A stretch of DNA of 64,000 bases from NCBI RefSeq assembly GCF_038751955.1, contig NZ_JBCEXH010000007.1, forward strand, positions 1 to 64,000. The letters are read 5' to 3'. The stretch is from Methanocalculus natronophilus. GTDB lineage: Archaea; Halobacteriota; Methanomicrobia; Methanomicrobiales; Methanocorpusculaceae. Position 1 is the stretch's first letter, and each line of letters opens with the position of its first letter. The notes under the pieces are model-generated. The model was not told the DNA's origin. It did not search any database and was given only the letters and a program-made list of their open reading frames with translations. Shown piece after piece: positions 1-64,000 of the stretch. A program made the position numbers and the translations under genes.

Positions 1-39
1 ATTGGGTTTTCAACTCTCAAGTGATCGTTGTTGGTTGGG

Positions 40-1416
40 TTAATCGAAAAGCTCTTGTAATTGTTGGAGCAGCAGCTGTCGTATCTCCTCTGCACGGGAT
101 GAATCCTTCGACTCGCAATACATCCTGATAAACGGCTCAGTCCCCGATGGGCGGATGAGCGCCCATGCATCATTCCACCGGATATGTATTCCATCAATCT
201 CGTTTATTGTCTGGTGGGAGCAGATCGATCTCGCTTTTTCCAGCAGGGCATCTGCGTTTTCTGAATGGATCTTGTCTTTCAGCATGGTGTATGAGGGGAT
301 GAGTGTAGCAAGACTGGAGAGTTTCTGTCCCGATTCTGCCATATACGCTGCCATTGCAGCTGCTGTCATCCCCCCGTCACGGCAGAACTGGTGTTTTGGA
401 AAGATAAGGCCGCCGTTTCCTTCCCCTCCAAATGCAACATCATGGCCCTCCTCAAGAAGTTTCAGCATGGTTCTTGCGACATAGATGCTCCCAACCCGGG
501 TATACATCGTTCTGCATCCATGCTTTTCTCCCACCTCCCGGATCAGATCAGACGTGCTGATGGGAGTGACAATTATTCCGGGGTTTCTGCTGCATACGGA
601 CTCTGCGAGAAGTGCAAAGGCTGTATTTTCATTCAAAAACAAACCGTTTTCATCGACAAAGACCGCACGGTCGGCGTCGCCGTCATGAGCAACCCCAACA
701 TCAGCACCTGTTGCCAGCACTGTTTCGGAGAGGAGAGCGAGGCCTTCAGGGTCCGGCTCAGGCAGCCTTCCCGGGAAATTACCGTCGAACCGGCCGTTGA
801 TGGTATGCACAGTGCACCCCATCCGCCTGAGGATTGCGGGTGTCGTCGCAGCAGCAGGTCCTGATCCAGGATCGACAACGACTGTTAATCCCCGACAGCA
901 GTTCTCAGGGAAACGGGAGATGATTGCATGTATGTACTCTTCAAGCCGATGGCTCTCGTTACTCAGTGAACCGACGTTTCTCCAGTCTTGTATGGGTACC
1001 TCGCCTGAGAAGAGAGATGCTTCCAGCTGGATGGTCCGGTCATCATCCATCTCGGTACCATCTGCCTCAATGACTTTGACCCCGTTGTACTCGGGCGGGT
1101 TATGCGAGGCGGTGATCATCGCCCCTCCATCATAATACTCCCTGACAAGGTACTGGAGCGCAGGTGTTGGAAGAATGCCGAGATCGACAACATCACATCC
1201 AGTTGCCAGAAGGCCGGCCTTCATGGCTGAGGCAAGGGCTTCCCCTGAGGTTCTGGTATCTCTCCCAAGGGCTATCTTCCCCTTTAGCATTGTTCCAAGT
1301 GAGAGGCCGATCTTCATCACCAGTTCCGGGTTCATATCCTCTCCTATAATGCCACGGACGCCGTTTGTCCCGAAGAGTACCTTTTCTGCCTTTCTCTCAT
1401 TCGTCAGTTGTGTCAT
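40..1416 (-). CDS. glmM: phosphoglucosamine mutase / phosphohexomutase family
   Basis: This is an alpha-D-phosphohexomutase of 458 residues, the usual length. The phosphoserine loop TASHNP sits at residues 102-107 with Ser104 as acceptor. A metal loop DGDADR, a sugar-binding GGEGNGG and a C-terminal phosphate loop RPSGTEPFIR follow in the standard order. In archaea this family makes glucosamine-1-P or interconverts mannose or glucose phosphates for cell-surface sugars, and sequence alone does not settle the substrate. I start it at 1416 because the ATG has an AAGAGGAGAG ribosome site, and the longer in-frame extension would run deep into the upstream gene. It overlaps that gene by 20 bp, so the two are likely co-transcribed. 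Confidence 0.88.
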   Translation of the reverse strand: MTQLTNERKAEKVLFGTNGVRGIIGEDMNPELVMKIGLSLGTMLKGKIALGRDTRTSGEALASAMKAGLLATGCDVVDLGILPTPALQYLVREYYDGGAMITASHNPPEYNGVKVIEADGTEMDDDRTIQLEASLFSGEVPIQDWRNVGSLSNESHRLEEYIHAIISRFPENCCRGLTVVVDPGSGPAAATTPAILRRMGCTVHTINGRFDGNFPGRLPEPDPEGLALLSETVLATGADVGVAHDGDADRAVFVDENGLFLNENTAFALLAESVCSRNPGIIVTPISTSDLIREVGEKHGCRTMYTRVGSIYVARTMLKLLEEGHDVAFGGEGNGGLIFPKHQFCRDGGMTAAAMAAYMAESGQKLSSLATLIPSYTMLKDKIHSENADALLEKARSICSHQTINEIDGIHIRWNDAWALIRPSGTEPFIRMYCESKDSSRAEEIRQLLLQQLQELFD

Positions 1417-2029
1417 CTTCTCTCTCCTCTTCTGTGTTGTCTGTGTCAGTTGGTTCAGCCTGTATGCCGGCCTGGTTGTCTGGCTCCCGGGCAGACTGGC
1501 CGGAGCGTTCCCTGAGCAGGACATTGGCCGAGTCGCCGAGTTTCTTCATGATCTCTGTGATGCGGTCTTCGATCTCGATCTCCTCATCTATCTCGATGGA
1601 GGTTGCCTCCACCTCAAGGAGAAACCTTGCAATCTCACTTGATTCAAACAGGATGTCGTCAAGTTCATCGAGGGTAAAAAACCCGCACATTGCACCATAA
1701 AAGAATGTTGCCCCGGATTTCCTGACTTTTCGCTTAAATGAGGTGCGGGCCTGGTTGACTGCCTGTGGTGAATAGGGCTCCTGCATGAAAGGAACGAGTT
1801 TTGGGAGGTTCTCCCCGATGAATGTCATCTCCGCACCGGCTGTTGTTTTAAAGTCCGAGCAGAGGCGGGCTATTGCCCATTCACGTGCAGTCACATAGGT
1901 GTGCTTCCTGAGAAACTGGTTTACTTTCCGGTACGTTGCGCCGTCAACTTTCCTGAATTTCCGGTATTTGGAGATCTCTTCACTCCTGTCATCCTGGTTA
2001 TCGGCCCATGCATCACTCGGATCATTCAT
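1397..2029 (-). CDS. conserved archaeal protein, DUF5806-like
   Basis: This is a 210-residue soluble protein. Its core (residues ~20-165) holds the phrases TYVTAREWAIARLCSDF and QAVNQAR, which I recall from the archaeal family DUF5806 of unknown function. The last ~45 residues are acidic and low in complexity (EEEREDD). The ATG at 2029 has GAGGT eight bases upstream. It is the first gene of a two-gene operon with the phosphosugar mutase, whose start lies inside its 3' end. The family assignment is from memory and no function can be stated. Confidence 0.7.
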   Translation of the reverse strand: MNDPSDAWADNQDDRSEEISKYRKFRKVDGATYRKVNQFLRKHTYVTAREWAIARLCSDFKTTAGAEMTFIGENLPKLVPFMQEPYSPQAVNQARTSFKRKVRKSGATFFYGAMCGFFTLDELDDILFESSEIARFLLEVEATSIEIDEEIEIEDRITEIMKKLGDSANVLLRERSGQSAREPDNQAGIQAEPTDTDNTEEEREDDTTDE

Positions 2030-2186
2030 TTCAGGTACCTCGTATTCTCTTCAACGGGCTTGAAGGTTATGAGTCGTTATTGGAAGGGTTCTTGTTTGGG
2101 TGCGTTTGGGTGATTTTTGGGTGTTTGAGGATTCAGTACCCGGGGTCAGGATCCGGGGTACTGAGGACCTGGTTTTCACCACTTTA

Positions 2187-2211
2187 ACATATAGCATCAT
2201 ATGGTTTATAG
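2187..2211 (+). repeat. 25-bp inverted repeat, left copy
   Basis: This 25-bp word starts ACATATAG and ends GTTTATAG. Its exact reverse complement is at 4421-4445, so the two copies bound a 2.26-kb segment. The word has a weak internal dyad (about 10-5-10). No target-site duplication is visible outside the copies. Confidence 0.85.
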
Positions 2212-2311
2212 ATGCCGATCTTTCATGACTTCTGAAAACGATTAAATGAATTTTATGATTTTTCTATACCTGAAACTCTCTTTTCCGGGATCTTTGGAGG
2301 TGCTATGTGGG

Positions 2312-2337
2312 GTGAGTGAGTGAGTGAGTGAGTGAGT
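2312..2337 (+). repeat. GTGA tetranucleotide microsatellite
   Basis: Six uninterrupted GTGA units are followed by a broken unit. It is non-coding. A related GAGAGTGA-rich stretch lies at about 2895-2930. Confidence 0.85.
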
Positions 2338-2374
2338 ATGCTGCTCCGGAGGGGGCCGGCCGCTCTTTTTCCAT

Positions 2375-2457
2375 GAAGGGGAAAGGGAAGAAGAGGAAGA
2401 GAAAGGGGAAGATGAGAAGGATGAAGAGGAGGGAGAGGGGATGAAAGAGGGAGAGGG
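2375..2457 (+). repeat. polypurine tract
   Basis: This is about 80 bases of almost pure purine on the plus strand (GAAGGGGAAAGGG and similar) with only a few T interruptions. A matching polypyrimidine tract lies on the same strand at 4513-4559 and another at about 3705-3755. Such tracts can form triplex DNA. Confidence 0.7.
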
Positions 2458-2487
2458 CCCAATGGTACATCGGAGCGGGGCTACTCC

Positions 2488-2560
2488 GTATTTGCGTGCC
2501 AGAAAACCCTCCTACCGGCCCTACCTCGCCCGCAGGTGCTTCGCAAGGGGGGTTCGAGCT
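2488..2560 (+). repeat. dispersed repeat, truncated copy C
   Basis: The sequence from GTATTTGCGTG to GCTTCGCAAGGGG and TTCGAGC matches the 5' third of the repeat at 5541-5795, with scattered changes. The rest of the repeat is missing. Confidence 0.6.
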
Positions 2561-3846
2561 TGGATGATGGCGTGCAGATAATCACGATCACCTCCTTTTG
2601 AAGCATCTATGCCATGCGGGAACGGGGCTGGTGGGGCAATGACTGATCATCATTGCCGTTAGTGGCCTGGTCATCTGCTGAGCTTCTGCTGAGGTATTGC
2701 TGTTGAATGGGGGTTGTGCCGGGTGTGGCAGCAGGTAGGGGGACCTGGTGCAGAGTGGCTGGTTGCCAGTACTCTCATTTTGATCCCTGGGTCGGCAACC
2801 CGGGTAGGGGGGTGGCTGGTTTGTCCAGTTTGCGAGCATGAAGATAAGGAACTATGGAAGGGGAAGAGAGAGTGAGGAAGGGAGTTAGGGCGTGATGGAG
2901 TAAGAGAGTGAGAGAGTGAGAGAGAATGAAAGGTAGCGAACCTTCCCGCCTCCTCTCCTCCGTCTTTACCTCGGCCGGGATTATTTGGCAGGGTCTTGAA
3001 TCAATCGTGGATGATCAACCCGATGACTGTGGATGAGCAATCTGATCACAAGCCTGGGTGGCGGGCCTGGAAATTTCCCATCAATTTATTGGCGATTTAA
3101 AGGATTTTTTTCAAGCTTTATGATGTATTGCATGAGAATGTCAAAAAAGATCGATTATATGGCGAATATGAAGTTTCTTTATATAGGAGTTGCAACCGGA
3201 GTCTGCAAACCCGTCAGGTGATGGTTGGCTGAGCCGGTTACTTGGAGTTCAGGAGGTTGCTGGTGGTTCAGGGGAATTGCTGGTGAGCTTTTGTGATATG
3301 TGGGGGCAGGGGGGTAGCGGTTGCCTGCCTGGGTGAGGGGGCAGCAGGTATTCCTGTTGGCAGATCGTGATCGCTCGTATCCATGATCTCTTGTTTCATG
3401 ATCTCTAGCATGCCTCGGTCGCAGAATGTGACTGTCTATTGGATGCTGAGATGGGATCCATGTATGATCTATTCATGATCTACTCATGATCCACGTATGA
3501 TCCGACAATTCTCAAAAAAAGCACATTTGACCTTATTTCATCTATTGGGTGTCAATATGTGCTTAAAATGAGTCCGCTGAAAACTGCTATTTTTTGCGCA
3601 GAATGGTTATTCTGCGAAATTGCCCGCAACAGATCCCATTCGCTACCTCATCAGCCAAATCAGTTGCCTGGTGAACCGGGGGCGACTCATGCACAACCCG
3701 TCCTTGACTCCTCCATCTCCTCCATCTCCATCTCCATTCCTCTTCCTCTACCTGCCATGTATGATCAAACCAGGCCTTATGGTGTATCATTGATGTATTA
3801 TTGATTTCTGATTGATATCCATTGATGTAGGTCAGAGAAAGGTCTT

Positions 3847-4002
3847 ATGAATTATTTTGACTTTGGCTATACAAATGCGGCAAGTGAAGGATTCAATAAC
3901 AAGATTGTCAATGTGATCAAACGGGCTGCATTTGGCTTCAGGGACCTGGATTACTTCATTTTGAAAATACGACGGAGCTGTAAGTTCAAAAAGTTTGTTT
4001 AA
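3847..4002 (+). pseudogene. ISL3-type transposase, 3' remnant
   Basis: An open frame of 51 codons ends in TAA at 4000-4002. The peptide contains TNAASEGFNNKI, IKRAAFGFRD and YFILKIRR, the pattern at the extreme C terminus of ISL3-family DDE transposases, including the catalytic Glu in the S/A-E-G-x-N motif. The same frame is closed by a stop at 3823-3825, and nothing resembling the N-terminal or central transposase domains lies upstream. It is a dead fragment. It lies inside the segment bounded by the 25-bp inverted repeats, which could be old terminal repeats. Confidence 0.7.
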
Positions 4003-4084
4003 GAACAGAACAGAGCAAGGCATCTCCTGGCCATAGAGAGATGGTAAGATATGCCTTGATAGAGCAGAGCCGGTCACCGAACAT

Positions 4085-4193
4085 CCTCCGGGGGGGCACT
4101 GCCATCCCCCCTTCGGAGTTCGGCGAAGGCGACCTATCGGTCACCAAGCGGGGCTGACCGCCCCGCTAGTAAGGATAGATGGCGCTTCGCGCC
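4085..4193. other. cluster of GC-rich hairpins after the transposase remnant
   Basis: At least three perfect hairpins follow each other: GGGGGG...CCCCCC, AGCGGGGC-TGACC-GCCCCGCT, and GGCGC-TTC-GCGCC. The local base composition is far richer in G+C than the DNA on either side. It could be the structured end of an insertion element or a small RNA. I see no open frame. Confidence 0.5.
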
Positions 4194-4420
4194 CCAACTC
4201 CTGTTACTGGGTCTCTCTCCCCTCTCAACTACAGTTTCTCATTCACTGTCGCTAGCGTAGAAAGGGATCTACAGTGAGGATGACACCAGAATATCCAGTT
4301 GATATTTGCTCAGGGATCAGGGAAGTTGGCGATCAGAAATTTGGAGAAGAGTCAAAAAATATTTCTTACTGGTCGCATATATTCGGATTATTCTGTTCGG
4401 AATTATACGAAATATGTGCT

Positions 4421-4445
4421 CTATAAACCATATGATGCTATATGT
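4421..4445 (-). repeat. 25-bp inverted repeat, right copy
   Basis: This is the exact reverse complement of 2187-2211. It ends about 190 bp upstream of the xerA start codon. Confidence 0.85.
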
Positions 4446-4631
4446 AAACTGGCTGAAGAATCATGACTTATTGACCTTATCTGGTCAACCTAATCGGGAG
4501 CGCCTGCTGGTACTCTTCCTCCTCCTCCTCCTCCGCTTCCTCTTCCTCCTGCCCCCCTGCTCCCTGCCTGATGTGTGTGGGGCACATTCTGCGCAATCTT
4601 CTTAAACCTGCATTCCTATCATACTACTATA

Positions 4632-5519
4632 ATGCCCGCCCGCAAACGATCCTTCTCCCTCTGGATTCCGAGATACCTGAATCATCTGAAGATGAGGAAC
4701 TACTCGGTGAAGACAATCGATACCTATGGCCGGGTACTCCTCGATTTCTCAACCTATTGTGCAGAGGTGCAGGGACTGGGCGATCCTGCTGTTGATACGG
4801 ATGGGTATGATATCACTCAGTTCCTGGCAGAATCATCTGGTACACGAAGTCTCTCGGCAACCACCATGAACCGGTATATCTCAACACTCAACTCGTTCTA
4901 CCGGTTTCTGGTTGGCCAGCAGGTTCTTCCAGCAAATCCGGTCCTCGGGGTGGACAGGCCAAAGATAAAGGGCCGGGAGCTATTGTACCTGAAACATGCC
5001 GATGTCGTCTCTCTCCTGGATGCAATCGAAAATACACGGGATCGTCTGATCATCCGGACAATCTATGCAACCGGTGTCCGTGTCTCGGAACTCTGCGGGA
5101 TTTCGGTGAAAGATATAGATTTCCAGGAACAGACAATTCGGATTCAGGGCAAAGGTGACAAGATACGCACGGTCTTCATTGATGAGGAGACGCTTTCTGA
5201 GATCAGATCCTATCTTGGATCCAGAAAAAACGGCCCTCTTTTTACCGGCCATAATGGATCTCCACTCTCGCCACGCACCATTCAGCATATATTCAGGAAA
5301 TACGCACCCTCAGGGATAACGCCACATAAAATCAGGCATAGTTATGCGAGCGAACTCTACAGGCGTTCACGAAACCTCAGGGTGGTGCAGGAGAATCTCG
5401 GCCACTCCTCGATAAAGACAACCGAGGTCTATCTGCATACAGATCTTGAGGAGCGCCGCCGTGTGTACCAGGATCACTTCCCGCTTTCAGGGAATCACGA
5501 GTCTGGGAATGCCAGGTGA
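4632..5519 (+). CDS. xerA: tyrosine recombinase XerA
   Basis: This is a 295-residue tyrosine recombinase, probably the archaeal chromosome-dimer resolvase acting at dif. An N-terminal SAM-like core-binding domain (to ~residue 105) is followed by the catalytic domain. The catalytic set is complete: Arg150 in ATGVRVSELCG, Lys174 in GKGDK, His232-x-x-Arg235, His258 in LGHSS and nucleophile Tyr267 in TTEVYLHT. I chose the ATG at 4632 because a TATA-like CTTAAACC lies about 26 bp upstream, which fits a leaderless transcript. A 19-residue extension would have no ribosome site. It borders the inverted-repeat segment on its left and a dispersed repeat on its right. Confidence 0.92.
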   Translation: MPARKRSFSLWIPRYLNHLKMRNYSVKTIDTYGRVLLDFSTYCAEVQGLGDPAVDTDGYDITQFLAESSGTRSLSATTMNRYISTLNSFYRFLVGQQVLPANPVLGVDRPKIKGRELLYLKHADVVSLLDAIENTRDRLIIRTIYATGVRVSELCGISVKDIDFQEQTIRIQGKGDKIRTVFIDEETLSEIRSYLGSRKNGPLFTGHNGSPLSPRTIQHIFRKYAPSGITPHKIRHSYASELYRRSRNLRVVQENLGHSSIKTTEVYLHTDLEERRRVYQDHFPLSGNHESGNAR

Positions 5520-5540
5520 GTCTTAAAAAAAAGGGCTCTG

Positions 5541-5795
5541 GTATTTGCGTGTCAGAAGCCCCCACCGCCCGCTTTCCCGTCCGCAAATGCTTCGCAAGGG
5601 AGTTTGAGCCGGATTGCCGCAGATGCTGGCGCGGGAGGGGCGGGAATGCTTCCGTCTGGCTTTCAGAGGAGATACGCCCCGATTCCTTTGGAATCGCCTT
5701 TCAGGTTGCTCTGATGAGCACGGATAGATCTGCTCTGCCAGCCTGCCTCTTTCGCCGGACCCCGCCCCCCTATACCCGCGCCGCACCTGCTTCAC
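5541..5795 (+). repeat. dispersed intergenic repeat, copy A
   Basis: This ~250-bp GC-rich element shares long identical blocks with 27645-27876. The best is a 43-bp identity at 5678-5720, which contains two hairpins: CGATTCC-TTT-GGAATCG and TGCTC-TGAT-GAGCA. Other shared blocks are AAATGCTTCGCAAGGGAG and CGCGGGAGGGGCGGGAATGC. The 5' end (5534-5562) can also fold. The whole 5520-5933 interval holds no gene. Both full copies lie directly downstream of a gene's stop codon. Confidence 0.8.
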
Positions 5796-5933
5796 TCATT
5801 CCTGATTATTTTGGTTGCTACATCGGGATCTCTACTCGGGATCTTCTCCCAGGTTCCGAAAAATTCAGGAAAAACACGGGTGATCAGAATTCTGGAGAAG
5901 AGTAAAAAAAAAGATCCTCGTATCAAGCGTTTT

Positions 5934-6116
5934 TTATCGTGATCTGAGCTGGCCGCCTTTTGCGATACTCTCAAGCGGAAGCTCCTGGAAGAGCACGATG
6001 ACTGCTGCCGGATCAACACCAAAGCTCTCGGCAATGGATTGTGTACATTCTGATGCAACTCTCTGTTTCTGTTCAACCGTCTTTCCTTCTGCCATTTGTA
6101 TGGTTATAACAGGCAT
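5934..6116 (-). CDS. 4-oxalocrotonate tautomerase family protein
   Basis: This is a 60-residue tautomerase-superfamily protein. It starts MPVITIQM, so removal of Met exposes the catalytic Pro1 typical of 4-oxalocrotonate tautomerase. The middle (KQRVASECTQSIAESFGVDP) matches the family's helix. The size equals that of the hexameric enzymes. The substrate in methanogens is unknown. A TATA-like TTTTATG about 30 bp upstream and the absence of a ribosome site suggest a leaderless transcript. A CCCGGG-based hairpin follows at ~6159-6180. Confidence 0.8.
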   Translation of the reverse strand: MPVITIQMAEGKTVEQKQRVASECTQSIAESFGVDPAAVIVLFQELPLESIAKGGQLRSR

Positions 6117-6249
6117 ATCTATACAAGAGGCGTTCGTTCATAAAACCGTTTTCTGCCCGGGGCTGAAAACCCGGGTTTTCCTGGATAATCCAATATCCGG
6201 ATAGAAAAGGGCTGCCACCAGGCCGGAACAGGAAGGGTTTTGTGGTAAT

Positions 6250-7371
6250 TTACCATTTTTTGCTTGATTTTCCTTCTGAAACCCACTTGAATGTGGCTGA
6301 TTGAATAAAGATGCCAAATAAGGCGAGGAGTAGGCCGATAATTGTAAAGATAATAATCGTGTGCACTCCTCCATCTGCTGCGATTGGAAAATCAGGGATG
6401 TTACTGATGGAGAGCAGGTAGCTGCTGGCTCCATACACAATTGTTCCAATCGCGCCAATAAAGAATGGCACTATCACGATTTTACCCAGGTGCTCGGGCT
6501 CATGCAGGATGCTGTCGATGATCTTGCCAGCCATGGCAACCAGTCCACCCCCGACGAACCACCAGACGGATCCGTAGATAAAGGCTGCGACAAAAAGGAG
6601 GATGCCAGCATCTTCTGGGTAATAGACGAGCAGGCTTGTCAGCCCCAGGATCACGCCAACAATTGTGATCAGCGCTGCTGAGATATAAGCGACAAAACTG
6701 AAACTTCCTTTCTCAAAAGAATGTTGCAGGCCCGAGAAGAGATAGCCGAAAAACTCGTCTATGCCAAAGCCCTTGAAGAGGAGATAAATGCCGACTGCGC
6801 CAACGACGATGAATGTTGCAAGATCCGGCCTGCCCCAGAGATATGCCGCAGAATAGAGGAGCATGGCAAGGCCAACAGGAACCAGCACCACACGGGCGAT
6901 CTTGGGATCATCAAGGAGTTTTTTGATGATGTAGTATGTCCCTTCAAGATTTGGCATCTGGGCGACGATCACACGCCTGACACTCTCGACTGGGATTTTG
7001 GACTGGATAATCGGGAGGATATAATCATCCTCTGCACCATCTGAAACGAGAATGCATGAAGCTGCATCTGTCTGACCAATAATCTGCGAGAGGGCTTCCG
7101 CAATCCGGCGGTCGCCTTCTAGCATATTCATGTGATTGCCGCCAATAACTGCAACCACCACATCCTCGCCTTTTGCTGCAAGCTCGTCATATGTTTTGAC
7201 AGCCTGGAATATGGCATTCACATCGGAATCTTCAGGATCAGCAAGGCCCAGTTTTGTTGCAGCCTGCAGGACTGCCTCTCTTCCGATAACCGGGCTCTCG
7301 ACTCCCGCTTTATATCCAATATCGTCATCGCGATCGACACTGAGGATGAGTGTTCTCCTCTTCTGCATCAC
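6250..7371 (-). CDS. DUF373 family membrane protein
   Basis: This 373-residue protein matches the archaeal DUF373 family. A soluble N-terminal half starts RTLILSVDRDDDIGYKAG and includes GGNHMNMLEGDRRI. The C-terminal half (from ~residue 160) holds about six hydrophobic segments. The acidic DRDDD motif in the first strand is typical of the family. The function is unknown. It is a single gene with its own upstream region. The second Met (7368) is an equally possible start. Confidence 0.85.
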   Translation of the reverse strand: MMQKRRTLILSVDRDDDIGYKAGVESPVIGREAVLQAATKLGLADPEDSDVNAIFQAVKTYDELAAKGEDVVVAVIGGNHMNMLEGDRRIAEALSQIIGQTDAASCILVSDGAEDDYILPIIQSKIPVESVRRVIVAQMPNLEGTYYIIKKLLDDPKIARVVLVPVGLAMLLYSAAYLWGRPDLATFIVVGAVGIYLLFKGFGIDEFFGYLFSGLQHSFEKGSFSFVAYISAALITIVGVILGLTSLLVYYPEDAGILLFVAAFIYGSVWWFVGGGLVAMAGKIIDSILHEPEHLGKIVIVPFFIGAIGTIVYGASSYLLSISNIPDFPIAADGGVHTIIIFTIIGLLLALFGIFIQSATFKWVSEGKSSKKW

Positions 7372-7589
7372 AGATCACATGTACGTATTAGGATAATAAT
7401 GTTGTTTTGTCAAACCGGGTTTGATTCACGAAAAAAACCTCTGTTTCATAATCACTCTGCAGCAATGGAGTGAGAATAAAAAACGGGTGGCCTGATAATC
7501 CAGATGAATCACGGTGCAGCCTGCAGCTGCTTCACGTCAAATATATACGTCCAATTGGCGTAATTGTGGCAAAAAGGCCTTAAAAAAAA

Positions 7590-8459
7590 TTAAATGAGTT
7601 TGGATCTCTGAAGAAGGAGGAGGTCGTCAGTTGTGAGTTTCTCGCCGCTCTTGAAGGAGTTAAAGATCTTCTCAGCTTCCATTCTGACCGTCTTATTCTC
7701 TTTGACCGCTTTGACCTTCTTGGTCTTCGTCCTCATGCCGCTGATGACCTTATCGTAGTCACGGAGCTCTTTCTGGCATTCGATGAAGGCCTTGTGCTCT
7801 GCATCCGCTGCTTCCTGGGCCTCAACAAATGCACGGTGTTTTGCATCTGCCTCTTCCCGTGACTTATCGGCTTTGCGGTAGCAGTCCACCATCAGGTCAT
7901 GGTGGGTCTGGGCAAGCTCTGCACTCTCTGTCACTTTCAGATGAAGATCGGATGCCTCTTTCCGGAGATCGCGGGCATCCTGGAGTTTGGCGCGGATCTC
8001 TTTGTTCTGTTCGAGCTCGGCTTCCTGCTCCCGGACCTGGCCCTTCATCTGTTTGATCTTCTCAACGAGTTCCCGCTCCTTATCGGAACTCATCGCCTCG
8101 GTCTGCTGTTTGAACTCAAGAAATTCAATCTGACGCTGGATATCCTTGACCTGGCCCTTTTTGATGTTGCCATGCTCTTTTTTATACTCTTCGAGCTCCT
8201 CAAAGAGCTGGTTGGCCTTCTCATTCAGGACGTTCCTTTTATCCTTCAGATCAGAGACATCCTTGTTGTTTGAATCCCGAAGCTCTTTGTGGTTCTGAGC
8301 TTCTTCGACAAACTGGCGCGTCTGATTGTTCAACTCATTCCGCTCGCGTGCGCATTTGCTTGCAAGTGCATTGAGTTCATTTCTGCGGTTCTTGTGCTGT
8401 TCAGATTCAGCAAGTATGGTCTTCCTCTTGTCAACGAGATCGTTCAACATGCTCAACAA
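7590..8459 (-). CDS. archaeal coiled-coil protein (COG1340-like)
   Basis: This 289-residue protein is almost wholly coiled coil, rich in Glu, Lys, Gln and Leu from residue ~5 to ~230. A short conserved C-terminal module (KIFNSFKSGEKLTTDDLLLLQRSKL) follows. Related archaeal proteins are in COG1340 and are sometimes mislabelled phosphoserine phosphatase. The function is unknown. There is no signal peptide. It follows a 330-bp untranslated interval that contains a candidate structured RNA, so it may be read from a long leader. Its 3' flank is A/T rich. Confidence 0.75.
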   Translation of the reverse strand: MLSMLNDLVDKRKTILAESEQHKNRRNELNALASKCARERNELNNQTRQFVEEAQNHKELRDSNNKDVSDLKDKRNVLNEKANQLFEELEEYKKEHGNIKKGQVKDIQRQIEFLEFKQQTEAMSSDKERELVEKIKQMKGQVREQEAELEQNKEIRAKLQDARDLRKEASDLHLKVTESAELAQTHHDLMVDCYRKADKSREEADAKHRAFVEAQEAADAEHKAFIECQKELRDYDKVISGMRTKTKKVKAVKENKTVRMEAEKIFNSFKSGEKLTTDDLLLLQRSKLI

Positions 8460-8477
8460 TCCTCAAATATCGATACA

Positions 8478-8677
8478 ATTGCCTCTGGACGGAGGAATGG
8501 ATCACGAACACCCATTATTGCCGGATCGCCTGCTAGAGCAGATCTCAGCAGGGAAAAAACAGGCAGCAACTCACCTGAGTGCTGATACGCGTAAACCATT
8601 CTGTTCAACCTCCGATGCGAAAAGCCGTGAAACACGTCTATCTGGTAGCGGATGGTGATGCCGGAACCAGAGGCAAT
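8478..8677 (-). ncRNA. candidate ~200-nt structured RNA or long 5' leader
   Basis: An 11-bp perfect inverted repeat (8478-8488 with 8667-8677) closes a 200-nt interval. Inside, three more hairpins form: 8626-8636 (CGTG/CACG), 8564-8584 (a roughly 8-bp stem with one bulge) and 8530-8551 (CTGCT/AGCAG). On the minus strand a TATA-like TTTACTTATAG (8690-8700) lies ~25 bp before the 5' arm, which fits transcription starting at the closing stem. It could be a free RNA or the leader of the coiled-coil gene. It matches no RNA family I know. Confidence 0.4.
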
Positions 8678-8792
8678 GATACGACTTTCTATAAGTAAAG
8701 GTTAAGACTGCTATTAAAACTATCGTATCTCAGGAAATGGATGCGATTTACGTGGCAAAGAACCTGAAAAGGAAAGAAAAAATGGTTTTGTA

Positions 8793-9941
8793 TTACATCA
8801 CCCAGTCAAGGAGGCTTCCTGACCGCGAGTCAGCGACACCACGTCCGGCACTCCGGGCAGGAGTGGCTGCTTCCGGCTGCCTGAGGCTGGTTGACTGAAC
8901 CGAGAAGCTTGGATGTCCTCCTAATATCTGCGGGCTCTGGACGCCTGTCATGATCGCCATCACACGCACTTTCCCTTCATAGTCGTTCCTGACGCGCGCG
9001 CCCCAGATGACGTCTGCATGTGGATCGAGTTCATAGGTAAGCTGGCTGGCAATTTCTTCTGCATCATGCAGCGTCAGATCGTTTCCTCCGGTGATGTGGA
9101 TGAGACATCCGGTTGCTCCGCGGTAGTCGATATCAAGAAGCGGGTGGTCGAGACATTCGCGGACGACACTCTCTGCCTTGTTCTGCTGCTTACTCTCTCC
9201 AACGAGCATCACGGCAAGTCCTCCCTTGCTCATTGTTGCCCGGACATCGGCATAGTCGATATTGATGAGGGAGGGTTCTGTGATCGTCTCGCTGATTCCT
9301 TTCACGGTTTCAGAGATAAGCTGGTCCATGACAGAGAATGCCTGGCCAAGCGGCAGGTTCGGGACAAAGTTTTTCAGCCTGTTGTTGTCGAGAACGATGA
9401 CCGAATCTGCAGCATTCCGGATGGATTCAAGGCCTTCCTCTGCCTTGAGCATACGCGCCTTTTCAACCTGGAACGGATAGCTTACCATTGCAACAACGAT
9501 AGCTCCCTGCTCTTTTGCAATCTGTGATACAACAGGTGCAGATCCGGTTCCGGTTCCGCCGCCCATGCCTGCGGTCACGAAGACAAGATCTGCAGATTCA
9601 AGCAGGCCTTCAAGTGTTGGCCTGGCCATCTCGGCAGCACGTCTGCCCACATCCGGGAAACCGCCTGCGCCAAGGCCTTTTGTCAATGACTTTCCAATCA
9701 GGACGCGTTTGTCAGACTGGACCATGTCAAGGTGCTGCTTGTCAGTGTTGATTGCAATCGTTTCAGCACCTGCAACCTGCATGTGGTGAAGGCGGTTTAC
9801 CGTGTTGTTCCCCGCGCCACCACACCCGATGATGACAATACGTGGATTGCCCAGCACTTCGTCGTCATCAATAATCGATGACTTCATCCGTTCTTTATCA
9901 AGTTCTGCATGTTTTAGAGCTTCATTAATAATTGTCTGCAT
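8793..9941 (-). CDS. ftsZ2: cell division protein FtsZ (FtsZ2 type)
   Basis: This is a 382-residue tubulin-superfamily GTPase that polymerises at the division site. It has the N-terminal [15 protein letters not shown] nucleotide loop (residues 37-51), the signature GGGTGTG at 127-133 and a T7-like NIDYAD at 227-232. The start ([14 protein letters not shown]) and the segment [16 protein letters not shown] resemble haloarchaeal FtsZ2 more than FtsZ1. The last ~45 residues are a variable linker ending in SLLDWVM. It lies 14 bp downstream of cdrS with a GAGGGG ribosome site, so the two form an operon, as in haloarchaea. Confidence 0.92.
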
Positions 9942-9955
9942 TGTACAACCCCTCT

Positions 9956-10135
9956 TTACAATTGTAATGACGTGACCTGATCGCTCTCCCGCATTACCCG
10001 ATCTCCATGCTTTGAGAGGAGTTCCCGTACTGCATAGCGTACTGCTTCGGAAACTGTTGGGAACTCTCCTGCCGCAACCAGTTTATCCAGCATCTCGATC
10101 TGTTGTCTGGGCAATCGAATAGTGATCCTGTCCAT
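9956..10135 (-). CDS. cdrS: ribbon-helix-helix division regulator CdrS
   Basis: This is a 59-residue ribbon-helix-helix protein. The strand MDRITIRLP is followed by two helices ([10 protein letters not shown] and [13 protein letters not shown]), the CopG/Arc DNA-binding fold. Its position directly before ftsZ2 matches the cdrS-ftsZ2 pair of Haloferax, where CdrS is a transcription regulator of cell division. The ATG at 10135 is preceded by GGAGTGAAAA. Three TGTCTGAC-type words lie in the promoter, which suggests autoregulation. The name rests on context plus fold. Confidence 0.82.
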
Positions 10136-10144
10136 TTTTCACTC

Positions 10145-10275
10145 CTGTCAGACACTTGTCACATTTTTATATGCCATCTGTCTGACACCAAGCGCACAAT
10201 CGTCTGATCTTAGTAATCAGATGTTTGTAGATGCACTCCTATACTATATATAGGTTTCGAAATACTCTGTCTGAC
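10145..10275 (-). promoter_or_regulatory. cdrS-ftsZ2 promoter with candidate operators
   Basis: On the minus strand a TATA-like CATATAAAAA (10163-10173) lies about 30 bp before the cdrS ATG. The 9-mer TGTCTGACA occurs exactly twice in opposite orientation, at 10146-10154 (between TATA box and start codon) and 10179-10187 (just upstream of the TATA box). A third match, TGTCTGAC, is at 10268-10275. The placement brackets the promoter as an operator pair would. CdrS is the obvious candidate binder. Confidence 0.5.
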
Positions 10276-10388
10276 CTCAAAAGAGACGTATTCAGAACGC
10301 TTTTATCCCAAACAATACAAAATAAATTGAGTATGCGCTATCCAGTTTTCTCTGTCAGCCACACCTCTTCTGCCGGGTGGTATCCCGC

Positions 10389-11396
10389 ATGACACTTCGT
10401 CACCCCCCAGGGAGACAGACTCATGGCGGATTTATCAGAAGGCTCCGTTCCAGGGGAGAACATACAGAAATAACCGACTTCAGCGCAAGCTTAAATCCCT
10501 TCCCCCCACAATGTGACTGGAATCCTCTGTCATGTGATATCAGTGATTATCCGGATGATACCTACACACTACTCAAAGAGACGATCGGCAGGGCGTATTC
10601 CCGGGATCCATCCGAGATCGCAGTCGGCAATGGGTCAGTTGAGCTGATCAGGGTGTATGCCCAGGTCATGCTTGGCCCGGGAAAAACGGCATTCATAGAG
10701 CAGCCGACATTTGGTGAGTATATCCAGTCAGTCATCCTCGCGGGAGGATCTGTTACTGACAACCCCTCTGGTGAGGCATCTGTCAGATACCTCTGCAATC
10801 CAAACAACCCAACAGGACTTTTGAAGAAGAAAGAAGAGATCATGGCAGTCCTCTCTGAATGCAACAGTACAGGCTCTGCTCTCTTCCTGGATGAAGCATT
10901 CATCGATCTCTCTGATCCTGACCAGAGCCTGGCAAAAACCCGGGACCCGGATCTCTTTGTCCTCCAGTCGCTGACAAAATCATTTGCTGTACCCGGAATC
11001 CGGTTTGGCTTTGGTTTTGGGGATCCGCTTTTAATTGATGCCATCGAGAAGACCCGCCCACCATGGACTGTCAACCGGTATGCCGAGACGTTTGCCATTG
11101 AAGCTCTCTCTCACCTTCCGGAACTTGGGGAATCAAGAAGAAAAATTGCAGCTGAGCGGGAGTACCTTGCCGACTCTCTCCAATCACTTGGGTATTCCCC
11201 CCATCCCTCCCACACAAACTATATTCTTGTTGATACCGGAAAAGACGCAGGCGATCTCACAGAGAGGCTGTTGTCAATGGGTGTTCTTGTGCGCGACTGT
11301 ACATCATTTGGACTTGTGGAGACCATCCGTGTTGCTGTCAGAACGCGGGAGGAGAACCGGATTCTTATTGAGGCACTGGCTGCATGCGCGTATTGA
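10389..11396 (+). CDS. cobD: threonine-phosphate decarboxylase CobD-like aminotransferase
   Basis: This is a fold-type I PLP enzyme of ~335 residues related to histidinol-phosphate aminotransferase. The PLP lysine is in SLTKSFAVPGIRFG, with the upstream NPNNPTG and DEAF motifs intact. It overlaps cobY by 13 bp, so the likely reaction is L-threonine-3-phosphate to (R)-1-amino-2-propanol phosphate, the cobamide linker. I prefer ATG 10389, which has GGGTGG upstream, over the GTG at 10377. An aminotransferase role in histidine synthesis cannot be excluded. Confidence 0.78.
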   Translation: MTLRHPPGRQTHGGFIRRLRSRGEHTEITDFSASLNPFPPQCDWNPLSCDISDYPDDTYTLLKETIGRAYSRDPSEIAVGNGSVELIRVYAQVMLGPGKTAFIEQPTFGEYIQSVILAGGSVTDNPSGEASVRYLCNPNNPTGLLKKKEEIMAVLSECNSTGSALFLDEAFIDLSDPDQSLAKTRDPDLFVLQSLTKSFAVPGIRFGFGFGDPLLIDAIEKTRPPWTVNRYAETFAIEALSHLPELGESRRKIAAEREYLADSLQSLGYSPHPSHTNYILVDTGKDAGDLTERLLSMGVLVRDCTSFGLVETIRVAVRTREENRILIEALAACAY

Positions 11397-12010
11397 TTAT
11401 GGCAGGCGGGGAAGGATCCCGCCTGAATATGGGAGAGAAGCCGCTCGTCCGAATCGCGGATAAACCAATGATAAGCTGGGTTATCGATGCCTATATCGGG
11501 GCTGGGTGTGACCCGGTCGTTATAACCTCACGGAAGACCCCGTATACACAAAACTGGTGCAGGGCAAACAGTATCCCGTTTGTCTCCACCCATGGCAGGG
11601 GCTATCTTGAGGATCTCTCTCTGGCTGTTCTGACCCTGGAAGAGACAGGCCCGTTCTTCACTTCCGTTTCTGACATACCATGCCTTCGTGCCGATACGAT
11701 ATGCGCGATCCGGGATGCCTATCAACAATCAGGGAAGGAAGCCTGCTCTACGTGGATTCCAGTAGTGCTCTGTCAGAGATTTGGGACAGAACCGCGCTAC
11801 CAGGATGATATTGATGGTATACCAGCCAGCCCTGCCGGGATCAATATACTGCATGGCTCCTGTATGGGCAGTGAACAGGATGAATTGAAGCTTCTCCTCC
11901 AGGAACAGGGGCTTGTCTTTAATGTGAATACCCAGTCCGAACTGGCACTCATCGAAGAACACTTCCATTCGGTTATGAACGAGCATCCATCTGCATCACC
12001 GTTTTCATAA
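11384..12010 (+). CDS. cobY: adenosylcobinamide-phosphate guanylyltransferase CobY-like
   Basis: This 208-residue nucleotidyltransferase opens with IMAGGEGSRL (residues ~5-14) and EKPLVRI, the GTP-binding signature of the MobA/CobY superfamily. VSDIP near residue 92 is the metal-binding region. Archaea use CobY instead of CobU to activate adenosylcobinamide phosphate with GTP. The overlap with cobD supports that job. The length is close to other archaeal CobY proteins. Confidence 0.8.
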   Translation: MRVLIMAGGEGSRLNMGEKPLVRIADKPMISWVIDAYIGAGCDPVVITSRKTPYTQNWCRANSIPFVSTHGRGYLEDLSLAVLTLEETGPFFTSVSDIPCLRADTICAIRDAYQQSGKEACSTWIPVVLCQRFGTEPRYQDDIDGIPASPAGINILHGSCMGSEQDELKLLLQEQGLVFNVNTQSELALIEEHFHSVMNEHPSASPFS

Positions 12011-12071
12011 AAAACTATAATCGGATTGGATAGTCAGAATACATATATCGAACTCTGCTGAATAGTTAGGT

Positions 12072-13298
12072 ATGGACCATTTGCGGGAGATGGAGCTCGA
12101 GGGCCATATCATTGACTCCGGCATCATGACACGGGTATTTGACCGTGTTATGGATATGGGCGGGGATTTTGAGATTATTACCTTTGAAGTTGGGAAAAGA
12201 AAAGCTGATACCAGTTATGCCCGTCTGGAGATCTCAGCAGCAACCGAGGAGAAACTTGACCAGATCGCCAGTGAACTGCACCGCTATGGTGCACGGCTGA
12301 TTGAGGCAGACACCATACGGCTTGTGGCAGCAGAAGCCGATCGTGTGGTTCCAAAGGGGTTTTACTCAACGACCAATCATCCGACCTCTCTCTGGTATAA
12401 TGATGAATGGATCCCTGTTGAGAATATCGAGATGGACTGCATTCTTGTTGTAGATCCAGCAACACAGCGGGCATTCTGCACGCCCCTCTCAAAACTGCGG
12501 AGAGGCGACTGTGTTGTTATCGGGGAGAAAGGTGTCAGGGTCGTCTACCCGGAGCGCCCGCGCGAAACCGGTATGTTTGAGTTCATGCATGGCCAGGTTT
12601 CATCAGAGCGCCCCAGTGAAACCATTGTCAAAAAGATCGCAGATGAGCTTCTCAAGGTGAAGGAGAAGGGCCTGAAGGTTGCACTTGTCGGAGGCCCTGC
12701 CATTGTTCATACGGGAGCAGGCGAGGCTCTTGCAGCCCTGATCCGTGAAGGATATATTGACGTACTCTTCAGTGGCAACGCCCTTGCCACCCATGATATC
12801 GAATATAACCTCTTTGGCACGTCACTTGGCATGGATCTCAAGACAGGGGATCTCATCACGGGAGGCCATAAACACCATATTTATGCGATAAGTGAAGTGA
12901 TGCGTGCCGGATCGATACCAGAAGCGGTTGAGCATGGCATCATCACTGGCGGCATCATGTATGAATGTGTCCGGTCAGGGATTCCGTATGTGCTTGCCGG
13001 CTCAATCCGGGACGACGGGCCCCTGCCTGATGTGATCACCGATGTGGTACAGGCGCAGGACGCGATGAGGGAGCATATCGGTGAATGCGGAATGGTGCTC
13101 ATGATCGGCACCCTTCTCCATTCCGTTGCTGTCGGCAACAGCCTCCCGTCCTATGTGAAGACGATCTGTGTCGATATCAATCCCGCATCAGTGACAAAAC
13201 TGATGGATCGGGGTACAACCCAGGCGATTGGTGTGGTTTCAGATGCTGGATCCTTTATTCCTGCCCTCCACAGGGCACTGAACCAGAGTCGGGAATAG
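12072..13298 (+). CDS. TIGR00300 / LOR-SDH-like protein, archaeal ornithine cyclodeaminase type
   Basis: This 408-residue protein belongs to the archaeal TIGR00300 family. The N-terminal ~90 residues are the LOR/SDH-like domain (MELEGHIIDSGIM). The C-terminal part has a dinucleotide-binding region (KVALVGGPAIVHTGAG) and FSGNALATHDIE. In Methanococcus a member was reported as an ornithine cyclodeaminase making proline, unrelated to the mu-crystallin type. The substrate here is inferred. It stands alone, with a TATA-like ATACATATAT about 25 bp before its start. Confidence 0.78.
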   Translation: MDHLREMELEGHIIDSGIMTRVFDRVMDMGGDFEIITFEVGKRKADTSYARLEISAATEEKLDQIASELHRYGARLIEADTIRLVAAEADRVVPKGFYSTTNHPTSLWYNDEWIPVENIEMDCILVVDPATQRAFCTPLSKLRRGDCVVIGEKGVRVVYPERPRETGMFEFMHGQVSSERPSETIVKKIADELLKVKEKGLKVALVGGPAIVHTGAGEALAALIREGYIDVLFSGNALATHDIEYNLFGTSLGMDLKTGDLITGGHKHHIYAISEVMRAGSIPEAVEHGIITGGIMYECVRSGIPYVLAGSIRDDGPLPDVITDVVQAQDAMREHIGECGMVLMIGTLLHSVAVGNSLPSYVKTICVDINPASVTKLMDRGTTQAIGVVSDAGSFIPALHRALNQSRE

Positions 13299-13308
13299 GC
13301 GGGACGGG

Positions 13309-14304
13309 CTACCGGGTGAGTGGCATACACCAGGGCTTTTCATGCAGAAGGACATATTCCCACTCCTCCCTGCACCTGCATTCTTTTTCAAAGACCTGCT
13401 GCAGAAGACGCCGGTCAAAGCTAAGGGAATAGTCGTCAAGTGCTTTTTTGATATCATAATCACAGGTTCCGCAATTATGCGGCCCGCGTATAAAACCGCC
13501 ACCGACGGGATCGCAGCTGACCCGTTCATCAGACTGGAGGAGAACCATAAGTGCGCTCCAGAGGTACGGGGGGCGGTATGCCCCTCTCTTCCAGTAATAC
13601 TCAAGTTCAGTTCTCTTCTGAACAGTACAGAGATTCATTGAAATGAGGTCGCTATAGGGCGCGCAATCTGCAATAGATCTCTTCATGTCGTTGACTGCCT
13701 CCTGTTCGGTGAGGAAGAGCGGTTTCATCATCAGGTAGGACTTGACGCCAACACCATGGTCATGTGCAACAGTGGATGCCCTGATAAAGTCTGCAAAAGA
13801 GAAGCCTTTCTCAATAGACTTCTCACGTATCCGGTCATCTGACGTCTCCAGCCCCATTGCGACATAGAGCGGCATCTGGTGATCTCCTGTATCAATGAGA
13901 TCAGAGAACCTGCTGATCTCATCGCTGGTGACATACTCCGGACGGGTTTCGGCGATAACAATCTTTCCTTTCATCAGGCTTCCAAGACGGTCCCGAACTG
14001 CTGAGGGCACCTCAACGCTGTCAAAGAAACTGCCGGATGTGAAGATTTTTACAATATCGTACTCTTCAGATCGATACTCCTCCTCAACCCATTGTACCTG
14101 GGCAAGCATCTTCCGTGTGAGCTCATCCTTGTCTATGGCATGGTATCGTTCAAACCGGTACCCGCACATCCTGCACCGGTTATAGCGGCAACCGCCTGAT
14201 TTCAGGATGATAGTCAGGCTTTTTCCAATGTCGCTTCCAATTCTGTCCTTCCCCATCCATGCGGCGAGGGGTTTTTCAACTGCCCGGGATACCATTAAAA
14301 CCAT
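13309..14304 (-). CDS. archaeosine biosynthesis radical SAM protein RaSEA
   Basis: This 331-residue radical SAM protein belongs to the COG1244/TIGR01210 type. The cluster-binding motif is GCRYNRCRMCGY (Cys39, Cys44, Cys47). It is followed by TSGSFFDSVEVP and ETRPEYV, both typical of RaSEA, and the C-terminal CxxC pair in HNCGTCDYD. RaSEA acts with ArcS to convert preQ0-lysine-modified tRNA to archaeosine. The gene runs toward the preceding one (10-bp gap) and is divergent from the secreted-protein gene, only 20 bp away. Confidence 0.85.
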   Translation of the reverse strand: MVLMVSRAVEKPLAAWMGKDRIGSDIGKSLTIILKSGGCRYNRCRMCGYRFERYHAIDKDELTRKMLAQVQWVEEEYRSEEYDIVKIFTSGSFFDSVEVPSAVRDRLGSLMKGKIVIAETRPEYVTSDEISRFSDLIDTGDHQMPLYVAMGLETSDDRIREKSIEKGFSFADFIRASTVAHDHGVGVKSYLMMKPLFLTEQEAVNDMKRSIADCAPYSDLISMNLCTVQKRTELEYYWKRGAYRPPYLWSALMVLLQSDERVSCDPVGGGFIRGPHNCGTCDYDIKKALDDYSLSFDRRLLQQVFEKECRCREEWEYVLLHEKPWCMPLTR

Positions 14305-14324
14305 ATACTGATGATATCTCGATC

Positions 14325-15428
14325 ATGAAAAAGGTCGCACTGATAGTACTACTGCTCTTCTTCTTCTCTGTGGCCACAGCAGAAGCGTACTCGTTCCAGT
14401 TCCTGGGAGCACCACGGGATACGGGGAGCCTGACAGGGAATGTTGGTGATCCGCTTCTGATCGAGGCGAGATCGCCAAACATCCCTTCTGGTATCACCAT
14501 GACTCTGCGGGTCACCGGTCCTTCACGCTATCATTATACCGCACAGATGGTTGTTCAGGATGAAGGGTATTTCAGTCACCAGTTTGAGACGCTCGGCCTG
14601 CAAGAGGGAAGATACCGGTTTGAGGTACATAGTTCGCCGGATTATCCACTCGGTGGTATGAGAAACTGGTTTGAGCTCAGCCTCGTGGACAGATCCCTCT
14701 TTCTCAGGATGCTCTCTCCTCTGCAGCAGGAGTATGATGGCTGGCTCTCGGTTAACGGGATGATTGATGAACACGGGGCTGCCGGTGTTGAACTGACAGT
14801 TACTGGCCCGTCAGGCAACTACTTCGGCCCGCGCTATATCGCAACCGATCCCATGGGCCGCTTCTACCAGTCGGTGCAGATTGACCGGGCCGGCACATAT
14901 ACTGCCACCATCGCTGATAGAAGAGGGACTATAGGGATCGTCACATTTAACGTATTCCATGAAGAGAAAACACCAGTCCCAACTCCCATATCGCCGCCAT
15001 CAGAGGCGGTCAAGTCCGCATCCGCGTATGCGTCGCGTGATAGCCCTGCGCATTTTGTTGTCCAGACGGGAACGGGTCCTGTTACCCTCAGCACCTCGGT
15101 GGGTATAGACTGGGTGCTTGAGTATATCGATGAATCAGGTACATTGCATGTTGTTCATGAGGCTGGATCAGACAAAGCCGAGCGGGTGACATTCACCGGG
15201 AGTGGTGGACGGGTCTATGTGCGGGCATATCCGGATGGTACAGACGAGGGAAGATTCCATCTCTATGGGCAGAACGTCGTCTCATTAACCTCCAGCACCG
15301 CCCCGGCAGATCGGTTCCCGGAACTCCGGCCGCCTGAACATACTCCTGCTGAAGAATCTCCCGCGCCCGTGCTCCTCCCTCTTCTTGCACTGGCTGTATT
15401 GATCGGATTTCGGGCATCCCGCCCATAA
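14325..15428 (+). CDS. secreted surface protein with C-terminal membrane anchor
   Basis: This 367-residue protein is not a recognised family. It starts MKKVALIVLLLFFFSV followed by ATAEA, a clear signal peptide. The body is beta-rich with two Ig-like stretches (~30-125 and ~130-220) and then a Pro-rich linker. The C terminus (APVLLPLLALAVLIGF plus RASRP) is a membrane anchor with a short basic tail. It is probably displayed on the cell surface. I chose ATG 14325 because the signal peptide starts there. Its promoter must overlap that of RaSEA. Confidence 0.75.
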   Translation: MKKVALIVLLLFFFSVATAEAYSFQFLGAPRDTGSLTGNVGDPLLIEARSPNIPSGITMTLRVTGPSRYHYTAQMVVQDEGYFSHQFETLGLQEGRYRFEVHSSPDYPLGGMRNWFELSLVDRSLFLRMLSPLQQEYDGWLSVNGMIDEHGAAGVELTVTGPSGNYFGPRYIATDPMGRFYQSVQIDRAGTYTATIADRRGTIGIVTFNVFHEEKTPVPTPISPPSEAVKSASAYASRDSPAHFVVQTGTGPVTLSTSVGIDWVLEYIDESGTLHVVHEAGSDKAERVTFTGSGGRVYVRAYPDGTDEGRFHLYGQNVVSLTSSTAPADRFPELRPPEHTPAEESPAPVLLPLLALAVLIGFRASRP

Positions 15429-15461
15429 TCTCTTATTTGTCCAGAACCAATACATAGAAGG

Positions 15462-15544
15462 GCCGGGGTAGTCTAGTCCGGAAAGGCGGTGGCCTTGAAA
15501 GCCACTGGTGTCTCACCTCGGGAGTTCAAATCTCCCCCCCGGCG
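15462..15544 (+). tRNA. tRNA-Ser (TGA)
   Basis: A full cloverleaf folds. The acceptor GCCGGGG pairs with CCCCGGC and the discriminator is G15544. The anticodon stem GTGGC/GCCAC has loop CTTGAAA, giving anticodon TGA. The long variable arm is typical of serine tRNAs and the T arm is GGGAG-TTCAAAT-CTCCC. CCA is not encoded. Confidence 0.93.
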
Positions 15545-15622
15545 CTCTGAATTCTTTTCAAAACAGATATTCTGGATCCTTTTGGTCATGGAATAAAAAA
15601 GTGAAGTAGTTCTGTTGTTTGC

Positions 15623-16483
15623 TTACCGGTTCGCCTTCGTCTCTTCTTCTGCCTTGAGCAGGTCAATTAAGGGCGTCTCCCGTCTCCCCGGGACAACCCG
15701 GCGGATAAACTCCTCGATCCTCACCCGTTCGCTGATATCGCGGATGGCAAGCACCGCCCCATAGATTGTATCCTCATCGTCATGGATTCGGGCGGCAGTG
15801 TACTCCACATATCGTCTTGTTCCATCTTTTGCCACAAGAACAAGCTTATCTTCAGATGTTATCGTATCCTCGGTCAAAAGTGCATTCTCTATAGGATCGG
15901 CAGCTTCAGTGCTGGTATCCTCTGACTCTATTGCAAGAATCCGTGAAGCCGGCTGCATGATCGCCTCTTCTGCGGCAACCCCGGTCAGCTCTTCTGCAAC
16001 CGGGTTCATGAATTTCACCCGCCCCGCAGTGTCGGTTGCGATGATTCCCTCTCCAATGCTATTGATCATCGTCTGGATCCAGCGATCACTTTCACGGATT
16101 TTCTTCTCCATTGCGGCTTTATGAAGCGCGATCTCAATGACACTGATCACATTCGGCTCTTCAAACGGCTTCAGGATATATCCATATGGCTCGGTCAGTT
16201 TTGCCCGATCAATGGTGCTCCTGTCAGCATATGCGGTCAGATAGACGATCGGAATCCCCATCTCTTCCTTAATGATGCCTGAAGCGGTGATGCCGTCCAT
16301 CTCACCTTTCAGCACGATATCCATAATAATGATATCGGGTTTGTGCTGCCGTATCTTTTCAATTGCCTCTTCAGCGTAGCTCGAGATGCCCAGGACGCTA
16401 TAGCCTCGTGACTGCAGGCGTCTCTGTAAGTCCATGGCAACGATCGATTCATCCTCTACAATCCATACCCGGGGTTCTGCCAT
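15623..16483 (-). CDS. response regulator with PAS domain
   Basis: This is a 286-residue two-domain signalling protein. Residues 1-120 are a receiver domain (WIVEDES, IIIMDIVL with the phosphoacceptor Asp, YLTAYAD, YILKPFE). Residues ~135-250 are a PAS domain ending in AVLAIRDISERV. There is no DNA-binding or kinase domain, a common layout in methanogens. I start it at 16483, where GGAGG precedes the ATG and the receiver domain begins at once. A longer frame upstream has no family similarity. Confidence 0.85.
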   Translation of the reverse strand: MAEPRVWIVEDESIVAMDLQRRLQSRGYSVLGISSYAEEAIEKIRQHKPDIIIMDIVLKGEMDGITASGIIKEEMGIPIVYLTAYADRSTIDRAKLTEPYGYILKPFEEPNVISVIEIALHKAAMEKKIRESDRWIQTMINSIGEGIIATDTAGRVKFMNPVAEELTGVAAEEAIMQPASRILAIESEDTSTEAADPIENALLTEDTITSEDKLVLVAKDGTRRYVEYTAARIHDDEDTIYGAVLAIRDISERVRIEEFIRRVVPGRRETPLIDLLKAEEETKANR

Positions 16484-16738
16484 CTGCCTGTTCCTCCACG
16501 TAAATGATAGTAGTGATCTGCAGGTTATATATAATATACCGGGTTCTTGCGGAAGCGTAGCCGGGAAACTCCGGATATGGTCTCTCTCAAAAACCAGAGA
16601 GCAGCTTCTGCATCTTCTCTCAGAAATTGGGCTATCGTCTCCCACTTTGGAGGGGTGTCCGGATGAAGCCAGGCACCCAGGCACCATTCGTACTCTTTAT
16701 CAGATCAGGATGCCTAAAAAGATCCTGAGGAATGATTC

Positions 16739-16963
16739 ATGTGTATCGCAGTACCTGCAGAGGTAATTGAGATCAGAGACGGCAACATCGGTCTTGTCGA
16801 CTTTGGTGATCTCCAGCATGAAGTCAGGCTCGATCTCGTTGATGTAAAAGTCGGGGAATTCGTCCTTGTCCATGTTGGATTTGCCATACAGCGACTTTCC
16901 CGTGAAGAAGGGCTTGAGACCCGCGAGCTGTTCCGGCAGGTCTATGAGGCCATGGGATCCTGA
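16739..16963 (+). CDS. hypC: hydrogenase maturation chaperone HypC
   Basis: This 74-residue HypC/HupF protein begins MCIAVPAEV, with the essential Cys2 that holds the Fe(CN)2CO group. HypC passes this group with HypD to the hydrogenase large subunit. A GAGGA ribosome site lies upstream. The stop codon overlaps the hypA start (TGATG), so hypC, hypA, hypE and pyrC form one tight operon. hypB, hypD and hypF are not in the window. Confidence 0.93.
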   Translation: MCIAVPAEVIEIRDGNIGLVDFGDLQHEVRLDLVDVKVGEFVLVHVGFAIQRLSREEGLETRELFRQVYEAMGS

Positions 16964-17301
16964 TGCATGAATATAGCATAGCATACGATATTTACGCAAC
17001 AGCCCGAAGAACTGCCCTTGATCATAATGCAACAGCAGTACATACAATCAATGTGACATTTGGGGAACTGGCCATGGTCAATCCCGAGCAGGTCTCATTT
17101 CTCTTTTCTGCCATAGCAGAAGATGATGAGATCATGAGCGGTGCGACGCTTGTCTGTGAGACAGAGCCCCCCAGCACAACCTGTTCATGCGGGTATGCCG
17201 GAACTGAGATTTATGTCTGCCCGGATTGTGGAAAGCTCCCGTCGCTTGTCTCTGGAAAAGAGATAGTCGTAAAGAACATAGAGATAGATTCTGGTGAATA
17301 A
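16963..17301 (+). CDS. hypA: hydrogenase nickel insertion protein HypA
   Basis: This is a 112-residue HypA. It begins MHEYSIAYDI, so His2 is the nickel ligand, and the zinc site has two Cys pairs (CSCGYAG and CPDCG). It delivers nickel to [NiFe] hydrogenase large subunits such as MbhL, encoded farther along this window. It overlaps hypC and hypE by one base each, which suggests coupled translation. Confidence 0.93.
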   Translation: MHEYSIAYDIYATARRTALDHNATAVHTINVTFGELAMVNPEQVSFLFSAIAEDDEIMSGATLVCETEPPSTTCSCGYAGTEIYVCPDCGKLPSLVSGKEIVVKNIEIDSGE

Positions 17302-18296
17302 TGAACGTTAATCTGATGCATGGTGCCGGTGGAGAGGTGATGGGCGAACTCCTCCGCACCCTCACTGCTTTTTCCCATACCAATGCTGGCGGAATCGGGC
17401 TAGAGAGCCTGGATGACGGGGCGGCTATCCCGTTTGATGATCGGTATATTGTGTTTACGACTGATTCTCATGTTGTACGGCCGCTCTTTTTTCCTGGAGG
17501 GGATATCGGGAGGATATCTGTTTGCGGAACAGTCAATGATCTCTCGGTGATGGGTGCACGCACCATTGCCCTTTCATCTGCCATGGTGATTGAAGAGGGT
17601 TTCCCAATTGCGGATCTCGAGAGGATCGTCTGTTCAATGGATGAGGCACTTGGCGAGGCGAAGACAAGCATCGTGACTGGAGATACCAAGGTTGTTGAAC
17701 GGGGTTCACTTGACGGGATCATCATCAATACTTCAGGCATCGGGATCTGTGACCGGCCCATCCGCGATTCCGGACTGCAGGAAGGGGATGCAATCATCGT
17801 CTCGGGAACACTTGGTGATCATGGGATCTCACTCCTCTCATTCCGGGAGGGCTTCGATCTCGGGGAGACACTGAGATCTGATTGTGCACCAATCTGGCCA
17901 ATTGTCGATCTCGCACTGAATGCAGGCGATGTCCATGCGATGAAAGATCCGACACGTGGCGGATTTGCCGCTGCAATCAATGAGATGGCAAAAAAAAGTG
18001 GGCTTGGTATCATTCTTGAAGAAGAGCAGGTGCCGGTTGCAACAAGTATCAGATCCGCAGGCGAGATCCTTGGGATCGATCCCCTGATGGTTGCAAACGA
18101 GGGGAAAGTCGTGATGGGAGTTTCAGCAGATGATGCAGATGCCATCCTCTCAGCCATCCGGACTCATCCTCTTGGTCGAAACGCAGCCATCATCGGGGAG
18201 GTTGTCTCAGGTTCCCGTGTGGTGATGCAGACCTCAATCGGCGGCGAGCGGTTTATCGAACCGCCGCTTGGAGATCCGGTGCCAAGGGTATGTTAG
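17301..18296 (+). CDS. hypE: hydrogenase expression/formation protein HypE
   Basis: This is a 331-residue HypE of the AIR-synthase/PurM fold. The N-terminal HGAGGEVM and DDGAAIP motifs bind ATP. The protein ends in PRVC, the PRxC tail whose Cys is carbamoylated and dehydrated to thiocyanate to make the hydrogenase CN ligands. The C-terminal cysteine is intact, so it should be active. The 3' end overlaps pyrC by 7 bp. Confidence 0.93.
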   Translation: MNVNLMHGAGGEVMGELLRTLTAFSHTNAGGIGLESLDDGAAIPFDDRYIVFTTDSHVVRPLFFPGGDIGRISVCGTVNDLSVMGARTIALSSAMVIEEGFPIADLERIVCSMDEALGEAKTSIVTGDTKVVERGSLDGIIINTSGIGICDRPIRDSGLQEGDAIIVSGTLGDHGISLLSFREGFDLGETLRSDCAPIWPIVDLALNAGDVHAMKDPTRGGFAAAINEMAKKSGLGIILEEEQVPVATSIRSAGEILGIDPLMVANEGKVVMGVSADDADAILSAIRTHPLGRNAAIIGEVVSGSRVVMQTSIGGERFIEPPLGDPVPRVC

Positions 18297-19552
18297 ATCT
18301 CGTCCTCAAAAACACCACGCTCCCGGATGGAAGGGTGGCAGATCTTTCGTTTTCTGAGGGGAAGCTCACGCATATCGGATCTGCTGGAGCAGCTTCAGAG
18401 GAGATTGACTGCCGCGGTCTCCTCTGTATCCCTGCAGCCTGTGACATGCATGTTCATATGCGCGGAGGCAGCCAGTCTGCCAAGGAGACCTGGCGAACAG
18501 GTACCATGGCAGCACTGGCAGGCGGTGTCACGATGGTTGTGGATCAACCAAATACGATCCCGCCGCTTCTGACAGAGACTCTCTATCACGACCGGATTCT
18601 TGAGGCAAAAGCCGGGTCACTCTGCTCGTTTGGTATAAATGGCGGGGTCTCGCCGGGTGCTGATCTGCATGCTCTCTTCAGGGCAGGCGCACTCGCATTT
18701 GGGGAGATTTTTGCCGCACCATCAAGTTATGGAGAGGCACTGACCGATCACCAGCTGCGCGATGCCCTCTTTGCGATCAATTCACTTGGCGGGCTCGCAA
18801 CCATTCACGCAGAAGAGGTTTTGGAAGGGATTCCAGAGACACTTGGCGCCCATCACCGGATCCGATCCCCGGATGGCGAGGTGCGATCACTGGACGCTAT
18901 TTCGGACTGCCTTCCCCCGGGTATGAAACCGCATATCTGCCATCTCAGCTCTCCTGACTCGCTTGCATCTGCTCCGGGCTCAAAAGAAGTTACCCCGCAC
19001 CATCTCTTCCTCTCAATTGAGCGTTTTTCACCTGATGATACACATGCCCGTGTCAACCCGCCGCTCCGTCCCGAATCAATCAGGCGCAGGCTCTATGCCG
19101 CATGGGATCAGATCGATGTCATCGCATCAGATCATGCCCCCCATACCATCTCTGATAAGGCAGTTCCTTTTGCCGATGCCCCATCCGGCCTCCCCGGTGT
19201 TGAGACGATGCTCCCGCTCCTGATGAATGAGGTGGCAGAAAAAAGGCTTTCGCTTGCATCTGTTATTGAGAAGACTGCGATCAGTCCCTGCAGGATACTT
19301 GGGATACAACCTGCCGGGTTTACTAGGGATACTCGTGCTGACTTTGCTCTCTATGCAATGAAACCAGAAACAATTGAGGGTGAGCTGCTCCACTCACGCT
19401 GCGGATGGACACCATATGAGGGGATGCCTGGTGTTTTTCCAACCCTTGTCATCCAGGAAGGAGCGGTATCGTATTCCGGCGGTGAATTTACCGGCACATC
19501 CGGCAGATGGGTTCCGGGAAGGGGTTATCATGGTCTACAACATATAGACTAA
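18290..19552 (+). CDS. pyrC: dihydroorotase
   Basis: This 420-residue amidohydrolase is of the class I dihydroorotase type. The metal site DMHVHMR (residues ~53-59) has Met where Leu is more usual. A later histidine (CHLSS) and SDHAPH near residue 285 complete the active site. It closes carbamoyl aspartate to dihydroorotate in pyrimidine synthesis. pyrE lies 5 kb away. The linkage to the hyp genes (7-bp overlap) is probably only transcriptional. Confidence 0.9.
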   Translation: MLDLVLKNTTLPDGRVADLSFSEGKLTHIGSAGAASEEIDCRGLLCIPAACDMHVHMRGGSQSAKETWRTGTMAALAGGVTMVVDQPNTIPPLLTETLYHDRILEAKAGSLCSFGINGGVSPGADLHALFRAGALAFGEIFAAPSSYGEALTDHQLRDALFAINSLGGLATIHAEEVLEGIPETLGAHHRIRSPDGEVRSLDAISDCLPPGMKPHICHLSSPDSLASAPGSKEVTPHHLFLSIERFSPDDTHARVNPPLRPESIRRRLYAAWDQIDVIASDHAPHTISDKAVPFADAPSGLPGVETMLPLLMNEVAEKRLSLASVIEKTAISPCRILGIQPAGFTRDTRADFALYAMKPETIEGELLHSRCGWTPYEGMPGVFPTLVIQEGAVSYSGGEFTGTSGRWVPGRGYHGLQHID

Positions 19553-19564
19553 CGTGCCAATACA

Positions 19565-19723
19565 TGCGCTTTCATAGGTCCCCGGGTGATCCATATGACG
19601 TATGTCATTGAGATGAGCCACGGGACAACCCGTCAGCGCGACAGGCACCGCCCGGTGAAGGGTTTGATATGGGAGGGACGGCAAAAGCCACCTGTGACCG
19701 GTATCAGTTATCACCGGGCGACA
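19565..19723 (+). ncRNA. two-hairpin H/ACA guide RNA candidate
   Basis: Two consecutive hairpins each end in an ACA box exactly 14 nt after the upper stem, the archaeal H/ACA spacing. Hairpin I: lower stem 19565-19570/19635-19640, upper stem GTCCC/GGGAC (19578-19582/19622-19626), ACA at 19641-19643. Hairpin II: lower stem of 10 bp, CGCCCGGTGA/TCACCGGGCG (19649-19658/19711-19720), upper stem TGATA/TATCA, ACA at 19721-19723. Both carry a kink-turn above the upper stem. In hairpin II, tandem GA pairs (19673-74 with 19696-97) stand beside a TGT bulge. A TATA-like CATATAG (19541-19547) lies ~25 bp upstream. Predicted pockets: TTCATAG with AACCCGTC, and AGGGTT with GTTA. Targets are not assigned. 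Confidence 0.65.
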
Positions 19724-19739
19724 TTCTGTTTCCCAATAC

Positions 19740-20072
19740 ATGCCTTCCTTTAAAGATGCAATCAGCCAAACCGCAGATGGGATTGAGATCGCAGTTGAGG
19801 TGATCCCCGGATCCCGGATGCAGAAATTCCCAACAGGCTATAATGCATGGCGGAACACGATAGGCATCTCTGTTACCGCACCCCCTGCCGGTGGGCGTGC
19901 CAATGCCATGGTCATATCCCTTGTAGCCGATGTGCTGGGCATCCCCCGATCAATGGTCAGAATTGTATCCGGCCATCAGGCACGGCGAAAAACAATTGGG
20001 ATCACCGGAACCGATCTGGATGATGTTTTACCACTCCTCGGGTTTGCACCTGATAATTCCGATATAACCTGA
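19740..20072 (+). CDS. DUF167 / YggU family protein
   Basis: This 110-residue protein matches the DUF167 (YggU) family. It contains VTAPPAGGRANAMVISL and VRIVSGHQARRKTI, the conserved core of this small alpha/beta fold. The function is unknown, though the family is widespread in archaea and bacteria. Its start lies 16 bp after the last ACA box of the H/ACA RNA candidate, so the RNA may be processed from a shared transcript or have its own promoter. Confidence 0.88.
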   Translation: MPSFKDAISQTADGIEIAVEVIPGSRMQKFPTGYNAWRNTIGISVTAPPAGGRANAMVISLVADVLGIPRSMVRIVSGHQARRKTIGITGTDLDDVLPLLGFAPDNSDIT

Positions 20073-20192
20073 TAATCTGCTTTTTTCAGGCAATTGTATT
20101 CATGGGTTTATTTAAATAATCGAAACTCTCTATATAGGTTTACCTATGATCAGGCGTAGTATGCATTGCATGATCGATGGGGGTGCGTTTCC

Positions 20193-21446
20193 ATGTATTC
20201 ACCAGATACAACGAAGTATCTTATTCATATTCATCTCGAGACCGAGGGGGTGGTCGAAAAACCCGATGTAGTCGGTGCCATTTTTGGCCAGACAGAAGGG
20301 TTGCTCGGCGAAGATCTTGATCTCCGTGATCTCCAGAGGACTGGAAGGGTTGGACGAATTGATGTCCAGATCATAAGCAGGCGCGGCGAAACAACCGGTG
20401 AGATCTTCATATCATCTTCACTGGACCGTGCAGAGACTGCTATTCTGGCAGCTTCTCTTGAGACGATCGACCGGGTTGGTCCCTGTGTTGCCCATGTCAA
20501 TGTGGAGTGTATAGAGGATATCCGGGTTGCCAAACGGAAGAAGATCATTGAGCGGGCAAAGGAACTCCTTCTTGATGTCTTTGAGGAGGATAGTATCGAT
20601 TCATCCAATCTTCTTGATGAAGTGCGTGAATCGATCCGGATAGAGAAGGTCAGGACAATTGGGGAAGAGCGGATACCGGCAGGTCCAAATGTCGAAGAAT
20701 CAGATGCGATCATCATCGTTGAAGGGAGGGCTGATGTGCTCAACCTGCTTCGGTATGGGATCAAAAACAGCGTTGCTGTTGAGGGGACCAATGTCCCCGG
20801 AATCATCATCGGCCTCTGTGAAAAGAAGACTACCACGGTCTTTCTTGACGGTGATCGCGGGGGGGAGCTTATCCTGCGTGAAATCCTTCAGATAGCTGAT
20901 GTGGATTTTGTTGCGTATCCTCCACGGGGAAAGAGTGTGGAGGATCTCAGCAGAAAAGAGATCGTCAAAGCGCTCAGGAACAAAGTTCCGGTCGAGTATG
21001 TGCGCGATCAATTTGAGAAAGAGCTCCAGAAAACCGGTCAGTCGCCTGTTCCTGAACCAGCTCCCGCTTCAATTCTTCCTGAACCATATGAGAACGGGGA
21101 GGGTGATGATGGAATGAAAGCAGACTCTTTTGATATCCCTCCTGTTGAGTCAATTGGCGACAATGGTGCTGATACCGCGCTTGGAAAGCACCTGAAGGCT
21201 CTCCGTGGTAGCGGGCAGGGACGGTTTCTTTCACCTGATCTCCAGACAATACGCGACTTTCCTCCCGAGGAGTTTATAAGCCTCCTTGATGAGCTTGGAT
21301 CTGAGAGTGCCGGTGTCATCATCGATATGGGTGTGGATCAGAAGATTCTTGATCACTGCTCAGATAAGGGGCTTGAATTTATTGCTGCACGTGATTTTTC
21401 AAAGATCGTAAAACGGCCAACAGATCTGCGCATGGTGAATATGTAG
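20193..21446 (+). CDS. dnaG: archaeal DnaG primase-like protein
   Basis: This is a 417-residue archaeal DnaG. The N-terminal ~160 residues are the archaea-specific part. A Toprim domain follows, with [16 protein letters not shown] (~165-180) and FLDGDRGG (~225). Archaeal DnaG is bound to the exosome and also has primase activity. A Pro/Glu-rich linker (~275-300) precedes a conserved C-terminal tail. I start at ATG 20193, which has GGGGGTG upstream. The promoter contains TTTATTTAAATAA and TATATAGG. Confidence 0.9.
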
Positions 21447-21523
21447 TCGTTAATAAACCTTTCTTTTTTAATCCATATCCTTTTATTCCCTGAACTCACC
21501 ATCGTACTTGCCGGTGATGGTAT

Positions 21524-21808
21524 ATGCATAAAGATGAGTTGATCGCACTTCATCAGAGGTTGGCAGACATTAAGGATTATTTTGAGGATCGGGGATCAGA
21601 GATCACATTTCCCCAGTATCATGCGTTGAAGATCAACCCCTCTCAGGTCCATAAAAGCAAACTTGAACATAAATATGCGATTTTTATTCTTGCAACCGAA
21701 CTTGCAAACGCGATGAAGGATGTAGAGTTTGCTTCTTCAGGGAGAATATCGTCAAGAATGAAGGAGCTTGCTGAGAAGACCCTGAAAGAGATTGAATGCA
21801 CACAATGA
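21524..21808 (+). CDS. UPF0058 family protein
   Basis: This 94-residue protein, mostly helical, matches the archaeal UPF0058 family (starts MHKDELIALHQ, contains VHKSKLEHKYAIFILA). The function is unknown. Its ribosome site GGTGATGG can pair with an upstream TCACC or ACCATC (21496-21520), so a small hairpin may limit translation. Confidence 0.85.
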   Translation: MHKDELIALHQRLADIKDYFEDRGSEITFPQYHALKINPSQVHKSKLEHKYAIFILATELANAMKDVEFASSGRISSRMKELAEKTLKEIECTQ

Positions 21809-21895
21809 GCTTTTTTTAAACAACAGAACGTTTTCCCCCGTTTCTTGCAGGCAGGGTTTCCCGGGCAGTCAATTGCCTCTTCACCTGCTCATTTT

Positions 21896-22678
21896 CTACG
21901 AAGATTCACTGATGAGATAGTCTGCAAGCAGATCAGGGATTGGTGCTGACATGCAGTGCCAGTTTGGTGTGCCGTTTACTTCAAGCACCGTGTATCCGTC
22001 ATCTGTTTTGAGCAGATCAACACCACAATAGTCTATTCCAATCGCCCGTGCTGCATCCTCTGCTATCCGTCGCATGGCAGGATCGATCTCAACAGGCGTG
22101 CCGATCCCACCCTGGTGAATGTTATGGGTCAGGTGGGGAGACTGGCGATAGATCGCTCCGACTGCCTTGTTCCCGATGACAAAGATACGGAAATCACGGT
22201 CGTTTCTGATATATTCCTGGACATAGTATGGCGGCCCGGCCAGATCCTGTACATCTGAAAAGAGAAAGATTCCTTCGCCGTCAAATCCATAGACTGGTTT
22301 ATACACAGCTTTCTGGTGTTTTTTGAGGAAGAGATCGACCTCACTCCGGGAGCCGGTAAACAGGGTCTCTGGTGTTGGTACGCCATGATGCACAAGGAGT
22401 GCAGAGGTCAGTGTCTTGCTGGCACAGGTTACTATCGCCTCGGGTGTATTAACCAGCCTGTTTTTGAGGGACAATGCCTTGAGCAGCTCAAACTCAATTC
22501 CATCCTGACGTATCCCGCAGACCCAGATCAGATCATTTTCAAGTTTCATATCAAAGGGATTCAGCGTGGAGAGCTCCAGGACTGAATATTCTGCACCCTT
22601 CTGCTCAAGCGCTCTCATCACCATCAGCGTGGAATTGTCATCAGGCGTATCAGTGGGTTTTGGAATGATCCGGATCAT
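21896..22678 (-). CDS. mptN: ATP-grasp ligase, MptN/RimK-like
   Basis: This 260-residue RimK-type ATP-grasp protein has the ATP-binding core KPVYGFDGEGIFLF (~residues 130-143), YVQEYI, and the metal-binding VLEVNGTPNW. MptN in Methanocaldococcus (MJ0620) adds glutamate to tetrahydromethanopterin, and it sits beside MJ0619. Here the same neighbour, a MJ0619-like radical SAM gene, lies 18 bp upstream. The synteny supports MptN or a close paralogue. A different glutamate ligase remains possible. Confidence 0.65.
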   Translation of the reverse strand: MIRIIPKPTDTPDDNSTLMVMRALEQKGAEYSVLELSTLNPFDMKLENDLIWVCGIRQDGIEFELLKALSLKNRLVNTPEAIVTCASKTLTSALLVHHGVPTPETLFTGSRSEVDLFLKKHQKAVYKPVYGFDGEGIFLFSDVQDLAGPPYYVQEYIRNDRDFRIFVIGNKAVGAIYRQSPHLTHNIHQGGIGTPVEIDPAMRRIAEDAARAIGIDYCGVDLLKTDDGYTVLEVNGTPNWHCMSAPIPDLLADYLISESS

Positions 22679-22696
22679 ACTGTATTGACCTCTTTT

Positions 22697-24175
22697 TCAG
22701 TCTGCTGCCTGCTCACTATCTGTTGTGAGCGCATGCTTCTTCCAGACCTCTTCACGCCAGATGTTTCCACTGTTGTATGCGCAGAAGGGTATAATGCGCC
22801 CATCCGGAGTGGCATAGTGGATGCAGCATCTCCGCACCCGGTCAAGATCATAGTTATAATTATCCATGAAGTGCATTGTTCCAACAAACAGTGCATTCCA
22901 GTGGAATTCGCGGAGCGCATCAAAATTCTGGTGGATGAGTGCGTTTGCGATCAGTCCGTGGAAATCGATTTTATATGCATTATTCTGTTTCAGGGTATTC
23001 CTGAGATTGTTGACTCCTTCAAGCAGAGTCCTGTATTTATTGAGTGTTCCACCCTTCCTGAGCCCGGTTGCAACAGAATCTATCGATCTGAAGAACTGTT
23101 CCACATCAACGAGTCGGTTTACCGGGACAAGTCCTTTCTCTGTGACAAAAATGTAGGTTGCAGCGCCGCAGTGCGGGTGGGCGGTAAACTGTATCTGGGG
23201 TTTCCCGGTATATGACTCAACAAGATCAATGATTGGTCCGACACAGGGGATCGGGTAGAAATCATCTGATTTCAGGATGCCTGCAGTCTGATCCTCGATA
23301 CCATGCAGGAGATCGGGTATGGTGATTCGTTCTGCATCGATTTCATCATGGCTGGCTGCTCCCGTAAAAGCTACCGGCTGGAAGTTCACTCCCCTGATAA
23401 CATCGATATTGTCAGCTGCAAACCTGATGATTGCACCTGCTTCATGATCGTTTTTCCCGCGGATTATGGTTGGTACAAGTACCATTCCGACACGGTCCCT
23501 GCGGCAGTTCTCTATGGCTTTTTTGTTTATTTCAAGGAGTGGATTTGTCTCTTTTGTCACTCCGTCAAAATGCAGGTAGATTGTCGATACCCCGGCAATT
23601 TTGAGTTTTCCTGCGAGCGTTTCATCCTGAGCAAGCCTGATGCCGTTTGTTGCAACCTGCACCAGTTTGAAACCCACTTCCTTTGCCCGCCTGACAATTG
23701 CTGGCAGATCCTCTCTCATTGTTGGTTCGCCGCCTGAGAGCTGGATTGCCGGTGGGGGGATGGGCTTTTCTGAGCGGAGGGTTGTAAACATCTCTTCAAT
23801 CTGTGCAAAGGTTGGTTCGTATACAAACCCGCAGGCTCTGGCATTTGCAAAACAGAACTCACAGTTGAGGTTGCACCTGTTTGTCACATCCAGGTTTGCA
23901 AGGAGGGTTCCGGATGTATGCTGATCGCAGAGTCCGCAGTCTGACGGGCACCCCCTCCTCTCTTCCGGTGTCATTGAGTTGTCAACGCCTTTTCCGATGG
24001 CATTATAAGCATCGAACCGTCTGAACATCGCTGCATCTGACCAGTAGAGGGCTTTAAACTGACCATGATCCGGACATGTACGACTGATATAGATCCGGTT
24101 CTCTTCCTCGGTGAGATCGGCATCAGTTACGGAATTGCAGATGGGGCAGATGCTCTTTGTTTTACGCAGTATCAT
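22697..24175 (-). CDS. tes: radical SAM tetraether lipid synthase Tes family (MJ0619-like)
   Basis: This is a 492-residue radical SAM protein. N-terminal Cys pairs (CPICN, CPDHG, CPSDCGLC) look like metal sites. The radical SAM motif CNLNCEFC is at residues 101-108. Downstream are IQLSGGEPTMREDLP and HPHCGAATYIF. The M. jannaschii homologue was first reported as a methanopterin methylase and later shown to join archaeol chains into tetraethers. The carS gene directly across the divergent promoter supports a lipid role. I start at ATG 24175 (GGTGA upstream) rather than the TTG at 24193. Confidence 0.78.
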   Translation of the reverse strand: MILRKTKSICPICNSVTDADLTEEENRIYISRTCPDHGQFKALYWSDAAMFRRFDAYNAIGKGVDNSMTPEERRGCPSDCGLCDQHTSGTLLANLDVTNRCNLNCEFCFANARACGFVYEPTFAQIEEMFTTLRSEKPIPPPAIQLSGGEPTMREDLPAIVRRAKEVGFKLVQVATNGIRLAQDETLAGKLKIAGVSTIYLHFDGVTKETNPLLEINKKAIENCRRDRVGMVLVPTIIRGKNDHEAGAIIRFAADNIDVIRGVNFQPVAFTGAASHDEIDAERITIPDLLHGIEDQTAGILKSDDFYPIPCVGPIIDLVESYTGKPQIQFTAHPHCGAATYIFVTEKGLVPVNRLVDVEQFFRSIDSVATGLRKGGTLNKYRTLLEGVNNLRNTLKQNNAYKIDFHGLIANALIHQNFDALREFHWNALFVGTMHFMDNYNYDLDRVRRCCIHYATPDGRIIPFCAYNSGNIWREEVWKKHALTTDSEQAAD

Positions 24176-24254
24176 CTCAGGTTCACCGATCAATAACTTT
24201 CATTGTTGTATGTGATACACTATTTTTAAACCTTACACCATACCTATTGGAGAG

Positions 24255-24812
24255 ATGGATGGTATAGGTTTCGACTTTTTATTCATAACGCTCCTCTCGG
24301 CCCTCTGGATTATGCTTCCTGCATATCTCCCAAACCCGGTCGCAGCAGCAACCGGTGGAGGCAGGCCGATAGACGGCGGCAGGGTCTTAAAAGATGGGGA
24401 AAGGATATTTGGAGATGGAAAAACCATCCGGGGGCTTGTCATTGGGATTGGCTCTGGTCTTCTGATAGGCCTTCTCCAGATCCTGGCATATTCGTGGCTG
24501 AACCTGACAATCCTGCCGGAACATACCCTGCTCTCAGTCACACTTCTGGCATCCGGCGCGCTACTGGGCGATCTCGGGAAGAGCTTTATAAAACGGCGCC
24601 GTGGCATCGGGAGGGGCGAGGCATGGCCGCTTGCCGACCAGTACGATCTCGTTCTGGGTGCATTCATCGCGCTTCTGCTTGTATACCCGGTCTGGTTCAT
24701 AAGCACGATGACATTTCCGATCATCCTGGCAATTCTTGTGATCACCCCGCTTCTGCACCGCGGAGTAAACATTATTGGGTATATACTTGGCATTAAGGAG
24801 GTACCATGGTAG
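24255..24812 (+). CDS. carS: CDP-archaeol synthase CarS
   Basis: This 185-residue integral membrane protein has about five hydrophobic segments. GDGKTIRG (~residues 54-61) and GDLGKSFIKRRRGI (~115-128) are the CarS/DUF46 motifs that bind CTP. It transfers CMP to digeranylgeranylglyceryl phosphate, the step before polar head groups. It is head to head with tes and overlaps pyrE by 7 bp. The ribosome site is GGAGAG. Confidence 0.9.
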   Translation: MDGIGFDFLFITLLSALWIMLPAYLPNPVAAATGGGRPIDGGRVLKDGERIFGDGKTIRGLVIGIGSGLLIGLLQILAYSWLNLTILPEHTLLSVTLLASGALLGDLGKSFIKRRRGIGRGEAWPLADQYDLVLGAFIALLLVYPVWFISTMTFPIILAILVITPLLHRGVNIIGYILGIKEVPW

Positions 24813-25318
24813 ATGATATAGCGCAGATGCTGATCCGGCATCGTGCAATTGAATTTGGTGACTTTACCCTGGCATCAGGCCAGAAAAGCACCTATTATGT
24901 GGATATTAAGCATTCAGTGACAGAGCCTGCGCTTCTCTCTGCACTTGGCAGGGCTGTTGCGGAGAGGTTCGAATTCGATGTTATTGCCGGTGTTGCAGTC
25001 GGTGGCGTTCCCCTGGCAGTTTCAGTATCGCTTGCTTCCAATAAACCCTATGCAATCATCCGGGCCACCGACCGGGATCATGGAAAGGCTGCGCGGGTCA
25101 TAGGCGATGTCAAAGGCAAACGGGTTCTTCTCATCGAGGATGTGACCACGTCGGGGGGGTCTGCAATCTATGGTGTGGAAGAGCTGAGAAAGGCTGGAGC
25201 TGTCATTGATCGTGTTGTTACAATCGTTGATCGGGAGCAGGGTGCCGAATCGCTTCTTGCCCGGCATGGGGTTGCCCTTCTTCCACTCACGCGGGTCAGC
25301 GAACTCATGAATACGTGA
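24806..25318 (+). CDS. pyrE: orotate phosphoribosyltransferase
   Basis: This is a 170-residue PyrE of the short archaeal form. The PRPP loop is VLLIEDVTTSGGS (~residues 111-123). The N-terminal FTLASGQKSTYYVDIK binds orotate and PRPP. It makes OMP from orotate in pyrimidine synthesis. It is translationally coupled to carS and followed by purD after 27 bp. Confidence 0.92.
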   Translation: MVDDIAQMLIRHRAIEFGDFTLASGQKSTYYVDIKHSVTEPALLSALGRAVAERFEFDVIAGVAVGGVPLAVSVSLASNKPYAIIRATDRDHGKAARVIGDVKGKRVLLIEDVTTSGGSAIYGVEELRKAGAVIDRVVTIVDREQGAESLLARHGVALLPLTRVSELMNT

Positions 25319-25345
25319 GAGTATATACGAGAGGGTGGTACATAC

Positions 25346-26638
25346 ATGACCATGCATTGTCTGGTTGTAGGTGGGGGCGGACGGGAACATGCACTGGCGA
25401 GGGCATTATCCTGTAATCCGGAAACCGTCCTCTTTGCTGCGATGTCCGGTAAGAATCCCGGAATCACAGCGCTTTGCCAGGATTATATCCTTACAGACGA
25501 GACTGACTGCGAACAAATCGTCTCATTTGCAAAGAAGCACGAAATCGACTATGCCGTGATCGGCCCTGAAGCTCCGCTGCAGGCAGGCGTTGTTGACGCC
25601 CTTCTGGAGCAGGATATCGGCTGTCTCGGCCCGACGGTGGCAGCCGCACGGATAGAGACTGACAAAGCCTTCTGCAGGAGGCTGATGAAGGAGTACCAGG
25701 TGGATGGCCTCCCCGATTATCGGATATTTGATGATCCTGCCGATGCGGCCGGGTTCATCTCATCGCATGAGGAGGATCTCGTCATCAAGCCGGCTGGACT
25801 GACCGGCGGCAAAGGTGTCAGGGTGATGGGCGAGCATCTGGATCAGGAAGCCGCAATAGCATATGTACATGAACTACAGGGTGGAATCGTCATCGAAGAG
25901 CGTCTAATCGGTGAAGAGTTCACGCTTATGTGTTTTGTTGATGGGCGATCACTCATCCCGATGCCTGTTGTCCAGGACCATAAACGGGCCTATGTGGGTG
26001 ATTTGGGTCCAAACACCGGTGGCATGGGATCATATAGTCTTGAGAATCACACTCTTCCATTTGTTAGAGAGACTGATTATGCAGATGCGCTCAGGATTAT
26101 GCATGATGTTGTTTCAGCACTCGATTCAGGTGGTGCGGTCTTCAAAGGAGTGCTGTATGGGCAGTTCATGAATACCGTCCGCGGCCCGAAAGTGATCGAG
26201 TTCAATGCCCGCTTCGGCGATCCTGAAGCAATGAATGTCCTCTCCATTCTCAGCTCAGACTTCTCAGAGATTGCAATTCGTATTGCAGAAGGTACACTGA
26301 GGCGGCAGGATGTTGTGTTTGAAAAGAAGGCAACGGTCTGCAAGTATATCGTGCCAGCCGGCTATCCGGATTCACCGCAGGCAGGGGATCGAATTACACT
26401 GCCGGATACGCATGATGCGCTCCTCTACTATGCCAATGTCGAGGAGAGGGATGGAGCTTTGTATACGCGCTCATCCCGGGCCCTTGCCTTTGTTGGTATT
26501 GGTGACAGCCTTGCTGATGCTGAACAATCCGCTGAAACCGCTGCATCGACTGTCCGGGGAAATGTCAGGTACAGGCAGGATATCGGGACTGAGTCACTTC
26601 TCAGTCGCCGGATAGCTCATATGAAGGAACTACGATGA
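25346..26638 (+). CDS. purD: phosphoribosylamine-glycine ligase
   Basis: This 430-residue PurD is an ATP-grasp enzyme of purine synthesis. The N-terminal [12 protein letters not shown], the ATP loop [13 protein letters not shown] and the signature [13 protein letters not shown] are all present. The length is normal. The start is ATG 25346 or 25352. The stop overlaps the argF start by 4 bp (ATGA). Confidence 0.93.
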
Positions 26639-27555
26639 ACGTCCTCTCCATCCTTGATCTCACTGCCGGTGAGATCGATATGATCCTGCAAACAGCAATC
26701 CAGGTAAAAGAAGAGCGCAGGCAGGGTGTAGCACACCGGCACCTGGCGGGTAAAACCCTTGGCATGATCTTTGAGAAATCCTCGACACGGACGCGTATCT
26801 CATTTGATGTCGGGATGTATGAACTCGGAGGATATGCTCTCTATCTCAATCCCCGGGATATGCAGCTTGACAGGGGTGAGGCGATAGCAGATACTGCGCG
26901 CGTTCTCTCCCGGTACCTTTCAGCGGTGATGATACGGGCACACAACCATTCGTCAATAGAAGCTTTTTCCCGCGCCTCAACGATTCCGGTGATTAACGGA
27001 CTATCAGATACCGAGCATCCATGCCAGATCCTGGCTGACCTGATGACCCTGAAGGAACGGTTTGGATCCCTCTCCGGACGTCGCATCGCCTGGATAGGGG
27101 ATGGTAATAATGTCTGCAACTCCTTAATCCTCTCCACAATCCCAACAGGTATGCACGTCTCTCTGGCAGTTCCTCCCGGATATGAACCTGATGCAGCCTG
27201 TGTTGCCCGGGCACAAGAGTCCGGATCTGTCAGCTTCCATGATACGCCTGAAGCAGCAGCAGCCGGTGCGGATGCTCTCTATACTGATACATGGATCTCG
27301 ATGGGGCAGGAAGATGAGGAGGATACAAGGCTTGCGGCATTTGAGCCGTACCGGATTGATCTGGATCTCCTGAAGCATGCCAGCCCGGGTGCAATCGTTC
27401 TCCATTGCCTCCCTGCCCACAGGGGATGTGAGATTACCGATGAGGTGATTGACGGGCCAAAGAGTGCTGTCTGGGATCAGGCAGAGAACAGGCTCCATGC
27501 ACAGAAGGCGCTGCTCCTCTCTCTGCTTGAAAAAAAGAGGCTCGAAATACGCTGA
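26635..27555 (+). CDS. argF: ornithine carbamoyltransferase
   Basis: This 306-residue OTCase has STRTRISF (~residues 45-52) for carbamoyl phosphate, HPCQILAD, and [11 protein letters not shown] for ornithine. It makes citrulline for arginine. It is the last gene of the carS-pyrE-purD-argF run. The intergenic 27556-27917 that follows carries a dispersed repeat. Confidence 0.93.
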
Positions 27556-27644
27556 TTTGTATGGGTTTTAAATAGGGACGAGTCATCATCCGGTTATCTG
27601 GTGTTTGCCTCATCAGTAGGATCTGTGCGCTGAGGCGTTTTTCC

Positions 27645-27876
27645 CCAACCGCCCCGTCCCCGTCCACAAATGCTTCGCAAGGGAGGTTGTACCGGGTTGC
27701 CGCAGATGCTAGCGCGGGAGGGGCGGGAATGCTTCGGGGGCTGCCAGAGCAGATAAACGCCCGATTCCTTTGGAATCGCCTTTCAGGTTGCTCTGATGAG
27801 CAAGGGTTTATCATCTCTGTCATCCAGCTCCCTTCGCCTGACCCCGCCCCCCGATACCCGCGCCGCACCTGCTTCA
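27645..27876 (+). repeat. dispersed intergenic repeat, copy B
   Basis: This is the second full copy of the element at 5541-5795, in the same orientation. The 43-bp identical core is at 27760-27802 and contains the two hairpins. It lies downstream of argF with no gene inside. The region between hairpins differs from copy A, so the paired segments are the better conserved part. Confidence 0.8.
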
Positions 27877-27917
27877 AACTACCCACATAAAATCGCGAGG
27901 AGGCAAAAAAGAGTTAA

Positions 27918-28151
27918 TCAGTTGATGAACTTCTTCATCTCTTCAAACATGAAGGCTTCAACACGCTGTACCTCTTCCATCTTTCCCCGGAATGCCAGCA
28001 GATCCCGTTCATCACCTTCCATATTCGCAAAATAGAGTCGGCTGCGGTGGGGAACAAGCTCCACATCAAAGGTTTCCAGAATGTCGCGGATGATTGTACG
28101 CGGTACTCCCGGTGGAATGACCAGATCAAATAATTCTTCTTCTTCTTCCAT
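27918..28151 (-). CDS. small conserved protein following mmp14
   Basis: This 77-residue protein is not a family I can name. It starts MEEEEELFDLVIPPGVP and has alternating strands and helices (RTIIRDILETFDVELVP, EVQRVEAFMFEEMKKF) that suggest a small ferredoxin-like fold. It starts 3 bp after the mmp14 stop codon, so it is translated from the same message and may work with it. Confidence 0.65.
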   Translation of the reverse strand: MEEEEELFDLVIPPGVPRTIIRDILETFDVELVPHRSRLYFANMEGDERDLLAFRGKMEEVQRVEAFMFEEMKKFIN

Positions 28152-28154
28152 TGT

Positions 28155-29654
28155 TTATCTCCCGATTTTTATCCTTTTCGCCATGATGCATGGGCCTCCC
28201 CTGACACCTCCGAGAGGATTTTTTGGTTTTCCAAGGGAGTTCATACATCTCCCCATCAACGCAGCTCCGCGTGCGAGACCGTCATCGACGAAGACGAGGT
28301 GATCGACCGGGTTGGTGTAGATCCGGCGTTCTTCGATCCCTTCCAGGATGTACCCGGGTTTTCTCCCGGATATGACAGCACGACCGGTAAATCCAATCGA
28401 CGAGTTTTCAGGTACCAGATCGTTCTCGATGCAGACGTCGATCATCCGCAGAGCCATACCTGCGCAGACCCGGTCAACTACCTCGGTTACAAAGGATAAC
28501 CTGTATTTCCTATACATCTCCGCACCAAGGCTTTTGAGGTTGTCGATTCCATCCCCGTCCACACCACAGTCACATCCAACCAGTGCAACACCTGACTCCT
28601 CTGCAACATCGGCATATACCGGAACCCGTCCAAACCGCCTCCGATCCCGGGGCACTATCCTGATATCAATCTCTTCATGGCAGCGGTCGACATATTCCTG
28701 CACGGCTTTTTTGTTTATTCCAAGCGATAATCCTCCGCCGGAGTTGTCTTCCCCAAAGACGTCAAGTGCGGTTCCCGTTCTCCCCTCAACAAGTCCGGTT
28801 CCCCTGATGATCGCATCGGGTATCGCACCGGCAAGGCCGCAGAAATTTCCAATGGTTTTTGCAAACGGGTTTTCTGCATCTCTGGATACATCGCTTGTGA
28901 TCCGGCCGTCAAGGGTGGTTCCAAAGTCAAGCGAGATGCAGGGGTTTCGAAAATCAACCGGTGTCCACTTTGCCCCTTCCTTGATACCGGCCATCGCAAG
29001 CTCCCCTTCCATCTCATTTGCAACCATCTCAATACCGGTACTGCCAACTGGTGGGACAACGCCCGCGACAGCGCCGGTGAAGACCAGGCGATCTGCAAAA
29101 CTGTGCTCTCTCAGCTTGGGAGGTAGATTGTCAACTGACATCGGCGGGGTCATTTTCCTGGGAGGGACACCCGCCTCAAGGCAGCCGTTTGCAAGTGCGA
29201 TGATGAAATCGCCGATCTGATCCGGAGACTCCATCGCGGCGACAACACCTGTGCTCCGAACCACAAAATCAAGGTCATCCTTCACGCTCAGTTTGACGTC
29301 ACGATGGCACTGGAGGAGCGTGTCCCTGACCAGCTCTGTGACAGATTCGCGGGTAAGCTTTGTGCCGTCCAGTGTGGCGCCAAAGATCTCCTCGCCCGGT
29401 TTGGGCTGACGGACATCCCGGCTCATGCTCACTGTTTTGTTAATGACATAACATGTCCCGGTCTCAAGACTTGTTCCGGTGAGGATACATTTTGTGGTGG
29501 TATTGCCCATCTCAACAGATGCCACAATGAAATAGGGTTTGTTCTTATACTCAGGCATCTGCATGCCGGCAACGTGTGTTATTGACGGAGGGGGTGGGCT
29601 GTAGACGATATGAGGTTTCACTGGAAAGAACCGCTTCAAAAAACCGGCGCACAT
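28155..29654 (-). CDS. methanogenesis marker protein 14
   Basis: This 499-residue protein matches methanogenesis marker 14 (TIGR03285). The N-terminal EMGNTTTKC is an ASKHA-type phosphate loop. It is followed by STGVVAAMESP, ISLDFGTTLDGRITSD and GFTGRAVISGRKPGYILEG. The family is found in methanogens and its exact role is unknown. About 30 residues before the first motif are Pro-rich (SPPPPSI), so the true start might be the Met at residue 31 or 33. It lies near the YcaO/TfuA marker pair. Confidence 0.85.
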   Translation of the reverse strand: MCAGFLKRFFPVKPHIVYSPPPPSITHVAGMQMPEYKNKPYFIVASVEMGNTTTKCILTGTSLETGTCYVINKTVSMSRDVRQPKPGEEIFGATLDGTKLTRESVTELVRDTLLQCHRDVKLSVKDDLDFVVRSTGVVAAMESPDQIGDFIIALANGCLEAGVPPRKMTPPMSVDNLPPKLREHSFADRLVFTGAVAGVVPPVGSTGIEMVANEMEGELAMAGIKEGAKWTPVDFRNPCISLDFGTTLDGRITSDVSRDAENPFAKTIGNFCGLAGAIPDAIIRGTGLVEGRTGTALDVFGEDNSGGGLSLGINKKAVQEYVDRCHEEIDIRIVPRDRRRFGRVPVYADVAEESGVALVGCDCGVDGDGIDNLKSLGAEMYRKYRLSFVTEVVDRVCAGMALRMIDVCIENDLVPENSSIGFTGRAVISGRKPGYILEGIEERRIYTNPVDHLVFVDDGLARGAALMGRCMNSLGKPKNPLGGVRGGPCIMAKRIKIGR

Positions 29655-29754
29655 ACTGATCGATACTCAAGGGATGACAATATACCTTTCTGTTTTACCC
29701 TGTGGCATGCCTCTCTTCACCTCTCCTGCGGCATTCTCCCCTTCCTTTGTCAGC

Positions 29755-30501
29755 CTATAGCGTTATGCTGCCCAGGAGAAGTAAAAGCCCGATGATGACC
29801 GGCTGGTGGATGAGATAGATGGCAAGGGAGTGGCGGCCAGGGACAGCGAGGAGCGTCAGGAGCATATGGTGATCACCTGTTTGCATCTGGCGCTCTTTTT
29901 CTGTCTTCTTCTGGAAAAAATAGCTTCCTGCAGCTATTCCGAGGAGAAAGACCGGGAACCAGGGGATCAGCGGGATGTAGTCAAGGGACAGAAAGCCTGG
30001 TTCATGGATCCCAAGCGGCAGCAGGTAGTCCGGGCCGTAGAGCGGGAAGAAGAGAAGCCAGGTTGCAATGATCAGGATCGCAACAGGCATAATCAGCTTC
30101 TGATATCGGAGGAAGGGGATCCCGAGGATTGTTGCTGCCCCTAATGCATGGAGAATACCCCAGATGATGAATCCTTCATGCGGGTAGATCCAGGTGACAC
30201 ATGTGATCCCAAACCCGATTGCAAGGAGCTGGAATCCCCTTCTGAGAAACGGCTGTATAAACTGCCATCCCGTTCTCTCCTGTCTCCTGAGCGATTCTGA
30301 TTTCAGGTGAAGCGATATCCCTGCAATTGCGATGAATGAGCCAGCTATCGGGTATGCGATATATCTGAAGGAGGGATCGGCTTCGATGATTCCAAAGTAG
30401 ACAAGATCAAAGATGAAGTGGTAGGCAACCATCGCACAGATTGCTGCTCCGCGGCAGGCATCAAGAGTAATGGAGCGCTCCGCTCCAGGTGTCATCTCCA
30501 T
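29755..30501 (-). CDS. DUF1624 / HGSNAT-like membrane acyltransferase
   Basis: This ~248-residue polytopic protein has about seven hydrophobic segments. The start region ERSITLDACRGAAICAMV resembles the DUF1624 (heparan-alpha-glucosaminide N-acetyltransferase catalytic) family. The C-terminal HSLAIYLIHQP is a common acyltransferase-3-like ending. The substrate is unknown, possibly a surface sugar. I use the Met at 30501. A longer frame would run into the ycaO gene, which is divergent. Confidence 0.7.
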   Translation of the reverse strand: MEMTPGAERSITLDACRGAAICAMVAYHFIFDLVYFGIIEADPSFRYIAYPIAGSFIAIAGISLHLKSESLRRQERTGWQFIQPFLRRGFQLLAIGFGITCVTWIYPHEGFIIWGILHALGAATILGIPFLRYQKLIMPVAILIIATWLLFFPLYGPDYLLPLGIHEPGFLSLDYIPLIPWFPVFLLGIAAGSYFFQKKTEKERQMQTGDHHMLLTLLAVPGRHSLAIYLIHQPVIIGLLLLLGSITL

Positions 30502-30610
30502 CCTGCTGAGATCTCTGATCCGGTATCGTATAATGGTCTGCCCGGGTGTATGCAGTACCTGAAGGGAAAAATAGTAATGATCTGGAAAGAGATGTTGTAT
30601 AGCGAGTTCC

Positions 30611-31828
30611 ATGCAGTTGAAATCCTGCCCAAAAGGGTACATGATAGAGACGCACCGGGCAGTAGCGCCTGAGTCAACGCTTGACCGGATCGAGCCCCTG
30701 CTTCCTCAGACCGGGATAACACGGGTTGCGGATATCACCGGGCTTGATCGCCTGGGCATCCCGGTCTACTCCTGTATCCGCCCGACAGCAGCAGGAGGGG
30801 CAATCTCTGTATATAATGGGAAGGGCGCGACACCGGTTGCTGCCAGGGTTTCAGCTATCATGGAGGGGATTGAGCGGTGTTCTGCTGAGATGCACCAGGA
30901 TCCGGAGATTGTCTCACGCTATTCCATGCTTCCAGGTGACCTCCCGGCAATTGATCCAGCTGATCTCATCCTGCCTGCGGGTGCTGATCCTGATGCCCAA
31001 ATCCCATGGGTAGAGGGCTATGACATCGCAGGGAATGAGCCTGTTCTTCTCCCAGCCCATGCGGTCTGTCATCCCCTGCCACCAGGATATGAGCCGCTCT
31101 TCCGGACCAATACAAACGGCATCGCCTCGGGCAATACGCTTGAGGAGGCGATCTTCCATGGGCTGATGGAGGTGATTGAGCGCGATGCATGGTCTATTGT
31201 CGAGGCGACGCGGTATACCGGGAAGCGTATCACTGATATAACAGATCCGATCAGCTCAGATCTCGTGGATCGCTTCTCACAGACCGGGATAGATCTCATT
31301 CTGCGGGATATCACAAGCGATCTTGGGATTCCGACATGCGCGGCAGTGGCAGATGATACCGTTCTCTGTGATCCATCCCTGCTTGTCACCGGCATGGGGA
31401 CCCATACCACCCCGGAGATTGCAATACTCCGTTCCATCACCGAGGTTGCGCAGAGCCGCCTGACACAGATACATGGTGCACGTGAGGATACGGTTGTTGC
31501 AGACATGCGGCGGCAGATTGGGTACGAACGGACCAAACGGTTCAATGGCTACTGGTTCCGGGAGAATGGCACTATCCCGTTTGCCGAACTGCCGACAGAA
31601 CCAAGTGATGATCTCCTCACTGATATCAGGCATGTCTGTGACACCCTCGTCTCTGCAGGGTATGAGCGGGTGATAGTCACTGATCTGACCAGGCCCGATA
31701 TCGGTGTCCCGGTTGTCAGGGTGGTGGTTCCGGGCCTTGAAGTCTTTGCAATGGATCAGGAACGCTCAGGAGAACGGTGCAGGAATGCGCGGCGCAATCG
31801 TCTATCTCGGTCCAAGCCTGCCGCATAG
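30611..31828 (+). CDS. ycaO: YcaO-related McrA-glycine thioamidation protein (marker 1)
   Basis: This 405-residue YcaO protein of the methanogen marker 1 type contains SCIRPTAAGGAISVYNGKG, EGIERCSAEM, and HGLMEVIERDAW, which form the YcaO ATP-binding region. It ATP-activates the backbone amide of one glycine in McrA so that sulfur replaces the oxygen, giving thioglycine. The longer start (MQLKSCPKGY) is kept because that region is conserved in the family. The 3' end overlaps tfuA by 44 bp. Confidence 0.88.
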   Translation: MQLKSCPKGYMIETHRAVAPESTLDRIEPLLPQTGITRVADITGLDRLGIPVYSCIRPTAAGGAISVYNGKGATPVAARVSAIMEGIERCSAEMHQDPEIVSRYSMLPGDLPAIDPADLILPAGADPDAQIPWVEGYDIAGNEPVLLPAHAVCHPLPPGYEPLFRTNTNGIASGNTLEEAIFHGLMEVIERDAWSIVEATRYTGKRITDITDPISSDLVDRFSQTGIDLILRDITSDLGIPTCAAVADDTVLCDPSLLVTGMGTHTTPEIAILRSITEVAQSRLTQIHGAREDTVVADMRRQIGYERTKRFNGYWFRENGTIPFAELPTEPSDDLLTDIRHVCDTLVSAGYERVIVTDLTRPDIGVPVVRVVVPGLEVFAMDQERSGERCRNARRNRLSRSKPAA

Positions 31829-32444
31829 CGAGGCAGAAGCCATCTGCCCGGATGCGGTGTTTCTTCCTCCCATCCGGAGGGGGGATCTTCAACGGATCCC
31901 AAAATCCGGCGTCTCTGTTATCTGTATTATTGACGGGTATTTCCACCAGGATGCAGCAGTCGGCCACCGGGAGATCCTCTCAATATTGAACTCAGGGGTA
32001 CGGGTGGTCGGAGCCTCAAGCATGGGTGCGCTCCGGGCAGCGGAACTGGACACCCTCGGGATGGAAGGTGTCGGTCTGATCTACTCCCTCTACAGGCAGG
32101 GAAGACTCATCTCAGATGACGAAGTTGCTCTGATATTTGATCCGGAAACATTTGCCCCGTTATCTGATCCGCTTATCAATATCAGGTGCACGCTGAGGAA
32201 TGCGCGGAGATCGAAGGTGATCACGGAAGAGGAGGAGCGCCAGTGTATCGGCATTGCATCCTCGCTTTTTTATCCAGAGAGGACATTCAGCAGGATCATC
32301 GGGGAGGTTTCAGGCGATCTTGGCGATCGTCTTGCATCACTTCAGGGTGAGTCCCTGATTGATCAGAAACAACGTGATGCAATTGCTGCCCTCCGGTATA
32401 TCTCCGATTCTGCAGCTGTGGCTGCAGGTGAAGATGAATCCTGA
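31785..32444 (+). CDS. tfuA: TfuA-related McrA-glycine thioamidation protein
   Basis: This is a 219-residue TfuA-like partner of YcaO. It has VYLGPSLPH at the start, AVFLPPIRRGD, and VVGASSMGALRAAEL, the TfuA core. It is thought to supply sulfide to YcaO for McrA thioglycine. I chose ATG 31785, inside the ycaO 3' end, because similarity begins there. The long overlap suggests coupled translation. Confidence 0.87.
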   Translation: MRGAIVYLGPSLPHSEAEAICPDAVFLPPIRRGDLQRIPKSGVSVICIIDGYFHQDAAVGHREILSILNSGVRVVGASSMGALRAAELDTLGMEGVGLIYSLYRQGRLISDDEVALIFDPETFAPLSDPLINIRCTLRNARRSKVITEEEERQCIGIASSLFYPERTFSRIIGEVSGDLGDRLASLQGESLIDQKQRDAIAALRYISDSAAVAAGEDES

Positions 32445-32526
32445 TTGCAGAGAAAGAGGAGTGGTGTATTTCAGGGAAAGCATGAATACCCCCTCAGGGG
32501 AATAACTACCATTGTGGGTGATTATT

Positions 32527-33417
32527 GTGATTACTATCAGGGATTATTTACAGACAAAAGGGTGCAGTGATGATCTGGCCCATCTCATCTGCCTGATTTC
32601 TGAACAGGCTGTACCGATTCGTGAGGCTTTCCTCTCGAACCAGCGGTATGCGGCATCCCTGAATACCTCAGGAGAACTCCAGACAGAACTTGATACCTGG
32701 TCTGACAACCATCTGACCGATGTATTTATCAAATCCGGGCTGGTCTCCAGCATTGCGTCTGAAGAACAGGATGACGTGGTGTGCTGTCCGGATAGTCCTG
32801 ATGGGTATGTGGTTGTCATGGACCCACTCGATGGCTCATCCCTGATTGCCGTGAATCTGGCGGTTGGAACGATTGTCGGGATCTATGAGAGCGGCCCTGT
32901 CCTCAGGAAAGGCAGGGATATGAAAGCAGCGCTCTATCTCCTCTATGGGCCGATGACAACCCTCACCCTCTCGATTGGATCAGGTGTAGCAACATTTGCA
33001 CGTGCTCCGGATGGGAGATACCTCCTGATGGAGGATGGCATCCGGATGCCTGAGGGGAACCTCTATGGTTCAGGTGGCGAGAGGCCGCAATGGACGAAAA
33101 AGCATGCTGCATTCATCTCTGGTATCGAAGATGAGGGCGGAAAATGCAGGTATTCGGGATCATTTGTCGCGGACTTCCACCAGGTCCTGAAATACGGAGG
33201 CCTGTATGCATATCCTGGCATTGTAGAGAAGCCAAAAGGAAAACTCCGACTCCTCTTTGAGGCCCAGCCGATTGGCTTTCTCGCTTCCCAGGCAGGTGGC
33301 AGGATCAGTGACGGCTCAACAGATATTTTAGACATTCAGCCAACAGAGGTTCACCAGAAGACTCCTATCTATGTAGGAAGCAGGGGGCTTATCGAGCGGC
33401 TGGAAGCAATGAAGTGA
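32527..33417 (+). CDS. fbp: fructose-1,6-bisphosphatase class I
   Basis: This ~296-residue class I FBPase carries the metal-binding signature DPLDGSSLI and an upstream SEEQDD. Near the end is KLRLLFEAQPIGFLASQAGG, the usual substrate-binding part. It converts fructose-1,6-bisphosphate to F6P in gluconeogenesis. GTG at 32527 (GGGTG upstream) is the likely start, with GTG 32518 and TTG 32512 as alternatives. It is followed 12 bp later by a degenerate FBP aldolase/phosphatase homologue. Confidence 0.88.
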   Translation: MITIRDYLQTKGCSDDLAHLICLISEQAVPIREAFLSNQRYAASLNTSGELQTELDTWSDNHLTDVFIKSGLVSSIASEEQDDVVCCPDSPDGYVVVMDPLDGSSLIAVNLAVGTIVGIYESGPVLRKGRDMKAALYLLYGPMTTLTLSIGSGVATFARAPDGRYLLMEDGIRMPEGNLYGSGGERPQWTKKHAAFISGIEDEGGKCRYSGSFVADFHQVLKYGGLYAYPGIVEKPKGKLRLLFEAQPIGFLASQAGGRISDGSTDILDIQPTEVHQKTPIYVGSRGLIERLEAMK

Positions 33418-33429
33418 GCAGGTTGGATT

Positions 33430-34377
33430 ATGGCTGGATCAGACTTCCTATGCTGCACGCTGGTGACCTTCCGATCAGGAGGCTATCCGGGAGGCCACCG
33501 TGCCCACGCCGGTATGCTTGAACTTGGCTCGCGCATCCTCAAAAAGCAGGAGGGTGGGGGAATTATTGACTCCTACCTCTTCCGGTGCGGGGAAGCAGTG
33601 GCTTTTTTGATCACACATCGCGAGGAAGCTGAGACTGCTCTGATAGCTGATGGCGTCATTGGGCCCTGCAGGGAGTATCTTCTGAAAAAAAAGCTTGTTG
33701 TTGCAGCAGAACCCATTTCGTATTCGCAATGCAGCCTCTCTTTCAATGAGCGGGATCGGGAAGATATCCTCATTCTTCTTGCTGATCTGCCGTCACCGGA
33801 TCTCTATAACCTCCACCTCTTCAGGATGTTTGGGGATCCCTTCTCAACCCCGAGACTGGTCCTTGATGAAACGCTGAGGGAAGGGTTTTGCTTTGAAACT
33901 GATGAGAACGGTGGAGCGGGTGCGTACGCTCTTCCGGAGGATACCTATCGCCTGCTCGCCTCGATTCGAAATCCCGCTGGCTGCCGTGTCACTGGTGTCA
34001 CAACCAGAAACGGGGAGGCTGCCGCTTCGGTTACCCTGCCTGCAGATGCTGGTTCAGCCGGGCTTCTTCTCCGTGCCGGCGGGATCTTCCCAACCATTGG
34101 AGAGTGTATTGAGCCGTTTACCATCCCATATATGGTTCGATCCACAAACGGCGAACGTGGTATGATGCCTCTCATCCCCACCCCGCTCTGTGATGCGCAG
34201 GGAACGCGATCGGGTGGGCCTCCCCGCATCGTCTGCATTGGGTTCTCTCTTGCAGAAGGCCGCCTGACTGGCCCGGCTGATCTCTTTGATGATCCTGCAC
34301 TTGATACCATACGGAAGACCGGATCAGAGCTTGCCGGGTATGCAGCAGCCCATGGACCGTTTGCTCCTTTTCTGTAG
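33430..34377 (+). CDS. FBP aldolase/phosphatase-like protein lacking catalytic residues
   Basis: This 315-residue protein aligns along its length with archaeal class V FBP aldolase/phosphatase: GGYPGG near the start, YNLHLFRMFGDPFSTP, GIFPTIGECIEPF, and GPADLFDDPALD plus GPFAPFL at the end. Residues needed for catalysis are changed. The first-strand Asp of KAD is Arg, GDD is GEA, the GQDLL region is deleted, MADK is LADL, and the YVGKDD Schiff-base segment is PADAGS. I infer that it has lost both activities. It is about 50 residues shorter than the enzyme and sits 12 bp after class I fbp, so it may regulate or bind FBPase or its substrate. Confidence 0.75.
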   Translation: MAGSDFLCCTLVTFRSGGYPGGHRAHAGMLELGSRILKKQEGGGIIDSYLFRCGEAVAFLITHREEAETALIADGVIGPCREYLLKKKLVVAAEPISYSQCSLSFNERDREDILILLADLPSPDLYNLHLFRMFGDPFSTPRLVLDETLREGFCFETDENGGAGAYALPEDTYRLLASIRNPAGCRVTGVTTRNGEAAASVTLPADAGSAGLLLRAGGIFPTIGECIEPFTIPYMVRSTNGERGMMPLIPTPLCDAQGTRSGGPPRIVCIGFSLAEGRLTGPADLFDDPALDTIRKTGSELAGYAAAHGPFAPFL

Positions 34378-34442
34378 TGGTGTTCTGCCATCTGGTACCA
34401 ATACACAAAGGTTAATGTGGCAATCATGCGATAGTATTCATA

Positions 34443-34679
34443 ATGGTGTCAAGTATCGTATTGCCGATAAAAAAGGTAAATTCTCTTGTTGAATCAAAAA
34501 TTATTGTAGAAATCAAGGATGACGGGAGGAGATTTCAGGGAAGGCTGATCGCGGTAGATGAATATCTGAACCTCCACATGGAAGAGGCTACCGAGATTGC
34601 TCCGGAAGCAAATGAGAGGAATCTCGGTTCTGTTGTCATTCGCGGGAACAATATTCTGAGCATCGCGCCAGTACTCTGA
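34443..34679 (+). CDS. LSm / Sm-like RNA-binding protein
   Basis: This 78-residue protein has the two Sm motifs: VEIKDDGRRFQGRLIAVDEYLNLHM (split over Sm1) and GSVVIRGNNILSI (Sm2). Archaeal SmAPs form heptameric rings that bind U-rich RNA. It is followed 6 bp later by a winged-helix gene and is probably co-transcribed with it. Confidence 0.85.
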   Translation: MVSSIVLPIKKVNSLVESKIIVEIKDDGRRFQGRLIAVDEYLNLHMEEATEIAPEANERNLGSVVIRGNNILSIAPVL

Positions 34680-34685
34680 GAAGCT

Positions 34686-35033
34686 ATGACTGGTGACCTG
34701 TTCGATGAAGCACTCCGGATGATACAGTCAAAGAGCGAAGGTGTTCTACAGAGTGAACTATGGAAGCTCCTTGATGTTGATTCCAGGAAATGCTCGAGGA
34801 TTGTAAAGAAGCTTGTGGATTCCGGCCTGGTTGACCGGCAGGAATACCGCAAAAACGGTATTAAGACCTTTATCCTCAAATCCACAAAAAAGAGGGTGAT
34901 CGATCCTGATCTTCTCATGGCCGGCGATCACCTGGTGCCGTGTGTGGGTTGCGAGCGTGAGTGTGTGGTCTGGACCTGTGATCTCCTTCTTGACTGGATG
35001 TATGAGCTCGCCGTCTCTGACTTTGAAGAGTGA
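34686..35033 (+). CDS. winged-helix protein with Cys-rich C terminus
   Basis: This 115-residue protein has a MarR/Lrp-like winged helix in residues ~1-65 (QSELWKLLDVDSRKCSRIVKKL as the recognition region). A C-terminal Cys cluster follows (CVGCERECVVWTC), a likely zinc or Fe-S site. Similar proteins sit beside LSm genes in related methanogens as I recall. It may be a redox- or metal-responsive regulator. No DNA target is visible. Confidence 0.7.
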   Translation: MTGDLFDEALRMIQSKSEGVLQSELWKLLDVDSRKCSRIVKKLVDSGLVDRQEYRKNGIKTFILKSTKKRVIDPDLLMAGDHLVPCVGCERECVVWTCDLLLDWMYELAVSDFEE

Positions 35034-35130
35034 CGTTTGAAGAGCGACGTTTGGAGAGCTGGGTTTTAAGAGCCCCCATCCTGTCTTTTTCTCTTAAAAA
35101 AGATGGGAATACACGTCAACTTTCCCTTTC

Positions 35131-35167
35131 TGCCTGCCTGGTCGGCCTGCAGGCATCATGACTTTTT
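35131..35167 (+). terminator. hairpin plus T-run
   Basis: TGCCTGC (35131-35137) pairs perfectly with GCAGGCA (35149-35155), and a seven-T run follows at about 35163. It lies ~100 bp after the winged-helix stop. An earlier T-rich stretch at 35087-35095 may also end transcripts. Confidence 0.45.
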
Positions 35168-35237
35168 TTCTGGCATATCCTGGAAGAGACTGATCCATTT
35201 GAAATGCCATAAATACGCAGAATGAACATCATTAGAG

Positions 35238-35753
35238 GTGGAACCAGTCAAATCCGATGATGGCGTCTCCCAGGTTCAGGCAGTTGTGATCCTGGTTGCC
35301 CTGACCTTCATTCTCGCTGCTCTCCTCTTACTCATGCTGCATATTCCTCTCTGGTGGGGAGAAAGCAACAGTATGCAGCCTGAGGTGTTTGCCATCACTG
35401 AGCTGATTCACCATTGTGAAACAGGCAGGCTCAATTATGACAGCAGGATTACCATACGCCATACCGGTACGGCGGTTTTTCGAAATGATGATCTCAGGGC
35501 CGAGATCTTTGTCAATGACAGGAACACCGGAGCCCTGATATTTACCATGAATGCACACCGTTTCATATCGACTTACCATATCGGTGTCCAGCGGCTCTGG
35601 GGGATCGGATCCACCGGGTTTTACTGGTATCCTGGTGAGCTTGTCTACATTGATATGACAGACGGCACCTTCCGGCCGGGTGATTCAGTCAGGCTGGATG
35701 TCTATGATAGGGAGAGCGGCTCACTCATTTCCCGGTCTGAGAGGACTGCATAA
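35238..35753 (+). CDS. archaeal type IV pilin-like protein
   Basis: This 171-residue protein has a short charged N terminus (EPVKSDDG), then VSQVQAVVILVALTF and a hydrophobic helix to residue ~36. This is the layout of archaeal type IV pilins, with processing expected just before the hydrophobic helix. The remaining beta-rich domain is probably exposed outside. The start is GTG. A TATA-like CATAAATAC lies ~25 bp upstream, which suggests a leaderless transcript. It is a lone gene whose 3' end overlaps the convergent DUF99 gene by 29 bp. Confidence 0.65.
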   Translation: MEPVKSDDGVSQVQAVVILVALTFILAALLLLMLHIPLWWGESNSMQPEVFAITELIHHCETGRLNYDSRITIRHTGTAVFRNDDLRAEIFVNDRNTGALIFTMNAHRFISTYHIGVQRLWGIGSTGFYWYPGELVYIDMTDGTFRPGDSVRLDVYDRESGSLISRSERTA

Positions 35754-36294
35754 CAGATCGGGCAACGAGCCTGGCTACCCTGACTGGTTCTGGTATTCTT
35801 CCATCCAGCGTAAACCTGCAAAGAGCCCGCCTGGCGGTCTCAAGCGGGATGCCGGATCGCCTCAGAAAGACGGAATAGCCGGTCTGCAAAGGTACGCAAT
35901 CCCTCTCTCCAAGCGCCAGGTACGCCTGCATCCTCTTCTCGTCTCCCGGGAAGAGGCGTTGGATCGCATCTTCCAGTCCTCCGGACTCTTCGTACGTGAG
36001 AAGAATGACCGGTATGCCTGTTGCAGCGTGGATGGTATCCGGATCGATGATATTGTACCATGCAATGGCAGCTCCTGAGATCACAATCAGGTTGATATCA
36101 GACCGCGACAGTGAGGATACAAGTCTGATCACCGCATCTGTTGCATCCATTCCGCCGACGGTGACAGTTGAGAGGGCACACCCGTCAATTCTCCGATCAC
36201 CCCGCATCACGATGCCCGCAAGAACTGACCGCTCTCTCCCTGTCCAGCTCTCAGCAATGCCAAGAATACGTATCCCCGGCTTCTCGAGGTGCAT
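35725..36294 (-). CDS. DUF99 (endonuclease dU-like) family protein
   Basis: This 189-residue protein matches archaeal DUF99/UPF0215. It contains RILGIAESW near the start and the repeated strand-helix units VISGAAIAWYNIID and PVILLTYEESGG. One family member was described as endonuclease dU acting on deoxyuridine in DNA. Whether this one cuts DNA is unknown. It is convergent with, and overlaps, the pilin-like gene. Confidence 0.78.
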   Translation of the reverse strand: MHLEKPGIRILGIAESWTGRERSVLAGIVMRGDRRIDGCALSTVTVGGMDATDAVIRLVSSLSRSDINLIVISGAAIAWYNIIDPDTIHAATGIPVILLTYEESGGLEDAIQRLFPGDEKRMQAYLALGERDCVPLQTGYSVFLRRSGIPLETARRALCRFTLDGRIPEPVRVARLVARSVMQSSQTGK

Positions 36295-36333
36295 ACAAGC
36301 ACTTATCAGATTGGACTTATTAATTATTGTGTG

Positions 36334-37272
36334 ATGTCTGTAGAGAGGGATGATGTCTGCATTCTCATTCCGACGTTAAATGAAGTCCTCACCATAGAGT
36401 CCCTGATTGGGGAGTTTACCGATATGGGATTTTCCCATATTCTCGTGATCGACGGCAACAGCAGAGACGGAACAGCTGAAGCGGCAAAGCGGGCCGGAGC
36501 AACAGTTGTTGTCCAGTCAGGGAGAGGGAAAGGCTCTGCGATCATCGAAGCCTTCTCTATGATTAAAGAGCCCTACATCCTGATGCTTGATGGTGATGGT
36601 ACCTATTCCCCATCAGATGCCGATCTGATGCTCGCCCCGCTTGCAACCGGTGCCGATCACGTCATCGGCGAGCGATTGTCAGGCTACCAGAAAGGTGCAC
36701 TGACCCGGTTAAACCATTTTGGCAATTATATCATTAATGTCCTCTTCAAATGGGCCCATGGCACATACTTAGAGGATATCCTCTCAGGATACCGGGCTTT
36801 TACCAGGGAGTCGCTCTCCCGTCTCAACCTGAAGGAGTCAGGCTTTGAGATCGAGACAGAAATTGCTGCTGAGGCTGTCCGGAATGAACTAAACGTTGCC
36901 GTCGTCCCGATAAGCTATTGCGAACGGCCTGGTACGCCAACAAAACTCAATCCACTGCGTGACGGCTATAAGATCATCAGGACAATCTACAAGCTTGCAA
37001 AGGTTGGAAATCCCCTCTTCTACTTCGGGCTGATCGGGTTTTTACTCACCGTAGGCGGCATTCTTGTCGGCACCTACGTCGTCTATTACTGGATGATGAA
37101 TATCGAGCGTATACCCATGACGATATTAACCGGCCTTCTGATCATGTCAGGGCTGATCATATTCATGTTTGGAGTCCTCGGTGATATGCTGCTTGCCTAC
37201 CATCGTGAGACCGGCAGGGAACTCCGGAAGCTCCAGAAAAAGATAGATCGCCTTGAAAAGGAGAGGGAATGA
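36334..37272 (+). CDS. aglJ: S-layer glycoprotein N-glycosyltransferase AglJ-like
   Basis: This is a 312-residue family 2 glycosyltransferase. The N-terminal CILIPTLNEVLTIE, ILMLDGDGTY (DxD-type metal site) and ILSGYRAF are dolichyl-phosphate transferase motifs. Two membrane helices lie at ~230-255 and ~265-290, and a basic coiled tail ends the protein. AglJ adds the first sugar to dolichol phosphate in archaeal N-glycosylation. I chose ATG 36334, where similarity begins. Confidence 0.8.
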   Translation: MSVERDDVCILIPTLNEVLTIESLIGEFTDMGFSHILVIDGNSRDGTAEAAKRAGATVVVQSGRGKGSAIIEAFSMIKEPYILMLDGDGTYSPSDADLMLAPLATGADHVIGERLSGYQKGALTRLNHFGNYIINVLFKWAHGTYLEDILSGYRAFTRESLSRLNLKESGFEIETEIAAEAVRNELNVAVVPISYCERPGTPTKLNPLRDGYKIIRTIYKLAKVGNPLFYFGLIGFLLTVGGILVGTYVVYYWMMNIERIPMTILTGLLIMSGLIIFMFGVLGDMLLAYHRETGRELRKLQKKIDRLEKERE

Positions 37273-37275
37273 GAC

Positions 37276-37827
37276 CTATCTCATCTTTGTAAACTGCCCG
37301 GTATAAAAGAGGACCAGTGCGGCATGCTCCGCAAGCGAGGTGTAGAGATATGCCTCGTCCAGTGTTTTTCCAGCGGCAAATGTCCCATGGCCCCGTGCGA
37401 TCACAAGATTACGCTTGTTCAGTGCTGATGCGATATTCTCTGCAAGCTCCATCGTCCCTGGTGCTCCGTCAATGATCTCTATCTCGGGAGCGAGCATTCT
37501 CCCTTCACTATCGATTGGGACAACCAGATCCATCAGGAGGGAAGCAGCGACTGCACACGGCGGATGGGCATGGAGAACTGCCATATGGGCTGTTCTCTCG
37601 TATACTGCCTGGTGGACCCGGTATTCGCTTGATGCCTCTTCCGGGACTGCCTCCCCTGAATAGACAGGTATGAGATCCTTTGGCTCATCAAGATATGATC
37701 CGCTTCGTGTGATCAGAAACCCATTCTCCAGCCGTCTGCTCATATTGCCGAAGTTTCCACCGACAAGGTTTTCAGCGATGAGGCGCCGGCCTATTCTGCC
37801 AAAGTCATGATCCTGCATTCCGAACAT
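37276..37827 (-). CDS. fucA: class II aldolase, L-fuculose-phosphate aldolase type
   Basis: This 183-residue zinc aldolase has GGNFGNMSRR, the zinc ligands HAH (in VLHAHPP) and a third His in ARGHGTFAAG. In methanogens the M. jannaschii homologue (MJ1418) makes lactaldehyde, possibly for coenzyme F420. It overlaps the upstream glycosylase gene by 37 bp, so trx, the glycosylase gene and fucA form one operon. Confidence 0.82.
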   Translation of the reverse strand: MFGMQDHDFGRIGRRLIAENLVGGNFGNMSRRLENGFLITRSGSYLDEPKDLIPVYSGEAVPEEASSEYRVHQAVYERTAHMAVLHAHPPCAVAASLLMDLVVPIDSEGRMLAPEIEIIDGAPGTMELAENIASALNKRNLVIARGHGTFAAGKTLDEAYLYTSLAEHAALVLFYTGQFTKMR

Positions 37828-38474
37828 CTCTTTGTATTACAGTACTCTTTTGCATATTCAACAATCTGGCCATGGCAGGATCTGAGCAGGTCATTGTCAT
37901 GGGCAAGTTCCTCTGAAAATAGCTCCCGCAACCGGTTCTTCTGCACTGTAATGCCTGCACAGGCCGAGATCCGGTGTGTATAGGCATCGAGAACAAAGAC
38001 ATTCCGTTTCAGGCCGTAGCAGAGGATACTGTCTGCGGTCTCCTCACCGACCCCTTTTACTGATAGAAGGGCCTCTCTCAATGCCTCTGTTGGCATGCCA
38101 GGCAGCAGCTCAGGCACCGTGCTCTCCCTGCCTCCGGGTCGCACCTCTCCTTCGTCATCAGGGGTGCTCTCCTCACATACCGTACATATAAAAGCTGCAA
38201 GGCCCGTCAATCTCTCTGCTTTCACGCGGTAAAAGCCAGTACATCTGATACATTCCTCAAGCAGATCGCGGTCTGCTGCCACGATTTTAGAGAGGGTGCA
38301 GATACCTGCCTCCCGCAGGCGGCTGATCGCCTTCTCAACATTCTCAAAACGGGTCTGCTGGGTGAGGATTGCTCCGATTACAATCTCGTCAAATGGAGCA
38401 TCCCACCAGGAGAGGCGGCCATATGTTTCATCTAAAAGTGCTATAAGTGCCTGTACCCGTTGTCTGTCGTCCAT
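37791..38474 (-). CDS. endonuclease III-like HhH-GPD DNA glycosylase (COG2231-like)
   Basis: This is a 227-residue HhH-GPD base-excision enzyme. The helix-hairpin-helix is SVKGVGEETADSI (~residues 138-150) and Asp163 in VLDAYTHRI is the catalytic aspartate. The lysine used by true endonuclease III (GRKTA) is Glu here, as in MagIII/COG2231 enzymes, so a monofunctional glycosylase is more likely. The C terminus has only three Cys (212, 217, 220) of the usual four cluster ligands. Residues ~100-122 are an acidic insertion. Confidence 0.8.
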   Translation of the reverse strand: MDDRQRVQALIALLDETYGRLSWWDAPFDEIVIGAILTQQTRFENVEKAISRLREAGICTLSKIVAADRDLLEECIRCTGFYRVKAERLTGLAAFICTVCEESTPDDEGEVRPGGRESTVPELLPGMPTEALREALLSVKGVGEETADSILCYGLKRNVFVLDAYTHRISACAGITVQKNRLRELFSEELAHDNDLLRSCHGQIVEYAKEYCNTKRCSECRIMTLAE

Positions 38475-38743
38475 CAGATGAGCGGTCGCAGGAGATCTTC
38501 AAGGCGTTTTCCATCAGTTACGCCTTCGAGTTTGTGGATTACTTGTCCATCCTTTTCTATGATAAGCGTTGGAACAACCTGGATCTGGTATTTACCAGCA
38601 AGATCCATGTGATTGTCGACATCGATCTTTCTGATATCGACCGTCTCACCGAGTTTTTTCTTCAGCTCATCAATGATCGGGGTCTGCATCTTGCATGGTC
38701 CACACCAATCTGCATGAAAGTCAATAAGAACTGGTTTGCTCAT
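38474..38743 (-). CDS. trxA: thioredoxin
   Basis: This 89-residue thioredoxin carries the WCGPC active site at residues 13-17 and the cis-Pro in VVPTLII. It reduces protein disulfides. I chose ATG 38743 because the fold starts there, and the long upstream extension overlaps the divergent ferritin gene. Its stop overlaps the next gene's start by one base. Confidence 0.92.
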   Translation of the reverse strand: MSKPVLIDFHADWCGPCKMQTPIIDELKKKLGETVDIRKIDVDNHMDLAGKYQIQVVPTLIIEKDGQVIHKLEGVTDGKRLEDLLRPLI

Positions 38744-38858
38744 GGGAATACCTGCTCTTACAGTCGATGATAGGAGCAATAAAGATTGTGATTTCCCACC
38801 GAATCCTCGAAAAGTATATCTGCTATCCTGACCACCTACGACTAAAAAGAGGTGTATT

Positions 38859-39353
38859 ATGGGAACAAAAGGTAGAACAATTGTTGGAATGGATGTTGAT
38901 TCGCTCATTGATCTTCTCAACCGTGCACTTGCTGATGAATGGCTTGCATACTACCAGTACTGGGTTGGATCCAAAGTCACAAGCGGCCCTACAAAGGATG
39001 CGGTTGTTTCTGAACTGACCATCCATGCAACCGAGGAACTGGGACATGCCGATCTCCTCGCAGGCCGGATTATCCAGCTTGGAGGGATCCCTGTCCTTAA
39101 GCCGGAAGATTGGTATACGCTGACAAACTGCGGGTACGAGGCTCCTGACAACCCGTTTGTCAAAGAGGTTCTGAAACAGAATATCAAGGGTGAGCAGTGT
39201 GCTATTGAGACCTATAACAATCTCCTTGCCATTGTCAGGGATAAAGATCCGATCACCTACAACATGGTTCTCACAATCCTTGCTGACGAGATTGAGCATG
39301 AAGAGGATCTCCAGTCTCTTCTTGAGGATCTTGATGCCATTCTGAAGGACTAA
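38859..39353 (+). CDS. ferritin-like iron protein (bacterioferritin/DPSL type)
   Basis: This 164-residue four-helix protein has a di-iron set: ADEWLAYYQY, ATEELGHADLL, GEQCAIETYNNL and ADEIEHEEDL, giving the Glu and ExxH ligands of ferritins. A Cys beside the third ligand (EQC) recalls archaeal Dps-like proteins. It likely stores iron or removes peroxide. It is a single gene with a TATA-like GTATATC upstream, divergent from the trx operon. Confidence 0.8.
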   Translation: MGTKGRTIVGMDVDSLIDLLNRALADEWLAYYQYWVGSKVTSGPTKDAVVSELTIHATEELGHADLLAGRIIQLGGIPVLKPEDWYTLTNCGYEAPDNPFVKEVLKQNIKGEQCAIETYNNLLAIVRDKDPITYNMVLTILADEIEHEEDLQSLLEDLDAILKD

Positions 39354-39422
39354 GGCCTCCTCCTCATTTTTTTTTTCTGCACCAAACGATGGTGCTAAGT
39401 CGTCTCCATCCAGATATATTCT

Positions 39423-39776
39423 ATGACACACATGATTGAGCTTGAGATCGTTGGTTTAAAAGAACTCCCATGCGGCCCGTTCCCCTGTAATGATGAGCGG
39501 AGCTGCGAACTTGAGGAGTGTGCACCCACAGAAAAACTGCTTCCTGCTGTATCTGCGCTAGAGAAGGCGCTTCAGAAGGAGTTTACAGAATATCCCGTCT
39601 CTGTTACCCTCACCCTTCTGGATGATGGTATCCCATCAGATATCCGTGAGATCATCGACAGGCTTCAGCCGCCTCTCCCGATTGTTCTTTTAAACGGAAA
39701 AGTGACACCGGTTGGAAGAATCTCACTTCAGCTCATCAGAAAAGAGATCGAAAAAGAGATCCGTGAGAAGGCATAA
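39423..39776 (+). CDS. small Cys-rich thioredoxin-fold-like protein
   Basis: This 117-residue protein has no family I can name. The N terminus carries CGPFPCNDERSCELEEC, four Cys in a short loop. It is followed by a helix, a strand and PIVLLNGKVTPVGRI, which looks like the cis-Pro region of a thioredoxin fold. It may be a redox or metal-binding protein. It stands 69 bp after the ferritin gene, separated by a T-run that could end the ferritin transcript. Confidence 0.65.
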   Translation: MTHMIELEIVGLKELPCGPFPCNDERSCELEECAPTEKLLPAVSALEKALQKEFTEYPVSVTLTLLDDGIPSDIREIIDRLQPPLPIVLLNGKVTPVGRISLQLIRKEIEKEIREKA

Positions 39777-39932
39777 TCAGGCTTTCTTTTCGTTTTTCCC
39801 TCTCTTTTTGTATCTCAGTTCCGAATTTTTTTATTTTTTTTCGTATATTCAGCTATTTTGAGTTTTTTCGATACTCTCTTATGATTTGAAATCACACCTT
39901 AACAATCATTATCCAGATAGGTGTCGATATAA

Positions 39933-41093
39933 ATGCGAGTATTTTTCATCGGATTTGGGCAGGCTGGAGGAAAGATCGTCGATATGTTCCTCGCCCATGA
40001 TAAAAAACTCCAGAGCAACAGCTTCCGGGGTATTGCTGTTAATTCAGCACGAACCGATCTTCTGGGGTTACAGCATATTGAGATGAAGGATCGTCTCCTG
40101 ATCGGACAGACTGTTGTCAAGGGCCATGGTGTCGGAACTGACAATGTGACAGGAGCAAAGATCACTGCTGACGAGATAGATACCATCATCAATGCTATCG
40201 ATGTCAGGGGTACACACGATGTCGATGCATTCGTTGTGGTAGCCGGACTCGGCGGCGGGACGGGTTCAGGAGGCACTCCGGTTCTCTGCAGGCACCTGAA
40301 GCGTATCTACCGTGAACCTGTCTATGCACTTGCCATGATACCGGCACCTGAAGAGGGCCGTCTTTACTCCTACAATGCTGCCCGCAGCCTGGCTACACTT
40401 GCCAATGAAGCGGACAATACCCTGGTATTTGACAATAGTGCATGGAAGAACGAGGGTGAGAGTGTCAAGAGCGCCTATGATCGGCTGAATGAAGAGCTGG
40501 TCCGGAGATTCGGTGTCCTCTTCAGGGCAGGAGAGGTCGGAAAATTCGGGGTTGGTGAGATGGTTGTTGACTCTTCAGAGATCATCAACACCCTGCGGGG
40601 CGGAGGCATCTCAACAATCGGCTATGCGATCTCGGATGTTATCTCAAAGACAAAGCCAAAGAAAGGGCTTTTCTCTGGCTTTATGAAGAAACCACAGGAA
40701 GAGGATTCACTGACAGGCGAGGATAAGTCTGCCAAGATCATCGCGCTTGTGAGACGGGCAATGCTCGGACGGCTGACGCTTCCCTGTGATTATACAACTG
40801 CAGAGCGTGCGCTTGTACTGGTTGCCGGTCCGCCAAACGAATTGGATAGAAAGGGTGTTGAGAAGTCAAAATCCTGGGTTGAGGAGAATATTGCTGGTAT
40901 TGAGGTTCGTGGTGGTGACTATCCGCTTGATTCGAATTATATCGCTTCAGTTGTTCTGCTTGCATCCATCACGAATGCACCCCGGATCAGTGAGCTCCTT
41001 GAGGTGGCAAAAGACACCAAAGAAGATGTAATTAAGTCAAAAGACCGCCAATCCACAATGTTTGAAGATGCGATTGATCCGCTCTTTGAATAA
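39933..41093 (+). CDS. cetZ: tubulin-superfamily protein CetZ
   Basis: This 386-residue CetZ has FIGFGQAGGKIVD at the start (residues 5-17), the GTP signature GGGTGSG at 107-113, and a C-terminal domain with LGRLTLPCDY and GGDYPLDSNYIASVVLL. It resembles haloarchaeal CetZ1, which controls cell shape and motility rather than division. It is the second tubulin-family gene in the window after ftsZ2. It is alone, with a T-rich upstream region (39781-39870). Confidence 0.9.
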   Translation: MRVFFIGFGQAGGKIVDMFLAHDKKLQSNSFRGIAVNSARTDLLGLQHIEMKDRLLIGQTVVKGHGVGTDNVTGAKITADEIDTIINAIDVRGTHDVDAFVVVAGLGGGTGSGGTPVLCRHLKRIYREPVYALAMIPAPEEGRLYSYNAARSLATLANEADNTLVFDNSAWKNEGESVKSAYDRLNEELVRRFGVLFRAGEVGKFGVGEMVVDSSEIINTLRGGGISTIGYAISDVISKTKPKKGLFSGFMKKPQEEDSLTGEDKSAKIIALVRRAMLGRLTLPCDYTTAERALVLVAGPPNELDRKGVEKSKSWVEENIAGIEVRGGDYPLDSNYIASVVLLASITNAPRISELLEVAKDTKEDVIKSKDRQSTMFEDAIDPLFE

Positions 41094-41142
41094 TCTTTTT
41101 TTTTAAAAAAAAATGAGTCACCGTCAAAGACGGTGCATAGTA
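41094..41142. terminator. bidirectional terminator between cetZ and ilvD
   Basis: A run of T then A (41096-41113) is followed by a perfect hairpin, CACCGTC-AAA-GACGGTG (41119-41135). It sits between the converging stop codons of cetZ and ilvD, so it can serve both. Confidence 0.65.
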
Positions 41143-42786
41143 TTATTTCTGGATTGCTCCCTCGTCAGCCTGCCCGACGATCCGGGAATACCTGGCAAGT
41201 ACACCTGAGAGCTTCCGGGACTTTGGTCTCCACATACTCCGTCGTCGTTCAAGTTCTCCATTGCCTACTTTCAGATCAAGACGTTTTGTGGTGAGATCAA
41301 CGATGATCTCATCCCCATCCCGCACAAGCGCAATCGATCCGCCCACTTCTGCTTCCGGAGCAACATGGCCGATACAGGGCCCGCGGGTGCCGCCAGAGAA
41401 CCTGCCGTCGGTGATAAGCACCACCCGTTCATATCCAAGCCCCATCAGCGCAGAGGTGGGTGAGAGCATCTCAGGCATTCCTGGCCCCCCCACCGGCCCT
41501 TCGTACCTGATAACAACAACATCCCCCTCACGGATCTCTTTTGCGAGAATCGCCTTCATCGCCTCCTCTTCTCCATCAAAAACCCTTGCAGGACCTGTAT
41601 GCTGCCACATGGATTGTGATACCGCTCCATATTTGACAACCGCTCCCTGTGGTGCGAGTGTTCCAAAGAGAATACGGAGACCTCCGCTTGCATGGATTGG
41701 GTTTTCAAGTGTCCGGACTATTTCATCATCGCTCTTGAGCGTTTCTGCTGCGATCTCATGGATAGATCTCCCTGAGACTGTCTCTGCCGGTTCAAGGAAA
41801 TCGATTAAACGATTCAGGACTGCCGGGATGCCGCCTGCCCGGTGAAGAGCAACCATTGCGTGGGGCCCTGCCGGCTGCATATGGCAGAGGTGCGGCGTCT
41901 CGTCACTGATCGTGTTGAAGCTCTCCAGGTTGAGTGGAATCTCACCTTCACGGGCTAGTGCCATGAGATGGAGAACGGTATTTGTCGAACCGCCAAGCGC
42001 CATGTCTATGCGTATTGCGTTTCGTAAACTCTTCTCTGTGATGATATTGCGTGCAGTGATGCCGGACCTGACGAGTTCCATAATCCGGCACCCGGTTTCG
42101 CGTGCGACCCTGAGTTTTTCAGCATCAACTGCAGGAACAGCAGCGGATCCGGAGAGGGACATTCCCATTGCTTCTGCCATACAGGCCATTGTGTTTGCTG
42201 TGTAGAGGCCCTGGCAGCTTCCGCACCCAGGCATTGCGGCGCATTCGAGCCTGCAGAGTTCCTCTTCAGGAAATGATCCGGCCGCAACTTTTCCAACTGC
42301 CTCAAAGACATCGATGAGTGAGAGATCCCTGCCATTGAGTGATCCAGGCATCATCGGTCCTCCGGTAAGCATGATTGCCGGAATATTGAGGCGGGCTGCC
42401 ACCATCAGCATACCGGGGACAATTTTGTCACAGGTACCAATACAGACAAGCCCGTCGAAGCGGTGCGCCTCTACCATCAGTTCAATCGAGTCGGCGATAT
42501 TTTCCCGTGAGGGAAGTGAATACCGCATCCCCTTATGCCCCATTGCAATACCATCGCATATCCCGATGGTCCCAAATTCAAACGGGACGCCACCTGAAGC
42601 TGCAATCCCCTCCCGCACCTTTGCAGAGAGATTCCTGAGATGGGTATGGCCTGGAACAATATCGTTCCAGGCATTGGCAATCCCGATGAACGGGAGATCC
42701 ATCTCCTTGTCACCGACGCCAAGGGATCGGAGGAGGGATCGGTTTGGGGCACGCGGATAGCCTTTTTTTATCTCGTCACTTCGCAT
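41143..42786 (-). CDS. ilvD: dihydroxy-acid dehydratase
   Basis: This 547-residue IlvD is normal in length. The Fe-S ligands are in [12 protein letters not shown] and [16 protein letters not shown]. The C-terminal [10 protein letters not shown] is the family signature. It dehydrates dihydroxy-isovalerate and its homologue in valine and isoleucine synthesis. It is a single gene, divergent from the CHASE4 sensor. Confidence 0.94.
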
Positions 42787-42863
42787 ATATGATCAGGATA
42801 CGTCGTTCTTCATTACAGATAAATAGTTTCGGAGATCAGTTAGACATAGATTTTCGGATATCC

Positions 42864-44474
42864 ATGAATGTACAATCCCAGACGATTCTCATCATAACTC
42901 TTGTAAGCATCTGCCTGATTGGAGGGCTGGGTTTCTTTAGCCAGGCCTTTATTCTTGAAGGTTTTATCTCGCTTGAAGAGGATATTCTTGAGGAAAAGAT
43001 GGAGTATACCCTTCTCACCATCGATTCTGAACGACAAAACCTGGCAATAATTGTTGATAACTGGGCAACCTGGGAAGAAACTCACCAGTTTATAGATGGA
43101 AACAACCCCACATATCCTGAAACTAGTCTGAGTGATGCTGTTTTCTATTATTACCATCTTCATTTCATTGTCATTACCGGAAGGGATGGAGAGATTCTTT
43201 TTGCCCGGGGATTTAATCCGGATACCGGGGAAGAACTTGATCTGCCCCCGTCTCTCCTTACTATTCATGAGGATTACATTACACCAGGAGCAGATGGCGT
43301 CTCTGGTTTTACAGGGACTGAAGCAGGCCATGTGCGTATTGCTATCAGTCCGATTGTGCAGATGGCAAATGGAAACATTGGAGAAGGAGATTCTGTTGAA
43401 GGAACCGTGCTCTTTGCCAGGCTTATTGATGATGGATGGGTGATGCGCCTCTCTGACCATATCGGGGTTCCAGCACAGGTATCCGTTTATAGCGAGAATG
43501 ATATGACGATCAGAGAAGACCAGCTTTCTATTGTGCGTAAAAATGATCTCATCCTCGGATCGCGTATACTCCATGATTTGGATGGGTATCCTCTCCTCTT
43601 CCTCTCAATAACGCAGGAACGTACTATTTATAACAAAGGTGTCTTCTCGTACCAGCTTGCATTAATTGCTATTACCGGGCTTGGAATATTGTCAGGCACT
43701 CTCCTTTATTTCCTTATCAACCGGTCATATCTCAGGCGAATCTCATCCTTAAGTACGAAAGTCAGGAATATCGATGTTCATTCATCACGTGGTGAACCGA
43801 TAGATGTTGAGGGTGATGATGAGGTGGCAGAACTCGGTCAATCCATCAATGACATGCTTGGAGCAATTGAAGCAGATCAGCAGGTAATACGGGAGAGTGA
43901 AGAACACTACCGCCTTCTCTTCAATGCAGTCGATGATCCGATGCTTCTTGTTGCCCTTGACGATGATGAGAAGCCAGGGGTAATACTTGATTCAAATAAA
44001 GCTGTAAGTGGAATTCTTGGTATCTCACGTGAAGAACTCATCGGCATGCGTCTCTCCAGGTTTTTCTCTATTGATGATGGATCCCAAAAAGCCTTTGTTA
44101 TTGGTAATTTTTACCCATTGAATGGTGATCCGGTTCCTGTTGAGGTAAGTATGCATACATTTATGTATAAAAACAGGAAGGCTGCAATATGGGTTGCCAG
44201 GGATATTTCTGAACGGGTAAAGATTGAGAAGGAGAGGGCAGCATCTATCGAACAGCTCAGCCAGAATATTGAACAGTTTGCCATTCTTGGCGATAATATA
44301 CGAAATCCTCTTCAGGTTATACGGGGAGGAGTAGCTCTTCTGGAGGGCCAGGAAGAGTATATATCATTGATTGAAGAGCAGGTTGACCAGATAGATGAAC
44401 GGATTAAACAGCTTGATGAGGGATGGCTTGATTCTGAGAATGTGATCAACTTTATGAGGCGGAACTATAAGTGA
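42864..44474 (+). CDS. membrane sensor CHASE4-HAMP-PAS without kinase core
   Basis: This 536-residue protein has a membrane helix (~residues 6-28), an extracellular CHASE4-type domain (~30-260; NWATWEETHQFI, HFIVITGRDGEI), a second helix (~270-295), a HAMP domain and a PAS domain ending IWVARDISERV. The last ~70 residues resemble a dimerisation helix pair, with GDNIRNPLQVI where kinases have SHELRTPL, so the phosphoacceptor His is Asp. No ATPase domain follows. It may sense a ligand and act on a partner kinase. I chose ATG 42864, just before the first helix. Confidence 0.8.
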   Translation: MNVQSQTILIITLVSICLIGGLGFFSQAFILEGFISLEEDILEEKMEYTLLTIDSERQNLAIIVDNWATWEETHQFIDGNNPTYPETSLSDAVFYYYHLHFIVITGRDGEILFARGFNPDTGEELDLPPSLLTIHEDYITPGADGVSGFTGTEAGHVRIAISPIVQMANGNIGEGDSVEGTVLFARLIDDGWVMRLSDHIGVPAQVSVYSENDMTIREDQLSIVRKNDLILGSRILHDLDGYPLLFLSITQERTIYNKGVFSYQLALIAITGLGILSGTLLYFLINRSYLRRISSLSTKVRNIDVHSSRGEPIDVEGDDEVAELGQSINDMLGAIEADQQVIRESEEHYRLLFNAVDDPMLLVALDDDEKPGVILDSNKAVSGILGISREELIGMRLSRFFSIDDGSQKAFVIGNFYPLNGDPVPVEVSMHTFMYKNRKAAIWVARDISERVKIEKERAASIEQLSQNIEQFAILGDNIRNPLQVIRGGVALLEGQEEYISLIEEQVDQIDERIKQLDEGWLDSENVINFMRRNYK

Positions 44475-44608
44475 GCCGGGGGTTTTTGACGGGATGTCTG
44501 TTATATGCAAACCAAAACCCAAAACAAAAGCAACCAGATGATTTATATGGAGGGGCAATTATCTCCCTGGTTTATAAAATCTAAAATTAATTAAAGAATA
44601 TATTTAAA

Positions 44609-45982
44609 TTATTTGGAATTGTTAATTCCAATGGCTTTTTGAATATTTCTGAGTATTTCTATCAGTATGTTGTTATTATCAGCATTATCCTCATTATTAT
44701 TTGTCGTCACACTCTGATCCGACTTTTCATTCCCAGTTGTGATATTCGTTGGATTGGAATTTTCCTCATTATTTTCTTCTTCGACTTCAGGTTCTTCCGG
44801 GTATAAAATTTGCCCGTTACTCTCTATTGGAGTAACAACTTCAGTGACAATCGGGGTTTGTGCACCTGGAGATATAAACATCGCAAACACAGTGAAGTGA
44901 TCAGTAAATGCTGTTACGCTTCTTGTTTGAGGATTTACTACAGCATCAAGACGTTCCCAGCCGTCTACCTTCTCATTGTACCATTCGACCACCAGTTGTT
45001 GGGGATCCTGTTCTGTCTCTTCCATGAGGGCATCCCAGCGTTCCTGGCTGAAAGGTCCAAAGGTTACGCCGACTGTCTCTGAGAAAGTGACACCTGCAGG
45101 ACCACACTGTATTGCTTCACCAGTGTACCGGTAGGTTGGATCTGCAGCCACGGATGGTACGCTTTCTGGCACAACCTCAGTAATGGTAACCTGGCTGATA
45201 TGCTCACCAGCAAGTTCAGCAACAGTTCCCTGTGAGATAAAGAGCTGGGCTTTTTCTTCTGGTGAGCGTACTATAGTTGATTGTATACTCCTGCCAGTTT
45301 CAGGGTCGCTTTTGACTTCTCCAACCCCACCACGATTCACAACAGGTACATCACCTGATCGTCCCGGCGCATCCCCTGACTGCCCTGGTGCGTCACCCGA
45401 CTGTCCCGGTGCATCCCCTGACTGTCCTGGTGCGTCTCCCGACTGTCCCGGCGCATCCCCTGACTGCCCCGGTGCATCTCCCGACTGCCCTGGTGCGTCA
45501 CCCGATCGTCCCGGTGCATCTCCCGACTGTCCTGGTGCATCTCCTGATCTTCCCGGTGCATCTCCCGAACTTCCCGAATCTCCTGTGTCTCCGGAATCTC
45601 CTGCGCTTCCTGAATCATCCGACTGTCCCGGTGCGTCCCCCGATCGTCCCGGTGCATCTCCTGAACTTCCTGAATCTCCTGTGTCCCCGGAATCTCCTGC
45701 GCTTCCTGAATCACCCGACTGCCCCGGTGCGTCCCCCGATCGTCCCGGTGCATCTCCAGAATTCCCTGGATTAGATGGAGGGCCTGCTGTGAGAGGTGCG
45801 GTCATGGGCAGAAAGGTTTGAGTGAGACTGTTCTGCGTAAGGTCAGTATGGATCCCGCTATCCAGATACATCGGGGAACTACTGGAATATGTCATCAAGG
45901 GCTTGGAAACCTGAAATGCATGCGCTCCTGCAGTTGATATGCAGAGGAACAGTATCATCATGAAAAGCAGGATCTTTCTCAT
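44609..45982 (-). CDS. secreted heptapeptide-repeat surface protein
   Basis: This 457-residue protein has a signal peptide (MRKILLFMMILFLCIS). Residues ~75-220 are tandem SGDAPGQ or SGDAPGR heptads, 15 in all, broken twice by a SGDSGSAGDSGDTGDSGS block. A beta domain (~230-370) of the kind common in methanogen surface proteins follows (VTFSETVGVTFG, WYNEKVDGWERL, VTAFTDHFTVFAMF). The tail is acidic and Asn-rich with no membrane anchor. It is probably secreted or bound to the envelope through other proteins. The repeat number may vary between strains. The flanks are A+T rich. Confidence 0.75.
   Translation of the reverse strand: MRKILLFMMILFLCISTAGAHAFQVSKPLMTYSSSSPMYLDSGIHTDLTQNSLTQTFLPMTAPLTAGPPSNPGNSGDAPGRSGDAPGQSGDSGSAGDSGDTGDSGSSGDAPGRSGDAPGQSDDSGSAGDSGDTGDSGSSGDAPGRSGDAPGQSGDAPGRSGDAPGQSGDAPGQSGDAPGQSGDAPGQSGDAPGQSGDAPGQSGDAPGRSGDVPVVNRGGVGEVKSDPETGRSIQSTIVRSPEEKAQLFISQGTVAELAGEHISQVTITEVVPESVPSVAADPTYRYTGEAIQCGPAGVTFSETVGVTFGPFSQERWDALMEETEQDPQQLVVEWYNEKVDGWERLDAVVNPQTRSVTAFTDHFTVFAMFISPGAQTPIVTEVVTPIESNGQILYPEEPEVEEENNEENSNPTNITTGNEKSDQSVTTNNNEDNADNNNILIEILRNIQKAIGINNSK
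45323..45760 (-). repeat. 21-bp coding minisatellite
   Basis: These are tandem 21-bp units encoding SGDAPG(Q/R), with a 96-bp higher-order block that appears twice at the 5' (N-terminal) end. Third-position differences between units show that they are not all recent copies. Confidence 0.9.
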
Positions 45983-46120
45983 TATGCTTACAATTGGCTG
46001 CTAATAAATTAAAGCTTTTGAATAGTATAATAAATTGTATATTTTATCATACCTTTTCAATATGTCGGATTTGATTATATTATCAATGATATTAATTATT
46101 GTATGCCAGTAATAAAAGTT

Positions 46121-46876
46121 TCAGGATCTGCTCCATGCCCCTTCGCTGCCGTCGCGGTAGAGTGTGACGACGTCACCGATCACGATGATCGCAGGCGGCT
46201 TCACGCCGGCATCCTCTGCTGTCTTCACAATATCTTCAAGGCATCCGATGGTGACCCGCTGATCAGGCCTGAACCCGCGCTCGATGATGGCAACCGGCTT
46301 CTTCCCGACCATTCCATGAGCAATGAGAGAGCCGGTGATCTCTTTGAGATTCTTTACACCCATCAGAATAACAATAGTTCCAGGTGACTTTGCGAGCCAG
46401 TCCCAGTCTATTGCCGACTCTTCCTTGGTCGGGTCTTCATGGCCGGTAAGGAACGTCACCTGGCTTGCGTGGCTCCGGTGGGTGACGGGGATGCCGCACG
46501 CAGCAGGTACTGCAACAGCACTCGTGATACCGGGAACAACCTCCACCGCAATACCATGCTCCCTCATGACCTCCATCTCTTCGCCTCCCCTCCCAAAGAC
46601 AAAAGGATCGCCTCCTTTCAGCCGGACGACATGCTTTCCCTGTTTTGCCCGGTCCACCATCAGGTTCTCGATCTCTTCCTGCGTCAGCGTGTGGGATCCA
46701 CCGAACTTGCCGCAGTTGATCGTCTCAGCAGTCCCTGGAAGTGTTGCCAGGATTGCTTCTCCAGGCAGCTGATCATAGAGGATCACATCAGCTGAATCGA
46801 TCACTTCACGTGCACGAAACGTCAGTAATCCAAGGCCGCCTGGGCCTGAACCGACAAGATATACTCTTCCGTTCAT
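46121..46876 (-). CDS. cobA: uroporphyrinogen-III C-methyltransferase
   Basis: This is a 251-residue SUMT. It has VGSGPGGLGLLT near the start, LYDQL, RLKGGDPFVFGRGGEE and PGITSA, the SAM-binding and substrate motifs. It methylates uroporphyrinogen III at C2 and C7 to precorrin-2, the branch point to siroheme, F430 and cobamides. It is the last gene of the sirC-hemA-hemB-hemL-hemC-cobA operon, overlapping hemC by 4 bp. No hemD follows it. Confidence 0.93.
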   Translation of the reverse strand: MNGRVYLVGSGPGGLGLLTFRAREVIDSADVILYDQLPGEAILATLPGTAETINCGKFGGSHTLTQEEIENLMVDRAKQGKHVVRLKGGDPFVFGRGGEEMEVMREHGIAVEVVPGITSAVAVPAACGIPVTHRSHASQVTFLTGHEDPTKEESAIDWDWLAKSPGTIVILMGVKNLKEITGSLIAHGMVGKKPVAIIERGFRPDQRVTIGCLEDIVKTAEDAGVKPPAIIVIGDVVTLYRDGSEGAWSRS

Positions 46877-47766
46877 GGTTTTTCCAGTCCAAGTTTTTCT
46901 TTTGCGTCATTGATGAGGTCAAGGGATCGGCTTCTGAGCTCCCTGCCGATCTCCCTGGCATCTTCGATGGTTTTCACATGTTCTTCCATACGCTCGGTCC
47001 GCAGACCTTCCAGTGAGAGGACTTCTGCGATCAGATGCCCGTTGAAACAGTATATCCCCTGTGGCGTGAAGCACCCTCCTCCAAGCTCCTCCATAACCGC
47101 ACGCTCAATCATGGTATCCATCCTTGAATCCTGGTGATCGAGATCCAGGATTGCGTCTGTTAATTCGGGAGTGTCCCTGCAGACAACAGCAATTGTTCCC
47201 TGGTTCGGTGCCGGGACAAAGTGGGCTGCCGGAAGCCTGATGCCATTCAGATGAAGCGACATCCTGACAAGGCCAGCCTCTGCAAGCATGATCGCATCAT
47301 ATTCTCCTGATTTCAGCTTTCTGATCCTCGTATCGATATTCCCCCGCAGTTCCCGTATATCAAGTGAGGGATCAGACCTGAGGAGCTGTGCCCGTCGTCT
47401 GGTACTGGATGTCCCGACACTGGTGATCTCGTCCAGAGGCCTGTCAAATGCCATATAGTCTGTCGGAGGGTCGCGTGGGAGGATTGCAGCTGTCCTGATA
47501 CCATCAGGGCGGGCGGCGGGGATGTCCTTCATGCTATGGACGGCACAGTCAATCTCACCGCGGAGTATCGCCTCGTCAAGCGCCCGGACAAAGATCCCCT
47601 GGCCACCCACCTGGTGGAGCGGAACGCCGGTTGTTGTATCCCCTTCGGTTTTGATGATGACTGTTTCTGTCTCTATACCGCCTTTTTTGAGATGATCTGC
47701 AACGATTTCGGTCTGCCTCATGGCGAGCCTGCTGCCACGGGTGCCGATGCGGATCACGGGAGGCAT
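46873..47766 (-). CDS. hemC: porphobilinogen deaminase
   Basis: This 297-residue HemC begins [26 protein letters not shown] and GGGCFTPQG are present, the latter holding the Cys that anchors the dipyrromethane cofactor. It joins four porphobilinogens to hydroxymethylbilane. It overlaps hemL by 13 bp and cobA by 4 bp. Confidence 0.94.
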
Positions 47767-48998
47767 GAACGGTATACCCCGGCTATAGCCTCTATATCGT
47801 CGTTTGTATGGGCAAATGAGAGGAAATTGGATTCAAACTGTGCAGGTGGGAGGAAAACTCCTCTGCTGAGTGCTTTGTTCCAGAACGCCTGGAAGGCTGT
47901 TGTGTCGCTCTCTTTTGCCTCGCTGTAGTTTCCAGGGGCCTCCTGCCTGAAGAAATATTTGAATATGGACTCCGTCCTGACAAACGAACCGTCAGCAGAT
48001 GGGGGCAGGCTCTCCTCAATTGCCCGTGTACGCTCTTCTGCCTTCTGGTATTCCCCCTTGTGAGCATGGATTTGATCGATTGTGGCAACCCCGGCTGCAA
48101 GCGAGAGCGGGTTTCCACTGAAGGTCCCTGCCTGGTAGACCGGGCCTGCCGGGGCGATCATCTCCATGATCTCGCGCCTGCCGCCGAATGCACCAATTGG
48201 CAGTCCTCCGCCGATGATCTTGCCAAGTGTCGTGAGATCCGGTGTTACCCCGTATTTCTTCTGTGCTCCGCCGATTCCGAGGCGGTACCCGGTGATCACC
48301 TCGTCAAAGATCAAAAGGACATCGTGCTCTGCTGTGATCTTTCTAATTTCGCTGAGATAGTTCTCTTCAGGGAGGATCAACCCGACATTGCCCATCACCG
48401 GCTCAATAATGAACGCGGCAATATCCGGGTCGGTTGCGAGGATCGAATCGAGGGCTTCGGCATCATTGTATGGCACCTGCCGTGTGAACTCTGCCACCTC
48501 CCCCGGAATGCCTGCTGAATCAGGAATACCAAGTGTTGTTGCACCGGATCCTGCCTTGATCAGGACACTGTCATGCGCACCGTGGAATCCTCCTTCAATT
48601 TTGAGGATCTTCTTCTTCTGCGTGTATCCGCGGGCAAGCCGGATGGCAGACATGGTCGCCTCTCCCCCGCTTGAGACGCACCGGACCATCTCAATTCCCG
48701 GATGGTCACGGATGAGCCGCAGAGCCATCTCTATCTCCAGTTCTACAGGTGTACCATAGAGCCAGCCAGCTTCAAGCTGTTCTGCAATTGCAGTCCTGAC
48801 AGCATCATCTGCATGCCCGAGTATCATCGGCCCGTATCCAAGGCAGCAGTCGATGAAATCTTCTCCATCTGCAGTTCTGATGTGTCCTCCTTTTCCAGAG
48901 ACTGTATAAAAGGGGTAGGGCCTGATTGCCCTCACCGGGCTGCTTACCCCTCCCGGAATGAGTTTCTGCGCTTTTGTGAATAAATCATTACTCTTCAT
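47754..48998 (-). CDS. hemL: glutamate-1-semialdehyde aminomutase
   Basis: This 414-residue PLP enzyme has the PLP lysine in [13 protein letters not shown] and the conserved FHGAHDS and [10 protein letters not shown]. It converts glutamate-1-semialdehyde to 5-aminolevulinate. I start at 48998 (AGGTGG upstream) rather than 49025. That gives an 11-bp overlap with hemB. Confidence 0.93.
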
Positions 48999-49968
48999 GC
49001 AACCACCTGCAGACATCTTCTGCAAAATAGGTAATAATCAGGTCTGCCCCCGCCCGCTTTATACAGGTCAGTGATTCGAGGGCAGCCTCTCTTTCATCAA
49101 GCCATCCTTTCTCTGCTGCAGCCTTGATCATCGCATATTCGCCACTTACCTGGTATGCAGCAACCGGCACGCCAAGCGTGCGGATCTCTTTTAGGATATC
49201 CAGGTAGAACCCGGCGGGCTTGACCATCAGGATATCTGCTCCCTCTTCGAGATCGAGTGCAGACTCACGAAACGCCTCTCTCCTGTTTGCCGGGCTCATC
49301 TGGTATGTTGTCCGGTCTCCATACGAATACCCGGAGTCTGCGGCATCACGGAAGGGCCCATAGAGGGCGCTTGCAAATTTGGTTGAGTACGAGAGGATTG
49401 GGATCTCAGGATACCCTTCTGAATCGAGCGCCTCCCTGATCGCCTGCACCTGCCCGTCGAGCATGCAGGATGGGGCAACGATATCGGCTCCGGCTTCTGC
49501 ATGGCTGACTGCGATCCTTTTCATCAGGTCAAGCGAGGTATCGTTGTCGAGATCCGGGTATTCTCCCGTGTCGGTGATGATGCCGCAGTGGCCGTGATCG
49601 GTGTATTCGCATGCACAGACGTCGGTGATGATGACCATCCCCGGCAGAGCGGATCTGATTGCTGCTGCCGCCTGCTGGATGATCCCATCCGCAGCATATG
49701 CGGATGTGGCAGCTGGATCTTTCTTCCCGGGTATGCCAAAGAGGATTACTGCCCTGATACCTGCCTCATAGAGCCGCTCTGCGGTTCCTTTGAGATCCTG
49801 AAGAGGTATCCGGGACTGCCCTGGCATTGAGGGGATTTGCGTCTCTGATACGGCATTTTCATCAATGAAGAGGGGTGCAACCAGATCGGTTCTCCGGAGT
49901 TCTGTCTCGCGGACCAACGGCTGGAGCCTTCTTCTCCTGAGTCGTCTCAATCGTGTCTTGGGAAACAT
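48988..49968 (-). CDS. hemB: porphobilinogen synthase (ALA dehydratase)
   Basis: This 326-residue HemB has a metal site with Cys residues in [14 protein letters not shown]. The two Schiff-base lysines are in [13 protein letters not shown] and [10 protein letters not shown]. It condenses two 5-aminolevulinates to porphobilinogen. It overlaps hemA by 22 bp and hemL by 11 bp. Confidence 0.94.
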
Positions 49969-51221
49969 AGCTTCTCTCCTTTTGTAATTGCATCAACCAG
50001 CATGGCAGCAGTCTCAAGATCGCAATCCTCGGCACTCATCCGGATAGCCATTGTTACATCTGCCAGGATCTTTTTTGTCAGGACGCGGGTGAGATCATCT
50101 ATGATCCCGTTTGTCTTTGGATCACTGTGTCCCAGCCTGTTGATAGCTTTGTCACGTTCGCGTATCCTGATTGCTTCTGCCCATGTATGGAGGGTTGCGA
50201 TGGTATCGTTTGCTGCTGCCCGGTTTATTCTCTGGATGAAGGTGCCAAGTTCGTCTTCGATGAGTGAACGGATGGTTTCTGCCTCGTTCTGCCGGGCAAG
50301 CATGTTCTCTTCAGATATGGATCTGAGATCATCTATTGTATAGAGATGGACTCCTGCAATCTCTTTGATCGTCTCTTCGGTATCTCTTGGCTGTGCAATG
50401 TCGATTATCAGGAGGGGTTTTGGCCCGGTATCAAGTGGCCAGGTTCTCCCCTCCATCGCCTTTGATAGATCGGTATGCCTGATGATCGCATGGGGAGCTG
50501 CTGTGCAGGAGATGACAACATCAGAGAGCATGACAAACGGGTAGAGATCCCTGAATGTGACGGCTTTCCCACCGATCTCCTCGGCAAGCTCCACTGCACG
50601 CTGGTGCGTCCGGTTTGTCACATAAATGGCGGTTAAGTCTTTCTCCCGGAGTGCCTTGGTGACGAGCTTCCCCATCTCTCCTGTCCCAACGACAAGGATA
50701 TGCTTCTTCTTCAGTGTCCCGAGGAGATCCTCTGCGAGCCGGACGGCAGCTGATCCGATCGAGACAGATCCACGGTTGATCATCGTCTTCTGCCGGACCA
50801 TCTGCCCGAAATGGATTGCTGTATTGATGCAGATATCGATGATCTGGCTGTTCCCCCCGCATGCTGTTGATGTGAGGAGTGCCTGCCGCATCTGGCCCAT
50901 GATCTGATCTTCGCCGACGATCATCGAGTTGATGCCTGCAGCAAGCCCGAGGAGATGCACAAGGGCGCCATGGCCATAATGGATGTGAAACCTGGTTCTC
51001 CCAAGGCTCTGCATGTAGCGGGTGAGATCGTCTGCAGTGCCTTCAACGAGAACCTCAACCCGGTTGCATGTCTGGATAAGCTGGACACCCCGGAACCTGG
51101 ATCGTGCCTGCCGGATGAACTCTTCTTCGTCCTCGAAACGGAACGCTTCGAGTTCATTCTGGGTTGCTGTATGGTGGTCGAGCCCGGCGATGGCTATCGG
51201 TACGAGAAGCCCCTCATTCAT
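49947..51221 (-). CDS. hemA: glutamyl-tRNA reductase
   Basis: This 424-residue HemA has the nucleophile Cys52 in QTCNRVEV and the GEDQIMGQ motif. The NADPH domain starts HILVVGTGEMGKLV. It reduces Glu-tRNA to glutamate-1-semialdehyde, the first step of the pathway. The stretch after the catalytic domain (residues ~310-420) is the helical dimer domain. It overlaps sirC by 8 bp. Confidence 0.94.
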   Translation of the reverse strand: MNEGLLVPIAIAGLDHHTATQNELEAFRFEDEEEFIRQARSRFRGVQLIQTCNRVEVLVEGTADDLTRYMQSLGRTRFHIHYGHGALVHLLGLAAGINSMIVGEDQIMGQMRQALLTSTACGGNSQIIDICINTAIHFGQMVRQKTMINRGSVSIGSAAVRLAEDLLGTLKKKHILVVGTGEMGKLVTKALREKDLTAIYVTNRTHQRAVELAEEIGGKAVTFRDLYPFVMLSDVVISCTAAPHAIIRHTDLSKAMEGRTWPLDTGPKPLLIIDIAQPRDTEETIKEIAGVHLYTIDDLRSISEENMLARQNEAETIRSLIEDELGTFIQRINRAAANDTIATLHTWAEAIRIRERDKAINRLGHSDPKTNGIIDDLTRVLTKKILADVTMAIRMSAEDCDLETAAMLVDAITKGEKLCFPRHD

Positions 51222-51840
51222 GGCAATACCTCTCTTTTGCCTTACGTATCGTCTCTTCTTTGTTATTAACCAGCCCTATCTGGATCTCGCTGTCTGCAAG
51301 TGCTGCATGCAGTCTCTGCGCCCGCTCCTCCTGCGGAAGTGACGTCTTCTTTAAAGCTTCGCGTAGAACCTGCTGGAGATCGACCAGATTGTCTATCTCT
51401 GGTATTATATCAACGAAGCGCTCCCGCAGATGCCTGCTGACCGCAGGGCTTCCCCCACCGGTTGAGAAACCGGCGATGAGGTGGCGGCCCCGGACAACTG
51501 ATGGTATGATCACGTCCCCCGCTTCTCCATCTGCATTATTAAAGAGGGTATTCTCTTCTGCGGCAAGCTTCCCGATCCGGTTGTTCTGGCTCCGTTCACT
51601 TGTCGCGGCGATCACAAGGAATGCCCCGATAATATGGGATCTGATCTCCTCGTCACTCAGGTCTCCAGTATCTGCAACAAGCCTTGTAATCGGCATGCTG
51701 CGGATCTCTTCAGAGAAGCTCCTGCTGATGATGGTCACCTCTGCCTCACCAAGGAAATAGCGTGCTTTTCTGGCAGAGACCGACCCCCCGCCGAAGATGA
51801 TAACCTTTTTGTGTTTGAAACTGATGATCAGGGGGATCAT
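51214..51840 (-). CDS. sirC: precorrin-2 dehydrogenase / sirohydrochlorin ferrochelatase-like
   Basis: This 208-residue protein of the Met8p/CysG-N type has an NAD site KVIIFGGGSVSARKA near the start, ATSERSQNNRI, and STGGGSPAVSRHLRERF. It oxidises precorrin-2 to sirohydrochlorin and may also insert metal. It is the first gene of the tetrapyrrole operon. A TATA-like CTTAATAGG lies about 30 bp upstream on the minus strand. Confidence 0.88.
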   Translation of the reverse strand: MIPLIISFKHKKVIIFGGGSVSARKARYFLGEAEVTIISRSFSEEIRSMPITRLVADTGDLSDEEIRSHIIGAFLVIAATSERSQNNRIGKLAAEENTLFNNADGEAGDVIIPSVVRGRHLIAGFSTGGGSPAVSRHLRERFVDIIPEIDNLVDLQQVLREALKKTSLPQEERAQRLHAALADSEIQIGLVNNKEETIRKAKERYCHE

Positions 51841-52145
51841 TTCTTCAGAATTGGTGATGCTCTCCTATTAAGATGACGATTTTTCTGAGGCGATGCTATT
51901 TTCCATGTACAATCGTCTGATAGCTATGCTCTCCCTGCATCGCCATTCTGGATGCCGCCGGATAGCTCCGGTCTGTTTGGATATCTTCAATTACATTTGG
52001 ACTGCATCTTCACCGGGTTCTCCACCCGTCTACCATCATATGAGATACTCCGTGATATGCCTGGTGATGCATCCAGCGAAGAGGTGGATCGATATCCATA
52101 AATACGGACAATTCCTATTAAGTAAGGTCGCAGACAGGAGCTGTT
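51841..52145. other. intergenic region between sirC and tRNA-Gly
   Basis: There is no gene here. It holds the divergent promoters: the sirC side near 51865, and a TATA-like CATAAATACG at ~52098 before the tRNA. An 8-bp inverted repeat GGCGATGC/GCATCGCC spans about 51890-51945, and two CTGA words with TGATG-like words lie near 51850-51925. I do not find a complete C/D or H/ACA RNA. Confidence 0.5.
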
Positions 52146-52217
52146 GCGTCGATAGTGTAGTGGTTATCACTAGGCGTTGCCAACGCCTAAACCCGGGTTC
52201 GAGTCCCGGTCGACGCA
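52146..52217 (+). tRNA. tRNA-Gly (GCC)
   Basis: The cloverleaf is complete. The acceptor GCGTCGA pairs with TCGACGC and the discriminator is A52217. The anticodon stem AGGCG/CGCCT has loop TTGCCAA (anticodon GCC). The T arm is CCGGG-TTCGAGT-CCCGG. CCA is not encoded. A T-run at ~52239-52249 is a probable terminator. Confidence 0.94.
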
Positions 52218-52443
52218 TAGGGAAATATGTCTGATTCCCTTTTTTTTTGGACAGTTTTGTTCACAAGACCAGCCAGGCCTTAACCGGGTGTTGCCGGATT
52301 CTCGTTTTCCTTCCGACACCGTTATGAACAAGCAGAAATGAACAACCAGTTGGGAAAACCTGCTGCACGTAGAAACGCTGCTGCAGACTAAGGTATACCT
52401 GCTCGTCAGGAGCACAGCATACTCCCAAAGTGAGGTTCTCTCT

Positions 52444-53490
52444 GTGACACAGCTTGTATGGATTGGAATACTCATCTGCATCTCCCAGTCAGCGATCTTT
52501 TCCGGCCTGAACCTGGCCTGTTTTACGATCAGCAGACTGGAGCTGACAATTGAAGCCCGACGCGGCAACAGGGACGCAAAACGCGTTCTTGCGCTCAGGG
52601 AGAATGCAAACTTCCTGCTGGTGACGATCCTCTGGGGAAATGTTGCAATTAATGTCCTTCTTGCACTGCTCGCAAACTCGGTGCTGGCCGGGGTTGCCGC
52701 GTTTCTCTTCTCAACTGTTGTGATCACGATTGTTGGTGAGATTGCCCCGCAGGCATATTTCTCGCGCCATGCCCTGAGGGTGGCCTCGTTTCTTTCACCC
52801 ATTCTCAGGTTTTACCAGATTATTCTGTATCCGGTTGCCTGGCCGACTGCAGTCATCCTTAACAGGCTGCTTGGCCCGGAAGGCATCCGGTTCTTCCGTG
52901 AAAAAGATCTCCGTGAATTAATCTGGCTGCACATGGAGAGTTCAGAAACTGAGATCGAACGGATGGAAGGCCAGGGTGCGCTGAACTTCCTTGCACTGGA
53001 TGATGTCGGGCTTGCAGAGGAAGGCGAGCGGATTGACCCGGACAGCGTCGTCATAATCGACTTTGAGAATACGCTTCCAGTATTTCCACATATCAGGAGA
53101 GATGTGACAGATCCCTTCCTCCAGGAGATACAGCGTTCCGGGAAGAAATGGATTGTATTAACGGATCCAGAAGGTATGCCAAGGCTTGTGCTGGATTCTG
53201 ATGAGTTCATCCGTGATGCCCTCTTCAATTCCGGCAGGTTTGTTCCACTCCGCCACTGCCATCGTCCAATCATCACGAAAAACAAGTCCGCAAAGCTTGG
53301 TGACGTTATCCCTCTCCTGAAGGTAAAACCGATACGGAGAGGTGATGATGTGATCGATGATGATGTTATTCTTCTCTGGTCTGAAGATGAAAAACGCGTC
53401 ATCACCGGCGGTGATGTGCTCGGGAGGCTCTTCAGGGGCATTGTTCAGAATCCGGTCATTCCCGATCCTGCGTCTTTTGAAAAATCATGA
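52444..53490 (+). CDS. DUF21 (CNNM-like) membrane protein
   Basis: This 348-residue protein has an N-terminal DUF21 membrane domain (~residues 1-140, three to four helices; SQSAIFSGLNLACFTISRLE and EIAPQAYFSRHA). The rest resembles the cytosolic CBS-pair region of CorB/CNNM magnesium exporters (WIVLTDPEGMPRLVLDSDEF). The CBS part is divergent. It probably transports or senses divalent cations. The start is GTG at 52444. Confidence 0.75.
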   Translation: MTQLVWIGILICISQSAIFSGLNLACFTISRLELTIEARRGNRDAKRVLALRENANFLLVTILWGNVAINVLLALLANSVLAGVAAFLFSTVVITIVGEIAPQAYFSRHALRVASFLSPILRFYQIILYPVAWPTAVILNRLLGPEGIRFFREKDLRELIWLHMESSETEIERMEGQGALNFLALDDVGLAEEGERIDPDSVVIIDFENTLPVFPHIRRDVTDPFLQEIQRSGKKWIVLTDPEGMPRLVLDSDEFIRDALFNSGRFVPLRHCHRPIITKNKSAKLGDVIPLLKVKPIRRGDDVIDDDVILLWSEDEKRVITGGDVLGRLFRGIVQNPVIPDPASFEKS

Positions 53491-53910
53491 GTGTGGTGCT
53501 GGTGGCAGGACTTGTCCAGGGGGTTGGCATACTGATCAGATCCTTTCGGCAAAGCGCTTTCAGATGCTTATCAGAGAAACCAGCTCATACTTTTTGAAAT
53601 TTTTTGAACTTTTTTGATAACTATCCCCTGGGTACCAGGTTCGCGTTCCCGATCCGAAAGAATCCCGGTTCTGTCCAGGAAACCTCTGTTTGTTTGGGAA
53701 TACCTCAATACTGCCCAAAGAGCAACAGATAGAGTGGAACAAGGGTAATCAGACCTCCTGGCCAGCCGACAACAAAGCCGTCGCTCTTTGAGAGATACGA
53801 ACAGACAGCAGGAGGCTGAATTACTGAAGAGGAGTTGTGGGATTCATAGGATTAGTAGTATTAGTAGGATTAGGAGTATTAGTGGGATTAGAAAGATTTG
53901 GAGGATTACA
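53491..53910. other. intergenic region with 9-bp tandem repeats
   Basis: The region includes TTTTTTGAA-type repeats (~53588-53620) and six imperfect 9-bp units (ATTAGTAGT, ATTAGTAGG and so on) at 53851-53904. The last unit contains GGAGG, which serves as the ribosome site of the small frame starting at 53911. A minus-strand frame at 53712-53795 could be the tail of a lost membrane protein, but support is weak. Confidence 0.6.
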
Positions 53911-54066
53911 ATGAGTATACATTCATCAATACAGGGCCTGCACCTGCAGGATGAGCAGGAGAAGCGATCAGCTGTCCGCTCATTTCTCAGGCGGGCATAC
54001 ATGGCGGAACATGATGATGCAACTGATGACATGCACGTATCATCATTATCAGCTACCCGGTCATAA
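53911..54066 (+). CDS. small hypothetical protein (51 aa)
   Basis: This frame starts MSIHSSIQGLHLQDEQ and continues with a basic helical stretch (RSAVRSFLRRAY). It ends acidic and then Ser-rich. A strong GGAGG lies 6 bases before the ATG. I recognise no family. The ribosome site is part of a degenerate tandem repeat. It could be a real small protein or a chance frame. Confidence 0.35.
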   Translation: MSIHSSIQGLHLQDEQEKRSAVRSFLRRAYMAEHDDATDDMHVSSLSATRS

Positions 54067-54268
54067 ACCGGGAGTCACACCGGCTATTTTGTCTCGAAAA
54101 GCGGGACGAGAGCGAGATGTCTACTCTCTTCAACCAGGCACACGCATCCCTCTCTCTCTCTCAGAATGCCAGGGGTAATGGATACCTTCTCTCTTTCATG
54201 AAAAGCATAAATACGTCACCTCTGCTTTGTCAAAAGGGGTCTGTTTCTTGTAGAATTACACTGAATGT

Positions 54269-54754
54269 ATGTACACCATGATACTCATTCTCGGGGTTGG
54301 CAATACCCTCCTCTCAGATGATGGAGCCGGGTGTTCTGTTGCAGATGCAATCGCAGTTTCTGCCTCTTCTGCCTCTTCTGCCTCTTCCACCTCTTCGCCC
54401 GGCCTGATAGCCTGGAATGGCGGCACAGCCCCGGAGAATTTTACCGCACCCATCCGGCGCGCGTCCCCGGCCCTCCTGATAATCGTTGATGCTGCGAGGA
54501 TGGGGCTGCCTCCGGGAAGCATCCGCAGTATCCCGCCTGAGAAGATCGATGATACCAGCATCGGCACACACATGCTCCCGCTCTCGCACCTGATCAATTA
54601 CCTCTCACCCGACATCCCCGACATCCTCTTCATCGGGATAGAACCAAAGACTATTGAGCCGGGAGAGGGGCTGTCGGAGGTCGTGCAAAAAGCAGCAGAA
54701 CAGCTCATCTGGATGATAAAAAAGAAGGATTTAGCCTCAATTCAGAGACTCTGA
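54269..54754 (+). CDS. hycI: hydrogenase maturation protease (HycI/HyaD family)
   Basis: This is a 161-residue endopeptidase that trims the C terminus of [NiFe] hydrogenase large subunits after nickel insertion. The motif LGVGNTLLSDDGAG (metal Asp), IIVDAA and the His in GTHMLPLS are present. Residues ~33-47 are a Ser/Ala insertion (SASSASSASSTSS) encoded by 9-bp microsatellite units, not typical of the family. It converges on mbhN, so MbhL is a likely client. Its start may be Met4 (54278). A TATA-like GCATAAATAC is at ~54207. Confidence 0.82.
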   Translation: MYTMILILGVGNTLLSDDGAGCSVADAIAVSASSASSASSTSSPGLIAWNGGTAPENFTAPIRRASPALLIIVDAARMGLPPGSIRSIPPEKIDDTSIGTHMLPLSHLINYLSPDIPDILFIGIEPKTIEPGEGLSEVVQKAAEQLIWMIKKKDLASIQRL

Positions 54755-54787
54755 TCACGCAGATTATTCCTCTTATTCGAATTCCTC

Positions 54788-55198
54788 TTATTCGACAATC
54801 TGGCTCTCGGCGAACCGGTCTTCTGTTGCAAGCAGAAACTCATCGCTCATCGAGAGTACGCCTTTTGGACAGATGTCAGTACACTGTGAACAGAAGACAC
54901 ATTGTGCAACAAATATCCTGACCCGTTTTGTCTCCGGAATGATCTCAATTGCATGTGCCGGGCAGACCTTGAGGCAGAGATTGCAGCCTATACAGCCGTC
55001 ACGGTCATAGACGATCTTTCCGCGGAAATTCGGCGGCGTCTGGACCGGCGGGTGGATGGCAGCCTCACCTGCTGCAACCTTCTTCAGAAAGCCTGTTACG
55101 GACTTTGGGAGGAACCGGGAGGGAAATGGATTTGTCGCGGGTGTTTTGAAGACCTGTGTGAGAATCTCACGGATCATCGGGAGGGTTGGAAGACCCAT
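54788..55198 (-). CDS. mbhN: Mbh hydrogenase ferredoxin-like subunit MbhN
   Basis: This is a 136-residue NuoI-like subunit. Two [4Fe-4S] motifs are complete: Cys69-x2-Cys72-x2-Cys75-x3-Cys79 and Cys100-x2-Cys103-x2-Cys106-x3-Cys110. It passes electrons from ferredoxin to the small subunit MbhJ. It is the last gene of the mbh operon, and the start at 55198 has GGGTGG upstream. It lies 1 bp from the mbhM stop. Confidence 0.88.
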   Translation of the reverse strand: MGLPTLPMIREILTQVFKTPATNPFPSRFLPKSVTGFLKKVAAGEAAIHPPVQTPPNFRGKIVYDRDGCIGCNLCLKVCPAHAIEIIPETKRVRIFVAQCVFCSQCTDICPKGVLSMSDEFLLATEDRFAESQIVE

Positions 55199-55199
55199 C

Positions 55200-56210
55200 T
55201 CAGAACCACCCCGCAAAGACAGAATCAAGGATTATCAGCGAGAGCCCTGCAAGCCCGATAAGTCCCAGGTAGACCCAGAAGAGGGTGACCACATGGTTGA
55301 TCCGGAACCGTGCAATACCAGTTCTGATGATAGTCACCGAGAGGATCATGAGCACGATCACCTTCAGGAAGAAGAAGATGAAATCGGCTGTGAATGCCGC
55401 ATATGATGTCAGGCCGAGAACCGGGGAGATGTTCCATGGGAAGAAGATTGCAATTGCCAGCCCTCCCATAACAAGGGTCTTGACACCCTGGGCAACCGTG
55501 AAGAGTCCAAGGTTCTTCCCGGAGTACTCAACGAGAAGCCCGCCTGCCAGCTCGGTCTCTGCTTCAGGTGAATCGAACGGAATCTTTGAGAGTTCAGCAG
55601 GTGTCACCCAGGCAAGCGTGAGCAGAAGGAGGAGCAGGCCAAGCATGCCAAGTGGCCCGACAAGTGTCCAAACAGGGTTTTCTGCAATTACCGCAAGCGA
55701 GAACGGGTTTGCGATCCCTTTTGAATAGAGGAGCCAGGCAATTGCGATCACGGCTGAGGCAAGCGGAAGCTCGTATGCGATCATACTTACCATCTCACGC
55801 TGGGCACCGACTGTTGCATAGGGTGATCCCGAGGCAAACCCTCCGGCAACCATCGCAAGTGCCGGGACAGCCAGCAGGTACATCACCAAGATCAGATCCC
55901 CATAGCCCCCGAGGATCGGCACCATGGATCCGATCGGGAGATAGAGCAGTATAACCAGTGACGAGGCGAGTGCGACGATCGGTGCGGCATTGAAAATACC
56001 TGGAATTGCGTTCTCAGGAACGATATTCTCTTTTGAGAGGAGTTTCCGCAGGTCAATAACCGGCTGGAGAAGCGGGGGGCCGATCCGTGCCTGCATGCGT
56101 GCTGAGATCCGACGGTCAATACCAAGGAGGAGAAGCCCGATCAGAATCCCGATAACGGAGAGTACAAATGCTGCACCAACCGTCAGCACCATATTCTCAG
56201 GTGTCAGCAT
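55200..56210 (-). CDS. mbhM: Mbh hydrogenase membrane anchor MbhM (NuoH-like)
   Basis: This 336-residue NuoH-family protein has eight or so membrane helices. The family signatures RIGPPLLQPVIDLRKLLSKE (near residue 42) and SKIPFDSPEAETELAGG are present. It anchors the hydrogenase module and links redox change to the ion-moving part. It overlaps mbhL by 7 bp. Confidence 0.9.
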   Translation of the reverse strand: MLTPENMVLTVGAAFVLSVIGILIGLLLLGIDRRISARMQARIGPPLLQPVIDLRKLLSKENIVPENAIPGIFNAAPIVALASSLVILLYLPIGSMVPILGGYGDLILVMYLLAVPALAMVAGGFASGSPYATVGAQREMVSMIAYELPLASAVIAIAWLLYSKGIANPFSLAVIAENPVWTLVGPLGMLGLLLLLLTLAWVTPAELSKIPFDSPEAETELAGGLLVEYSGKNLGLFTVAQGVKTLVMGGLAIAIFFPWNISPVLGLTSYAAFTADFIFFFLKVIVLMILSVTIIRTGIARFRINHVVTLFWVYLGLIGLAGLSLIILDSVFAGWF

Positions 56211-57442
56211 CCCTGTATCCTCCGTGTCTTCTCAACCGAGAGGCGATGGAGATCCTCTTTCGTCATCAGGCTCCGCGTATCGCCCCTGATCACGGCAACC
56301 CTGTCGGTGCAGGAGAGGCATGGGTCGATCGAGGCGACGACGACTGGAATGTCGGCAAGCTGTTCCCCCTCAAGGATTGGTATCCATGAATGGAGGTTGC
56401 TGTATGACGATGCCTTAATCTTCCACATGGCAGGGGCCTCATGGCCGTCCATTGCCACATAATGCAGACACTCACCTCGTGGGGCCTCATGCCGCCCTAC
56501 AGCCTCTCCATGGGCTTTTTTGCAGGCAGACAGGAGCTTGGGGAGTTTCTTTTCCCAGAGGATTTCGCCCGCTGGCATCTCTTTGAGGCATGTCTCAATG
56601 ATCCCAATGGACTGTTCTATCTCAAGGAGCCTTACAACTATCCGATCATAGACATCTCCATTGATCTCCCCTCCATATGCTGAGGGAAGGATCGGGGAGA
56701 TCTCAAGATCCCCGTATGCCGAGTAGGGATAATCGACCCTGACATCCTTTACCACCCCGGATGCCCGCGCTGTCGGCCCGACTGTGCAGAGGTGCAGCGC
56801 CTCTTCAAATGAGAGGATTCCTGTCTCTTTGCACCTGATCGAGATCGTTGTATCATGAAGGAAGAGCCTGAGCATCTTCCCAAGGAGGCCACGGTAATTG
56901 TCCAGGCAGGCATGAATTGTCGGGTGCTGTTCCGGGGTAATATCCCGTCGCACCCCGCCGATCTGAACAAGTCCATAGTTTATCCTGTTTCCGGTGATAT
57001 GTTCGATGACGTCAAGGGACTCTTCACGGACACGCCATGCAAGGTAGAAGAGGGTATCAAACCCAAGCTCGTGGGCGGCAACACCTGCCCAGAGGAGATG
57101 GGACTGGATCCGCTCAAATTCTGCGATGATGACCCGGATATAATCTGCACGTGCAGGAACCTCGATATCAACAATCTGCTCAACGGCACGTGCAAACGAG
57201 AGCGAATGCGTAACCCCGCAGATCCCGCAGATCCGGTCTGTCAGGTGGACGATCTGGACAGGATTCCTCCGCATACCCATCCACTCAATCCCACGGTGGG
57301 TCTGGCCGGGGGCAAAGTCCGCCTTTTTGACGACCTCGCCCTCCATCTCAAAGAGGAACTGCACCGGCTCCTTGAGCGCCGGGTGGACCGGCCCGATTGG
57401 AACCACATACGGTGCCTTCTTCATTCCTGTATCATCAGTCAT
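56204..57442 (-). CDS. mbhL: Mbh [NiFe] hydrogenase large subunit MbhL
   Basis: This is a 412-residue group 4 [NiFe] hydrogenase catalytic subunit. Both nickel motifs are intact: RICGICG (Cys72, Cys75) and DPCLSC (Cys375, Cys378). It is therefore an H2 enzyme and not a NuoD-type relative that has lost nickel. A C-terminal extension after DPCLSC (~34 residues) could be the piece cut by the protease encoded beside the operon. It overlaps mbhK by 4 bp. Confidence 0.92.
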   Translation of the reverse strand: MTDDTGMKKAPYVVPIGPVHPALKEPVQFLFEMEGEVVKKADFAPGQTHRGIEWMGMRRNPVQIVHLTDRICGICGVTHSLSFARAVEQIVDIEVPARADYIRVIIAEFERIQSHLLWAGVAAHELGFDTLFYLAWRVREESLDVIEHITGNRINYGLVQIGGVRRDITPEQHPTIHACLDNYRGLLGKMLRLFLHDTTISIRCKETGILSFEEALHLCTVGPTARASGVVKDVRVDYPYSAYGDLEISPILPSAYGGEINGDVYDRIVVRLLEIEQSIGIIETCLKEMPAGEILWEKKLPKLLSACKKAHGEAVGRHEAPRGECLHYVAMDGHEAPAMWKIKASSYSNLHSWIPILEGEQLADIPVVVASIDPCLSCTDRVAVIRGDTRSLMTKEDLHRLSVEKTRRIQGC

Positions 57443-58515
57443 CGGTCCTCACCTCTCTTCTCTCCCGGGTTATCCTCTTCACCCTTCGTTGTTTCGTCCG
57501 GTTCAGGGGCTTTTGTCTTCACATCTTCTTCGGTCTTCCCTTCCGGCTTCTGCTGCTCTTCTGTCTTCGGGTCTTTGTCAGCTGTTTCTTCCTTCTTCTC
57601 CTCTCCTTCCGGTATCTCCTGCTCTTCTGTCTTCGGGTCTTTGTCAGCTGTTTCTTCCTTTGTTTCCTCTCCTTCCGACTTCTGCTGCTCTTCCATCTTT
57701 GGGTCTTTGTCAGCTGTTTCTTCCTTCTTCTCCTCTTCTTCCGGTATCTCCTGCTCTTCCTTCTTCAGGTCTTTGTCAGTTGTTTCTTCCTTTGTTTCCT
57801 CTCCTTCCGGCTTCTGCTGCTCTTCCTTCTTTGGGTCTTTGTCAGCTGTTTCTTCCTTCTTCTCCTCTTCTTCCGTCTTCTTCTCTTCTGCAGCCTTCTT
57901 CGGCTTTTCCTTTCCTTCTGTCTTCTTCGGCTTCTCCGGCTCTTCTTTCTCAGTCACCGGGGGTACAGGGCGGTCTGTTGGCCGGCCGGTCTGCCAGAGA
58001 TTTTTGATCATGGTGTCAGGAATTCCGGATTCATCCTTTCTGAGCGGGTAGACACCCTCTGGAAAATCTTCAGGCAGAAAGAGCCGCCTGCCATCAGGAA
58101 TATCGGTTATCGTAACACCATACATCTCCTGCTTTTCCCGCTCGGTAAAGAGTGCACCTGGAATCTGGTCGCTGATTGTTGGCAGGCTGAGATCGTCTTT
58201 TGCAAGCAAAACAGTAAATGTCACCATGTACTCGCCATGTGTTCTCCCATAGTAGATGGAGAAGATATACTGCATCCGGAGTTCATCACCGACATCCCAT
58301 CCTGATATAACAGAGAGGTGAGGGTAGGAAAACTCCTTTAAGAGGTCAATTGAAGGTTTTAGGATCTCGCGGGAGATTGTCATCCAGATATTGATATTTT
58401 CATTCTTTTTTGCCCCCTCAGCCCTGATCTGAATCCGTGATTCGGTGATCGCATCACCAAACTTCCCGGTATAGCAGTTGATCAGCTCCTCAGGGGACAG
58501 TATCGTTTCGTTCAT
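57439..58515 (-). CDS. mbhK: Mbh hydrogenase subunit MbhK (NuoC-like) with charged repeat tail
   Basis: This is a 358-residue protein. Residues 1-180 form a NuoC-like domain (FTEREKQEMYGVTITDIPDG, RRLFLPEDFPEGVYPLR). Residues ~181-358 are an unusual tail rich in Glu and Lys. Five 22-residue units lie at 217-326 and alternate between EEKKEETADKDP..EEQQKPEG and EETKEETADKDP..EEQEIPE types. Ordinary MbhK/NuoC subunits lack this and are about half as long. The tail would face the cytosol. It overlaps mbhJ and mbhL by 4 bp each. Confidence 0.85.
   Translation of the reverse strand: MNETILSPEELINCYTGKFGDAITESRIQIRAEGAKKNENINIWMTISREILKPSIDLLKEFSYPHLSVISGWDVGDELRMQYIFSIYYGRTHGEYMVTFTVLLAKDDLSLPTISDQIPGALFTEREKQEMYGVTITDIPDGRRLFLPEDFPEGVYPLRKDESGIPDTMIKNLWQTGRPTDRPVPPVTEKEEPEKPKKTEGKEKPKKAAEEKKTEEEEKKEETADKDPKKEEQQKPEGEETKEETTDKDLKKEEQEIPEEEEKKEETADKDPKMEEQQKSEGEETKEETADKDPKTEEQEIPEGEEKKEETADKDPKTEEQQKPEGKTEEDVKTKAPEPDETTKGEEDNPGEKRGEDR
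57535..57867 (-). repeat. 66-bp tandem repeats in mbhK
   Basis: Five units of 66 bp (22 codons) are arranged as an alternating A-B-A-B-A pattern, so the true period of closest similarity is 132 bp. This suggests duplication of a two-unit block. Confidence 0.85.
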
Positions 58516-58946
58516 TGCTCACCTCCTTCCAGGCGTTCGAGTTTCTGGAGTGCAGTGACCACCCCATGAATGATTGCTTCAGGACGTGGCGCACATCCCG
58601 GCACGTAGACATCAACTGGAATGATCTCGTCAATTGGTCCTTCCAGATTATATGAATCATAGAAGACACCGCCGGACTGGCCACATGTCCCGACACAGAG
58701 GACAACTTTTGGGTCAGGGATCTGGTCATAGACCCGCCGTAAAACCGGCCCCATCTTCTTTGTCACAGGGCCTGTGACAATGAGGAGATCGGTATGTTTT
58801 GGTGATCCGACCAGTTTTATCCCAAAGCGTTCGGGATCATACCGGGGCGTGATCGTTGCCACGATCTCGATCTCACAGCCATTGCAGGACCCGGCATTAA
58901 AGTGAAATGCCCAGAGTGACCGGCTGAATGCTTTTGAGATCTTCAT
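58512..58946 (-). CDS. mbhJ: Mbh hydrogenase small subunit MbhJ (NuoB-like)
   Basis: This is a 144-residue small subunit. Four Cys bind the proximal [4Fe-4S] cluster: Cys21 and Cys24 in SCNGCEIE, Cys88 in GTCGQSGG, and Cys118 in GCAPRPE. It passes electrons between MbhN and the nickel site. It overlaps both neighbours by 4 bp. Confidence 0.92.
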   Translation of the reverse strand: MKISKAFSRSLWAFHFNAGSCNGCEIEIVATITPRYDPERFGIKLVGSPKHTDLLIVTGPVTKKMGPVLRRVYDQIPDPKVVLCVGTCGQSGGVFYDSYNLEGPIDEIIPVDVYVPGCAPRPEAIIHGVVTALQKLERLEGGEQ

Positions 58947-59290
58947 TGGACGATCACCACCACTGCACAGATGGCGATCATAACGCCGAAGTACCAGAGC
59001 ATGTAGTCATTTAAATCTCCTGAATGAGCCGGGATGACCCGGGAATAGAACCCTTTCAGGCCTTCGGTGAAACCCCAGTAGACATTGCCTCCGCGGATAT
59101 GAACAGCATTCTTTTCGGGCTCAGGGTTTCCTGAGAGGTATGGCCGCTCCTGTTCACTCCCTCTTCGATATGTTGATACCCCCCGCCTCCAGAGCAGGTA
59201 CGCAACCAGGCTTGTGACCAGGCCGGCAAGTATCAGAAAGACCGGGTTCCAGAACCCATATCCTGTCAGTAGTGTTCCTGTCAGTTCCAT
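58943..59290 (-). CDS. mbhI: Mbh subunit MbhI
   Basis: This 115-residue protein has a membrane helix near each end and a basic loop with HIRGGNVYWGFTEGLKGFYSRVIPAHSGDLNDY. By position between MbhH and MbhJ it is MbhI, the linker between Mrp-like and hydrogenase modules (related to the C-terminal part of NuoL/MrpA). I start at 59290, where GGGAGGGG lies 9 bases upstream. Confidence 0.82.
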   Translation of the reverse strand: MELTGTLLTGYGFWNPVFLILAGLVTSLVAYLLWRRGVSTYRRGSEQERPYLSGNPEPEKNAVHIRGGNVYWGFTEGLKGFYSRVIPAHSGDLNDYMLWYFGVMIAICAVVVIVQ

Positions 59291-59294
59291 AATT

Positions 59295-60851
59295 CTAGAC
59301 CCCTCCCATAACTGAGGCAATATAGCCGCTCTGGTCTATGAATGCAAGGGCTGCTGGTTCAACAATTGTCTTCACCACAAAGTCAGGGAAGATCCCAAAG
59401 AGGATGATCAACACGGCAAGCAGACCCATGCCAATGAGCATCGGAAGCGGGACCTCCTTCACCTCTGCAAACTGTGGGAGCCGCGGGCCCATGAACATCG
59501 AATGGAAGACCTTCACGAATGAGGCAAGCGTCATGATCGAGACCACCATTGCGATGACTGAAATGAACGGGTTGAAGATGAAGACCGACTCATAGATCAT
59601 CAGTTTCGAGGCAAATCCATTAAACGGCGGTATTCCGGCAATCGCAAGTGCTGCGATGATGAAGAATCCCATCGTCCATTTCATTGTATGGCCGAGCCCG
59701 CCGAGTTCATTGAGGTTTTTTGTTCCACACCGGTAAATCACCGCACCGGCGATCAGGAAGAGAAGACCCTTGTAGAGTGCGTAATTAATGATATGGAATA
59801 TTCCTCCCTCCATTGCGACAAAGCCAAACTCTGCCATCATGGTGGTATCTCCAAGAACAGCCACACCGACGCCAAGACCGGTCAGCATATAGCCGATCTG
59901 TGAGACGGAATGATATGCCATCAGCCGCTTCACATCCTTTTGCGGGAGTGCCATCGCAACCCCGATGAACATCGAGAGGACACCAAGGATGATAATCACC
60001 CATCCGACAGTCACCACATTCATGGTCAGGCCAAAGAGACTGAATGCCATTCTGAAGATTGCATAGAGGCATGCCATACTGGAGATGATCAGGAGTGCGG
60101 TTATGGATGATGGCGCACTCGAATAGGTGTCAGGAGTCCAGAAGTGCATCGGGACAGCCCCTGACTTCATGGCAAGCGAGGTGATCATCAGGACGACTGC
60201 CACAAGCGAGAGGCCTGTGAACTCAATCACTGATGCAATATAGGCGATATTCAGGGAATTGTACTGGCCATAGAGCATTCCAACAGCAAAGAGGAACATC
60301 ATAGCTGAAATGGCAGAGATGAACCCATACTTCAGGCCGCCCTCGACTGAAAAGCCTTTGTTGATCCGGTATGAGGCAAGTGCCGCACCGGCAAGCGAGT
60401 TGATCTCAAGGAAGACGAAGAAGTTGAAGAGATCACCTGTAGTCACCATGCCAAAAATACCTGCCATCAGCAGGAAGAGGAGGGCATAGTAGCCGTCCTG
60501 GCCGGTCTGTTTTGATTCGCTTGAGATCGAATACAGGGTGACTGAAAACATCATGATCGCTGCTGTCAGAACCATGAATGCCGACATCGCATCGATCACA
60601 AAGATGATCCGGATAGGCACTCCTCCCGAATCGATGGGGATGGTGAGTGCAGAATCGACTGCTCCAAGAGAATAGACGAGAGTCCCGTTTACAAGAACTT
60701 CCTGTACCAGAAGGAGCGCTGCCCCGACTGTTGCAAGCATCGCAAGTATAACCCAGGAGTTCCGTATCCGTTCCCCGACGAGGCCGACAAGCGGCATTGC
60801 AAATGCCGCCAGGAAGGGAATTGCCACCAGAAGTGGTGCATACATGCTCAT
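59295..60851 (-). CDS. mbhH: Mbh antiporter-like subunit MbhH (MrpD/NuoN-like)
   Basis: This 518-residue protein has about 14 hydrophobic helices and the Mrp/complex I proton-channel signature around GDLFNFFVFLEINSLAGAALASY (split over residues ~120-142) and PLHFW-like VPMHFWTPD. Conserved Lys and His occur in mid-membrane segments. It moves protons or sodium ions. A near-identical C-terminal segment occurs in the partial gene at 63698-64000. Confidence 0.92.
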   Translation of the reverse strand: MSMYAPLLVAIPFLAAFAMPLVGLVGERIRNSWVILAMLATVGAALLLVQEVLVNGTLVYSLGAVDSALTIPIDSGGVPIRIIFVIDAMSAFMVLTAAIMMFSVTLYSISSESKQTGQDGYYALLFLLMAGIFGMVTTGDLFNFFVFLEINSLAGAALASYRINKGFSVEGGLKYGFISAISAMMFLFAVGMLYGQYNSLNIAYIASVIEFTGLSLVAVVLMITSLAMKSGAVPMHFWTPDTYSSAPSSITALLIISSMACLYAIFRMAFSLFGLTMNVVTVGWVIIILGVLSMFIGVAMALPQKDVKRLMAYHSVSQIGYMLTGLGVGVAVLGDTTMMAEFGFVAMEGGIFHIINYALYKGLLFLIAGAVIYRCGTKNLNELGGLGHTMKWTMGFFIIAALAIAGIPPFNGFASKLMIYESVFIFNPFISVIAMVVSIMTLASFVKVFHSMFMGPRLPQFAEVKEVPLPMLIGMGLLAVLIILFGIFPDFVVKTIVEPAALAFIDQSGYIASVMGGV

Positions 60852-61192
60852 TCGCGGAGCCTCCGGATGTGGTTTGTCTCAACAGAGCCATAGTACCGAT
60901 ACAGGATCATGGCAAATGCAAGCAGCAGTGCTGTTGTGGCAAATCCGATCACAATATTTGTCACGGTCATCGCCTGCACAGTCGGGAGGACCATCACCCC
61001 AGCGGGTGCATCAGTGAAGATGGGCGCAATACCGCCTTCACGATACCCGAGTGTGACAAGGAAGAGGTTGACTGATCCCTCGATGATCGCAAGGCCCATG
61101 ATCATCTTGATCACGTTCTTTTTGAGGAGGATCGTCGCGATCCCAATCCCTGCAAGCAGGACAATGGCAATATAGGGTATCTGCTCAATCAT
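60848..61192 (-). CDS. mbhG: Mbh subunit MbhG (MrpC/NuoK-like)
   Basis: This 114-residue protein has three membrane helices. KKNVIKMIMGLAIIEGSVNLFLV is the NuoK/MrpC core with its buried Glu. Order and size match MbhG. It overlaps mbhH by 4 bp and directly abuts mbhF. Confidence 0.88.
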   Translation of the reverse strand: MIEQIPYIAIVLLAGIGIATILLKKNVIKMIMGLAIIEGSVNLFLVTLGYREGGIAPIFTDAPAGVMVLPTVQAMTVTNIVIGFATTALLLAFAMILYRYYGSVETNHIRRLRE

Positions 61193-61657
61193 CTAGCTCC
61201 TCTCCTTTATACCTGACAGGAGCGCAAGCAGGATGACCCCGATTGCACCCAATACTTTGATACCAACAGCGATGTTCATGATCGGAATGACCCCTCCGGT
61301 GTTGAGGTTGGCAGGTCCAGGTCCAAAGGGAACAAACTCGCCGAATATGAGGCCTCCCGGGAAGAGCCAGTTGTAGAAGAAGCCTGCTCCAAGAAGCATT
61401 GCCGAGAGTGCGGCAATGAGAAAGAGCAGCAGCCCGGTGGACTCAAACGTCTTCATCATCACCATCCGTACAATCCTGGTAAACTCCTCGTACCGGTATG
61501 CAAGCAGGAGAAGCAGTATACCTGATGCAAGGATAGCACCTCCCTGGAAACCTCCTCCGGGTGTCACATGGCCATGGATGACAATATAGAGTCCAAAGAC
61601 CATGATGAAGGGGAAGAGAACGTCTGCTGCGGTCCTGATGATAAGGCTCATCTGCAT
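61193..61657 (-). CDS. mbhF: Mbh subunit MbhF (MrpB-like)
   Basis: This 154-residue membrane protein has about four helices. GHVTPGGGFQGGAILASG is the MrpB/MnhB signature. It is part of the sodium/proton antiporter module. Its start shares one base with the mbhE stop (TAATG). Confidence 0.88.
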   Translation of the reverse strand: MQMSLIIRTAADVLFPFIMVFGLYIVIHGHVTPGGGFQGGAILASGILLLLLAYRYEEFTRIVRMVMMKTFESTGLLLFLIAALSAMLLGAGFFYNWLFPGGLIFGEFVPFGPGPANLNTGGVIPIMNIAVGIKVLGAIGVILLALLSGIKERS

Positions 61658-61923
61658 TATTCTTCCTCCCGTTTCCGAAACATCAGCATCGTCCCAAGGG
61701 CGGCAGTGAACAGGACGACCGCTTCACCGAGTGTGTCAAGGCCCCGGTAGTCGAAGAGGACAGCGGCAACGACATTATTTGCACCACTTTCCAGCTGGCT
61801 GTTCATAATGACGTACCGATCCATCGGGTGATCAGGTGGATGGCCAAATGAGAGGCCGGTTGCGATAACTCCAAGCATCAGCACCATCAGCACCACGACG
61901 ATGATTGAGATCTGCCGTCTCAT
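61657..61923 (-). CDS. mbhE: Mbh subunit MbhE
   Basis: This 88-residue protein has an N-terminal helix, an extracellular loop (HPPDHPMDRYVI) and a second helix with NNVVAAVLFDYRGLDTLGEAVVLF, which matches the C-terminal end of MrpA split off in Mbh complexes. It overlaps mbhD by 4 bp. Confidence 0.86.
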   Translation of the reverse strand: MRRQISIIVVVLMVLMLGVIATGLSFGHPPDHPMDRYVIMNSQLESGANNVVAAVLFDYRGLDTLGEAVVLFTAALGTMLMFRKREEE

Positions 61924-62174
61924 GGCTGATCAGCCTCCTTTCGAACAGTGCCACGGATGGCAATAAGAAACGCAGCAGTTGTGAGTCCGGCACCAATTGC
62001 TGCCTCGGTAATTGCAACATCCGGAGCCTTCAGCAGGTAGAACTCAAGTGCAAGGAGCAGGCTGAATATTCCAAATGCAATTGTGGCAGAGACAAGGTCT
62101 TTGAAGATGAAGACAAGGACTGCAGTGATGATCAGTCCGGTTAAGACGATTCCATGAAGAAGTATCTCAATCAC
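61920..62174 (-). CDS. mbhD: Mbh subunit MbhD (DUF4040-like)
   Basis: This 84-residue protein has three helices, with the conserved KAPDVAITEAAIGAGLTTAAF that belongs to the MrpA C-terminal/DUF4040 region. It overlaps mbhC by 8 bp and mbhE by 4 bp. Confidence 0.86.
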   Translation of the reverse strand: MIEILLHGIVLTGLIITAVLVFIFKDLVSATIAFGIFSLLLALEFYLLKAPDVAITEAAIGAGLTTAAFLIAIRGTVRKEADQP

Positions 62175-62529
62175 GCTTTTTCACCTCCTGCAGGCGGTCG
62201 ACAACAGCTGGATCCGGCAGCTGGCCGCTTTTATGAGCAGCCCGTGCGATTGCATGGGCACCTGTTGCATTCGTAAAGGCAATGGCGATGACTACCAGGA
62301 TCGTATGGGTGGCCAGGGTAAGGTACTGGCTATCGCCTGTATCAGCAAGCAGTCCTGCTGCATAGAGTATGACTCCGATTGCCAGAAATATTGTCCCGAA
62401 TGTTGCCATTTTCGTCTCTGCATGGAGACGGGTATAGACATCGGGGAACCTGAGGATGCCGATGACACCAAGCGCATTGAAGATGATCCCAATTGCGATA
62501 CAGAGCGTGGCAGCAGTTGTCAGCGTCAT
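62167..62529 (-). CDS. mbhC: Mbh subunit MbhC (MrpG-like)
   Basis: This 120-residue MrpG/MnhG protein has three helices. ALGVIGILRFPDVYTRLHAETK is the family core. It overlaps mbhB by 4 bp. Confidence 0.88.
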   Translation of the reverse strand: MTLTTAATLCIAIGIIFNALGVIGILRFPDVYTRLHAETKMATFGTIFLAIGVILYAAGLLADTGDSQYLTLATHTILVVIAIAFTNATGAHAIARAAHKSGQLPDPAVVDRLQEVKKRD

Positions 62530-62783
62530 AGTTCTCCTCCAATATATTTTGCTATCGCGAGTGTTCCAAGGAACGAGAGAAGTGCATAGACAAGTGCGAC
62601 ATCAACAAAGATCGTCTGTCCAAAATATGCAGCCATGAGAATCATCGATGCAACAATAATGGTGTTGATGGTGTCAAAGGCAACGACGCGGTCAGGAATG
62701 GTCGGCCCAAGAGTGAGCCTGACCCCTGCGAGCAGTATCAGCAGGGCAAGTATCGCTATCGCAGCAAACAATACGTCATTCAT
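62526..62783 (-). CDS. mbhB: Mbh subunit MbhB (MrpF-like)
   Basis: This 85-residue MrpF/MnhF protein has three helices. LGPTIPDRVVAFDTINTI is the family core. I start at 62783, with GGAGG 8 bases upstream and a 4-bp ATGA overlap with the mbhA stop. An ORF extending to 62804 lacks a ribosome site. Confidence 0.88.
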   Translation of the reverse strand: MNDVLFAAIAILALLILLAGVRLTLGPTIPDRVVAFDTINTIIVASMILMAAYFGQTIFVDVALVYALLSFLGTLAIAKYIGGEL

Positions 62784-63304
62784 TCGGCAATCCTCCGGAT
62801 CCATGCGGGGATATTGAAAAAGGTAAAGAGTTGTCCTGCTTGAATGATCTCCTGGTCACGGAGCGCATCAGGGACATTAATCAGGTGTACATAGAGCTCA
62901 CGGCTCTCCTCATTGATATCAACCGAGAGAGTGCCAGGTGTGAGCGTTATTGAGTTTGCCAGAATAAGAATGCCGAGATCGGTCTTCATCCCGCTCTCGA
63001 CCCTTAGAATGCCAGGCTTTACCCTGCCGGTGATCACCCTTCCCGCAACATCGATATTCGCCCGTGCCATCTCTATAAAAAGGGGGAATACTGCATATAC
63101 AGCAAGAAGCAAAAGCCGGATCGGGTTTGCCATACGCAGTGATTCTGACCTGCAGAGGATCCGGTGTGATGCAATACCAACGATCACAGCTACAATGAGT
63201 CCAAAGGCCAGCTCAGGTATGGACCAGAGGAGAATTGTCCCTGATCCGGCTGTCAGCAGTAAATAGACTGCAAACGCCGCAAGAGTTGTTGCAAGGAAGC
63301 GCAT
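62780..63304 (-). CDS. mbhA: Mbh subunit MbhA (MrpE-like)
   Basis: This ~174-residue MrpE/MnhE protein has two or three N-terminal helices, then NSITLTPGTLSVDI, the hallmark of MrpE. It is the first gene of the mbhA-N operon. ATG 63304 and GTG 63307 are both possible starts, with GGGGGT upstream. Confidence 0.88.
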   Translation of the reverse strand: MRFLATTLAAFAVYLLLTAGSGTILLWSIPELAFGLIVAVIVGIASHRILCRSESLRMANPIRLLLLAVYAVFPLFIEMARANIDVAGRVITGRVKPGILRVESGMKTDLGILILANSITLTPGTLSVDINEESRELYVHLINVPDALRDQEIIQAGQLFTFFNIPAWIRRIAE

Positions 63305-63697
63305 CACGGGTGATTAACCCCCTTCGTGCAACGGCATTCCAGTGTCGGTTTCCACAAAGAAAACCAAATACACCGCAGCTCAAACACCTGCCCTTTTTCT
63401 GTCATGATCAATAATGATCTTTTCCTAAAATATGGCTTTCCATCGAAGTCTGGTAATTTCTCCTGATCACACATGAAATTCCCTCAAGGATCATGACGCG
63501 CCGTACCTCCCATGTATCAAATATGATTCAGACGCTTTTGTACATCTGAAACAGTACGATCTACCAGGCAGGAAACCACCAGCTTTAGCCGTGGGTAGCT
63601 GACGCGGACTGGCTATATTGGAGCACGTCTGCTCCATTGCTATTTGCAAATCGTCCTGATACTCACGGGGGGCATGCTCTGTTGTGAATCAAGATAG
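63305..63697. other. upstream region of the mbh operon
   Basis: This 390-bp gap carries no gene. On the minus strand it must hold the mbhA promoter. It contains an insertion-element end (63571-63606), a GGAGCA-CGTC-TGCTCC hairpin (63619-63634) that can end the upstream MrpD-like gene, and several GATCA-type words (63400-63500). Confidence 0.55.
63571..63606 (+). mobile_element. IS200/IS605-type right-end remnant
   Basis: The stretch GGAAACCACCAGC TTTA GCCGTGGGTAGCTGACGC (a short CCA..GC/GC..TGG hairpin with loop TTTA) has the form common at the right end of IS605-type elements, where the TnpB guide RNA ends. No tnpA or tnpB frame is nearby, so this is an orphan end. The match is from memory of many such ends. 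Confidence 0.5.
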
Positions 63698-64000
63698 TCA
63701 GGGCTCTCCCATGACCGCAGCAATGTATCCATATCTGTCCACAAACCCAAGGGCTGCAGGTTCGATGAAGGTGGTCAGTACAAACCCTTCAAAAACTCCG
63801 GAGAGGATGACCAAAAGAGCAAGCATTCCCATTCCAACGAGCATCAGAAGCGGGACCTCTTTAACCGCCACGTTTGGATGCTCACCGCTCCTGGCTATGA
63901 ATACGGCATAGAATACCCTGGAAAAAGCCACCAGTGTCAGGAAAGAGACAACAATTGCTATAACTGAGATAAATGGATTGAATGCGAAGAGTGATTCATA
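63698..64000 (-). CDS. MbhH/MrpD-like antiporter subunit, partial (C terminus)
   Basis: The frame is open from the window edge to the stop at 63698 (100 codons seen). It starts YESLFAFNPFISVIAIVV and ends EPAALGFVDRYGYIAAVMGEP. It is very similar to the last ~100 residues of MbhH in this window (YESVFIFNPFISVIAMVV, EPAALAFIDQSGYIASVMGGV). It is a paralogue whose operon ends here, just upstream of mbhA. It could belong to a second Mbh-like or Mrp antiporter cluster. Confidence 0.88.
   Translation of the reverse strand, partial: YESLFAFNPFISVIAIVVSFLTLVAFSRVFYAVFIARSGEHPNVAVKEVPLLMLVGMGMLALLVILSGVFEGFVLTTFIEPAALGFVDRYGYIAAVMGEP

Follow-up and report, generated by a model that had tools for sequence, protein, structure and literature searches.

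A putative two-hairpin H/ACA guide RNA of the Methanomicrobiales, related to HgcG/Pab40 hairpins II and III, with predicted target sites in 23S rRNA

Guide RNAs that are closest to the locus studied here have been described separately in three archaeal groups: HgcG/Pab40/Pf7 of the Thermococcales (Rfam RF00064), Afu4 of Archaeoglobus fulgidus (motifs Af4.2b and Af4.3) and HP1/HP2 of Haloferax volcanii (Hvo1/Hvo2), the two Haloferax hairpins being described as homologs of Pf7 stems II and III (PMC2584109). Their third or last hairpin is associated with helix 69 of 23S rRNA, with the third hairpin of HgcG/Pab40/Pf7 published as the guide for the equivalent of U1915 (L2016); in A. fulgidus the published sites include L1970, equivalent to U1915, and L2601, for which Af4.2b is the guide (PMC4652768), and those of Haloferax HP1/HP2 are L2621 and L1956/L1958 (PMC4652768, PMC2584109). 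The U1915 equivalent is the published site of three orthologs of what we call hairpin II below (PMC4652768, PMC2584109). Throughout, rRNA positions 1915, 2552, 2555, 2557 and 2586 are given in E. coli numbering.

Taken together, our analyses suggest, with a probability of roughly 0.88, that a locus in Methanocalculus natronophilus encodes a box H/ACA sRNA with two hairpins, the orthologs of hairpins II and III of HgcG/Pab40, with hairpin II predicted to guide U1915, and hairpin I U2555 and probably U2586. The locus lies in a window of 64,000 nucleotides (the whole stretch of DNA that was analysed; contig NZ_JBCEXH010000007.1, positions 1 to 64,000), and its assignment is supported by the shape of the RNA, its conservation, its homology to RF00064 via the Archaeoglobi, its complementarity to rRNA, co-changes of guide and rRNA, and the presence of Cbf5 and Nop10 genes. 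That the locus is transcribed, assembles into an RNP and directs modification in Methanocalculus is what we infer.

The element occupies 19564-19724 of the forward strand, on which all features given here lie, and these limits are those of its match to our covariance model R1 (159 bits; built from an alignment of 40 sequences), not transcript ends. Its neighbours, a pyrC-like gene (18290-19552) on one side and a DUF167 gene (19740-20072) on the other, leave a gap of 187 nt. Aligned upstream regions delimit a likely promoter stretch at 19541-19563, in which an A/T-rich block (about 19541-19547) lies ~21-25 bp 5' of the element and a GCC(A/G)ATA motif (19556-19562), kept across the order, lies just 5' of it; the two suggest that the element is transcribed. 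The initial annotation had seen a TATA-like box ~25 bp upstream, and the A/T-rich block is indeed there, its AT-richness being common to 39 aligned upstream sequences, and a promoter role is plausible. The string CCAATACAT occurs at window positions 15447-15455, ~10 nt before a tRNA-Ser gene, as well as at 19557-19565, just before the guide element, and at 19733-19741, spanning the DUF167 start codon, and may be a motif that lies close to the promoters of stable RNA genes. Of loci L001-L030, all but L029 have the gene order pyrC-element-DUF167, DUF167 not having been found at L029; in the sister genus g2, which is probably Methanocorpusculum, and at L039 the element is present with no DUF167 found adjoining, some of these loci being short.

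Both hairpins consist of a lower stem, an internal-loop pocket and an upper stem followed by ACA, conserved and covarying among the 40 aligned sequences. In hairpin I the 5' arm of the lower stem (19566-19573) pairs with 19632-19639 within the 3' arm (19632-19640; alignment and pair counts), and 7 of the 8 pairs covary. The 5' guide AUAGGU(C) (19574-19580) leads into the upper stem, whose 5' arm (19581-19587) pairs with 19617-19624 by pair counts, and the kink-turn is formed by a nearly invariant GA (19588-19589; G25 A26 in first-sequence numbering) and an invariant UGA (19614-19616; T51 G52 A53). The 3' guide ACAACCC (19625-19631) follows, and ACA box I stands at 19641-19643. Hairpin II has a lower stem of 9 bp lying directly against its ACA (19649-19657 with 19712-19720; pair counts), with GC, CG and AU exchanges, 96.7% of cells paired and 6 of 9 pairs covarying. 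Its 5' guide GGGUU (19660-19664) precedes the 5' arm of the upper stem (19665-19674; alignment and pair counts), which ends in the kink-turn GA at 19673-19674; the matching UGA is at 19695-19697, the 3' guide GUUA at 19707-19710, starting 14 nt before the ACA, and ACA box II at 19721-19723. The initial annotation, which had described two adjacent hairpins with lower stem, pocket, upper stem and GA kink-turn and had placed the ACA boxes at 19641 and 19721, is borne out on these points: every part is kept in the alignment, the two boxes are exactly there and invariant in all 40 sequences, and the UGA/GA kink-turn letters are nearly invariant. At L031, L033, L037, L040 and L041 (genus g2) hairpin II has UGC for UGA and AA for GA in its kink-turn, so that one sheared GA pair is gone.

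The single sequence folds at -71.3 kcal/mol, compared with -56.7 +/- 3.9 for shuffles (z -3.7; none of 200 as low). Compensatory changes in related Methanomicrobiales, which had been named as a check, are plentiful: 26 of 37 pairs are changed on both sides (RNAalifold and pair count), the cells changed on both sides number 186 versus 54 +/- 9 in shuffles, and 90% of cells are paired versus 33-43% once one side is slid. The distance from closing pair to ACA is 14 nt in hairpin II. In hairpin I two registers show similar total covariation, one closed by G19578-C19626, which puts the ACA at 14 nt, and one chosen by RNAalifold and closed by C19581-G19624 (columns 22-68), which puts it at 16 nt; a covarying pair at columns 25-65 (GC 30, AU 5, GU 4) lies in the latter, and G19578-C19626 as the sole closing register was dropped on this ground. 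The proposal that each ACA lies exactly 14 nt from the upper stem therefore holds for hairpin II, and for hairpin I only if G19578-C19626 closes. Both spacings fall within the 14-16 nt H/ACA range. Productive folds in P. abyssi use 14-15 nt (PMC4652768); what counts against our reading is that in the U2555 register the ACA of hairpin I is 16 nt away, at the top of the 14-16 nt range, a spacing that the Archaeoglobi hairpins share. The GUC/GAC letters of hairpin I may be paired in the free RNA, opening for the target.

At gathering cut-off Rfam finds no H/ACA RNA in the window, where its only matches are two tRNAs. Archaeal H/ACA models, another check proposed at the outset, gave no match in the pyrC-DUF167 gap even at E values up to 10, RF00064 included. 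Kinship emerges through the Archaeoglobi: the family f9 loci L151, L152 and L154, found with R1 and taken as Archaeoglobi by their similarity to L201, L210 and L236, match RF00064 on the same strand at 83-95 bits (cut-off 77), a score that the window itself does not reach. In alignment, the two hairpins of R1 fall on the second and third of HgcG. Because these Archaeoglobi loci match both R1 and RF00064, we regard the element as the Methanomicrobiales ortholog of HgcG/Pab40 hairpins II and III (Afu4; Haloferax HP1/HP2). Considering that it scores below the RF00064 cut-off and has two hairpins, not three, we file it as an ortholog that adds a member to a known kind, and not as a match to RF00064; of the three HgcG/Pab40 hairpins, II and III alone have conserved counterparts here, and upstream of these lies the end of pyrC. 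Conservation, covariation and the RF00064 homology strongly support the class first proposed, an archaeal two-hairpin H/ACA pseudouridylation guide.

The element is widespread. BLASTN with the gap recovered it in 41/61 genomes of the order (16/17 genera), and R1 matches 55/61, including 44 of the 45 good-quality ones with one copy each, as well as 90 of the 147 genomes sampled from the phylum. One order member of family f3 (G034, 98% complete) has no R1 match, though its 23S keeps U2586 and helix 69, and may hold a diverged copy or use another guide. In another genome (G033, locus L162) a long inserted spacer splits the two hairpins, an arrangement also described in haloarchaea.

For hairpin II the predicted target is U1915. 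The 22 23S sequences read from the order all have helix 69 as GGGGGUAAC-U1915-A-UGACCCUCUU; the UAAC that directly precedes U1915 is matched by the 3' guide GUUA, and the (U)GACCC after it by the 5' guide GGGUU(A). U1915 is the best of 716 U sites for this hairpin in the partial 23S of its own genome, in which 16S was not found, and the match is modest, with 62/2000 shuffled guides equalling it in one species. A simple scan ranks U1915 low in five genomes of the order because the 5' guide of hairpin II is displaced or altered. As in the HgcG/Pab40 orthologs (Afu4, HP1/HP2), the last hairpin would thus guide the U1915 equivalent.

For hairpin I, scanned on the assumption that columns 21-68 close the pocket, 18/18 genomes have as their best 23S/16S site UGAGGUUGU-U2555-C-GCCUAUU in the A-loop. 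In the window's genome the duplex comprises 12 consecutive pairs (-21.05 kcal/mol), with AUAGGU pairing GCCUAU after U2555 and ACAACC pairing GGUUGU before it, and it is equalled by 4/2000 shuffled guides. The next distinct site there is GCUGGGUU-U2586-A-GACC, in which GGUC pairs with GACC and AACCC with GGGUU; U2586 corresponds to H. marismortui Psi2621, the haloarchaeal site. The 3' guide ACAACCC would serve both sites, ACAACC for U2555 and AACCC for U2586, as seen in the rRNA scan and in the comparison of clades, and bipartite complementarity around a UN dinucleotide is present at U1915, U2555 and U2586 alike. We had at first assumed U2586 to be the only site of hairpin I; the full scan ranked U2555 better. 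Moreover, U1915 and U2555 lie 631 nt apart in four Archaeoglobi 23S genes, the same distance as L1970 and L2601, which identifies L2601 with U2555.

Scanning the rRNA for both pocket targets, as had been suggested, gave 23S sites for both hairpins and left the targets first written down partly right. The one for hairpin II, UAAC-UN-AACCCU, is essentially the correct site with the spacing off, the best site being GUAAC-UA-UGACCCU at U1915. The one for hairpin I, GACGGGUU-UN-CUAUGAA, is absent as a string among the best sites; its 3' guide fits GGGUU-UA-GACC at U2586, and the best site, GGUUGU-UC-GCCUAU at U2555, was missed because the closing pair of hairpin I had been placed two to three bases too low.

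Changes in guide and rRNA coincide in three lineages. In g2, of the same family, position 2586 is C in 8/8 genomes with a readable site, as compared with T in the 27 other genomes read, and these are the only C2586 genomes among 150 of the order. There the guide AACCC has become AACAC, AACAU, AACAA or AACAG, so that the U2586 pairing is gone, ACAAC is kept, and U.G has changed to C-G toward G2557. In probable Halobacteria (loci L161, L163-L169, so assigned from base composition and hairpins set apart) the A-loop is unchanged where 23S was read, and the guides carry UAGUC or close to it with (A/C)GAACCC, keeping the pairing to U2586 and losing that to the A-loop; this pattern agrees with the three Psi reported for H. 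marismortui 23S (PMC2584109). In family f12 the A-loop is GGGAGUUCACC, with U2552A and neighbouring changes, in 4/4 23S copies (L310, L341, L342, L343), and the guide is ACUACC in 2/2 element copies, so that a U-A pair compensates and two mismatches are left. To our knowledge U2552 is almost universally conserved. In the 23S of G168 (L318) the A-loop region, which lies upstream of U2586, has given way to unrelated sequence that may be an intron or a fault of assembly. Because each of the three co-changes is a single event on one branch, they support a two-site hairpin I without proving it. We give about even odds to a history in which, early in the Halobacteriota, this hairpin guided two sites (U2555 in the A-loop and U2586 of the peptidyl transferase centre) and lineages then resolved the duality in opposite ways, g2 through U2586C and loss of guide bases, probable Halobacteria through loss of the A-loop pairing, and f12 by compensation. 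If so, guide and rRNA would be seen to evolve together at the ribosome's catalytic heart.

The chief rival keeps the H/ACA guide and grants hairpin I a single functional site, U2555 only or U2586 only, with the other match a coincidence or a relic. We think this somewhat doubtful, though it has arguments on its side: the best duplex everywhere is U2555 alone, including in g2 where 2586 is C, and P. abyssi has been reported to have no Psi at the U2586 equivalent although Pab40 could pair there (PMC2584109). However, most of the order, family f8 and the Archaeoglobi example have both pairings complete, AACCC is retained outside g2 although U2555 does not need its last C, and clades that lose one site retain the other.

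Two further readings would dispense with a guide altogether. A cis-acting mRNA element, the 5' UTR of DUF167 or the 3' UTR of pyrC, for instance a regulatory kink-turn bound by L7Ae, would fit the co-directional flanking genes and the order pyrC-element-DUF167 in nearly all of L001-L030, and L7Ae autoregulation through kink-turns does occur in archaea. Yet it leaves the pocket letters, the ACA boxes and the complementarity to rRNA unexplained, the phylum's orthologs are described as free guide RNAs, and g2 retains the element with no DUF167 found adjoining, on which ground we rejected cis-regulation of DUF167; we consider this reading very improbable. Chance hairpins in an intergenic gap would account for the lack of an Rfam match to the element, but are scarcely credible given the fold (z of -3.7), 26 pairs altered on both sides and a single copy in 44/45 good genomes of the order.

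As an H/ACA guide, the element would act as in the established system. The kink-turn of each hairpin would bind L7Ae and the ACA Cbf5-Nop10-Gar1, and with the target docked the pocket would present a 23S uridine for conversion of U to Psi. Hairpin II would direct U1915 in helix 69 and hairpin I U2555 in the A-loop; by a small shift of register the pocket of hairpin I would probably also direct U2586, near the peptidyl transferase centre. Genes for Cbf5 (330 bits) and Nop10 (75 bits) are found in the same genome. A paper on the M. acetivorans ribosome reports methylations and no pseudouridines.

The kind of RNA is already known; this guide was previously uncatalogued and is absent from Rfam, and would serve 23S sites of central function in methanogens. 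Judging by its relatives, a single hairpin may act at two sites of the ribosome, of which different lineages dropped one, and these relatives offer natural experiments on the joint change of a guide RNA and its rRNA target.

Among the known systems, HgcG/Pab40/Pf7 has hairpins II and III adjacent in the same order as in the window, with GGUCCCC...AACCC in the second and GUGUUA in the third. It differs in having three hairpins and not two, the window copy lying below RF00064, and because the RF00064 consensus is GGGuAACCC as opposed to GGGACAACCC in the window, pairing with the A-loop is weaker in the Pyrococcus consensus. Afu4 resembles the element by published position, L2601 being U2555 and L1970 U1915, and its guide letters AUAGGU and GCAACC, as read in the Archaeoglobi loci and not in A. 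fulgidus itself, are nearly the same; those loci have an extra hairpin 5' of the pair, unlike the window. Similarly, Haloferax HP1/HP2 are two hairpins for helix 69 (L1956/L1958) and U2586 (L2621) (PMC2584109, PMC4652768), and R1 finds probable haloarchaeal loci, in which a spacer lies between the hairpins that are adjacent in the window and hairpin I is without the A-loop pairing, whereas the window has both pairings complete. One phylum-wide model thereby joins the separately described guides of Thermococcales, Archaeoglobus and Haloferax.
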